Translations under genes and position numbers: made by a program
Origin: Candidatus Mcinerneyibacteriota bacterium
Lineage (GTDB): Bacteria > Macinerneyibacteriota > Macinerneyibacteria > Macinerneyibacteriales > DSCS01
Length of the DNA stretch: 35,613 nucleotides
Direction: 5' to 3'
Assembly (NCBI GenBank): GCA_016937175.1
Contig: JAFGWL010000056.1
Span: 230,845 to 266,457, forward strand
The notes under the pieces: generated by a model
Database searches by the model: none
Told to the model about the DNA's origin: nothing
Seen by the model: the letters and a program-made list of their open reading frames with translations, nothing else
Part shown: piece by piece, positions 1 through 35,613 of the stretch
How the letters are laid out: each line of letters opens with the position of its first letter
Numbering within the stretch: the first letter of the stretch is position 1

Positions 1-562
1 ACCCCCAGGAATAGAGAAGTTTATTTTTCTCCAGGATCACAAGCTCCAGGAAATCGGGGTGGATCCTTTTGGGCTGACGGATGACCTTCAGAGAGATCAG
101 GCGCCCGTCCACGAACCCTTCAAACTCGGCGATTGCCTCATCATTTCTTTTTTGTATTCCCGTCAGACGGGCCCCGTCCTGACGGATTTCTACTACGGAA
201 TCGAGAAAGGTCCAGGTTCCCGTGAGGTCAAATGAGGTCTCTCCCTCTCCCTTTCTCACCCTTATCCAGTCTTCAATACTGTTTTCTATGATCCAGTCGG
301 GATTTTCCAACGAGCCCGATGTGGTCAAGCTGAGGGAATATTGAAAGGAAAGAGATGCTCCGTCAATCCGGATCACACCTTTCCGGGTCTCTTTCTCCCC
401 CCTGAAATAGCTCTCTTTGACAAAGGTATATTCTCCGTCTTTCGATGTGACCTGCACGATCCCCTTGCTCTGTTTGATGACCCAGAGGCCGGACAGGTCC
501 GCTGCAGAAGAGATCCCCCACAGAACACCGGAAAAAACCAAAAGTGCGACGATTCTTTTCAT
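1..562 (-). CDS. Exported protein of unknown function (3' end missing)
   Basis: The reading frame opens at an ATG at 562-560, 7-8 nt after an AAGGAGGG ribosome-binding site, and stays open to the left window edge, so at least 187 residues are encoded and the C-terminus is missing. The first ~20 residues form a signal peptide (MKRIVALLVFSGVLWGISSA) followed by DLSGLW. The mature part is rich in beta-strand-like segments and repeats the pattern DLSGLW / DLTGTW at about residues 22 and 120, suggesting two related beta modules of a periplasmic or outer-membrane-associated protein. I recognise no family. A good sigma-70 promoter lies just upstream. Confidence 0.75.
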   Translation of the reverse strand, partial: MKRIVALLVFSGVLWGISSAADLSGLWVIKQSKGIVQVTSKDGEYTFVKESYFRGEKETRKGVIRIDGASLSFQYSLSLTTSGSLENPDWIIENSIEDWIRVRKGEGETSFDLTGTWTFLDSVVEIRQDGARLTGIQKRNDEAIAEFEGFVDGRLISLKVIRQPKRIHPDFLELVILEKNKLLYSWG

Positions 563-583
563 ACACCCTCCTTCTTAATCTAT

Positions 584-612
584 ATTATAGAAGTGGTTGA
601 AGCTTTTCTCAA
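584..612 (-). promoter_or_regulatory. Sigma-70 promoter of the left-edge exported protein
   Basis: On the minus strand TTGAGA (612-607), a 17-bp spacer and TATAAT (589-584) precede the start codon at 562. It is divergent from, and close to, the promoter at 636-663. Confidence 0.6.
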
Positions 613-635
613 GGAGAAGCCCTGCTCCCTTTCTC

Positions 636-663
636 TTGACAAGAGCCGGGAAGAGAGTATTCT
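636..663 (+). promoter_or_regulatory. Sigma-70 promoter of the 688 gene
   Basis: TTGACA (636-641), 16-bp spacer, TATTCT (658-663), about 25 nt before the ATG at 688. Confidence 0.55.
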
Positions 664-687
664 TTCTGAAAAAAGGGTCAGATCTTT

Positions 688-1257
688 ATGTTTTCTTCAT
701 TCCATGAGCTTAAAAAAATGTACCGCTATGATGCCAGGCGAAAGACTTTTCATATTGATATCCGCCTCGACTACTACCGGGACCTCTACAATGAATGGGA
801 CTATTCCCCTCTTCACAGGAGGGATATGGACATGGACCTCCTGGAATATATCGAAGAGTGTTCCGGGGAGATCCCGCTCAAATACCGGATCCAGATAAAT
901 TTCTATCTGCCCAAAAAAGTAAAAAACACAGAGATCGAAGAAAAAAACATCACAGGGATGAAGAATTTTTTTTCCTATACTCTCAATAAGCAGCTGCGGG
1001 AGCGCCGTAGGATGTTTCACAGTTCTCTGGTCTACGGACTTACGGGTTCGGCTCTCCTCATCGGAGCTTTTCTCCTTCAGTCATTTTTAAAAAATGATTC
1101 GGCTGCTGTTCTGATCTCAGAAGGCCTGTTTATCGGAGGATGGGTCCTCTTCTGGGAGCTCTTTTCTTTTGTCTTTTTCAAGATACAGCATGTCAACCGG
1201 GAGATACGTAACGACAGGCGGGTCCTGGAAGCCCGAATCGTCTACCACTATATCTGA
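688..1257 (+). CDS. Small membrane protein of unknown function, two TM helices
   Basis: The 189-residue product has a soluble, charged N-terminal half (about 1-112, rich in Tyr, Arg and Asp) and two hydrophobic segments, about residues 115-135 (VYGLTGSALLIGAFLLQSFL) and 145-168 (LISEGLFIGGWVLFWELFSF), followed by a basic tail. This predicts an inner-membrane protein with both ends on the same side. I do not recognise the family. It has its own promoter and is convergent with the MscS gene, the two 3' ends overlapping by 10 bp. The ribosome-binding site is modest (AAGGG about 10 nt upstream); a Met at residue 11 is an alternative start. Confidence 0.7.
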   Translation: MFSSFHELKKMYRYDARRKTFHIDIRLDYYRDLYNEWDYSPLHRRDMDMDLLEYIEECSGEIPLKYRIQINFYLPKKVKNTEIEEKNITGMKNFFSYTLNKQLRERRRMFHSSLVYGLTGSALLIGAFLLQSFLKNDSAAVLISEGLFIGGWVLFWELFSFVFFKIQHVNREIRNDRRVLEARIVYHYI

Positions 1258-2189
1258 TCCTCACTTTTTTCCCCGGAAAATCTTTGTATCTTCTTCCCTT
1301 CCCCGGGTTCGTTATAAAAGCGCGTGGTGGGATAGGCAAAATCGATATCCTTATGCCGGCTGAATTCTCTGAGTACATCTTCCCAGATGGCTTCCGTACT
1401 TCCCCGCCTTTTTCTCGGCTCACACATGTAACGCATGGTCAGAAGAACTCCGCTCTCCCTGACCGAAGTATAGACGATGGGAGTCAACTGAGAGTAAAAG
1501 ATCATAAACTTCTTACTGGCTTCCCGAAGACTCTTTTCTGCAGCCGGAGTCAGCTGTTCAGCATGTCGGTCTACGATCTTCTGAAGGAGTCTCTTCGCTT
1601 TTTGCCAGTCGCTCTCGAAAGTCACCAGGACCTGGATCTCATTCCAGATATAGCGGAACCCTTTAGTATAATTTGCTAATGTATCGGTGAAGATCTTACT
1701 GTTGTTGATATCGATGATCCGGCCGGTGCTTTGATCGGCATCCACCCAGTTCCCGATCTCTATGAGGGTAAATTGAAAGACACGGATATCGATGACATCC
1801 CCTGCATATTCCCCGATCTGGATCCGGTCTCCCATGGAGAAAGGACGGCGGGATATGATGAAAAGCCATCCTGCTATATTGGTCAAAGGGTCTTTCAGCG
1901 CAATGGCTAATCCGGCAGAAAGCAGGCCCAGGTAGGTGGCCAGGGTCTGAATGCCTTTAAGCCAGATACTGCCCATGATGAGAAGAGCCAGGACACCCGT
2001 GATATAGGTCAGGCTCTTGCGCCAGGTATAACGGGCCTTGATATCCGTAGTCAGGCGGTTGACAATGTGAAGGGTTATCAGGCGGATCAGCCAGAAAATC
2101 ACCCCCACCAGAAAAGTGGAAAGGATCTTAGCCTGGAGATCCGGGCTGATGCCGATCCATTCCTGAATAAAACCGTAAATGGGGCCCAT
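1248..2189 (-). CDS. MscS-family mechanosensitive ion channel
   Basis: The 313-residue protein has three N-terminal hydrophobic helices (about 22-45, 60-80 and 82-110). The third carries the Gly/Ala-rich pore-type sequence LGLLSAGLAIALKDPLTNIAG typical of MscS TM3. A beta domain follows (FSMGDRIQIGEYAGDVIDI), then an alpha/beta C-terminal domain. Such channels open under membrane tension and release solutes on hypo-osmotic shock; some relatives have other gating roles. The beta domain contains an INNSKIFTDTLANYTKG stretch, matching the family's usual P-N-S/K-x-F segment. Its promoter is TTGACT-17-TAAAAT just upstream. It is a single gene, convergent with the 688 gene. Confidence 0.92.
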   Translation of the reverse strand: MGPIYGFIQEWIGISPDLQAKILSTFLVGVIFWLIRLITLHIVNRLTTDIKARYTWRKSLTYITGVLALLIMGSIWLKGIQTLATYLGLLSAGLAIALKDPLTNIAGWLFIISRRPFSMGDRIQIGEYAGDVIDIRVFQFTLIEIGNWVDADQSTGRIIDINNSKIFTDTLANYTKGFRYIWNEIQVLVTFESDWQKAKRLLQKIVDRHAEQLTPAAEKSLREASKKFMIFYSQLTPIVYTSVRESGVLLTMRYMCEPRKRRGSTEAIWEDVLREFSRHKDIDFAYPTTRFYNEPGEGKKIQRFSGEKSEDQI

Positions 2190-2212
2190 ACTTCACTCCT
2201 TCGACTCTTCTG

Positions 2213-2241
2213 ATTTTATAGGATTTCTTCCCTTGAGTCAA
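2213..2241 (-). promoter_or_regulatory. Sigma-70 promoter of the MscS gene
   Basis: Minus strand TTGACT (2241-2236), 17-bp spacer, TAAAAT (2218-2213), about 24 nt before the ATG. Confidence 0.5.
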
Positions 2242-2281
2242 AGAATCTTTCAAGCCTTATGTTTAATGAGCCTTCTGAAAC

Positions 2282-3163
2282 TCAGGAATCGCAGGACCGG
2301 CACTCTTCATCAGCCAGTTCGAATTCCAATGTAGGATGTGTGATCCCCTCCTCTTCGAGGACCTTTCGGACATCCTCTTTGACTCCCTGAGTCTCTTTGA
2401 TGGATATATTCTTTTCCAAAACCAGATGACAGGAAAAGATATGGTGCAGCCCGTCCACAGACCAGAGATGTATGTCGTGGGCTTCTTTCACGCTCCTCAG
2501 GGATTCGATCCTCCCTTTGATCAGGGCGATATCGCTTCCTCTGGGCGTATACTGAAGGAAGATCTGAACGGCTTCTTTGATATTGGGGATGATCTTCGCG
2601 ATAATAAAGAGAGACAGCCCTACCGAAAGGATAGGGTCAAGGATGGGAAGGTAAACCACTTTCATGACCAGGCTGACGATGAGGACAGCTACCCATCCGA
2701 TGGCATCTTCCAGAAGATGAAACATCACCACTTTTTCATTGATCTTGGTCCCGCCTTTCAGGCGAAGGACAGCTAACCCGTTCACCGCCACCCCGACGAG
2801 GGCCATGAGGATCATCCCCTCCACCCGGACATCCTCCGGATGGAAAAGGCGGGGGATCGCTTCACTCAAAATGAAGACCGAGCCTGTGAGAAGAATAGCG
2901 GCGCTGATAACCGCTCCGAGAAGAGAAAAACGTTTGTAGCCATAAGTGAGACGCTCTGTCCTCGGTTTATGCGACAAGCGTTCCAGATACCAGGAGAGGC
3001 CGAGGGTAACAGAATCCCCAAGATCATGGACAGCATCCGAAAGAATCGCCATACTGTTTGTCAACAAGCCCCCGACGATCTCAATAAATGTAAAAGCAAG
3101 GTTCAGAAAAAAAGCCACGGCGATGTTCTTGTGGCTTTCATGATGATGGTGGTGATGAGCCAT
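2282..3163 (-). CDS. CDF-family divalent cation efflux transporter
   Basis: The 293-residue product has the six-helix cation diffusion facilitator layout. The family's metal site is visible as SDAVHDLGD in helix 2 (His46, Asp50) and HLLEDAIGW in helix 5 (His149, Asp153), followed by the cytoplasmic C-terminal domain (about 205-290). Members exchange cytoplasmic Zn2+, Cd2+, Co2+ or Fe2+ for protons. The start is MAHHHHHHES: six consecutive His at residues 3-8, a natural metal-binding tail. The C-terminus ends in CRSC, another possible metal ligand. The gene has its own promoter just downstream of crcB; metal specificity cannot be read from the sequence. Confidence 0.93.
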   Translation of the reverse strand: MAHHHHHHESHKNIAVAFFLNLAFTFIEIVGGLLTNSMAILSDAVHDLGDSVTLGLSWYLERLSHKPRTERLTYGYKRFSLLGAVISAAILLTGSVFILSEAIPRLFHPEDVRVEGMILMALVGVAVNGLAVLRLKGGTKINEKVVMFHLLEDAIGWVAVLIVSLVMKVVYLPILDPILSVGLSLFIIAKIIPNIKEAVQIFLQYTPRGSDIALIKGRIESLRSVKEAHDIHLWSVDGLHHIFSCHLVLEKNISIKETQGVKEDVRKVLEEEGITHPTLEFELADEECRSCDS

Positions 3164-3187
3164 GATCTCTCCTTTGTCTGCGCTCTT

Positions 3188-3215
3188 ATTATAGGGGACA
3201 AGAGGAAAAATTCAA
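3188..3215 (-). promoter_or_regulatory. Sigma-70 promoter of the CDF transporter
   Basis: Minus strand TTGAAT (3215-3210), 16-bp spacer, perfect TATAAT (3193-3188). It lies in the 60-bp gap between the crcB stop and the CDF start, giving a short 5' UTR. Confidence 0.6.
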
Positions 3216-3223
3216 TCCGGTTT

Positions 3224-3622
3224 TTAAAAGCGTACAGGCGCTAGCCAGGCCGCTGTCCCCTTTCCCGAAAGATATCCCAGGAAGATAAAGAGAAGAGCGG
3301 AAGCATGATGGGCTGCAATATAGGCCAGGGCAAATCCTGCCCGTCCTGATGAGAAAAACGAAAAGAGTTCTTTCGTATAAAGGGAAAAGGTCGTGAAAGA
3401 GCCCAAAAATCCTGTTACAAGAAGAAGATTTAGAGTGGTAAAGCCTCCATACAACCTGGCGACTCCTTCTATGACGCCCAAAATAAAACACCCCAGGGTA
3501 TTGATAAGGATAGTGGAAAGGGGAAACTTCAGATCGGTAAGGAGATTAAAAAGCAGTGCTGTTCCGTAGCGGGCGGCAGCTCCCATGGCTCCGCCAAGAG
3601 AAATAAAAAGAAAAGACTTCAC
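3224..3622 (-). CDS. crcB: Fluoride channel CrcB/Fluc
   Basis: The 132-residue, four-helix protein has the Fluc signatures: GGAMGAAARY near the N-terminus, an INTLGCFILG segment with the conserved Asn41, and GFLGSFTTFSLY (71-82) containing the break in helix 3 and the Phe-box region. Fluc proteins form dual-topology dimers that let fluoride leave the cytoplasm. The length is normal. A single crcB gene here implies a homodimer. A fluoride riboswitch precedes it, which independently supports the assignment. The ribosome-binding site is GCGGAGG, 7 nt before the ATG. Confidence 0.96.
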   Translation of the reverse strand: MKSFLFISLGGAMGAAARYGTALLFNLLTDLKFPLSTILINTLGCFILGVIEGVARLYGGFTTLNLLLVTGFLGSFTTFSLYTKELFSFFSSGRAGFALAYIAAHHASALLFIFLGYLSGKGTAAWLAPVRF

Positions 3623-3641
3623 AAAGGCCTCCGCTTGATGT

Positions 3642-3693
3642 CTCAGGAGTCATCAGCTTCAAAAAGCGGTTTCCAGGTGAACTCCATCACCTT
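3642..3693 (-). ncRNA. Fluoride riboswitch (crcB RNA motif)
   Basis: Read on the minus strand, the leader of crcB contains GGTGATGGAG, then CACC, AAACCGC, a short hairpin loop and GCTGATGACTCCT. These are the conserved blocks, in order and spacing, of the fluoride-binding crcB motif. The downstream platform can be read too: AAGCGG (3636-3631), which overlaps the ribosome-binding site GGAGG (3632-3628), is complementary to CCGCTT (3669-3664) inside the aptamer's conserved ACCGC block. Fluoride binding would hold that block in the aptamer and free the ribosome-binding site (inference). This fits translational activation by fluoride. Confidence 0.93.
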
Positions 3694-3779
3694 ATGTCAC
3701 AGGAAGAAAAAGGGTGGAACAGTATCCCCGGTGACAAACTTAAATAAAGAAACGATCTATTTTGTGCTATGCAGCAAAA

Positions 3780-3965
3780 TCAGATTTTTTTAACGTTAAC
3801 AGCGCAGGGGCCTTTTCTGCCTTCCCCTACTTCAAACTCAACGGTGTCGCCTTCATCAATGAAGCCGCTGACATCGTTTTTATGGACGAACAGGTCGTTT
3901 CCGTCCTCTTTCTGAATGAACCCAAAGCCTTTAGTCGCGTTGAACCATTTAACAGTACCTTTCAT
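3780..3965 (-). CDS. Cold-shock domain protein (CspA family)
   Basis: This 61-residue single-domain protein begins [17 protein letters not shown] and contains RNP1 (KGFGFI) and RNP2-like (LFVHKND) motifs of the five-stranded OB-fold that binds single-stranded RNA and DNA. It is a few residues shorter than most Csp proteins (66-70). I chose the ATG at 3965-3963 because it is 7 nt after AAAGG and matches the family N-terminus; a longer in-frame start 10 codons upstream lacks support. Its promoter at 4063-4036 gives a 5' UTR of about 65 nt, compatible with the RNA-level control known for Csp genes. Confidence 0.93.
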
Positions 3966-4035
3966 GTAGTAACCTTTCACAACCGCGATCCTCACAGATC
4001 CGGTCTTTTTAATGAGAACACCGTTCCACTCGCTA

Positions 4036-4063
4036 ACAATACACTCTTTTTTTGGTTTGTCAA
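4036..4063 (-). promoter_or_regulatory. Sigma-70 promoter of the cold-shock gene
   Basis: Minus strand TTGACA (4063-4058), 16-bp spacer, TATTGT (4041-4036), starting right after the stop codon of the upstream flavoprotein gene. Confidence 0.6.
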
Positions 4064-4065
4064 CA

Positions 4066-5463
4066 TTATTTATCGATCTTTTCTCTCCGGGCGATTGCCC
4101 TGGCGATCATGATCCCATTGACACTGGCATGCATCAGTCCGCGGGTCAGGCCGGCACCGTCTCCCCCCGCGTAAAGTCTGGCGATATTTGTCTCAAAGTC
4201 TTGGGTCACATCGACTTTGTTGCTGTAGAACTTCACTTCCACACCATACATGAGCGTCTCATCACTGGCCAGTCCCGGGATCAATTTGTCAAGAGCCAGG
4301 ATAGTCTCTTTGATGTTCAGCATGGTCCGGTAGGGGATGGCATGGCCCAGGTCTCCCGGTTCGGCATCCTGCATAGTAGGGGTGATATTCCCCCGTTTAA
4401 GCCTCTCACGGGTCGTCCGCCTCCCGCGGATAAAGTCCCCGAACCTCTGGACCAGGATCTTCCCGTCAGCCAGCATATTCCCTAACGCAGCTACTTTTTT
4501 CCCGTATTCGATGGGCTCATGGAAGGGGTAATCAAACTGGTTGCTCACCAGAAGGGCAAAATTGGTGTTTTTAGATTTTGTATTCTTATAGGAGTGCCCG
4601 TTTACCGTAGCCAATCCGTTTTCATAATGCTCTACAGCCACAAATCCCGAAGGGTTCTGACAAAAAGTCCGTACCTTGTCATCATAGGTATCAGTATAAT
4701 AGACGAGCTTCCCCTCATAGAGAAATTCATTGATTTTTGCCATGATCTCATCCTTCACTTCGATGCGGACACCTACATCCACAGGGTTGACAGCTGTCCT
4801 GATCCCCTGTTTCCGGCAAAGACCCTGGAACCACTCGGACCCCTCGCGCCCTACAGTGATGATGACATTATCTGCAGGGATCTTCTCCGTCTCATGAATA
4901 ATGACACCCCCGACCCTTCCTTTGTCCACGAAAATATCATCCACTTTGGTCTCAAAGAGCAGAGAGACCCCTTTCTCTTCAAGATATTGCTGGATCCGCG
5001 AATAGACTTCATAAGCCTGTTCTGTCCCCAGATGTTTCAAAGGATAGTCGATAAGCCGCAAGTTGGCCTGGATCGCTTTCAGTTTCAAATCACTGATCAT
5101 TTCCATATTCTCTGTCCCATAGGTCTTGGAATCCGCTCCGAAAGTTTCGTAATAGCGGCTGTAGGTATAATCGATAAGCTCCTGGAGATGCTTTTCTTCC
5201 ACATACTGGTCCAGGCCTCCGACATAGGGACTTAAAGAAAGTTTTCCGTCAGAAAAGGCTCCTGCGCCACTGAAGCCCGTTGTGATATTGCACGGCTCGC
5301 AATGGACACATTCTCCCGTGGTTCTTTTGGGGCAGACCCGCTTTGTTATGGACCTTCCCTTTTCGAAAATGGTGATCTCAGAATCCGGCATCTTATCCAG
5401 AAGTTCCAGCGCTGTGAATATTCCCGCCGGGCCGGCTCCTACAATAACGATCTTTTTTTTCAC
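4066..5463 (-). CDS. COG2509-type FAD-dependent dehydrogenase
   Basis: The 465-residue protein starts with a Rossmann FAD-binding motif ([10 protein letters not shown], about 5-14) and ends with a second FAD-contact region ([20 protein letters not shown], about 430-450). A Cys-containing segment [15 protein letters not shown] (about 44-58) is typical of this uncharacterised dehydrogenase family, whose substrate is unknown to me. The overall architecture resembles geranylgeranyl reductase or glutamate-synthase-like flavoproteins. It is 20 bp downstream of the small membrane protein at 5484-5786 on the same strand, so the two are probably co-transcribed. The Cys cluster could bind metal or act in redox, but this is inference. 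Confidence 0.88.
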
Positions 5464-5483
5464 ATTCTCACCTTGGCGGATAG

Positions 5484-5786
5484 TCAGGGGAGGATTTCAA
5501 TTTTTGCTATATATTCTGCTTTAAGGATCTTTTCCCGTCCTTTCGGGTCCTTGAGAAGGATCCAGCTGCCCTCCACCTGTTCCACGGTCCCGATCTCCGG
5601 TGACAGCGCGGAATCGATGCAGCGGGCCTTGATCTTTTTTCCTAAAAGGTTCTGAATCATTTTCATGTCCATAGACACCCCTTTCACTATAGCATGCCGG
5701 AGAACTGCCAGAAGACGTCTCCGCCTGTTGTTCTGGGCTGTGATGATCAATACGATGAAGATGGCTGCAAAAGCGCCGGGATTCAT
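5484..5786 (-). CDS. Small membrane-anchored protein of unknown function
   Basis: The 100-residue product has one N-terminal hydrophobic segment (MNPGAFAAIFIVLIITAQ), a strongly basic stop-transfer stretch (NNRRRR), and a C-terminal soluble domain of about 55 residues with a small beta-barrel-like pattern (GTVEQVEGSWILLKDPKGREKILKAEYI). That tail resembles short Sm-like or DUF6897-type beta modules, but I cannot assign it firmly. The ATG is preceded by AAAGGGG. A TTGCAC-16-TAGAAT promoter lies upstream, and the COG2509 gene follows 20 bp downstream. An internal start at Met39 would give only the beta module. Confidence 0.7.
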   Translation of the reverse strand: MNPGAFAAIFIVLIITAQNNRRRRLLAVLRHAIVKGVSMDMKMIQNLLGKKIKARCIDSALSPEIGTVEQVEGSWILLKDPKGREKILKAEYIAKIEILP

Positions 5787-5811
5787 GTTCGCCCCTTTCG
5801 CTCAATACCCT

Positions 5812-5839
5812 ATTCTACCCTGTTTTCATCTCCGTGCAA
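5812..5839 (-). promoter_or_regulatory. Probable promoter of the 5786/5463 gene pair
   Basis: Minus strand TTGCAC (5839-5834), 16-bp spacer, TAGAAT (5817-5812). Confidence 0.4.
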
Positions 5840-5849
5840 GAGGGCTTTC

Positions 5850-7139
5850 TCAATGCTTTTCCAGAGAAAATTTAAGCAGCCCGTCCCACGAACCCGCTTC
5901 TTCACTCTCTGCTCCGTACAAAGTAAGTTCCTCAACACGGGGCAACCGGAGGCCCAGAGAAAAGATGCCGTTCCCTTCCGGGGCCAGCGGGATCATCTCT
6001 TCATGAGCCAGGAAAGCAGCCTTGGCGTAACCGGGAAGAAGAAACCGGAAAGTCACATACTCCCCCTGCTTTAACGGTCCGGGCCGGGGGAGAAGGAGCC
6101 GCCCTTGATGTTCATTAAAATCCCGATAAGCTACCGGGAAGGTATACGATACCCCTTCTGCTACGCGGAGGGAGATCTCACCGGCCAGCTCCATCCTGGC
6201 CTCTCCGGGGTCTCCGGCAAAGAGGAGAAGGTCAAAAACCCCTGACTCGGGAAAGAGGAGGGTGAGAGAAAGCTTTTCCTCTTCTTCGTCCACCCAGGCC
6301 AGCTCTCCTGGAAAGAACTCCCTCCCTTTATGGATCCGGGCCGTGAGACGGACCTTTTTCTTAGGTATAAAATCGAGGATGAAGGGATTGGATACACCTG
6401 TTCCTTCTCTCATTTCCTCAAGGGATGACCTGTCGAAATAATCAAAATAGGGGCCTGTCAATAAGGGGCGTCTGAAAAATTCATCCCTTGTCACTCTTTT
6501 CTCCAGCAGCTGCCAGACAGGGTCTTCGGGAAGGTGGGTGGAGATCATCTCGTGTGCCGGGATGAAGAGATAGGCTGTCGAATAGCGGGGCTTATAACCT
6601 TCTCCTGAAAGAAAGCCCGCATCCCAGGTAGTATCGACAAGATACCATTCATTTCTGATCTTCACGGCATTCCAGGCATGGCTCAGCGTCTCTCTCTTCT
6701 CTTTACGGAGAGGCAGACGGACTTCTCCGCGTATGATAACACATTCCGCTCCCGAAGCTGTCACCAGAGCTTGGAAAAGACGGGCATAACCTTCACAGAC
6801 AGCTCTTTTCTTTCTTAAGACAGAGGCTGTATCCTGAGGAGGGATCCGTCCCGAAAAGAGAGCCTCTGTATCGTAAGTGATGTGTAAAGAGACCCAGTCG
6901 TGGAGCATTTTGATACGGAGAAACTCTTCCTCTTGTCCCTCCAGAAACCGAAAGACCCATTCTCCAAGGGCATTGCGCCCTCCTTCTTCCTTTGAGACAG
7001 CGGGCGGGGCTTCATATGAGCCGACTCCGGGATACGGCTCATCCTTAAAGGATGGGACGATCTCTCTTCCGCAAATGGGAGAGATCAGCAATAACAGCAG
7101 GATCAAAGCAAGTTCAGATTCCCGCAGCCCTCTCTTCAC
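5850..7139 (-). CDS. Exported transglutaminase-like protein
   Basis: After an N-terminal signal sequence (ALILLLLLISPICG, about 11-24) the protein has a transglutaminase-core domain. The catalytic Cys115 is in RAVCEGYARLF, His154 in LSHAWNAVKI and Asp169 in LVDTTWDAG. The rest (about 190-429) looks like beta-sandwich domains. The layout resembles bacterial relatives of the eukaryotic KY-type peptidases, so it may be a periplasmic peptidase or isopeptidase; the substrate is unknown. I prefer the GTG at 7139-7137, which follows AGGAG by 5 nt, over an ATG five codons upstream that has no ribosome-binding site. The preceding lipoprotein gene ends 18 bp before this start, suggesting an operon. Confidence 0.85.
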   Translation of the reverse strand: MKRGLRESELALILLLLLISPICGREIVPSFKDEPYPGVGSYEAPPAVSKEEGGRNALGEWVFRFLEGQEEEFLRIKMLHDWVSLHITYDTEALFSGRIPPQDTASVLRKKRAVCEGYARLFQALVTASGAECVIIRGEVRLPLRKEKRETLSHAWNAVKIRNEWYLVDTTWDAGFLSGEGYKPRYSTAYLFIPAHEMISTHLPEDPVWQLLEKRVTRDEFFRRPLLTGPYFDYFDRSSLEEMREGTGVSNPFILDFIPKKKVRLTARIHKGREFFPGELAWVDEEEEKLSLTLLFPESGVFDLLLFAGDPGEARMELAGEISLRVAEGVSYTFPVAYRDFNEHQGRLLLPRPGPLKQGEYVTFRFLLPGYAKAAFLAHEEMIPLAPEGNGIFSLGLRLPRVEELTLYGAESEEAGSWDGLLKFSLEKH

Positions 7140-7157
7140 CGTTTCTCCTGACATTAC

Positions 7158-7934
7158 CTATTCTGTCTCGGCAGGGTAAAGGGTGACACTCAGGTCTCCC
7201 GCAATAAGTGAGACAGCGTAATAGGGCAGAACGGCGAGGTCTTTCCAATCATCCCAGGAGAGAGGGACATTTCCAAAAAGGCCCGGCGAATTCAGCATAA
7301 AATCTGAGACACTGGAATAGGATGCGGGATATTGTGAAGAGACATGAAGGCGGATATCCTGTCCGCTGAAGAGATAGTACATCTTGGCATATCGGAAAAA
7401 GGGATCTGTGTTGTTTTCAAAGATCGAGAGGATATACATCCCGTCCCCATTGAGCGCTGCTGCGAACTCAATCCTGACCTGGGGCATATTCGTCGTAGTG
7501 AGTCTCCCCTGGTAAGATTGGGGATTATACTCTATACGGGACTGGTATTCTCCCGGGGCCCCCGTGTTCGTATACCACTCTGCCAGATAATAATCGGTCA
7601 TCGGGGCAATGATCCCGATGATATGGTCCTCTCCGTCATAGAACTCGAATTCCCATTGCTGCTCTTCATCATTCCAGGTCTTTTCCTGGCAGATCAGAAG
7701 AAAGCGGCTGATCTCTGATAAAGCCGTCTCAAAGACAGGCTCAAGCCATTGAGCGGCGAAACCCGGGTCAAAATCGCCGGCTTCTATATAAAGAGCCTGG
7801 GAAAGGGATATCATGTTATTATAGAGCCCCTCGGGGGGATTGAACGTGGGGCCTGTAAAACTTACTTCATCGTCTTTGCCGCATCCGGATAGAAGGACGG
7901 AAGCCAGCAAAGCAAAAAAGAACACTCTTCTCAT
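7158..7934 (-). CDS. Lipoprotein of unknown function
   Basis: The 258-residue protein starts with a lipoprotein signal (MRRVFFFALLASVLLSGC, lipobox LSGC, Cys18) followed by charged GKDDE. The mature part has alternating aromatic and polar residues typical of an extracytoplasmic beta-rich domain. I recognise no family. The ATG has a strong AAGGAGG site. It is directly upstream of the transglutaminase-like gene, so the two are probably co-expressed and may act together in the envelope. A weak promoter candidate (TTGTTA-17-TAGCAT) lies between it and the aldo/keto reductase gene. Confidence 0.85.
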   Translation of the reverse strand: MRRVFFFALLASVLLSGCGKDDEVSFTGPTFNPPEGLYNNMISLSQALYIEAGDFDPGFAAQWLEPVFETALSEISRFLLICQEKTWNDEEQQWEFEFYDGEDHIIGIIAPMTDYYLAEWYTNTGAPGEYQSRIEYNPQSYQGRLTTTNMPQVRIEFAAALNGDGMYILSIFENNTDPFFRYAKMYYLFSGQDIRLHVSSQYPASYSSVSDFMLNSPGLFGNVPLSWDDWKDLAVLPYYAVSLIAGDLSVTLYPAETE

Positions 7935-7995
7935 GAAAGACCTCCTTGGTAATCCTTATGCTACCACGGCTCTTCGGAAATAACAAGTCTGACAT

Positions 7996-9165
7996 TCACT
8001 CTTCCGGGAAGAGAAGGCCCTTGACCTCCAACCTGACTCTTTCCAGAGCCCGAGAGCATTCTTCCGCATCCCGGGTCGCCCTGGTCTGGAAAAGATCGTA
8101 AAAGAGAGGCATAAGAACCGACTCTTCCAAAAACCCCAGCGCCACTGCCGTTTCTGCCGCATAGAGGAGGTCTTTAAAGGCTTTCTCCCCATCAGGGTCC
8201 AGAGGCTTCGACAAGAGTGTCAGGACAGCCTGATGCCCCTCCTCCTTCAAACGGGACTCTTCCTGTTCAAGGAACGATTCGATCTCTTCCCAGATGCTTT
8301 GAGGAAGCTCTTGCGACGAGGCGCGTATGTTTTCACGAAGATGGTCTCTCCGGGAAGGCCCGGTCAGCGCACATATGACTCCGGGGCGTCTGAGGACCCA
8401 GGCGATGGCAGTCTGGATTGGTGTCATTTCGTGATCTCCGGCTATCTCCTTAAGATAATCTGCAATACGAAGGGCAGATGAGAGCCTTTCTCTTTGAAAC
8501 AAAGGGTCGATGGCCCTGATGTCCCCTTTGTCAAAACAGGACTCTTCCCCTCGTTTCCGGGCCAGAACCCCCCGTCCTGTAACACTGAAGGCTACGATCC
8601 CGGTCTTATATTGCCTGCAGAGAGGGAAGAGCTCCCGCTCGCCTTGCCTGGCGACTACACTGTATTCTCCCATAACAGAAAAGAGCTTCCCTGATTCCAT
8701 ATATCTCTTTACCCGATGAGGAGGGAGATGCCCCACTCCATAGTGCCGGATCTTTCCTTCACGGACAAGCTTCTCCAGAGCAGTTACTGTCTCTTCTACA
8801 GGCGTCTCCGGATCGTCAAAATGAATATTGTAAAGATCGATATAATCTGTTTTCAGCCGTTTCAGGCTGGCCTCACATGCCCGGTAAAGGGACTCGGTCC
8901 TCAGATCCGCTTTTCCGGAAGCATCGGGGCTCACTTTTGTTGAGAGGAAAAGAGAAGTCCTCCTTTTGCCCAGGACCTCTCCGAGGATCTCTTCAGCTGA
9001 CCCATACCCCTGGGCCGTATCAAAATAGGTCACCCCGTTTTCTATAGCGTAATCCAGTGTCTTTTTGTATTCCTGGATATCAACTGTCCCGTAGGCCCCT
9101 GAAAGGCCGTAACATCCCATTCCGATCTCGGAAAAACGTTCACCCTGATGTTCGCGGTATTTCAT
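7996..9165 (-). CDS. Aldo/keto reductase with C-terminal extension
   Basis: The 389-residue protein has the AKR (beta/alpha)8 barrel with the catalytic tetrad Asp49 and Tyr54 (YFDTAQGYG), Lys77 (LSTKVSP) and His115 (LYNIHFDD), plus the C-terminal NADPH-binding segment (ALTGPSRRDHLREN). These enzymes reduce aldehydes or ketones with NAD(P)H. About 85 residues follow the barrel, predicted helical (from roughly residue 300), which is longer than the usual ~320-residue family. The start was set at the ATG at 9165 because it follows AAAGGAGG; the 13-codon longer frame lacks a site. Substrate unknown. Confidence 0.92.
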   Translation of the reverse strand: MKYREHQGERFSEIGMGCYGLSGAYGTVDIQEYKKTLDYAIENGVTYFDTAQGYGSAEEILGEVLGKRRTSLFLSTKVSPDASGKADLRTESLYRACEASLKRLKTDYIDLYNIHFDDPETPVEETVTALEKLVREGKIRHYGVGHLPPHRVKRYMESGKLFSVMGEYSVVARQGERELFPLCRQYKTGIVAFSVTGRGVLARKRGEESCFDKGDIRAIDPLFQRERLSSALRIADYLKEIAGDHEMTPIQTAIAWVLRRPGVICALTGPSRRDHLRENIRASSQELPQSIWEEIESFLEQEESRLKEEGHQAVLTLLSKPLDPDGEKAFKDLLYAAETAVALGFLEESVLMPLFYDLFQTRATRDAEECSRALERVRLEVKGLLFPEE

Positions 9166-9234
9166 CTCTGCCTCCTTTTGAAAAATTTCTTCAAAATGAG
9201 ACACAAGACTCTTAAGAATGTTTCGTCTGTCTGA

Positions 9235-10113
9235 TCAGTAGATCCTCTCCCGCAGGACTCCGCCCGGGGTGAAGGAGACGATCACAGGGGGGACTTGCAG
9301 GAGTTCATTCTCATAGAGGGTAAAGACTTCCTCGCTTTCTTCGGTCACCGCCGCTGCAGCCCTGTCCAGAAGAGCGTAGTCTGAGTCACTCATTTCACTT
9401 TCCGACTGGGCAGCCAGCCCCCAGCCGTCCCAGGGAAGGAGTTCTACTTTGTTCAAAGCAGCCAGGTCCCTCAAGAGGTTTCCCCGGACAAACCAGAGGC
9501 CCCGCATATCAAAGATCCCGAACTTTTCAGGATCCTCACGTCCTTCCCGGCACAGCTGCCAAGCTTCAGCAGCATTCAGAAATCGTCCCGGGGGCATATC
9601 CAGGGTATCAAACCCGATTCCCAGCTTCTCTCGCATAAGGTCATCGATCTGGGGATCAGCCAGGATCCACCGTCCGTTCTCTTCATCCCAATACTCCACT
9701 ACCCAATGGTCCTCAAAACGGCCGGGATTGAAATAGGTCCCGAAACCGCAGCGGGCTACGGCAGGAATTCCCTTATACCGTAGAAGTGAGACCAGAAAGA
9801 CACTGAAATCGCGGCAGTTACCATAGAATCTCTTATCGTAAGGGCGTTTTTCAGAAAGAGGACGGCTGTCCATAGCCATGACCGTCTTCAAGATCTTCCC
9901 GACAAACCGGGATTGCACATGCTCTTTCTGCTCTTCTGTTACAGTAATCCCGTATCGGCTTGCCCAGTGGATATGGATAAATAGTTTCTGGATCAGCGAC
10001 ACCATTCCGGGAACATCATCCGGGGCTGCTTTGAAAAGTTCCCCTAGAGTACCGGGGGACGTGATAATACCCTGTTTTGCGTAAAACTTGATGATATCCC
10101 GCATGCTTTTCAT
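9235..10113 (-). CDS. Transglutaminase-like cysteine protease-fold protein
   Basis: The 292-residue protein has no signal peptide. The transglutaminase-core triad is visible as Cys100 (YGNCRDFSVFLVSLLR), His136 (FEDHWVVEYW) and Asp153 (LADPQID). Cytoplasmic members include peptidases and amidases. It follows the GNAT acetyltransferase gene by 3 nt, so translation is probably coupled. The ATG is preceded by AAGGAGG. The two transglutaminase-fold genes in this region (here and 5850-7139) share no obvious sequence outside the triad, so they do not look like a recent duplication. Confidence 0.85.
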   Translation of the reverse strand: MKSMRDIIKFYAKQGIITSPGTLGELFKAAPDDVPGMVSLIQKLFIHIHWASRYGITVTEEQKEHVQSRFVGKILKTVMAMDSRPLSEKRPYDKRFYGNCRDFSVFLVSLLRYKGIPAVARCGFGTYFNPGRFEDHWVVEYWDEENGRWILADPQIDDLMREKLGIGFDTLDMPPGRFLNAAEAWQLCREGREDPEKFGIFDMRGLWFVRGNLLRDLAALNKVELLPWDGWGLAAQSESEMSDSDYALLDRAAAAVTEESEEVFTLYENELLQVPPVIVSFTPGGVLRERIY

Positions 10114-10116
10114 AAA

Positions 10117-10632
10117 TCAGCCTCCTTCATTGCCGGGCCCTTTCCCATAATAGAGAGTGTGGCCGAACATTTCTACCCTGTCTGGACAGGTTTCTCCATA
10201 CCGCCGGCGTCTGATTTCAATAAGGTTGAGTACATCATAACCGGTTGATTTCAGAAAAGAGAGCATGACTCTGTTATCAGGGTGAACCCAGAAAAAGAGA
10301 GTCTCCTGTCCCCGGGATTCAGCCAGGGCTTCTCCGATAGTGACAAACTGTCGGGCGATCCCCTTTCTTCGACAGGCCGGATCCACGAAGAGTTGTTCCA
10401 TCCAGACGGTCCTCTCCTCGTCTTTAAAGACACAATATCCATTCAGTGTCTCTTCTTCAGCCACATAGATGATAAAACGCTCTTGGGATAAGTCCTCCGT
10501 CAGCTCTCTTCGGGCCTCCTCAGGAGTGTAGGAGCCAGGACGCCCTCTCATCCGGGCTATCTCTGAGCGGAACTTACGGATAAGCTCCGTAAGAGCCTTT
10601 TCATCTCCAGGCTTAGCCAGGCGATAGATCAT
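10117..10632 (-). CDS. GNAT-family N-acetyltransferase
   Basis: The 171-residue protein has the GNAT fold, with the acetyl-CoA pyrophosphate-binding motif in FVDPACRRKGIARQF (R/Q-x-x-G-x-A pattern) and the preceding beta4 strand TVWMEQLFV. Acceptor substrate is unknown. The start follows GGGAGG. It is the first gene of a pair with the transglutaminase-like gene 3 nt downstream. Confidence 0.9.
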   Translation of the reverse strand: MIYRLAKPGDEKALTELIRKFRSEIARMRGRPGSYTPEEARRELTEDLSQERFIIYVAEEETLNGYCVFKDEERTVWMEQLFVDPACRRKGIARQFVTIGEALAESRGQETLFFWVHPDNRVMLSFLKSTGYDVLNLIEIRRRRYGETCPDRVEMFGHTLYYGKGPGNEGG

Positions 10633-10685
10633 CGTGCCTCCCTGTCAGTATCTTTCCCTCTTCAATTAAAAAAGATATGGTACGC

Positions 10686-11300
10686 TCACTCTCTTTCGAC
10701 TTTCCTGATGATCTTGACCAGAATTAGGATCAGCGATCCGGCGACAAGTCCGTAATCAAGGGAGACCCCCAGCCTGATAGCGCCGAAAAGTCCGTAGAAA
10801 AGGCCGAAAAATCCCAGCACAAGCGACCAGGCTTTCGACTTCAGGGCATTAAAGAGCAGTGTAAAACCGATGACAATGGCGAGAGTAGGGCAGGGGACGA
10901 TCCCAGTGGGCGCTCCGTAAAGGTAGGGGACAAGAGATTCGACAGGCAGAAAATGGGGATAGAACCAGCCCAGGGCGATCATAATAGCTCCGGACAAAGC
11001 AAAAATATTCCACCCGGTGGTGACCTTCTCCTCAGGCATACGGGCGCTGAGAGTCACAAGAACCAGAAAGAGCGCAGCAAACAGGAGTCCGTTGAATATA
11101 TTCGCTGTGATAAGAGCCAGGACCGAGACCGACAGGATGGGAAGCGTCAACACCACTCCGGCCTGCCGGCGGGTAGGCCTCCATCCGGCCACCAAAGCTA
11201 TGATCCCGATCAAAAAAAGAATGTGCCAGATCACAGCCAATGGGAAAAACTGTCTGCTGAGGATCTTCAATCCCAAGAGAATACGCATGACATCAGGCAT
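10686..11300 (-). CDS. Multi-spanning membrane protein, DUF6064-like
   Basis: The 204-residue protein has about six or seven hydrophobic helices with short loops and a conserved-looking PHFLPVESLVPYLYGAPTG segment containing CPTLAI, which I associate with the DUF6064 family (uncertain). There are no transport motifs that I recognise. It is transcribed from a perfect-consensus promoter at 11357-11330, divergent from the ferritin-like gene. Confidence 0.75.
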   Translation of the reverse strand: MPDVMRILLGLKILSRQFFPLAVIWHILFLIGIIALVAGWRPTRRQAGVVLTLPILSVSVLALITANIFNGLLFAALFLVLVTLSARMPEEKVTTGWNIFALSGAIMIALGWFYPHFLPVESLVPYLYGAPTGIVPCPTLAIVIGFTLLFNALKSKAWSLVLGFFGLFYGLFGAIRLGVSLDYGLVAGSLILILVKIIRKVERE

Positions 11301-11329
11301 AACACCCTCCTCTGTTTTTATAATTATAT

Positions 11330-11357
11330 ATTATAAGGCTCTGCCCTTTTTTGTCAA
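11330..11357 (-). promoter_or_regulatory. Consensus sigma-70 promoter of the DUF6064-like gene
   Basis: Minus strand TTGACA (11357-11352), 16-bp spacer, TATAAT (11335-11330); both boxes match consensus exactly. Confidence 0.7.
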
Positions 11358-11383
11358 TTATTCTTGTCCCTCCACTCATAGAT

Positions 11384-11412
11384 TTGACATCAGCCCTCTT
11401 TTTCTCTATACT
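11384..11412 (+). promoter_or_regulatory. Sigma-70 promoter of the ferritin-like gene
   Basis: TTGACA (11384-11389), 17-bp spacer, TATACT (11407-11412); the ATG is 35 nt downstream. Confidence 0.7.
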
Positions 11413-11446
11413 CAAATGTGATCACCCATTTTTATAAGGAGGTGTT

Positions 11447-11959
11447 ATGGGTAAACGAGGAATAGAGATTTTGGATATTGATGTGAAGGCCTTGATCAAA
11501 ATGCTGAACGAAGCCCTTTCGGAAGAGTGGTTGGCTTATTACCAGTACTGGGTGGGCTCCCGTGTCATCGAGGGGCCCATGCGGACAGAGGTCGAACCTG
11601 AACTCCAGGTCCACGCCGACGAGGAGCTGAACCATGCTGTCATGGTGGCTGACCGCATCATCCAGCTGGGAGGGACCCCGGTCCTCTCTCCGACCCAGTG
11701 GATGAAGCTCGCAAGGTGTGAATATGAAAGCCCGGAAGACCCTTATGTGGAAGTGATCCTGCAGCAGAATCTCAACGGAGAACGATGTGCCATACAGAGG
11801 TATAAGGAGATCTGCGATTTCACCCTGGGAAAAGACCCCACCACCTACCAGATGGCACTGACCATCCTCCAGGACGAACTGGAGCATGAGCAGGATATCG
11901 AAGACTGGATCAACGATATCGAACTACTTAAAGAGAATATCAAAAAAATGAGGATGTAA
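11447..11959 (+). CDS. Ferritin-like protein, Dps-like (DpsL/thioferritin type)
   Basis: The 170-residue four-helix-bundle protein has ferroxidase-type ligands: Glu26/27 in LSEEWLAYYQYW, Glu60 and His63 in DEELNHA, Glu112 in NGERCA, and Glu144 to His147 in DELEHEQD. Three Cys (91, 114, 123) lie near the predicted metal site (ARCEYESP, ERCAIQRYKEIC), as in Dps-like thioferritins of anaerobes. Such proteins store iron and remove peroxide. The gene has a strong promoter, an AAGGAGGTG ribosome-binding site 4 nt before the ATG, and its own terminator, suggesting high expression. A plain bacterioferritin-like assignment is the alternative. Confidence 0.87.
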   Translation: MGKRGIEILDIDVKALIKMLNEALSEEWLAYYQYWVGSRVIEGPMRTEVEPELQVHADEELNHAVMVADRIIQLGGTPVLSPTQWMKLARCEYESPEDPYVEVILQQNLNGERCAIQRYKEICDFTLGKDPTTYQMALTILQDELEHEQDIEDWINDIELLKENIKKMRM

Positions 11960-11963
11960 CCTG

Positions 11964-12000
11964 AGAGGGAGCGGGGTCCTTTCCGCTCCCCTCAATTTTT
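11964..12000 (+). terminator. Intrinsic terminator of the ferritin-like gene
   Basis: GGGAGCGG and CCGCTCCC form an 8-bp G+C-rich stem closing an 8-nt loop, followed by CTCAATTTTT. Confidence 0.8.
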
Positions 12001-12007
12001 CTTATAC

Positions 12008-13519
12008 TCAGCGAAGACCCCGTTTGATTGATCCCAGAAGGCCACGGGCGATTTCTCTTCCTATAGTTCCCGTTACCGTACTGATAAAGGATTTCGTGAT
12101 GCGTTCTGTGGAAAAGGGGCTGTTCTTTTTAGCCTTAGCCCTGGCCTTCTCTTCAGCCAGGCGCTGCTTTTCCATGGCTTTCGCCTCTTTTTCACGTAAT
12201 TTCTTTATAGCCTCTTTTTCTTCCAGAGCAGCCTTTTCCTCATATTTTTTCTGAATGATCTCGTGGGCTGATTCCGGATCAAGAGTCTGGGTATATTTAT
12301 AAAACATAGGTGAGTTTTTGATGAGTGCGTCTCTTTTTTCTGTTGTGATGGTCCCGAATGCGCTTTTGGGAGGAGCGATCAGAGCCCGTTCGACCACAGA
12401 GGGCTTCCCCTCTTTATCCAGAAACGAGACCAGAGCTTCCCCTGTCTTCAATTCCGTGATCACGTCCTTGACATCAAAGTCCGGATTCTGCCTGAACGTA
12501 TCCGCCGCCCCGTTGACAGCTTTCTGCTCTTTGGGCGTGAAGGCTCTCAAGGCATGCTGGACCCTGTTCCCCAACTGAGCGGAAACGCTGTCAGGGATAT
12601 CCACCGGGTTCTGTGTCACAAAAAAGACACCGACTCCCTTGGACCGGATCAGGCGGACCACAAGCTCGATCTTTTCCAGAAGGGCCTTGGGTGTATCATT
12701 GAAGAGGAGGTGCGCCTCATCAAAGAAGAAGACCAGTTTCGGCTTCTCCAGGTCTCCGACTTCAGGGAGCTCTTCGAAAAGCTCCGATAAAAGCCAAAGA
12801 AGGAAAGTCGAATAGATCCGGGGAGAATTAAAAAGGTCTTCTGCTGCCAGAATATTGATGATCCCCTTCCCGTTGATATCCTGCCCCAAAAGGTCTGCGA
12901 TCTCCAGGGAAGGCTCGCCGAAAAAGAGATCTCCTCCGGCTGATTCCAACTGAAGAAGCGCCCGCTGGATCGCCCCGATAGAAGCTGATGTGATATTCCC
13001 GTATTTCAGAGTATACTCCCCGGCATGATCCCCCACATAATGAAGCATGGACCTGAGATCCTTCAGATCAAGCAAGAGCCATCCGTTTTCATCGGCAATG
13101 CGAAAAGCGATCTCCAGGACTCCCGCCTGAACGTCGTTGAGATCCATGAGCCGGCTCAGAAGAATAGGCCCCATTTCTGATATATCTGTACGCACCGGAT
13201 GGCCCAGACGTCCGAAGACATCCCAGAGACGGACGGGAAAGGTTTTAAAGGCAAACTTCTCCAGCCCTATATAATCGATCCGCTCCTGAAGTTTAGGGTT
13301 CATGGCCCCCGCTTCAGCCAGGCTTGCCAGGTCTCCTTTGACATCCGCCAAAAAAACGGGGACTCCGATCTCGCTGAAGTGTTCCGCCATGATTTTCAAA
13401 GTTACAGTCTTGCCGGTTCCCGTAGCCCCTGCGATCAACCCGTGCCGATTGCTCATACGGGCCAAAAGCTCCACATGGCTTTTCCCCTTTCCTATGATAA
13501 AACGATGCTCTTCTGCCAT
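12008..13519 (-). CDS. DUF853 / HerA-FtsK-like P-loop ATPase
   Basis: The 503-residue protein has Walker A GATGTGKT (31-38) and a Walker B-like [13 protein letters not shown] (about 260), with a later FVTQNP segment matching the sensor region of HerA-type ATPases. The C-terminus (about 420-480) is a charged Lys/Glu/Ala coiled coil. The family (YjgR-like) is widespread, its role poorly defined; DNA translocation or repair is a family-based guess. There is no NurA nuclease gene nearby, which argues against a classical HerA-NurA end-resection pair. The ATG follows AAGGAGG. Confidence 0.92.
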
Positions 13520-13600
13520 AAGGCCCTCCTTACTGATATCTCTATCCTATTTCTAAAGCATATCTCCTGCAATCCCATTATCACACTCTGAGAGAAGGCC

Positions 13601-14095
13601 TCAGGGAAGCGTCCCGGGCCATTGGATGACCTTGGCCAGCATCAGACAAGGGTTCTCCTTCCCCCAGAGTTCAGGGAACTCTTCTAAAGGCAGAAATCCC
13701 ATGGAGGAATAGAAACGGCGGGTCCGTGTGTAATGGAGATCAGGATGAGCGCTGCTCAGAGTCTTCACGGTCAAAAAGACAAAATTTCTCTCTTTCAGGA
13801 CCTCTTCGCATTTTTCGATGAGCATTTTACCATACCCCCGTCTTTGACAGCGTTTGAGAATCCCCATGACAAATACCTCAGCCGAATACCGGTTATGTTC
13901 GTGGAGGGAGACAAAACCCACATACTCCTCACCTTCCCGCACAGCAGCCATATACTTCTCCCGTGAATCCCTGATATACCGCTCAAGAGCTTCGGGGATC
14001 CCGAACCATTCGGGCAGGTCTGAGAGGATCCTGCTGCAGATCTCTTCTTTAGTCTCAGGCAGCAGCACTTCTGCTATTCTGATTTGGCGGTTCAT
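13601..14095 (-). CDS. GNAT-family N-acetyltransferase
   Basis: The 164-residue protein has the GNAT acetyl-CoA motif as KRCQRRGYGKMLIEKCEE (about residues 82-99) after a beta strand (AEVFVMGIL). A region around LHYTRTRRFYSSMGF matches the C-terminal arm often seen in this family. The ATG overlaps the stop of the VOC gene by 4 nt (ATGA), so the pair is translationally coupled. Substrate unknown; coupled GNAT-VOC pairs are often small-molecule modification genes, but this is only suggestive. Confidence 0.9.
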   Translation of the reverse strand: MNRQIRIAEVLLPETKEEICSRILSDLPEWFGIPEALERYIRDSREKYMAAVREGEEYVGFVSLHEHNRYSAEVFVMGILKRCQRRGYGKMLIEKCEEVLKERNFVFLTVKTLSSAHPDLHYTRTRRFYSSMGFLPLEEFPELWGKENPCLMLAKVIQWPGTLP

Positions 14096-14502
14096 CCCTC
14101 GCCTCCCTGGTTCTCTTCACGCTGAGCCAGGGCCAGGACATGGCCGTCCAGATCCATAACATAGGCTGCTCTGTCTCCCCAGTCTCTCTCTTTCAACGGC
14201 GAGAGAAGGCGCCCCCCAACCGACAAGGCCCGCTTCAAAACCGCCCCGGGATCCTCCAAAAGAAGATAGACCTCACACCGGGGGATCCCGGCACCCCGTG
14301 ACGGATTGCAGACCTCTTCCCCCAGCAGAGTTTTGATGCTTTTTTCCGGCATCAGCCCCAGGCGAGCCCCGGGAGCCAGTTCAAACTGGGTCATCCCGGG
14401 TACATGGAACAGAGGAGGGCGGCCCAGGATCATTTCGTAAAATAAGCGACTCTTTTCCTGGTCAGCACAATAAAGAATGAACTCACATCCCTTATAACGC
14501 AT
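14092..14502 (-). CDS. VOC (glyoxalase/bleomycin-resistance fold) protein
   Basis: The 136-residue protein has two beta-alpha-beta-beta-beta modules: KGCEFILYCADQEKSRLFYE at the N-terminus and VYLLLEDPGAVLKRAL with AYVMDLDGHVLAL in the second half. The metal-ligand pattern is not complete enough to name a substrate. Members range from lyases to antibiotic-binding proteins. It is the first gene of a pair with the GNAT acetyltransferase. Confidence 0.87.
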   Translation of the reverse strand: MRYKGCEFILYCADQEKSRLFYEMILGRPPLFHVPGMTQFELAPGARLGLMPEKSIKTLLGEEVCNPSRGAGIPRCEVYLLLEDPGAVLKRALSVGGRLLSPLKERDWGDRAAYVMDLDGHVLALAQREENQGGEG

Positions 14503-14522
14503 GTTGACTCCTTTACTCTATA

Positions 14523-15446
14523 TCATATCATATCGGAGAGACTCTCTGCTGTAAAGCTCTCTTGCAGGAAAGGTCGGTCGTTAAACCGGGCATAACAATA
14601 GATACATCCATAGCGGCATGTCCCGTATGCCCCGACGTCACGGCTTTCGATACAGCGGCACGAACACCTCTGGGAGGGGTCCTTCTTCGCTTTTTCCAAA
14701 AAAGACGTAAGATCCCCATCTCCGGGATAAAGGCTGCGAAGCAAAACGCCGTCGATGCAAGAAGCCGGAGCGATCCCCCATTCTCCCCAGTCTCCTTCTG
14801 CACACGTCGTGATAGTAAATTCGGGGTTGATGTCTTGCCAGCGGTGCTGCGCCCTGCTCAAAAATTTTATGAAAAATAGTTCCTCATCTTCTGAAGGCAC
14901 CCTGAGAGAAAAAGAACTCTTCTGAAGGCGAAAACGGACGCTTCGATAGGGGGAGATATCAAGAAAACTCACTATCAGGCGATCAGTATAGGGAACCAGC
15001 CGGTCACCTATTGTAAGAAGACGGGCTGCCAGCCCCTCTGCAGAAAGTGCCGCCGAAAGGATGAGTGGATCAAAGCGCCAGAGGACTCTCTTCTTTCCCA
15101 GAAGCAAGGAGAGCTTTTTAAACAACTCTATCCTTGCTTCCAGAGGAGGCAGGCCGGGTTCCCATCCCTCTTGTTCATAATCGTTGAGGGTAAACTGGAG
15201 GTAAAAACCCAAGCCCATCTCTTCCAGAAGAGGAACTGCAGAGAGAAGCGGAGCAGGATTTTTACTCCAGAAGACCACTGCCCTGACCCGTTCGTAAGAG
15301 ATATGTTGCCTCCGTTTGTTATAGGGGTTCACACGGATAGAATAGCCCTGATGCAGACGATGCAGAAACCAGGGCATATAGAAGGCCGGGATATCTGTAA
15401 CACGGCTGGCTGACAGGATGATGGGAGAGACAGGCCGAAGCGTCAA
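14523..15446 (-). CDS. DUF1848 protein with C-terminal Cys cluster
   Basis: The protein begins near ILSASRVTDIPAFY, carries VVFWSKNP, and ends with the Cys motif CSCRCIESRDVGAYGTC followed by GCIYCYA, all typical of DUF1848. The cluster probably binds Fe-S in a radical-SAM-like barrel (inference). I place the start at a TTG (15446-15444) because it follows GAGGGGG and lies after the stop of the preceding gene; a 24-codon longer ATG frame would overlap that gene by 53 bp. It is the last gene of a three-gene cluster with the iron-sulfur flavoprotein and the rubrerythrin-VIT1 gene. Enzyme activity is not known to me. Confidence 0.85.
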   Translation of the reverse strand: MTLRPVSPIILSASRVTDIPAFYMPWFLHRLHQGYSIRVNPYNKRRQHISYERVRAVVFWSKNPAPLLSAVPLLEEMGLGFYLQFTLNDYEQEGWEPGLPPLEARIELFKKLSLLLGKKRVLWRFDPLILSAALSAEGLAARLLTIGDRLVPYTDRLIVSFLDISPYRSVRFRLQKSSFSLRVPSEDEELFFIKFLSRAQHRWQDINPEFTITTCAEGDWGEWGIAPASCIDGVLLRSLYPGDGDLTSFLEKAKKDPSQRCSCRCIESRDVGAYGTCRYGCIYCYARFNDRPFLQESFTAESLSDMI

Positions 15447-15465
15447 AACTGCCCCCTCTTCCACC

Positions 15466-16032
15466 CTACAGGGTAAGGGAGAGAGAACGGCCCATTTCAC
15501 GGACTTTCTGCAGAACATCGGGGTTATCCCGGAGCTCCCGTTCTCCCGTACTCACACCGAACGAAAAACTGAACTCCATCTTCAGGAACCGGGCCATGGA
15601 AAGAACCGATCCGCGGGCGATGAGATATCCGGAATCGGCCTCTGTTCCGCCGAAAGTCGCTAAAAATCCCAGTCCTTTCCCTCTGAAGCTGCTGAAGTCC
15701 ATGGCATAGAACCGGTCGATACAGGCTTTAAGCTGGGCAGTCATATGCCACCAGTAGACGGGAGAGGCCAGGATGATAAAAGAAGCTTCCCGGATAAGGG
15801 GGTAGAGCTGATCCATGTCATCACGGATGATGCAACAGCCTTCTTTCCCCTTACAGGCCGAACACCCCCGGCACGGGGCAATATTCATCTCGGCAGTGTT
15901 GAAACATTCTGTCTTGAATTGAGGAAAAACCTCAGCCACCCCTTTCAGAAAGGTATCAAGCAAAAGAGCTGTGTTCCCTGTCAGACGCGGACTTCCCTGA
16001 AGAGCCAGAACAGCCGTATCGGCCCTGTTCAT
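15466..16032 (-). CDS. NAD(P)H-dependent iron-sulfur flavoprotein-like reductase
   Basis: The 188-residue flavodoxin-fold protein has an FMN phosphate loop (GSPRLTGNT, about 13-21), a Cys motif CRGCSAC with GCC (Cys54, 57, 60, 66, 67) and a SPVYWWHMTAQLK flavin-contact segment. Cys spaced like this are typical of Isf-type iron-sulfur flavoproteins, which pass electrons in anaerobes. Its ATG overlaps the stop of the VIT1-like gene by 4 nt, and DUF1848 follows 19 bp downstream, so the three genes form one operon. Confidence 0.9.
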   Translation of the reverse strand: MNRADTAVLALQGSPRLTGNTALLLDTFLKGVAEVFPQFKTECFNTAEMNIAPCRGCSACKGKEGCCIIRDDMDQLYPLIREASFIILASPVYWWHMTAQLKACIDRFYAMDFSSFRGKGLGFLATFGGTEADSGYLIARGSVLSMARFLKMEFSFSFGVSTGERELRDNPDVLQKVREMGRSLSLTL

Positions 16033-16895
16033 ATTTCCAGCCCCAAAAAGGTCCGCACAGCCCAGCCGATCCCGAAGGAGAGGAGCGCGACTCCCAGGCT
16101 GATGAGAGCCATTTCCAGAAAACGTCGCCTGAAAGGAAGGTCTTTTGCCACAGAAATATAGAAGTTAAAAGCCAGAATGATCAGAATGGCTGCAGCCAGC
16201 ATAAGGACCAGATTGACAAAGGGGTTGACAAAAAGAAAGAAGGGAAGCGTGAGAAGGATAACCGTTCCCACATAGGCCAGGCCGGTATAGAGGCTTGAGG
16301 TAAAAGCCCGGGCGTGGTTTCCCTCCTGCCGCTGGGAAAGGAACTCACTGGCGGCCATGGAAAAAGAAGCGGCGATCCCTGTGATGAGCCCCAGAAGTGC
16401 AATGGTGCGGCTGTTTTGGACGGCGAAGGTAAAACCCGCCAGAGCTCCGCTGAGCTCCACCAAAGCATCATTCAAGCCCAGGACCACAGAGCCCATATAA
16501 TTAAGTTTTTCCTCATTGAGCATGTCCAGAAGCTGTTTTTCATGGACATCCTCTTCCCGCCCCATGCGGGCAGCTTCCGGCATAATCTTTTCGATATCGT
16601 CATAAAGTGCAGCTGCTTCCACCTCCCCTTTTTCCATAAGCTTCAGGGTGAAGGTAAGGCCTGCTGTCCTTGCCAGGATATAATACCAGGCAATACGGAG
16701 AGCCGAAGGGGCAACTTCGCGCTGTGTGTAACGTTTCAACACCTCATAATGGTTCTTTTCCGTATCTGATATTTCCTTAAGGATTGCCTTATTGGAAGGA
16801 TCCTTCTCCTTCGCCGCCAGGGCTTTATAGATATAGTAGCCTTCTATCTCATCCTTCTGGATACTGATCAGTTTTCTGATGACATTCTTCTCCAC
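16029..16895 (-). CDS. Rubrerythrin-like domain fused to VIT1/CCC1 membrane transporter
   Basis: The N-terminal 120 residues look like a ferritin/rubrerythrin four-helix domain, with Glu and His metal ligands (DEIEGYYIYKAL, EKNHYEVLKRY, EEDVHEKQLLDML). From about residue 130 follows a CCC1/VIT1 membrane domain with five hydrophobic helices (SVVLGLNDALVELSGALAGF, FSMAASEFLSQRQEGN). These are the domains of erythroid-like membrane-bound ferritins that export iron or manganese. The start is GTG at 16895-16893, after AAAGGAG; a longer ATG frame has no site. The downstream redox genes overlap or are closely spaced. Confidence 0.9.
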   Translation of the reverse strand: MEKNVIRKLISIQKDEIEGYYIYKALAAKEKDPSNKAILKEISDTEKNHYEVLKRYTQREVAPSALRIAWYYILARTAGLTFTLKLMEKGEVEAAALYDDIEKIMPEAARMGREEDVHEKQLLDMLNEEKLNYMGSVVLGLNDALVELSGALAGFTFAVQNSRTIALLGLITGIAASFSMAASEFLSQRQEGNHARAFTSSLYTGLAYVGTVILLTLPFFLFVNPFVNLVLMLAAAILIILAFNFYISVAKDLPFRRRFLEMALISLGVALLSFGIGWAVRTFLGLEI

Positions 16896-16937
16896 AGCCT
16901 CTCCTTTTTTTTCAAACGAGTATGCCACAACAAGTAC

Positions 16938-16971
16938 AAAAACCCAGCGAAGATTCAATTTCCCTGCTGGG
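16938..16971 (-). terminator. Intrinsic terminator after the Eis-like gene
   Basis: On the minus strand CCCAGC and GCTGGG pair around a 17-nt loop, followed by TTTTTG. It lies just after the stop at 16974, between that gene and the VIT1-like gene, and suggests that the latter has its own promoter. Confidence 0.55.
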
Positions 16972-16973
16972 AG

Positions 16974-17849
16974 TCAAGTCCTCCCCGTAGCCGGAAAGCT
17001 GAATTTCTCCGGAAGAAGCCCCGGGGGAGCATCCACAAAAAAGTGGTCGTCCTCTTCATCTGCAGTATGCCACACACCTCCCTGAATCCCTGCTGTCTCA
17101 GGAGTAAAGTGGAAAAGGGCTTCGCCGGCTCCGGAGAAAGGGAGTATCTCAAAATAGTCTGTCCAACTGATCTTACGGGGATAAATGGCATCATACAGAT
17201 GGAGCGCCTGCCCCTCCTGCCGGACGATAAGGATCCCATTCTCCTCTTCATCAAAGAGAAGGGAATCCCTGAAAAGGTAGAGGGCGTGGAAAAGGGTGAT
17301 GGACTCTCCCGTCACCAGGCTGAACAGATCTGAAACAGGGATGCGGGTCGAGAGACAGCTCTCCAGGATCCGGCGGTCTTCCGTTTTCTCGAGGTTAAGT
17401 AACCTGAATTTCCCCGCTCTATCCCCGGATAGTGAGAGAGGGCAGGAAAAAAGGAACCGGGGTCTTTCATAGAATCCGTACCGGGGGTAAAAGTCCGTGA
17501 CACTGTCGTTAGCAAAAAGAAAACGAAAGGAAGCTTGTCCCTCATAGGCTTTTGTGATACGCATCATCAGTTCCCGGGCCAATCCCTTTCCTCTGTAATC
17601 GGGATGGGTCATCACCGTTCCCAGCTGAAAGGCCTCCCTCTCCCGGCCCCGGATCATAAAACGCATCTTCGTCACAGAGACATTGGAGACAGCTTTGTTT
17701 CCTTCAAAGAGTGTGTGGCAGACAAAGGAATCGTCCCACCACCCGCTTTCGTAAAAGGGTTCGAAATCAAGGCCGAAGACAAGTCGGGAGAGAGCATTGA
17801 AGGCCCTCCGCTTAGAATCGTCCCGATGATATGCAGCTTCGTATTTCAC
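16974..17849 (-). CDS. Eis-like GNAT acetyltransferase
   Basis: The 291-residue protein has an N-terminal GNAT domain with the acetyl-CoA motif GTVMTHPDYRGKGLARELM (about 77-95), then a second region (about 150-290) resembling the second GNAT and SCP2-like parts of Eis-type enzymes. GTG is the start (AAGGA upstream by about 10 nt). Such enzymes can acetylate amines in small molecules or proteins; substrate unknown. The gene sits between two terminators, so it is probably monocistronic. Confidence 0.85.
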   Translation of the reverse strand: MKYEAAYHRDDSKRRAFNALSRLVFGLDFEPFYESGWWDDSFVCHTLFEGNKAVSNVSVTKMRFMIRGREREAFQLGTVMTHPDYRGKGLARELMMRITKAYEGQASFRFLFANDSVTDFYPRYGFYERPRFLFSCPLSLSGDRAGKFRLLNLEKTEDRRILESCLSTRIPVSDLFSLVTGESITLFHALYLFRDSLLFDEEENGILIVRQEGQALHLYDAIYPRKISWTDYFEILPFSGAGEALFHFTPETAGIQGGVWHTADEEDDHFFVDAPPGLLPEKFSFPATGRT

Positions 17850-17867
17850 AAAAACATTAATCCTTTC

Positions 17868-17894
17868 TTAAAAAAAGGGCCTCCTGAGAGGCCC
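17868..17894 (-). terminator. Strong intrinsic terminator of the 17924 lipoprotein gene
   Basis: On the minus strand GGGCCTC (17894-17888), a 4-nt loop and GAGGCCC (17883-17877) form a 7-bp stem followed by a T tract. Confidence 0.85.
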
Positions 17895-17923
17895 GTAAAT
17901 CTCTCTTGTGTATAAAAATTCCC

Positions 17924-18538
17924 CTATTCCACTGCAGAAGGAGGCACTTCGTCCTCGTGTAGTTTCTTAGGCGGCAGATCCGTTGACTTTACCGTGGGAT
18001 ACTGCTTCAGATAGAGAGATTCGCTCTCATAATTATAGGGGTGCTCTGCCCAGCTTCGCCCTTCCGTGAAAACTCCCTGACTGGGATGCAAATTGATATT
18101 CTTGATCTCCTCTTTAAAATCACCCATATACCAATGCATTTCATAAATATTCTCCACCGCCATCTTCCGGAAAAAGACTTTCAACAGTCCGTGTTTATTC
18201 CACTGTTCGATGGCTGATTCAAGTATATACCCGTTAAAGGTATTATCCTGGTTTTGATCCCGCATAACGGCAAAGACATAAATCCTTGGGTATTCGTTCT
18301 TTCCTCTTAAACCTGAGAGGATATTCACCCACCGGATATTTTCACTCATAACCCACACCCCTTCGATGGGATCCAGGGCCTCAAAATTATTCTTGAAGTA
18401 ATCCATCATCTCGTCTTTTGTCATCGCTGTTGCGGGCCAGGTCTCCCTGACCTGTGTGAGATACTGGCTTGTGGTAGCACAACCTAAGATAGTCCCCGTT
18501 AAAACAAGGAAAAAAAGAATACGCATCCCTTTTCTCAT
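17924..18538 (-). CDS. Lipoprotein of unknown function
   Basis: The 204-residue protein has a lipoprotein signal (MRKGMRILFFLVLTGTILGC, Cys20), then ATTSQ. The mature part contains many aromatic residues (MHWYMGDFKEEI, SWAEHPYNYES) and a Pro/Glu-rich C-terminus. I recognise no family. It has a perfect-consensus promoter upstream and a strong terminator downstream, so it is likely an independent gene. It and the PEGA lipoprotein upstream on the same strand are separated by a terminator and are probably expressed separately. Confidence 0.85.
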   Translation of the reverse strand: MRKGMRILFFLVLTGTILGCATTSQYLTQVRETWPATAMTKDEMMDYFKNNFEALDPIEGVWVMSENIRWVNILSGLRGKNEYPRIYVFAVMRDQNQDNTFNGYILESAIEQWNKHGLLKVFFRKMAVENIYEMHWYMGDFKEEIKNINLHPSQGVFTEGRSWAEHPYNYESESLYLKQYPTVKSTDLPPKKLHEDEVPPSAVE

Positions 18539-18567
18539 ATAGGCTCCTTTCCTCTGCCTGATTTTTA

Positions 18568-18595
18568 ATTATAGTCTTTTTTTTTGTATTGTCAA
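18568..18595 (-). promoter_or_regulatory. Consensus sigma-70 promoter of the 17924 lipoprotein
   Basis: Minus strand TTGACA (18595-18590), 16-bp A-rich spacer, TATAAT (18573-18568). Confidence 0.7.
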
Positions 18596-18604
18596 AGTCT
18601 CCCT

Positions 18605-18641
18605 ATAAAAAGAAAGCCCGGAAGAACCGTCCGGGCTTTCT
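18605..18641 (-). terminator. Intrinsic terminator of the PEGA lipoprotein gene
   Basis: AGAAAGCCCGGA (18611-18622) and TCCGGGCTTTCT (18630-18641) form a perfect 12-bp stem with a 7-nt loop; read on the minus strand a short T run follows (TTTTAT). Confidence 0.8.
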
Positions 18642-18661
18642 GAATTGAGCAAAAGAATGAC

Positions 18662-19135
18662 CTACTGAAGGATCGTCGGTGTCAACTGGCCGATCTTCTC
18701 CCACTCAGGATCAGGATTCAGGGTCACAGCCACATAGAGCGTGTTTTCTTTATAGAGATGAGCCAACTGGGCTTCGCTCAGTTCTGCCTTCACCTGCTCG
18801 GGAGTCAGGTTAAAGAGCCCCCCTGTGGCCAGGTCGATAATCAGGCCGGGGATCCCTCCAAAAAGGATGTTCCCGAAGAGCCATCCGGAAACACGCTGTT
18901 CGATCATCATCTCAAAGGGCTCATATCCCTCGAGAAGGATCTCCACTTTGTGCTCACTTTTTCTTGACAACTCTTTAGCGACAGGCGTTAAACCGACATT
19001 CACCCCATCGATCTTCACTGTCGCTCCCTCCGGAGTGGAAAAAAAGTTGATGTTTTGCCGGCTGCCGTGCATGATCGTCGCACACCCGGTGAGGGCCAAT
19101 ACGGCAATTGTCAGGACCACAATCCATTTTCTCAT
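18662..19135 (-). CDS. PEGA-domain lipoprotein
   Basis: Residues 1-18 form a lipoprotein signal (MRKWIVVLTIAVLALTGC, lipobox LTGC), followed by a PEGA domain (about 25-80) with FFSTPEGATVKIDGVNVGLTP and a second VEILLEGYEPFEM strand pair. A hydrophobic glycine-rich segment (about 83-105, SGWLFGNILFGGIPGLIIDL) may be a membrane-associating hairpin. PEGA domains occur in envelope proteins of many bacteria. I chose the Met at 19135 because it follows AGGAGGT; a 10-codon longer frame does not. It is convergent in context with nothing and divergent from cysK. Confidence 0.9.
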   Translation of the reverse strand: MRKWIVVLTIAVLALTGCATIMHGSRQNINFFSTPEGATVKIDGVNVGLTPVAKELSRKSEHKVEILLEGYEPFEMMIEQRVSGWLFGNILFGGIPGLIIDLATGGLFNLTPEQVKAELSEAQLAHLYKENTLYVAVTLNPDPEWEKIGQLTPTILQ

Positions 19136-19160
19136 GCTGTTACCTCCTGTTCTTTTCCTT

Positions 19161-19188
19161 AACATATTTCATTATCTTTTTTTATCAA
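19161..19188 (-). promoter_or_regulatory. Probable promoter of the PEGA lipoprotein gene
   Basis: Minus strand TTGATA (19188-19183), 16-bp spacer, TATGTT (19166-19161). Confidence 0.45.
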
Positions 19189-19204
19189 GTCTGTGAAAAA
19201 AAAA

Positions 19205-19232
19205 TTGACAAAATTCACCCTCCTGCTATTGT
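19205..19232 (+). promoter_or_regulatory. Sigma-70 promoter upstream of the cysteine synthase gene
   Basis: TTGACA (19205-19210), 16-bp spacer, TATTGT (19227-19232). The expected transcription start (about 19239) coincides with the A of an ATG that opens a 36-codon ORF, so the message may be leaderless for that ORF. The 5' UTR before the synthase start at 19382 is then about 143 nt. Confidence 0.6.
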
Positions 19233-19238
19233 TTCTCC

Positions 19239-19349
19239 ATGAAGAAACGAGCCTCTCTTTTGACTTCCTATCTCACCCTGCTCTCTTTGATCAGGCTCTT
19301 TTTCTCTACCGGGGCCTATCGATGTCCCTCCTTCTTTTTTTTCACGTGA
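19239..19349 (+). CDS. Possible leaderless leader peptide ahead of the cysteine synthase gene
   Basis: A 36-codon ORF starts at the predicted transcription start point of the upstream promoter and ends (TGA 19347-19349) 32 nt before the synthase ATG. The product starts MKKRASLLTSYLTLLSLIRL and ends AYRCPSFFFFT, with Ser and Leu codons frequent and one Cys codon near the end. There is no ribosome-binding site, as expected of leaderless translation. Whether it is made, or controls the downstream gene, is inference; it could be chance, since 36 codons is short. Confidence 0.3.
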   Translation: MKKRASLLTSYLTLLSLIRLFFSTGAYRCPSFFFFT

Positions 19350-19381
19350 CTGTTTCGCATTGATAAAAAAAGGAGGAGATC

Positions 19382-20308
19382 ATGCGTTATCAATCTATTC
19401 TTGAGACAATCGGAAAGACACCGTTGGTGCGGATCAACCGGTCCGGTTTTACCGGAGAACTCTATGCAAAACTGGAAGGGTTTAATCCCGGGGGCAGCAT
19501 CAAGGACCGCGTTGCGGTACATATGATCAAAAAAGCCCTGGAATCCGGAGAGCTGAAAAGATCGATGACGATCCTTGAGGCCACATCAGGAAATACAGGG
19601 ATCGGCCTGGCTATGGCAGGAGCTGTGCTGGGGATCAAGGTCCATATTGTCATGAGCGAAGGCGTCTCTCCGGAGCGTGTCAGGATCCTTCAGGCTCTGG
19701 GGGCTGAGATCACTTTCTCCCCGGCAGATCGTCACACAGACGGAGCGATTATCATGGCTGAACAGATCTTCCGCCGGGCTCCGGAACGTTTCTTCCGGCC
19801 GGACCAATTTTCCAATCCGGCCAATCCGGCCATCCACCGGGAAACCACAGCCCGTGAGATCTGGGAAGAGATGGAGGAAGAGGTCGATTTTGTCATAGCC
19901 GGCATGGGCAGTACCGGAACTCTCATGGGATTTGCCGATTTCTTTGCCTCCAGGTCCACAAACGTCCGCATCATGGGTGTCCGCCCCGCTGTCGGCGAGA
20001 CCATCGACGGTATCAAGACATCCAAAACCAGTCTGACTCCGGCTCTCTATGAAGAGATGAAGATCGACAAGATCTATGAGATCAGACGACAAGAGTCCCT
20101 ACAGGCTGCCCGAAGACTGATCAGGGAAGAAGGGATCTTTGCCGGAATAAGCGGAGGAGCCGTCTATGCAGCTTTCCTTCAGAATCAGCAGAAGCTTGAA
20201 AGGAAAAAGGGTGTCCTGGTGATAGCGGATAACAGCTTCCGTTACATGGAAAGCGGCCTCTTCGACCCCTCATGCTGTCGGGAGGAGACCCTGGCTGTCT
20301 GTCTTTGA
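19382..20308 (+). CDS. cysK: Cysteine synthase (PLP-dependent, CysK/CysM type)
   Basis: The 308-residue protein belongs to fold type II PLP enzymes: Lys41 in NPGGSIKDRVA, the phosphate or substrate loop EATSGNTGIGLAM (Thr68-Gly73) and the PLP-contact loop GMGSTGTLMGF (about residue 178). This is the O-acetylserine or O-phosphoserine sulfhydrylase group, making L-cysteine from an activated serine and sulfide. It could be CysK or CysM; length fits either. It ends with a Cys-containing tail (CCREETLAVCL). It lies just upstream of the methionine operon and has no terminator before it, so sulfur assimilation and methionine genes are adjacent. The ATG follows AAAGGAGG. Confidence 0.9.
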   Translation: MRYQSILETIGKTPLVRINRSGFTGELYAKLEGFNPGGSIKDRVAVHMIKKALESGELKRSMTILEATSGNTGIGLAMAGAVLGIKVHIVMSEGVSPERVRILQALGAEITFSPADRHTDGAIIMAEQIFRRAPERFFRPDQFSNPANPAIHRETTAREIWEEMEEEVDFVIAGMGSTGTLMGFADFFASRSTNVRIMGVRPAVGETIDGIKTSKTSLTPALYEEMKIDKIYEIRRQESLQAARRLIREEGIFAGISGGAVYAAFLQNQQKLERKKGVLVIADNSFRYMESGLFDPSCCREETLAVCL

Positions 20309-20317
20309 AAAAAAAGC

Positions 20318-20345
20318 TTGATTCATTTCAGAATATGATTATAAT
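20318..20345 (+). promoter_or_regulatory. Sigma-70 promoter of the methionine operon
   Basis: TTGATT (20318-20323), 16-bp spacer and perfect TATAAT (20340-20345), inside the gap between the cysteine synthase stop (20308) and the leader ORF. The decamer CTTGATTCAT covers the -35 box (20317-20326) and recurs at 20375-20384 on the leader ORF start. Confidence 0.7.
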
Positions 20346-20375
20346 ACTTCCCACCACTTTAAGGAGGTGATGAAC

Positions 20376-20498
20376 TTGATTCATCTGAACTGCGTTAGTT
20401 CTGGCCCTTGTTTCAAAGAACCTGTCATTCTCTCACGCCACTACCTTCTTATTTTCAAAATGTTTATCCTCAACATGGTGATGTGCAGCATCGCCTGA
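20376..20498 (+). CDS. Met-rich leader peptide of the methionine operon
   Basis: The stretch opens with a near-perfect ribosome-binding site (AAGGAGGTGA, 20361-20370) 8 nt before a TTG at 20376, reading 40 codons to TGA at 20496-20498. The ATG at 20370 is also in frame but only 2 nt from the core site. The last 12 residues are MFILNMVMCSIA, so Met29, Met34, Met36 and Cys37 are concentrated at the end. The final codons lie in a 7-bp hairpin: GGTGATG (20477-20483), loop TGCAG, CATCGCC (20489-20495). This is what a ribosome-sensing attenuator for methionine (and cysteine) would look like. No S-box or T-box consensus is visible. Whether it is translated is untested. Confidence 0.55.
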   Translation: MIHLNCVSSGPCFKEPVILSRHYLLIFKMFILNMVMCSIA

Positions 20499-20542
20499 TT
20501 CCTTTACCCGTTACCCCTGTTTAAAAACATAGCCCAGAATTC

Positions 20543-20605
20543 GGCATCCTTCGCGAGCCTTTTTATTCATTCCATCAGGCTCGAGAAAATGCCTTTGTTT
20601 AAAGG
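20543..20605 (+). promoter_or_regulatory. Attenuator-type hairpins before the aspartate kinase start
   Basis: GGCAT (20543-20547) pairs with ATGCC (20589-20593), enclosing a 7-bp stem CGAGCCT (20554-20560) / AGGCTCG (20577-20583), followed by TTTGTTT: a possible intrinsic terminator. The next element, CCTTT (20592-20596) with AAAGG (20601-20605), buries the ribosome-binding site AAAGGAG of the kinase. The two share C20592 and C20593, so they exclude each other. A translational or transcriptional switch is inferred. Confidence 0.45.
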
Positions 20606-20613
20606 AGATACTA

Positions 20614-22005
20614 ATGAACCGGATTATTAAATTCGGGGGGTCTGTCTTGACAGACGCTGACTCCCTTTATAAAGCTGCAACCATCGTCCAAGCCTACCCG
20701 GGACACCGCATAGTCGTCTGCTCCGCCCTCAAGGGAGTGACCTCCACTCTTTGTCAAGCCGTCTCTTCACACGATTGGGACCCCATCCGTATCAGAGACA
20801 TCCTCATCAGTGAAAAAGAAAAGCACTTGGACCTGCTGCACAGTCTTGTCCCCCCAGACCGCAACAGCCGGACAGAATCTGAGATTACCCGACTTGTGGA
20901 AGAGGCCCTCACAAAGCTTCTTATGTTTTCGCCCCCCTTTCCCCCGGAAGAGACGGCCTTTGTCCCTCTTCTGGGAGAACGCCTTTCTTCTCTTCTCCTA
21001 CACAGTGTCCTGAAAGCGCAGGGATCAGATGCGGTTATACTGCTTCCGGAAGAGATCCCTCTGGTCACCGACGGAAAGAGCGCTTATCCCCGGATCGACC
21101 TTTTGCTTTCCGGGACACTTTTCTCTACCCCATCAGGGGAAACATCAGTCACCCTGGTCCCGGGTTTCTACGCCCTCCATCCCTCGGGTGGAATAAGGCT
21201 TCTGGGCCGCGGGGGCAGCGACTATACCGCCGCCGCTCTGGGATTTCTTTTTAATGCTGAGAGTGTGGATCTCTGGAAAGATGTCGCCGGCTTTTTCAGC
21301 GGAGACCCCCGGGAACTCCCCGGAGCTCTCTTAAAAAGCCATTTGAATTACGAAGAGGCTGCTGAACTCTCCTATTACGGAGCTCATATTCTTCATCCCG
21401 AGACGATCCCTCCCCTCAGAGTGAAAAAGATCCCCCTGCGGCTCTTTTCTTTTAAAGACTCCTCCACCCCGGAAAGCCAGCATACTCTCATCGACCAGGC
21501 CGGTGACCCCGGGGGAGATATCATCACAGGTATTGCATCCACAGACAATATCGGTATCATAACAGTGAGAGGAAGCGATGTGGGAAATGAACCTGGGATT
21601 TTAGCCCGTCTGACAGGGGAACTGACCTGCAGCGGGATCAATATCAAGTCTGTTCTGACGTCCCAGACCTCCATCAATATCCTCGTAGAGGCCGGAGACC
21701 TGGACATGGCTCACCGGATCCTGGGAGAGGAAGGCTCTTCCGGGAGGGCTGTCGTCTACAGTGACCGTTTCAGCCTGGTTTCTCTGGTGGGAAACGGGAT
21801 CAACTCGGCCCCTGGAATCGCAGCAAGGGCCTTCAATGCCCTTGCAGAGAAGAAGATCCCCGTCCATATGATCTGCGCCGGCGCTTCACCCGTCTCGGCC
21901 TATTTCATTGTAGAGCGCCCCCTCTGCAGGGACGCTGTCCGTACAGTCCATGATGCTTTTTTCAATACAAGGGAGGTTATTTATGAAACGCCAGCGGTCC
22001 ATTGA
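20614..22005 (+). CDS. lysC: Aspartate kinase
   Basis: The 463-residue protein is a monofunctional aspartokinase. The N-terminus has KFGGSVL (ATP/aspartate site), a GRGGSDYTAAALG segment (about 207-219) and DLWKDVAGFFSGDPR (about 226-240, the variant of the usual TDVDG..TADPR). From about residue 308 there are two ACT domains (IITVRGSDVGNEPGILARL and LVSLVGNGINSAPGIAARAF). Catalyses L-aspartate + ATP -> 4-phospho-aspartate. The ACT domains normally bind feedback inhibitors; which amino acid cannot be read. It is the first gene of the operon, overlapping the next by 23 nt. In this context it serves methionine synthesis, and perhaps lysine and threonine too. Confidence 0.95.
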   Translation: MNRIIKFGGSVLTDADSLYKAATIVQAYPGHRIVVCSALKGVTSTLCQAVSSHDWDPIRIRDILISEKEKHLDLLHSLVPPDRNSRTESEITRLVEEALTKLLMFSPPFPPEETAFVPLLGERLSSLLLHSVLKAQGSDAVILLPEEIPLVTDGKSAYPRIDLLLSGTLFSTPSGETSVTLVPGFYALHPSGGIRLLGRGGSDYTAAALGFLFNAESVDLWKDVAGFFSGDPRELPGALLKSHLNYEEAAELSYYGAHILHPETIPPLRVKKIPLRLFSFKDSSTPESQHTLIDQAGDPGGDIITGIASTDNIGIITVRGSDVGNEPGILARLTGELTCSGINIKSVLTSQTSINILVEAGDLDMAHRILGEEGSSGRAVVYSDRFSLVSLVGNGINSAPGIAARAFNALAEKKIPVHMICAGASPVSAYFIVERPLCRDAVRTVHDAFFNTREVIYETPAVH

Positions 22006-23296
22006 AGAGATCAATGAAAAGATTCTTAACGGCAGTGCCGTCGTTCTCACAGCTTCTGAGATCAGCGCTCTTTCTGCGAACCATTCCCCCGAAGATATCT
22101 TCGATGCCGTGGATGTCGTCACGACCGGGACTTTTTCTCCCATGTGTTCCAGCGGAGCGTTTCTGAACTTCGGGCATACCTCTCCTCCGATAAAGATGAA
22201 AGAAGTCCGTCTCAACGGAGTCGAAGCCTATACAGGCCTGGCTGCCGTCGACGCCTATATCGGAGCAGCCCAGTCATCTGTCCGGGACCCCGCCTACGGA
22301 GGAGCCCACATCATCGAGTCCCTGATCAAAGGAGAGAACGTCCTGCTGGAAGCAACGGGAAGTGTCACTGATTGCTATCCCTCCCCCTCCGATTCACGCC
22401 CCATAAGCCTGAACACCATCAACGAGGCCTATCTTTACAATCCCAGGAACTGCTATCAGAATTATGCGGCAGCTGTCAATACTTCTCGGAAGACTCTTCG
22501 GACCTATATGGGCACACTTCTCCCCGGGTCCCGAAATATCAACTATTGTACTTCGGGAGAGCTCTCCCCCCTTATGAACGATCCCGATCTCAGGACCATC
22601 GGAACAGGGACAAGAATCCTTCTCTGCGGCGGCCCGGGATATATTTCGGCACGGGGGACGCAGTTCAACACCCATAAAAAGAAAAACAGGTTCGGCCTCC
22701 CAGTGGAAGGGGCAGCCACCCTTGCTCTGACAGGCGACATGAGATCCATGAGCCCCCGTTTTGTCAAAGGGGCCTACATGCCCGGGTACGGGGTCACGCT
22801 TTTCGTCTCTGTAAGCATCCCCATTCCCCTTCTGGATACAGGCCTGGCATCCCGTGTGATGGTCACAAACGATCGGATCGAAATGGCTGTCCGTGATTTT
22901 GCAGATCCCGCACACGGACAGACTGCTCTTGTCCGTTTCAGCGACCTTGTATCGGGAGTTGTAGAGATCAACGGGAAAAAGAGCCGCACAGTACCTCTCT
23001 CCAGTTTTACCATGGCGCGGGAGTCTGCCGAACTTCTGAAAACCTTGATACAAAAAGGAAGTTTCCTGCTCTCCGCCCCTGTGGAAAGTTATGACGTCGC
23101 TCCTCCGGCGGAGACAGCTGCTGAAAAAACACCGCTCTCCTGCGCTCTTTGCGGGGCCTGTGTTGCTCTCTGCCCCGAAGAAGCCCTCTCTCTGGAGAAC
23201 AATGAGATCCGACTTGACGAAAAGCGCTGCTCCGGCTGCTTCCTCTGCAGGGAGATCTGCCCCTGCGGCCTGGCCAGAGGAGGAAGCCATGGATAG
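21983..23296 (+). CDS. Homocysteine-forming DUF39 protein fused to 2[4Fe-4S] ferredoxin
   Basis: The ~375-residue N-terminal part is the DUF39/HcyBio family (compare MA1821, MJ0100), which makes homocysteine directly from aspartate semialdehyde and a sulfur donor. Cys55 (FSPMCSSGAF) and Cys131 (VTDCYPSPSD) match the two catalytic Cys that I recall for MA1821. The C-terminal ~55 residues are a ferredoxin with two CX2CX2CX3C clusters (Cys387, 390, 393, 397 and 416, 419, 422, 426). Archaeal relatives have a separate NIL-domain ferredoxin, so here the electron or sulfur partner is fused and no NIL domain is seen. The ATG at 21983 follows GGGAGG; the frame overlaps the kinase by 23 nt. Confidence 0.92.
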   Translation: MKRQRSIEEINEKILNGSAVVLTASEISALSANHSPEDIFDAVDVVTTGTFSPMCSSGAFLNFGHTSPPIKMKEVRLNGVEAYTGLAAVDAYIGAAQSSVRDPAYGGAHIIESLIKGENVLLEATGSVTDCYPSPSDSRPISLNTINEAYLYNPRNCYQNYAAAVNTSRKTLRTYMGTLLPGSRNINYCTSGELSPLMNDPDLRTIGTGTRILLCGGPGYISARGTQFNTHKKKNRFGLPVEGAATLALTGDMRSMSPRFVKGAYMPGYGVTLFVSVSIPIPLLDTGLASRVMVTNDRIEMAVRDFADPAHGQTALVRFSDLVSGVVEINGKKSRTVPLSSFTMARESAELLKTLIQKGSFLLSAPVESYDVAPPAETAAEKTPLSCALCGACVALCPEEALSLENNEIRLDEKRCSGCFLCREICPCGLARGGSHG

Positions 23297-24041
23297 ATAT
23301 ACAGACCGTTTTTACCGCTCTTTCGGCGATCACAACCGTCTTGTCTATTACCATGTCGTGGCCTGTGAAAGCGACCTGTGGATCGGTATCGATGCTTCTT
23401 CGGCGAATGATTCTCTCCCGGAAGCCGCCTTGGAATTGACAGTAGAGGCCAGGTCCGATGTCCTGAAAGCCATTGAAGAGTCCCCCGATTTTCGGACAGC
23501 CCTTTCTCCGCTTGAGGGCCACCCTTCCTTTCCTCAACCCATGACAGAGGCTTCCCGCAAGGCAGGGACAGGGCCCATGGCGGCTGTAGCCGGATTCATC
23601 GCAGACCGTGTCAACGAAGGATTATGCAGCCTTTTCTCCCCGAAAAAACTCCTGGTGGAGAACGGAGGGGATATCAGCGCCTGGGCCGAAGACGAGATCA
23701 GGGTCGGGATCTTTGCCGGCCCGTCTCCCCTTTCGGGACGCCTGGGCGTGACAGTTCCCTGCCTCGGACAGCGCCGGGGGATCTGCACCTCATCCGGGAG
23801 CGTGGGGCATTCACTCAGCTTCGGAAAGGCCGACGCAGCGGTGATCATCTGTGATTCAGCCGCCCTGGCTGACGCCTATGCTACCGCAGCAGCCAACCGC
23901 ATCCACACACGGTCCGATCTCACTGTCGTAATCGAAGAGCTTAAAGCCGAGCCCCGTATTCTGGGAAGTATCCTCATCTTCGGTGAAGAGATCGCTGTAG
24001 CCGGCGGATGCCCTCTCTATGCTCGAAGGGAGGAGCCATGA
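23289..24041 (+). CDS. UPF0280 (COG2122) protein, homocysteine pathway partner
   Basis: The 250-residue protein matches the UPF0280/COG2122 family, an ApbE-like fold, with KKLLVENGGDISAW (about 118-130), GICTSSGSVGHS (about 160-171) and ADAYATAAANRI (about 196-207). The M. acetivorans member (MA1715) was linked genetically to the DUF39 route to homocysteine; its exact chemistry is, as far as I know, not settled. ApbE relatives attach FMN to proteins, so a flavin role is possible. Its ATG overlaps the end of the DUF39 gene by 8 nt and its stop overlaps metF by 4 nt (ATGA), which strongly ties it to this operon. Confidence 0.92.
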   Translation: MDRYTDRFYRSFGDHNRLVYYHVVACESDLWIGIDASSANDSLPEAALELTVEARSDVLKAIEESPDFRTALSPLEGHPSFPQPMTEASRKAGTGPMAAVAGFIADRVNEGLCSLFSPKKLLVENGGDISAWAEDEIRVGIFAGPSPLSGRLGVTVPCLGQRRGICTSSGSVGHSLSFGKADAAVIICDSAALADAYATAAANRIHTRSDLTVVIEELKAEPRILGSILIFGEEIAVAGGCPLYARREEP

Positions 24042-25000
24042 AAGTCACCGATGTTATCCGGAAGGGAGACAGTAAGCTCCTCTCCCTGGAGATCGTCCCT
24101 CCCACCCGGGGTTATTCCCTTGACGAAGCTCTTGACCATACTGAACAGCTCATGGCCTTTCGCCCCGATTTTATCAATGTGACAACCCATCAGCCCCATG
24201 TGGTTCTTGAGGAGAAAAACGGAGAAGTCATCAGGCTCCAGAAGAGCAATAAATGCGGGACCGTAGGTGTCTGTTCGGCTTTAAAACACCGCCTGGGAAT
24301 CGAAGCGATCCCTCATGTGATCTGCGGCGGGAACACCCGTTTCGATATAGAGGATAAATTGATCGATCTCAATTACCTTGGTTTTGACAACCTCTTTATT
24401 GTGAGAGGCGATCCTCTCCCGGGGCATAAAACATTCATGCCTCCCCGCGAAGGGCACGAATACGCTTCCGGGTTGGTCCGACAGGCCCGTAACCTCAATG
24501 AAGGGCTGTACACTTCGATCCAGGAAAAAGGTGTCCCCACCGATTTCTGTATTGGAGTCGCCGGGTATCCGGAAAAACATTATGAATCGTTCAACCGGAA
24601 CAAAGACCTGGATCATCTGTCTGAAAAGATCGAAGCAGGGGCCCACTTTGTCATCACGCAGATGCTCTTCAGTGCAACTTTCTACATATCTTTCGTCGAC
24701 GAACTGCTGAAAAGAGGACTTCAGATCCCTGTCATTCCGGGAATCAAACCGGTGACCCGTTTACAATCTCTGAAAAGGATCCCGGGAACCTTTCATATCG
24801 AGATCCCCCAGAGACTTGTCTCTTCACTGGAAGCAGCACGCACACCGGCAGAAGAAGCCAAAGCCGGGACAGAATACATGGCCCGTCTGATCCGGGACCT
24901 GTTGGATGCCGGGGCGCCCGGTATCCATATCTTCACCATGGGCAGCGGAAAAAGCACACAGAGGCTTCTGGAGACAGCCTTTGGGAAAGGCGGGATCTGA
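24038..25000 (+). CDS. metF: 5,10-methylenetetrahydrofolate reductase
   Basis: The 320-residue TIM-barrel flavoprotein has MetF signatures: LLSLEIVPPTRG (the FAD/folate Glu), AIPHVICGG (cf. the H-L-T-C motif), VRGDPLPG (R-G-D-P), IGVAGYPEKH, FVITQMLF and a C-terminal GIHIFTMGS. It makes 5-methyl-THF from methylene-THF, the methyl donor for MetH encoded one nucleotide downstream. The VTTHQ segment differs from the common VTYGA, a variant seen in some anaerobes (inference). The reductant is unknown, since it may use NADH or ferredoxin. The ATG follows GGGAGG and overlaps the previous stop. Confidence 0.95.
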   Translation: MKVTDVIRKGDSKLLSLEIVPPTRGYSLDEALDHTEQLMAFRPDFINVTTHQPHVVLEEKNGEVIRLQKSNKCGTVGVCSALKHRLGIEAIPHVICGGNTRFDIEDKLIDLNYLGFDNLFIVRGDPLPGHKTFMPPREGHEYASGLVRQARNLNEGLYTSIQEKGVPTDFCIGVAGYPEKHYESFNRNKDLDHLSEKIEAGAHFVITQMLFSATFYISFVDELLKRGLQIPVIPGIKPVTRLQSLKRIPGTFHIEIPQRLVSSLEAARTPAEEAKAGTEYMARLIRDLLDAGAPGIHIFTMGSGKSTQRLLETAFGKGGI

Positions 25001-25001
25001 C

Positions 25002-28000
25002 ATGAAGGCCTTACTGAAAGACCTGCTTTTGAATAAGACCCTGTTGGGGGACGGTGCCATGGGTACCTCGATCCAGGCCTGGTTAAACGGAGAAAACCAA
25101 AAAGGTTCCAATGAACTCCTGAATATCACAGCGCCAGACTTGATCCGCGGGATTCACAGGGATTTTCTCCTGGCCGGAAGCGATATTATCGAAACGAACA
25201 CTTTCGGCGCTTCAGCCCTCTCTCTCAGAGATTACGGTTTGGAAGAACGCACTTTTGAAATCAATCAAGCCGCCGCTTTTTTAGCCCGTAAGTGCGCGGA
25301 TACAGAATCGACTGTTTCCAAACCCCGTTTTGTGGCCGGATCTATCGGCCCTACGGGTTACCTTCCTTCTCTGGGACAGGTCTCTTTTGATACCCTTTAT
25401 GAAAGCTATAAAACCCAGTGCAGAGGCCTAATTCAGGGAGGAATCGACTATTTCCTGATCGAAACGTGTCAGGATCTGCTTCAGGTCAAGGTGGCTCTCA
25501 TCGCCGCCCGGGATGCTGCTCTGGAAAACGGAAAAAAGATCCCTGCTGCTGTCTCCCTTTCCCTTGAGAAGGGACGCCTGATCACCGGTTCTGATATCAA
25601 AACCATCGTGACCGTCCTGGAGCCTTTCGACCTGCTCTATCTCGGGTTCAACTGCGGTAATGGATTCGAAGGCCTTGAAGAGGCCCTATCCTCTTTAGGC
25701 CGATATTCTCCCTACCCGTTGGCCCTTATGCCCAATGCCGGCTTCCCTGAAGTGAAAAACGGCCATCTCTTTTATTCCATGACACCGGAAGAATATAGCA
25801 GCGAAATAATACGGCTCATGGAGATCATCCCGCTCTCGCTTGTTGGCGGATGCTGCGGGACCACTCCGGCTCATATTCAAGCCTTAAAAAAAGACCTTGA
25901 CCATTACCCTCTGAAGCTCCGGAAAAAACCGCTAAAAGAGGCCCGTCTGGCCTCTCTCTTCAAAGCTGTCGACATCAAGACATCCCGCCCCCCCTTTCTT
26001 ATAGGAGAGCGCTCCAACACTCAGGGGAGCAAAAGATTTAAAGAGCTTTTGCTGAAAGATGATTTCGACTCTATGATCGTTACAGCTTTGGAGCAGGAAA
26101 GATCAGGAGCCGCCGCATTGGATCTCTGCTGCGTTATCCCCGGACGCGATGAGGTAAGGGATCTTTCGCGCTTTGTCGAAGAGCTTAACCGGCAGGCCGG
26201 GACACCTCTTTGTCTTGACACGGTCAACACCGAAGCTTTGGAAGAAGCCCTGAAAAGGGTAAGCGGGAAACCCCTTATCAATTCAGTACATTTGAAGGAT
26301 AAGGCGCAGGCCGAGAAGATCTTCACTCTGGCAAGAAGGTTCGGCGCGTCCCTGATCTGCCTGGCCATGGATCAACAAGGGATGGCTCTCACTTCACAGG
26401 ACAAGATCGAAAAGTCAGAGAAGATCTATTCTCTGGCTGTCGATGAATATGGATTAGCGCCCGAAGACCTTTTCTTCGATATGCTGACCTTCACCATCGC
26501 TTCAGATACGGAGCTCAATTCAGCCTATGAGACACTAACAGCTCTGAAGGAGTTTAAAAAACGTCATCCGCGGACGAATACGATCCTGGGAGTCAGCAAC
26601 GTCTCCCACGGGCTCAAACCGTTCCCACGAAAAATCCTCAACTCACTTTTTCTCCAGTCAGCAGTGGAACATGGCCTTGATGCCTCCCTTGTCCACGCCG
26701 GAAACCTTACGCCTCTTCATCACTTCCCTGAAAAACTTATCACTTTGGGTCGGACTCTCCTTCTCTCTCCGCAGCCTGGCTCTGAACGTTTAACCGATTT
26801 TCTTCGACTATGTGACACGGCAACGGGAGCACTAGAACAAAATAAATCCTCTAAGAAAGAAAAACTCACTCTTTTTCAGGCCATCATCGACGGCCGTAAA
26901 GAGGAATCCCTGGACTTGGTTCAAAAAGAACTCAAGACGAAGAAAGCAGAAAATATTATCGAAGAGGTTATCATCCCGGCTATGGAAGAAGTAGGACGCC
27001 TCTTTGAATCCAATCAACTGCAGCTCCCTTTCGTCCTTCGTTCTTCTGAGACCGCGAAAAAGGCTCTGGACCTTCTTTCTGCCCATTTATCAGAACGAAA
27101 ACATAAGGGGACGATTCTTCTGGCCACTGTTTACGGCGATGTCCACGATATCGGCAAAAACTTAAGTGCCATTATCTTCCGCAATCACGGTTATCGTGTC
27201 GTTGATATCGGGGTCGACCGGTCGGCAGAAGAGATCATTGATGCCGTGAAGACCCATGAGCCTGATGCGGTGGGCCTGAGCGGACTTTTGGCCAATTCAG
27301 CGATTTATTTCGGAACGGTTTTATCCCTCTTTGCAAAAAACGACTTGACCTTGCCGGTTCTCTGCGGAGGAGCAGCCCTGACCAGGGATTTTACAGAAAA
27401 CCATCTGGCCCCTCTCTATAACGGGGGCGTCTATAAAGCTGATGATGCTTTCGATGCTATCCGGTTTTTAAGACAACACCCTCTTCCTCAAACGACGAAA
27501 TCGTGTGAGGTATCCTGCGCTGAAAAAAATGAACGGGGGAAAACCTTAAACCAAAGGATGGGTTCAGAAAGAGTTAACCAGGTCCACTATCCGGTCGAGG
27601 CGATTCTTCCCTTCCTGAATAATAGCAGGCTTTTCAAAATCCGCTGGGGAGGACTTGATCCCGATACGGGAAACGAGGAGTTAACCCGCCTTCTGCAAAA
27701 AGAAGGACTCTACCAAAGCATCAAAGGCGTATTCAGCTCTTATCCCTGCTTACGGGACAGGGAGAGCCTTACCCTTTTTGACTCAGAAGGAAAGCCTGTC
27801 ACCACATTCCGTTTTCCCAGGGACACAAGCGGTGAGAATCGATGCATCACCGACTTTTTCCGGGAAGAAGGAGACCATATCACTCTCTTTCTTGTCACAG
27901 CCGGTCCGGAAATCGCCCGTGAAGAAGCCCGCCTTCTGGAAAAGGATTCTTACTATGATTATTACCTCTTACATGGATTGGGAACGGAACTGGCCGAAGC

Positions 28001-28250
28001 CGCCGCCGCCTGCCTGAACGACGAGTTAAAAAAGAAAGAGGGCCCATCCTTACGTTTCGGTTTCGGCTATCCCGCCTGCCCCGATCTGAAATACCAGGAG
28101 ACGATCTGTCGGCTGCTGCAAGCCGGATCTATCGGGGTCTCCGTGACGCCCTCCTTTCAGCTTATCCCCGAGCTAAGCACCGGAGGATTTATGATCCACA
28201 ATGAAAAAGCCTTTTATTTTCCGATGAAGGACAAAGGAGGATTACAATGA
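25002..28250 (+). CDS. metH: Cobalamin-dependent methionine synthase
   Basis: The 1082-residue protein has all four MetH modules in order. The homocysteine-binding barrel (about 1-320) has zinc ligands Cys218 (FNCGNG) and Cys284/285 (GGCCGTT). The folate-binding domain (about 330-600) follows. The cobalamin-binding domain (about 620-840) has GDVHDIGKN, where His715 is the lower axial ligand. The AdoMet-binding reactivation domain (about 850-1082) carries VHYPVEAILPFLNNS and GFGYPACPD. It methylates homocysteine with 5-methyl-THF. Cobalamin dependence is explicit. The ATG is 1 nt after the metF stop, and the 3' end overlaps asd by 4 nt. Slightly shorter than E. coli MetH. Confidence 0.97.
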   Translation: MKALLKDLLLNKTLLGDGAMGTSIQAWLNGENQKGSNELLNITAPDLIRGIHRDFLLAGSDIIETNTFGASALSLRDYGLEERTFEINQAAAFLARKCADTESTVSKPRFVAGSIGPTGYLPSLGQVSFDTLYESYKTQCRGLIQGGIDYFLIETCQDLLQVKVALIAARDAALENGKKIPAAVSLSLEKGRLITGSDIKTIVTVLEPFDLLYLGFNCGNGFEGLEEALSSLGRYSPYPLALMPNAGFPEVKNGHLFYSMTPEEYSSEIIRLMEIIPLSLVGGCCGTTPAHIQALKKDLDHYPLKLRKKPLKEARLASLFKAVDIKTSRPPFLIGERSNTQGSKRFKELLLKDDFDSMIVTALEQERSGAAALDLCCVIPGRDEVRDLSRFVEELNRQAGTPLCLDTVNTEALEEALKRVSGKPLINSVHLKDKAQAEKIFTLARRFGASLICLAMDQQGMALTSQDKIEKSEKIYSLAVDEYGLAPEDLFFDMLTFTIASDTELNSAYETLTALKEFKKRHPRTNTILGVSNVSHGLKPFPRKILNSLFLQSAVEHGLDASLVHAGNLTPLHHFPEKLITLGRTLLLSPQPGSERLTDFLRLCDTATGALEQNKSSKKEKLTLFQAIIDGRKEESLDLVQKELKTKKAENIIEEVIIPAMEEVGRLFESNQLQLPFVLRSSETAKKALDLLSAHLSERKHKGTILLATVYGDVHDIGKNLSAIIFRNHGYRVVDIGVDRSAEEIIDAVKTHEPDAVGLSGLLANSAIYFGTVLSLFAKNDLTLPVLCGGAALTRDFTENHLAPLYNGGVYKADDAFDAIRFLRQHPLPQTTKSCEVSCAEKNERGKTLNQRMGSERVNQVHYPVEAILPFLNNSRLFKIRWGGLDPDTGNEELTRLLQKEGLYQSIKGVFSSYPCLRDRESLTLFDSEGKPVTTFRFPRDTSGENRCITDFFREEGDHITLFLVTAGPEIAREEARLLEKDSYYDYYLLHGLGTELAEAAAACLNDELKKKEGPSLRFGFGYPACPDLKYQETICRLLQAGSIGVSVTPSFQLIPELSTGGFMIHNEKAFYFPMKDKGGLQ

Positions 28251-29269
28251 AGATCGATGCCGCTCTCCTGGGAGCCACAGGGGCTGTCGGGCAGAAATTT
28301 ATCCAACTTCTCCGGGGACATCCCTTGTTCAGGCTTACAGAACTCTTTGCTTCCGAACGCTCGGCGGGTAAATCTTACGGCGAAGCAGTGACCTGGAAAC
28401 TCTCTGCCCCTCCGGATCCTGCCATCGAAGCTCTTCCTGTTTTCTCCTGCGATCAGGAGCCCCGGGCCAGGCTTGTCTTCTCCGCCCTTGATGCCTCGGC
28501 TGCCGGGCCCATAGAAAGCCGCCTTGTGAGCCTGGGACATCTTGTCATCTCCAACGCGAGAAACCACCGGATGGATAGCGATGTCCCCATCATGATCCCC
28601 GAGATAAACGGATCTCTTCTGAACAAGGTTTCTCCAAACAAGGGCGCTCTGATCACAAACCCCAACTGTTCCACAGCAGGGCTGGCGCTCTCCCTCTTTC
28701 CTCTCCACCGTGCTTTCATCCTTCAGTCCGTTCATACAGTGACAATGCAGGCCTTTTCAGGCGCAGGATATCCGGGCCTCTCTGCCTGGGATATCGTAGG
28801 CAACGTCATCCCCTTCATCGACGGGGAAGAAGAGAAGATCGAACAGGAGCTTCCCAAGATCTTCGGCCGTTATAACGGAAAGAGCTTCAGACCGGCTCCC
28901 ATTTCTGTCACGGCCTCCTGTAACCGTGTCCCGGTCCGTGAAGGCCATCTCCTCGATGTCCGGGCATCTTTTGAAAAGCCTTTCACTCTGGAAAAAATAC
29001 GGGAGGAGTGGGCTCTGTTCCGCTCTGAAGCGCCTTATCTCACTCTCCCTTCATCTCCCGGATCTCCGGTTATATACATCCCTACAGCGGATATGCCCCA
29101 ACCCTCTCTTTTTCATGAGAAGAACAGTATGAGTGTCTATACAGGACGCCTGAAGGCCCTCTCAGAAAAAGAGATCTGTTTTAAGGCTCTTGTCCACAAC
29201 ACAGTCAGGGGAGCAGCAGGAAACGCACTCCTAATAGCTGAGAGAGCGGCCTTAATCGGCCTACTTTGA
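28247..29269 (+). CDS. asd: Aspartate-semialdehyde dehydrogenase (archaeal/yeast type)
   Basis: The 340-residue protein has an NADP-binding GATGAVGQ (9-16), the catalytic Cys141 in NPNCSTAG, TMQAFSGAGYPG (about 166-177) and His234 in CNRVPVREGH. These last blocks mark the archaeal/yeast-type ASADH branch rather than the E. coli type. It reduces aspartyl phosphate to aspartate semialdehyde, the substrate for the DUF39 protein three genes upstream. Start overlaps the metH stop by 4 nt. As the last gene it completes the pathway; a short T run follows the stop but no convincing terminator. Confidence 0.95.
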   Translation: MKIDAALLGATGAVGQKFIQLLRGHPLFRLTELFASERSAGKSYGEAVTWKLSAPPDPAIEALPVFSCDQEPRARLVFSALDASAAGPIESRLVSLGHLVISNARNHRMDSDVPIMIPEINGSLLNKVSPNKGALITNPNCSTAGLALSLFPLHRAFILQSVHTVTMQAFSGAGYPGLSAWDIVGNVIPFIDGEEEKIEQELPKIFGRYNGKSFRPAPISVTASCNRVPVREGHLLDVRASFEKPFTLEKIREEWALFRSEAPYLTLPSSPGSPVIYIPTADMPQPSLFHEKNSMSVYTGRLKALSEKEICFKALVHNTVRGAAGNALLIAERAALIGLL

Positions 29270-29278
29270 TCTTTTTCC

Positions 29279-29306
29279 TTGACAGCTCTTTTTATGCAGT
29301 TACTAT
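29279..29306 (+). promoter_or_regulatory. Promoter of trpB
   Basis: TTGACA (29279-29284), 16-bp spacer, TACTAT (29301-29306). The -10 element lies inside the first operator, so a bound repressor would block it. Confidence 0.6.
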
Positions 29307-29334
29307 TCATAGAAACGTTACTATAAATAGTAAC
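29299..29334 (+). promoter_or_regulatory. Tandem operators, probably for TrpR
   Basis: Two 18-bp inverted repeats abut exactly. Operator 2 (29317-29334) is perfect: GTTACTAT-AA-ATAGTAAC. Operator 1 (29299-29316) is GTTACTAT-TC-ATAGAAAC with one mismatch. The half-sites keep the ACTA/TAGT core of the E. coli trp operator but are 2 bp closer together. They cover the -10 box and start region of trpB, and trpR lies downstream, so TrpR is the likely ligand (inference). Confidence 0.65.
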
Positions 29335-29350
29335 ACTGAAAGGAGCTTAT

Positions 29351-30550
29351 ATGAAGCCACAGACGATGCCTGATATCCGGGGGTATTTCGGAGAGTATGG
29401 AGGAGCCTACCTTCCCGAGGTACTCCAGGGGATCATGGCAGAGATCACGGAAGCCTATGAGGAGTGCCGTCGCGATCCCGGTTTTCAACAGGAGCTGAGC
29501 CAGGCCCTCACTCACTATGTAGGACGGCCCTCCCCTCTTTATTTTGCCTCTAACTTGTCCCAAGGGTGCTCAGCGGCCAGGATCTATCTGAAGCGGGAAG
29601 ACTTGAATCACACCGGGGCTCATAAGATCAATCACTGCCTGGGGGAGGCCCTTTTAGCCCGCCGCATGGGTAAAAAGAAGCTCATCGCTGAGACCGGCGC
29701 CGGCCAGCATGGAGTGGCTCTGGCCACGGCTGCAGCTTTGACAGGCATGGAATGTGATATCTATATGGGCCAGATCGACATTGAAAAAGAGCACCCCAAC
29801 GTCTCCCGCATGAAGATCCTGGGAGCCCATGTCATCCCTGTGACTACCAATACACAAAGCCTCAAAGATGCTGTTGATGCAGCCTTCGAAGCTTATCTGA
29901 AAGACCCGGTGAACCAATTCTATGCCATCGGATCTGTTGTGGGCCCTCATCCCTTTCCCCGGATGGTACGCGATTTTCAGTCCGTAGTCGGGCGCGAAGC
30001 CAAAGAACAATTTTTTGCGATGACAGGCCGTCTCCCTGACAGTGTCATCGCCTGTGTCGGAGGAGGGTCCAACGCCATGGGCATCTTCAGCGCCTTTCTG
30101 GATGAACCGTCTGTATCCCTCATCGGAGTGGAGCCTTCAGGACGCGGGTTCAAGGACGGGGATCATGCAGCGACGCTCACAAAAGGGCGCCCGGGCATCC
30201 TCCACGGGTTCCGCTCCTATCTCCTTCAGGATGATGCCGGCGAACCTCTTCCCGTCTATTCTGTCGCCAGCGGGCTGGATTATCCGGGTGTGGGCCCTGA
30301 ACACAGCTACCTCAAGGACATGGGGCGGGCGGCTTATAAGACGATCTCCGATGAAGAAGCGATCGACGCCTTCTTCATACTCTCCAGGGCAGAAGGGATC
30401 ATTCCGGCCATCGAATCGGCACACGCGGTAGCCTACGCCATGAAGCGCGCACGCGAAAACCCCGGAGAATCCATCCTGGTCAACCTGTCAGGCCGCGGAG
30501 ATAAAGACGTCGATTTTGTACTGGAGCATTACAAAAGGGATGATTTCTGA
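29351..30550 (+). CDS. trpB: Tryptophan synthase beta chain (TrpB1)
   Basis: The 399-residue protein is a standard TrpB1: Lys92 in [10 protein letters not shown] (PLP), Glu114 in [20 protein letters not shown] (phosphate loop) and the C-terminal LSGRGDKD. It condenses indole and serine to tryptophan. Unusually, no trpA or other trp gene is next to it: only trpR follows. That suggests indole salvage, or a trpA elsewhere. TrpB1 normally works with TrpA; the alternative TrpB2 type is excluded by its sequence. It is controlled by a promoter with two operators. Confidence 0.97.
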
Positions 30551-30569
30551 AGAGATGAGTGTTCGCTGT

Positions 30570-30598
30570 TTGACAAATCCCCTGTTCTTTACTAAAAT
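30570..30598 (+). promoter_or_regulatory. Promoter of trpR
   Basis: TTGACA (30570-30575), 17-bp spacer, TAAAAT (30593-30598), just after the trpB stop. A start at about 30605 would leave only a ~16-nt 5' UTR. Confidence 0.6.
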
Positions 30599-30619
30599 AA
30601 GAGATGTAAAGGACAGGGG
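30579..30619 (+). repeat. 14-bp inverted repeat covering the trpR promoter and ribosome-binding site
   Basis: CCCCTGTTCTTTAC (30579-30592) pairs with GTAAAGGACAGGGG (30606-30619); in RNA all 14 pairs form (one G-U), around a 13-nt loop. The left arm lies entirely within the 30576-30592 promoter spacer, the loop holds the -10 box, and the right arm contains the trpR ribosome-binding site. RNA started at the trpB promoter could fold and hide the site, whereas RNA from the trpR promoter lacks the left arm. This is a structural reading, not proven. Confidence 0.6.
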
Positions 30620-30620
30620 T

Positions 30621-30899
30621 ATGAAAATATATCGACTGAATGAAATCGCCCGGACGCTTGCTTCCATTGAAGACCCTCAGGTCATCGAGGATTTTATGAA
30701 CTCCATTCTTACGGAGAAAGAGGTCTTTGACATCTCCTCCCGGTGGGAACTGGTGAAATATCTGGATGAAGGTGTCTCACAACGGACTATCGCCTCTGAA
30801 CTGGGCTTAAGCCTCTGCAAAATCACCCGGGGTTCAAAAGAACTTCATAAGAACCACTCTGCTTTCAAAAAAGTACTGGACGCTTTCAAGAAACTTTAA
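30621..30899 (+). CDS. trpR: Trp operon repressor TrpR
   Basis: The 92-residue all-helical protein has the TrpR helix-turn-helix in VSQRTIASELGLSLCKITRGSKELHK (about 52-77), preceded by the dimer helices (FMNSILTEKEVFDISSRWEL). TrpR binds DNA when loaded with tryptophan. The start at 30621 follows AAAGGA; a longer in-frame ATG is inside trpB's tail and lacks support. It ends on a TAA that overlaps the stop of the convergent RibD-C-like gene. TrpR is best known from gammaproteobacteria and chlamydiae, so its presence here is notable and may reflect transfer. Confidence 0.93.
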   Translation: MKIYRLNEIARTLASIEDPQVIEDFMNSILTEKEVFDISSRWELVKYLDEGVSQRTIASELGLSLCKITRGSKELHKNHSAFKKVLDAFKKL

Positions 30900-31639
30900 T
30901 GTCTCACCCGGTAACGTAATACAAGCACATCTCCCTCCGCTTCGACACCGATCTTTTCCAGAGAGACAGGCCACTCTCCGGGTTTTAACTCAGGAGAATC
31001 AAAAAGAGAAGGGGTCTTAAAGCCTCCTATGATGACAGGATTCATTCGTATATTGATCTCATCGATGAGCCCCAAGCGCATGAGGGCCCCGGAGAGCCTT
31101 CCCCCCGAAGAGGTCGCCACACAGGTGACCCCTAACCGGACTCTGATCTTTTGAAGCATCGTCATAAGGTCTACAGGCCCCGGCCCGCTTACCATGTAAG
31201 GGGTTTTGTTTTGACGCAAAAAATAGAGGTACTCCGGGGGTGCCTGATAAGATGTCAGGTGAAGCAGAGGGCGGGAGGGCTCCCCTTTGTATCCGTTTCT
31301 AAACCGGCCCAGGCCGTCGACGATCCCAAGCCAGCTCTCCCTTTTTGGGTCTTCGACCACTTCAGCGGGAAGATAGTCATCATACAATTCCCCGGGGGGC
31401 CCTTGAAAAGAAGGCAGCTCTCGTAAAGGCTCCCCCTGACGGACCACCATGTGGCTCCCCTCCATCCAGAATTGAGGATGATAAATGTCTTCTATCTTCT
31501 GTTCGAATCGTACCCACTCTTCAGGCGATCCCAGGACTTTATAACGCTCGTCCATATCAAACATGGTCTTGTCGGGTTCCAGGGTGATCCGTCCATCCAC
31601 TGAAGCTGTCACATAAAGGACTACAAAGGGCCGTATCAT
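30896..31639 (-). CDS. RibD C-terminal / dihydrofolate-reductase-like protein
   Basis: The protein begins MIRPFVVLYVTASVDGRITL, the first strand of the RibD_C reductase fold, and contains PYMVSGPGPVDLMTML (nucleotide site) with GVTCVATSSGGRLSGALMRLGLIDEINIRMNPVIIGG (typical of bifunctional RibD C-termini). Standalone RibD_C proteins are reductases of pteridine or pyrimidine-like substrates; substrate unknown here. A ~55-residue insert after the first helix region is unusual. The ATG at 31639 follows AGAGGAG. It is convergent with trpR. Confidence 0.85.
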   Translation of the reverse strand: MIRPFVVLYVTASVDGRITLEPDKTMFDMDERYKVLGSPEEWVRFEQKIEDIYHPQFWMEGSHMVVRQGEPLRELPSFQGPPGELYDDYLPAEVVEDPKRESWLGIVDGLGRFRNGYKGEPSRPLLHLTSYQAPPEYLYFLRQNKTPYMVSGPGPVDLMTMLQKIRVRLGVTCVATSSGGRLSGALMRLGLIDEINIRMNPVIIGGFKTPSLFDSPELKPGEWPVSLEKIGVEAEGDVLVLRYRVRH

Positions 31640-31650
31640 AGACTCTCCTC

Positions 31651-31758
31651 TCATTTCATCGCCTGTTGGCGTAAATCCCGGGGCATCTTCTCTATAACAG
31701 AGCGGAACACCCCAAGGGCAACTCCTTCTTCGCAGAATGATTCTATTTCAGGGTTCAT
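31651..31758 (-). CDS. Possible small ORF ahead of the RibD-C-like gene
   Basis: A 35-codon ORF (MNPEIESFCEEGVALGVFRS and so on) ends 11 nt before the RibD-C-like ATG, in the gap after the Ntn hydrolase gene. It has a coding-like composition, with Arg/Glu-rich helix patterns at its end, but no clear ribosome-binding site. It may be a real small protein, a leader ORF or the end of a decayed gene. Confidence 0.25.
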   Translation of the reverse strand: MNPEIESFCEEGVALGVFRSVIEKMPRDLRQQAMK

Positions 31759-31771
31759 CAAGACTTTTGGT

Positions 31772-31800
31772 GCCCCCACCGGCAGACAGCCGACGGGGGC
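31772..31800 (-). terminator. G+C-rich hairpin after the Ntn hydrolase gene
   Basis: GCCCCCGTCGGC pairs with GCCGGTGGGGGC on the minus strand (12 bp with two G-U) around a 5-nt loop, 10 nt after the gene's stop. There is no T tract, so it may be an atypical terminator or a 3'-end stabiliser. Confidence 0.4.
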
Positions 31801-31810
31801 TCTGAGGGGG

Positions 31811-33010
31811 TTACCGGGCGAGAGCTGCTTCGATCTTTTCGATATATTCAGCGGCATTTTTACTGGACGGATCCAGTTTTAAGGCGATTTTATAATTTTC
31901 CAGGGCTTTTTCCAGATTCCCTGAGAGGAAATAAGCTTCTCCGAGACTATCCCAGGCATTGGCATGCCCGGGGAAAAGCCGCGTGAACATCGTAAACATT
32001 GCAATCGCTTCAGGATATTTTTTCTCTTTCAGAAAAGCATATCCAACCTGATTGATCTCACGCTTATCGACGTCATACTGGGCGATATCGCCGGGAGACT
32101 CCATTCCCGCCTGGAAAAACGCCTGAGCAGTCTCGATGCCCTTGGTTCGGATGACCTGTTCCATCAACTTGGCAAACGTCCTCTCCTTCTCCTGAAGAGC
32201 GTTTGCATAGGCTGCTGTCACCGGGAAAAGGTCAGCGATCTTCACCACGCGCTCCCCTTTTCTCAGCTCTTTTTTCAGGTCCATGACCACTTCATTCTCA
32301 TAATTATGAAAATGATAGAGATAGACCAAAAGCCGCTCGGGGTCATAGATGTTGGAATATTGTGTATCAGCCCACTTGGCTTCCTGGTGAGTCTGAGCCA
32401 ATATTTCACGAAAAGCGTCCACCGTGACGTCATTTTTTCGAAGAAGGTCCGATGCGATCTTATAGCGCATACAGGGTATGGGTTCTCCCTGTTTCAGTGA
32501 GGAGAGATAGAAATTCGTGGCGACCTGGAAATTGCCTCTTTTCCGGAGCATCGTGTCTCCTTCGACGATCACGGATTCTCCGCGGCGGTCTACAAACATG
32601 AGCTGCGCGCGGGAGAGTTCCGAGAGATCATACTGTTCCAACAGTGTGATGACCTCGTCGACATTGGAGCACTCTTCCATGGCCTTTTGGGTAAGTATGC
32701 CGTCAAATTTCTTTTTCCCTTCTTGGTCTTTGACTTCTTTATAGTCACAGGCCAGGCCGTCAAAGACAAGCCCCTTTTCATTCATCCCTCCCTGGGGATA
32801 GAGGCTGGAATACCCGAAATAGACAGCTCCGTACTTGCCGTCTTTACCCGGAACGAAACGGGCCACGGTTTCGGTATATTTGGAATCTTCATTGTTTCCC
32901 ACCAGAACGGTCCCCCGCTCTGTTTTGGTGAACATAATACATCCGAAGGCTGACGGGGCCAGAACGGCCAGGACGAGACTTACAGCGGCAAAAACACCTA
33001 ATCGTTTCAT
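31811..33010 (-). CDS. Secreted Cys-type Ntn hydrolase (linear amide hydrolase) with TPR repeats
   Basis: A signal peptide (about 1-23, ending PSAFG) is followed by Cys24, which would be the N-terminal nucleophile of a C45/choloylglycine-hydrolase-type Ntn hydrolase. The next segment (CIMFTKTERGTVLVGNNED, with Asn-Asn-Glu-Asp) matches this family. From about residue 320 come TPR-like repeats (FLKEKKYPEAIAMFTMFTRL, AWDSLGEAYFLSGNLEKALE). It may cleave amide bonds such as those of acyl-amino acids or bile salts; the substrate is unknown. The Cys could be taken for a lipobox, but the nucleophile reading fits better. A pseudoknot-like RNA lies in its 5' UTR. Confidence 0.8.
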   Translation of the reverse strand: MKRLGVFAAVSLVLAVLAPSAFGCIMFTKTERGTVLVGNNEDSKYTETVARFVPGKDGKYGAVYFGYSSLYPQGGMNEKGLVFDGLACDYKEVKDQEGKKKFDGILTQKAMEECSNVDEVITLLEQYDLSELSRAQLMFVDRRGESVIVEGDTMLRKRGNFQVATNFYLSSLKQGEPIPCMRYKIASDLLRKNDVTVDAFREILAQTHQEAKWADTQYSNIYDPERLLVYLYHFHNYENEVVMDLKKELRKGERVVKIADLFPVTAAYANALQEKERTFAKLMEQVIRTKGIETAQAFFQAGMESPGDIAQYDVDKREINQVGYAFLKEKKYPEAIAMFTMFTRLFPGHANAWDSLGEAYFLSGNLEKALENYKIALKLDPSSKNAAEYIEKIEAALAR

Positions 33011-33027
33011 AAGACTCCTTTCATACA

Positions 33028-33088
33028 GGCTGCGGCTTGTTGTGATGAGACGTCTTTACCCGAAGCCGCAGCCAGGGGTGGGTAAAGA
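33028..33088 (-). ncRNA. Predicted H-type pseudoknot in the 5' UTR
   Basis: On the minus strand TCTTTACCC (33088-33080) pairs with GGGTAAAGA (33061-33053, 9 bp), and GGCTGCGGCTT (33073-33063) pairs with AAGCCGCAGCC (33038-33028, 11 bp). The order is A5-B5-A3-B3, an H-type pseudoknot or two exclusive hairpins. The last arm ends 18 nt before the hydrolase ATG, directly ahead of the ribosome-binding site. Both stems are perfect. I do not recognise a known riboswitch class, so the function is unassigned. Confidence 0.6.
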
Positions 33089-33219
33089 ACAGACCCGACA
33101 CACTTTTAATATGACAACAAAAAAAATGATTCTGTTTCCAGATTTACTACTTTGTAGAATATTTATGAGTTAGACGCTTTGAAATAACAAATAAAAATTA
33201 GGCACTAAAATGAGATATG

Positions 33220-33252
33220 GGCTTCCCCTGGCTTCTCAAGACAGGGGAAGCC
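33220..33252 (-). terminator. Perfect 11-bp hairpin after the exported-protein gene
   Basis: GGCTTCCCCTG (33220-33230) and CAGGGGAAGCC (33242-33252) form an 11-bp stem. On the minus strand it follows the stop of the gene at 33260 but lacks a clean T tract; on the plus strand it is followed by TTTTT. Confidence 0.55.
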
Positions 33253-33259
33253 AGTGTTT

Positions 33260-35077
33260 TTAAAGTGAGGTAAGAACGATATCCGTACCCCTCTGTTCCA
33301 ACACCAGAAGGGCTTGAGAAGCAGACGACCAGGCAGGAGCTCCAAAACTGCCGGGCAATACCTTTCCGTTCACAACAAGTTTCCAGTCAGCATCCAGGCG
33401 GTCCGGCGTGATCCAGTACCGGGTAAAACCTGCTTTCTCGGTGGCCAGGGCTGCATACTGATCTCCGCTTCCGGAAACAGCAAGAGCCGCTATCCCGTCC
33501 CAGACCTTATCATCGGCAGGCCTCCCGTCTCTGTTCACGCGGAAGCGCATTTCGGGAGTCCTGACCCGTGAGTAGAAGTGGAGGCTTTCGGGAGCATAAA
33601 CAGTCTCCATATCTTCCCCTTCTCCGCGGATGACCTTGTCTCCGTAGACATAGATCCGTTTGACAGAACCCACTGACTTGTCGGCATAGAACTGAAATTG
33701 AACCGCCCCGATCCTCTCGTTCACCGTGGGCGCAATGGCAAAGACAGCGTCAAACTCCTCCCTCTTTGTTCCGTTTTTGTGCAGGACATAAGTATAGGTT
33801 CCGGGATTGTCATAGTCTCCGCCCTCTTTAAGCTTTTTATAGGCGATATACCAATCCCCTTCCGGAGTCACGGCCACCCGGCTGCTACTCCAGAAAGCAA
33901 GAGGGTCGGAAATGCTGAATCGTTCAAGGATACGTCCGCTGGGGGCGATCATGACAAGATCGTCTTTTTCATCGATGGTCCAGAAGTAAAAGTCCCCCTT
34001 AGCTTTACGAACAGTAATCTGTTTGAAATAAGGGCCGGAGGTGCGGATTGTTTTGGATGCGATATCATATTCAACGATTTCAAATTTCCTTCCGGGGATC
34101 CCGATCTTCTCCCTGAGAGCGGGAATGGGTGTCTCCAAGGTAAAGACGATCTTCTTTGAAGAGACATGGAAATTGGTGACCTGTGTCACGTCCGGCACCG
34201 CGACTCTCTTTTCTCCGAGAACGACCTCGTGATAGTTACTCTGTTTGTCGAATCCTGCGCAGTAGAACTCATTTGTACCGGGGATGAACCCCACCCGAAA
34301 GACGATATAATAGGGACCTGCTTTCTTTTCGTGGTTGATATAGACATAACGTTCCTCGGGAGTCGCCTCGCCCCCTACGTAGAGGAAATGCGAACCGTCT
34401 TCAGAAGTGTGGAGGTCTCCCATATACATCCAGTCGTCAAGCACGATCTTTGCCCGCTTGAAGAGCCGGAAGCAATACCTTCTGACTTCCATGGCAAACT
34501 CGGTCTGTCCGTAGGCCGGATCATGTACAGGAGCCTGGTCTGTGGTCCAGAAGGGGACACCGGGAAATCCGTTGACGTAGGGGTAATATTTTTCTCTCAC
34601 AACATAGGAAAAGGAGATATTCTTCCCGTCATGGCTAACCCAGTCGTCGGTATCAGGGTCATTCTGATCCATATCCAGAATCCGGTCAAAGGGGCCGTAT
34701 TTCACGCCGTTGAAAATCAGGAAAAAATCATATTGCTCATACGGTTTCGGGTTCGGATTCAATTTCAAAAGGGGCTCTCCCAGGGGGCGGGGTTCGTAAG
34801 GGTCGAAACCGGCTTCGTAGATGGGCTTTTCCTTATTGGGCTTGCGGACCACAGCCAAGGTGTATTTCACACGGCCGTCATCAAAAAGGCCGATTTTACC
34901 GTAGACGAACTCCTCTCCGTCCCTGAGTGTGTAGATTTTTTGAACCGGAACCGTCTTGTTGTCTTTCTGAACGGTTTTCTGAGATTTCTCCTTCAGACGA
35001 TCGAGCAAATCGGCTGACGAGAGGCTGACAGTAAAGATCATTACTAGAACTACAGCCAAAGTTTTTTTTACTGACAT
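33260..35077 (-). CDS. Large exported protein of unknown function, repeat-like
   Basis: The 605-residue protein starts with a signal peptide (MSVKKTLAVVLVMIFTVSLS, cleavage after about residue 22, then DLLDRLKEKSQ). The rest is beta-rich, with recurring motifs such as FNGVKYGPFDRIL (about 120), YINHEKKAGPYYIV (about 235) and VVNGKVLPGSFG (about 575), suggesting beta-propeller or related repeats. I recognise no catalytic motif or family. It is probably periplasmic or surface-exposed. The ATG has an AAAGGAG site. It is separated from the racemase gene upstream by 122 bp. Confidence 0.7.
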   Translation of the reverse strand: MSVKKTLAVVLVMIFTVSLSSADLLDRLKEKSQKTVQKDNKTVPVQKIYTLRDGEEFVYGKIGLFDDGRVKYTLAVVRKPNKEKPIYEAGFDPYEPRPLGEPLLKLNPNPKPYEQYDFFLIFNGVKYGPFDRILDMDQNDPDTDDWVSHDGKNISFSYVVREKYYPYVNGFPGVPFWTTDQAPVHDPAYGQTEFAMEVRRYCFRLFKRAKIVLDDWMYMGDLHTSEDGSHFLYVGGEATPEERYVYINHEKKAGPYYIVFRVGFIPGTNEFYCAGFDKQSNYHEVVLGEKRVAVPDVTQVTNFHVSSKKIVFTLETPIPALREKIGIPGRKFEIVEYDIASKTIRTSGPYFKQITVRKAKGDFYFWTIDEKDDLVMIAPSGRILERFSISDPLAFWSSSRVAVTPEGDWYIAYKKLKEGGDYDNPGTYTYVLHKNGTKREEFDAVFAIAPTVNERIGAVQFQFYADKSVGSVKRIYVYGDKVIRGEGEDMETVYAPESLHFYSRVRTPEMRFRVNRDGRPADDKVWDGIAALAVSGSGDQYAALATEKAGFTRYWITPDRLDADWKLVVNGKVLPGSFGAPAWSSASQALLVLEQRGTDIVLTSL

Positions 35078-35199
35078 AGTTTCTCCTTTGGTTTCGTACT
35101 CTTACTTTGGGGATTTCATCAGATGATGTTTATCCCGATGTCTTGTTCAGTATAACGAAAGAAAAGAGAAACGTCCACCGGAGGGAGGATCTTTTTCTA

Positions 35200-35613
35200 T
35201 CATTTGACTCTTTTCACTGTATCACAACGGCTCAAATTTTTAACGGGGGAGACGACTCTCTTTTCAATGTAACGGGAGTTCATGGCGCGCAGCATCCCCA
35301 TGTAGTCAAGATGGAATTCGACAAGATCACCCACTTTGTAGTTCTGTTCATTTTCACCCAGGTCCAAAACGATCATATCCGAACTGGCGCCCACGATGGT
35401 GATCTCTTCATCCACGGGAGAGATATGAGACTCCTCCACATCCAACAATCCCAGGTCGATGATCGCCCGATAGGATGTCTCCCCGATATCCTCTTGGTTG
35501 AAGTCGTAGGACTCCCCCTCCACATTAGTTCCCAGCCGACCTGACGGGACCCGGGGTTTTTTCGTAAGCTCGATGATCTCCGCTGTTAACTTAAAAACAT
35601 CGGTATGGAGCCC
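35200..35613 (-). CDS. Predicted amino-acid racemase, COG3457-like (5' end missing)
   Basis: The frame is open from the right window edge to the stop at 35200, giving the last 137 residues. GLHTDVFKLTAEIIELTKKP and VPSGRLGTNVEGESYDF, then IIDLGLLDV and GASSDMIVLDLGE, match the C-terminal beta domain of the PLP-dependent alanine-racemase-fold proteins of COG3457 (ornithine racemase-like). The N-terminal barrel with the PLP lysine is outside the window, so the substrate cannot be judged. It is on the same strand as the exported protein and 122 bp away. Confidence 0.8.
   Translation of the reverse strand, partial: GLHTDVFKLTAEIIELTKKPRVPSGRLGTNVEGESYDFNQEDIGETSYRAIIDLGLLDVEESHISPVDEEITIVGASSDMIVLDLGENEQNYKVGDLVEFHLDYMGMLRAMNSRYIEKRVVSPVKNLSRCDTVKRVK

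Follow-up and report, generated by a model that had tools for sequence, protein, structure and literature searches.

Six closely packed genes occupy positions 20614–29269 on the + strand of the window, by which we mean the whole 35,613-nt stretch of DNA that was analysed, in a little-known anaerobic bacterium, Candidatus Mcinerneyibacteriota bacterium. In order, they encode aspartate kinase (AK), a HcyBio–ferredoxin protein, a UPF0280 protein, MetF, MetH and Asd (Table 1). Each of the six has a strong family match among the Pfam or NCBIfam profiles, with MetF, MetH and UPF0280 falling below the strict NCBIfam equivalog cut-offs. With gene starts picked by Shine-Dalgarno sites, the successive junctions measure −23, −8, −4, +1 and −4 nt, agreeing to the base with the initial annotation, which had described overlaps of 4–23 nt or a 1-nt gap. 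The cysteine synthase gene cysK is the upstream neighbour, 305 nt before AK and outside the overlapping unit; its product, judging by its family, also fixes sulfide. The promoter-like matches before the operon and before trpB fit a transcription unit that ends at asd. An RNA regulator in the leader was considered and rejected: there were no Rfam matches, and the predicted folding (z −0.81) was no better than that of shuffled sequences. The corresponding contig of a congener stops within AK, so its upstream leader region falls outside.

Table 1. Features of the operon and its flanks (positions in the window)
Feature	Position	Strand	Evidence
Cysteine synthase (CysK/CysM type)	19382–20308	+	TIGR01136, 310 bits, below cut-off
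Promoter-like site, sigma-70-like, TTGATT-16-TATAAT	20318–20345	+	Right after cysK; consensus match 10/12; no evidence of function
Possible 42-aa leader ORF	20370–20498	+	Strong Shine-Dalgarno site, hairpin at end (20477–20495); read from sequence
Aspartate kinase (AK), two ACT domains	20614–22005	+	PF00696, ACT_9, ACT_7; TIGR00657, 274 bits, above cut-off
HcyBio (DUF39/COG1900), predicted L-aspartate semialdehyde sulfurtransferase, with C-terminal 2x[4Fe-4S] ferredoxin	21983–23296	+	PF01837, Fer4_10
UPF0280/COG2122 protein	23289–24041	+	PRK04334, 197 bits, E 4e-58, below 271-bit cut-off
MetF, methylenetetrahydrofolate reductase	24038–25000	+	PF02219, 187 bits
MetH, cobalamin-dependent methionine synthase with activation domain	25002–28250	+	PF02574, PF00809, PF02607, PF02310, PF02965
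Asd, aspartate-semialdehyde dehydrogenase, archaeal/eukaryal type	28247–29269	+	TIGR00978, 364 bits, above cut-off
Second sigma-70-like promoter match	29279–29306		Before trpB; consensus match

MetH matches TIGR02082 with 789 bits, and its GGCCGT, DVHDIG and RxxxGYPxxPDL motifs can be read in the translation; MetF is 48% identical to the MetF of an operon from Mesoaciditogaceae that is discussed below. Asd has homologues among solved structures (PDB 1ys4 and 4zhs), and the UPF0280 protein is homologous to PDB 2o34 (E 1e-24).

The initial annotation had recognised the DUF39, ferredoxin and UPF0280 trio that is linked to homocysteine synthesis in methanogens. All three functions are indeed present, but the DUF39 and ferredoxin parts form a single fused protein encoded by one gene, and the usual NIL domain is missing: a Pfam domain search of the operon proteins found none. 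The PF01837 match is full length (434.8 bits, profile positions 1–349 of 349); the HcyBio domain ends at residue 374 and the ferredoxin, which carries two CxxCxxCxxxC motifs, spans residues 395–438 (numbering of the longer reading, 21950–23296). Cys55 (in PMCSSG) and Cys131 (in TDCYP) are unchanged across 26 homologues, and are the counterparts of the essential Cys54 and the second conserved cysteine, Cys131, of the L-ASST MA1821 (PMC12068725). A structural model of the protein has a pLDDT of 88.5, and in a fold search with it the solved structures resembled the ferredoxin part only, with nothing at E ≤ 0.001. HcyBio relatives were absent from viral contigs. Because the protein sits on a long tree branch (0.94), an altered specificity is conceivable.

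The Methanosarcina acetivorans MA1821–MA1822 system resembles this one in its COG1900a domain, the same two conserved cysteines, a ferredoxin partner and the formation of homocysteine without homoserine. It differs in that MA1821 has CBS domains after COG1900a, which the operon protein lacks, and in that MA1822 is a separate NIL/ferredoxin protein, whereas the operon protein carries its ferredoxin as a C-terminal fusion and has no NIL. A NIL domain on the ferredoxin partner is usual in L-ASST systems but may not be essential. From its anatomy, the fused ferredoxin may substitute for the separate NIL/ferredoxin subunit.

A COG1900 domain and a ferredoxin also share a single chain in methanogenesis marker 16 (MMP16/ComF, COG1900d; PMC12068725), and the top NCBIfam match of our protein is that family, TIGR03287, raising the alternative that it is a coenzyme M synthase-like enzyme acting on sulfoacetaldehyde or another aldehyde, with the methionine genes adjacent by chance. 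However, the match of 135 bits is far under the 364-bit cut-off, the ferredoxin of MMP16 is internal to the COG1900 domain rather than C-terminal, and ComF, whose product is coenzyme M, has other conserved cysteines, whereas ours retains those of L-ASST. The HcyBio gene also lies between AK and metF/metH/asd, an arrangement kept in the congener. On score, cysteines and ferredoxin position we reject this identity, and consider the alternative as a whole highly improbable.

In the congener, AK, the HcyBio–ferredoxin fusion, UPF0280, MetF and MetH lie on one contig (C55) and MetH, Asd and TrpB on another (C27), in the same order as here, and the operon proteins of the two genomes are 57–78% identical. 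The packing is thus conserved rather than accidental. The initial annotation had also called whole-pathway packing in a bacterium unusual. The packing itself is: besides the congener, the six-gene operon was found complete in none of 80 other loci. The route, by contrast, is established in bacteria (PMC5764234), and clusters of HcyBio with MetH and MetF are common, being found in Bacteroidota, Spirochaetota and Bacillota; given both, the bacterial host is no surprise.

A separate ferredoxin gene lies near HcyBio in 67 of 86 loci; a NIL-less C-terminal ferredoxin fusion also occurs in a few other phyla. The fused loci have no separate ferredoxin gene, HcyBio being followed directly by UPF0280, and no separate NIL/ferredoxin gene was found beside the other fused loci. 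The Lutispora locus has a short separate ferredoxin without any NIL part. The Mesoaciditogaceae operon (WFSH01000192.1) shares the fusion and the order AK–HcyBio–ferredoxin–UPF0280–MetF, then MetH. It lies on a short contig and differs in that an additional 199-aa gene precedes MetH, in that this MetH is shorter and lacks the activation domain, and in that it is followed by cobA rather than asd. Clusters in Thermotogaceae and Aminicenantes (HcyBio–ferredoxin, UPF0280, Asd, AK) likewise combine the fusion with their own AK and Asd, but contain neither metF nor metH, and their fusions fall elsewhere in the tree. We reject a single origin for the fusion, since the tree calls for four label changes, at least two of them imposed by branches with good support, with the reservation that L075 and L089 sit on long branches.

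We next consider the rest of the genome, which is 98.7% complete in 71 contigs; the absences below rest on profile searches, and a gene inside a gap could be missed. Homoserine dehydrogenase (PF00742) was found neither here nor in the congener, and was matched in 14 of 14 control genomes. The homoserine acyltransferases MetA and MetX were not found, nor was any true MetB/MetC/MetY-family protein (PF01053): the weak partial matches (21–31 bits) proved to be an aminotransferase, a BioF/Kbl-family enzyme, a PatB-family C–S lyase and an aspartate aminotransferase. An order relative has Hom and lacks HcyBio. These searches, which looked for the complete set of homoserine-route genes that the initial annotation had named as refuting and did not find it, support the earlier proposal of a homoserine-free route to methionine.

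Since MetF and MetH double as a recycling pair, and since many bacteria use AK and Asd for lysine and threonine, the operon might instead mainly recycle homocysteine in the SAM methyl cycle, with AK and Asd feeding other products such as DAP, lysine or threonine and de novo homocysteine minor; an orphan ThrC-like gene would fit. Against this, searches of the genome found no Hom, ThrB or DapB (a ThrB match was IspE) and no alternative de novo homocysteine route, and the congener uses a different AK/Asd pair for lysine, encoded in a separate operon, from which it follows that the genus keeps a methionine-dedicated pair. That lysine operon is missing from our genome between intact flanks, and an assembly gap can be dismissed as the cause: the two flanking genes lie 187 nt apart on one contig. 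We judge the recycling explanation very unlikely.

The operon's AK is the only one in the genome, a second match being the UMP kinase PyrH. With no DapB, ThrB or second AK, aspartate semialdehyde apparently has no recognised use here other than methionine, and from this anatomy AK and Asd would serve methionine alone.

The homoserine-bypassing route is already known from methanogens and from sulfate reducers (Desulfovibrio). Methionine synthesis in D. vulgaris depends on DUF39, NIL/ferredoxin and COG2122, whose mutants are rescued by methionine, while hom mutants need threonine only (PMC5764234). The pathway of D. vulgaris and D. alaskensis resembles ours in placing the three functions in a bacterium, with the methionine requirement shown genetically; D. 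vulgaris differs in the far-apart locus numbers of the genes (DvMF_1464, 0262 and 0044) and in keeping homoserine dehydrogenase for threonine (PMC5764234). In M. acetivorans, raising sulfide or supplying cysteine or homocysteine rescued MA1715 (COG2122) mutants (reported in PMC5764234), and this, like the proximity of cysK, would suit a general sulfide-assimilation module in which UPF0280 and HcyBio supply cysteine as well as homocysteine. The near-identical fitness profiles of COG2122 and DUF39 in D. vulgaris (r = 0.98; PMC5764234) speak against it, as does the family chemistry of CysK, by which it can use sulfide directly; we regard such a module as unlikely.

With this gene content and order, the conserved cysteines, the missing homoserine route and the conservation in the congener, we conclude that the operon very probably encodes a complete homoserine-independent pathway from aspartate and sulfide to methionine; the missing NIL domain of characterised systems counts against it. 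AK would phosphorylate aspartate and Asd would reduce the product to aspartate semialdehyde. The HcyBio–ferredoxin protein, helped by UPF0280 as a putative sulfide/persulfide delivery partner (a role suggested by published work on homologues), would add sulfide sulfur to the aldehyde carbon, with the sulfur probably carried as a persulfide on Cys55 and the ferredoxin domain giving the electrons that yield homocysteine. MetF would make 5-methyl-THF, with which MetH would methylate homocysteine to methionine. Work on homologues likewise underlies the proposed sulfur-insertion chemistry, and for COG1900 enzymes the sulfur donor, the number of electrons and what NIL and COG2122 contribute are unsettled (PMC12068725).

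What is new is the presence of all six genes in one operon, the NIL-less fusion, and the apparent loss of the other known pathway uses. The natural fusion suggests that NIL is dispensable, and a single NIL-less chain encoded with the enzymes that make its substrate and use its product is a compact set that could be reconstituted or moved into E. coli. Automated tools would probably label such genomes methionine auxotrophs. We judge the chances to be even that this organism has cut its aspartate family back to methionine, with the operon as sole maker and sole consumer of aspartate semialdehyde and the fusion as a one-polypeptide homocysteine synthase. If so, the genome would be a clean case in which pathway flux leads to methionine only, and the cell, though unable to derive threonine, lysine or DAP from aspartate, would still build methionine with sulfide.

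The six genes that the initial annotation read as a complete homoserine-free methionine operon (20614-29269) all lie on the plus strand where it placed them, and coordinates and packing were both reproduced using Shine-Dalgarno starts: from aspartate kinase (AK) to aspartate-semialdehyde dehydrogenase (Asd), the first four genes overlap by 23, 8 and 4 nt in turn, 1 nt separates MetF from MetH, and MetH overlaps Asd by 4 nt. Family assignments are strong for all six proteins. Because promoter-like sites precede both the operon and trpB, the transcription unit would plausibly end at asd. Upstream of AK, a possible 42-aa leader ORF with a strong Shine-Dalgarno site ends in NMVMCSIA over a hairpin and might be an attenuation leader. 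The position of trpB directly after asd is kept in the congener (G001); no trpA was found by Pfam among the window proteins scanned, and both genomes encode PF01212 proteins that resemble tryptophanase and are about 458-477 aa long (L112, L113).

Features of the window
Feature	Position	Strand	Remark
Cation-efflux gene	2282-3163		behind fluoride riboswitch
crcB	3224-3622		behind fluoride riboswitch
Fluoride riboswitch	3637-3700	-	precedes crcB and cation-efflux gene
Possible leader ORF	20370-20498		
AK	20614-22005	+	start set by Shine-Dalgarno site
HcyBio-ferredoxin	21983-23296	+	start set by Shine-Dalgarno site
UPF0280	23289-24041	+	start set by Shine-Dalgarno site
MetF	24038-25000	+	start set by Shine-Dalgarno site
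MetH	25002-28250	+	start set by Shine-Dalgarno site
Asd	28247-29269	+	start set by Shine-Dalgarno site
trpB	29351-30550		own promoter-like site
605-aa protein	33260-35077	-	no match in Pfam or NCBIfam

The window HcyBio covers the PF01837 profile in full and retains both Cys55 and Cys131, residues that do not vary across 26 homologues drawn from many phyla and that match Cys54 (essential) and Cys131 in the M. acetivorans L-aspartate semialdehyde sulfurtransferase (PMC12068725). It is not MMP16/ComF: it scored 135 bits vs a 364-bit cut-off, and its ferredoxin is C-terminal, whereas that of MMP16/ComF is inserted. The predicted model has a confident core (mean pLDDT 88.5) and a low-confidence linker (373-385) just before the ferredoxin. 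For the COG1900 core (21983-23293, residues 1-370), no related solved structure was found by sequence, or by fold at E <= 0.001, and it may represent an unsolved fold.

Of 86 loci, 67 carry an ORF with a ferredoxin motif close to HcyBio but separate from it. Most of the ORFs that were read completely span 130-142 aa and combine an N-terminal segment, placed where NIL would be, with a C-terminal 2x[4Fe-4S] segment. Fusions occur in the window, the congener, Mesoaciditogaceae (L022), Thermotogaceae (L061), Aminicenantes (L074) and Desulfuromonas SDB (L089), with a spirochaete (L075) uncertain, and in these loci UPF0280 comes directly after HcyBio. Lutispora (L062) stands in between: its ferredoxin is separate but only 69 aa long and lacks the N-terminal segment. 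In the tree of HcyBio proteins, fusion requires four changes, at least two of them forced by well-supported branches. The fused ferredoxin appears to take the place of the separate subunit and, as judged at the locus, to lack NIL.

Bacteroidota commonly have HcyBio-ferredoxin-UPF0280-MetH-MetF clusters, which are also present in Spirochaetota; in Lutispora (Bacillota) MetF precedes MetH. AK lies directly 5' of HcyBio in a Neomarinimicrobiota bacterium (L031), Treponema sp. (L078) and L022, and in a small tree with long branches these AKs cluster with the window's (98/96), apart from the congener's lysine AK. Elsewhere Asd-AK follows HcyBio (L016) or HcyBio-UPF0280 (L061, L074). In L022 five of the six genes are present, ordered as in the window. 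All six were together in none of the best 80 of at least 577 loci from a public genome scan, several on short contigs; the congener has all six, across two contigs with the break inside MetH.

The homoserine-based route was not found in the genome holding the window (G000; 1.88 Mb, 71 contigs, 98.7% complete; window on contig 6). Profile searches gave no homoserine dehydrogenase (Hom, PF00742), MetX or MetA, while PF00742 matched in 14/14 control genomes; it is absent from the congener too, and a relative of the same order (G002) has PF00742 and no HcyBio. PF01053 (MetB/MetC/MetY) gave only short matches of 21-31 bits, which belong to an aminotransferase, a BioF/Kbl-family enzyme, a PatB C-S lyase and an aspartate aminotransferase. 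The PatB-family lyase (G000:C6:209055-209405; L010 1234-2430) sits upstream of the operon at a distance of ~42 kb, and no MetB that could feed it turned up in the genome; a putative cystathionine beta-lyase is likewise present in D. vulgaris (PMC5764234).

The operon AK is the sole AK in G000 (a second match is PyrH), and a profile search found no DapB. The congener carries a lysine operon, asd-AK-dapB-dapA-dapD-aminotransferase-lysA (G001:C27:1609-9803; L120, L125), ~7-8 kb from the end of its methionine operon. This operon is truly missing at the G000 locus, since on contig 56 its two flanking genes are separated by just 187 nt that contain nothing else (L124 1361-3800). It follows that the genus uses separate AK/Asd pairs for lysine and methionine, of which G000 retained the methionine pair only. 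G000 has a threonine-synthase-like PLP protein (G000:C44:12225-13136; L019 1303-2514), with no Hom or ThrB found in the genome (a ThrB match is IspE), and a PF01212 protein of threonine aldolase size, an identity that no specific family model confirmed.

In the pathway proposed, AK and Asd would produce aspartate semialdehyde, UPF0280 and Cys55 would handle sulfide or persulfide, the fused ferredoxin would supply electrons, and MetH would methylate homocysteine with methyl-THF from MetF. This chemistry is drawn from genetic work and extract experiments on other organisms (PMC5764234, PMC12068725, and the Rauch 2014 and Allen 2015 studies cited there). Gene content and the homoserine searches uphold the homoserine-free reading. 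The operon had also been called unusual in a bacterium; the route itself is already known, in bacteria also, and a literature search, with subscription journals mostly beyond its reach, brought up no published description of an operon like this. The novelty lies in having all six genes in one operon, in a fusion that lacks NIL, and in aspartate semialdehyde apparently being reserved for methionine; the six-gene variant would be of use for reconstitution.
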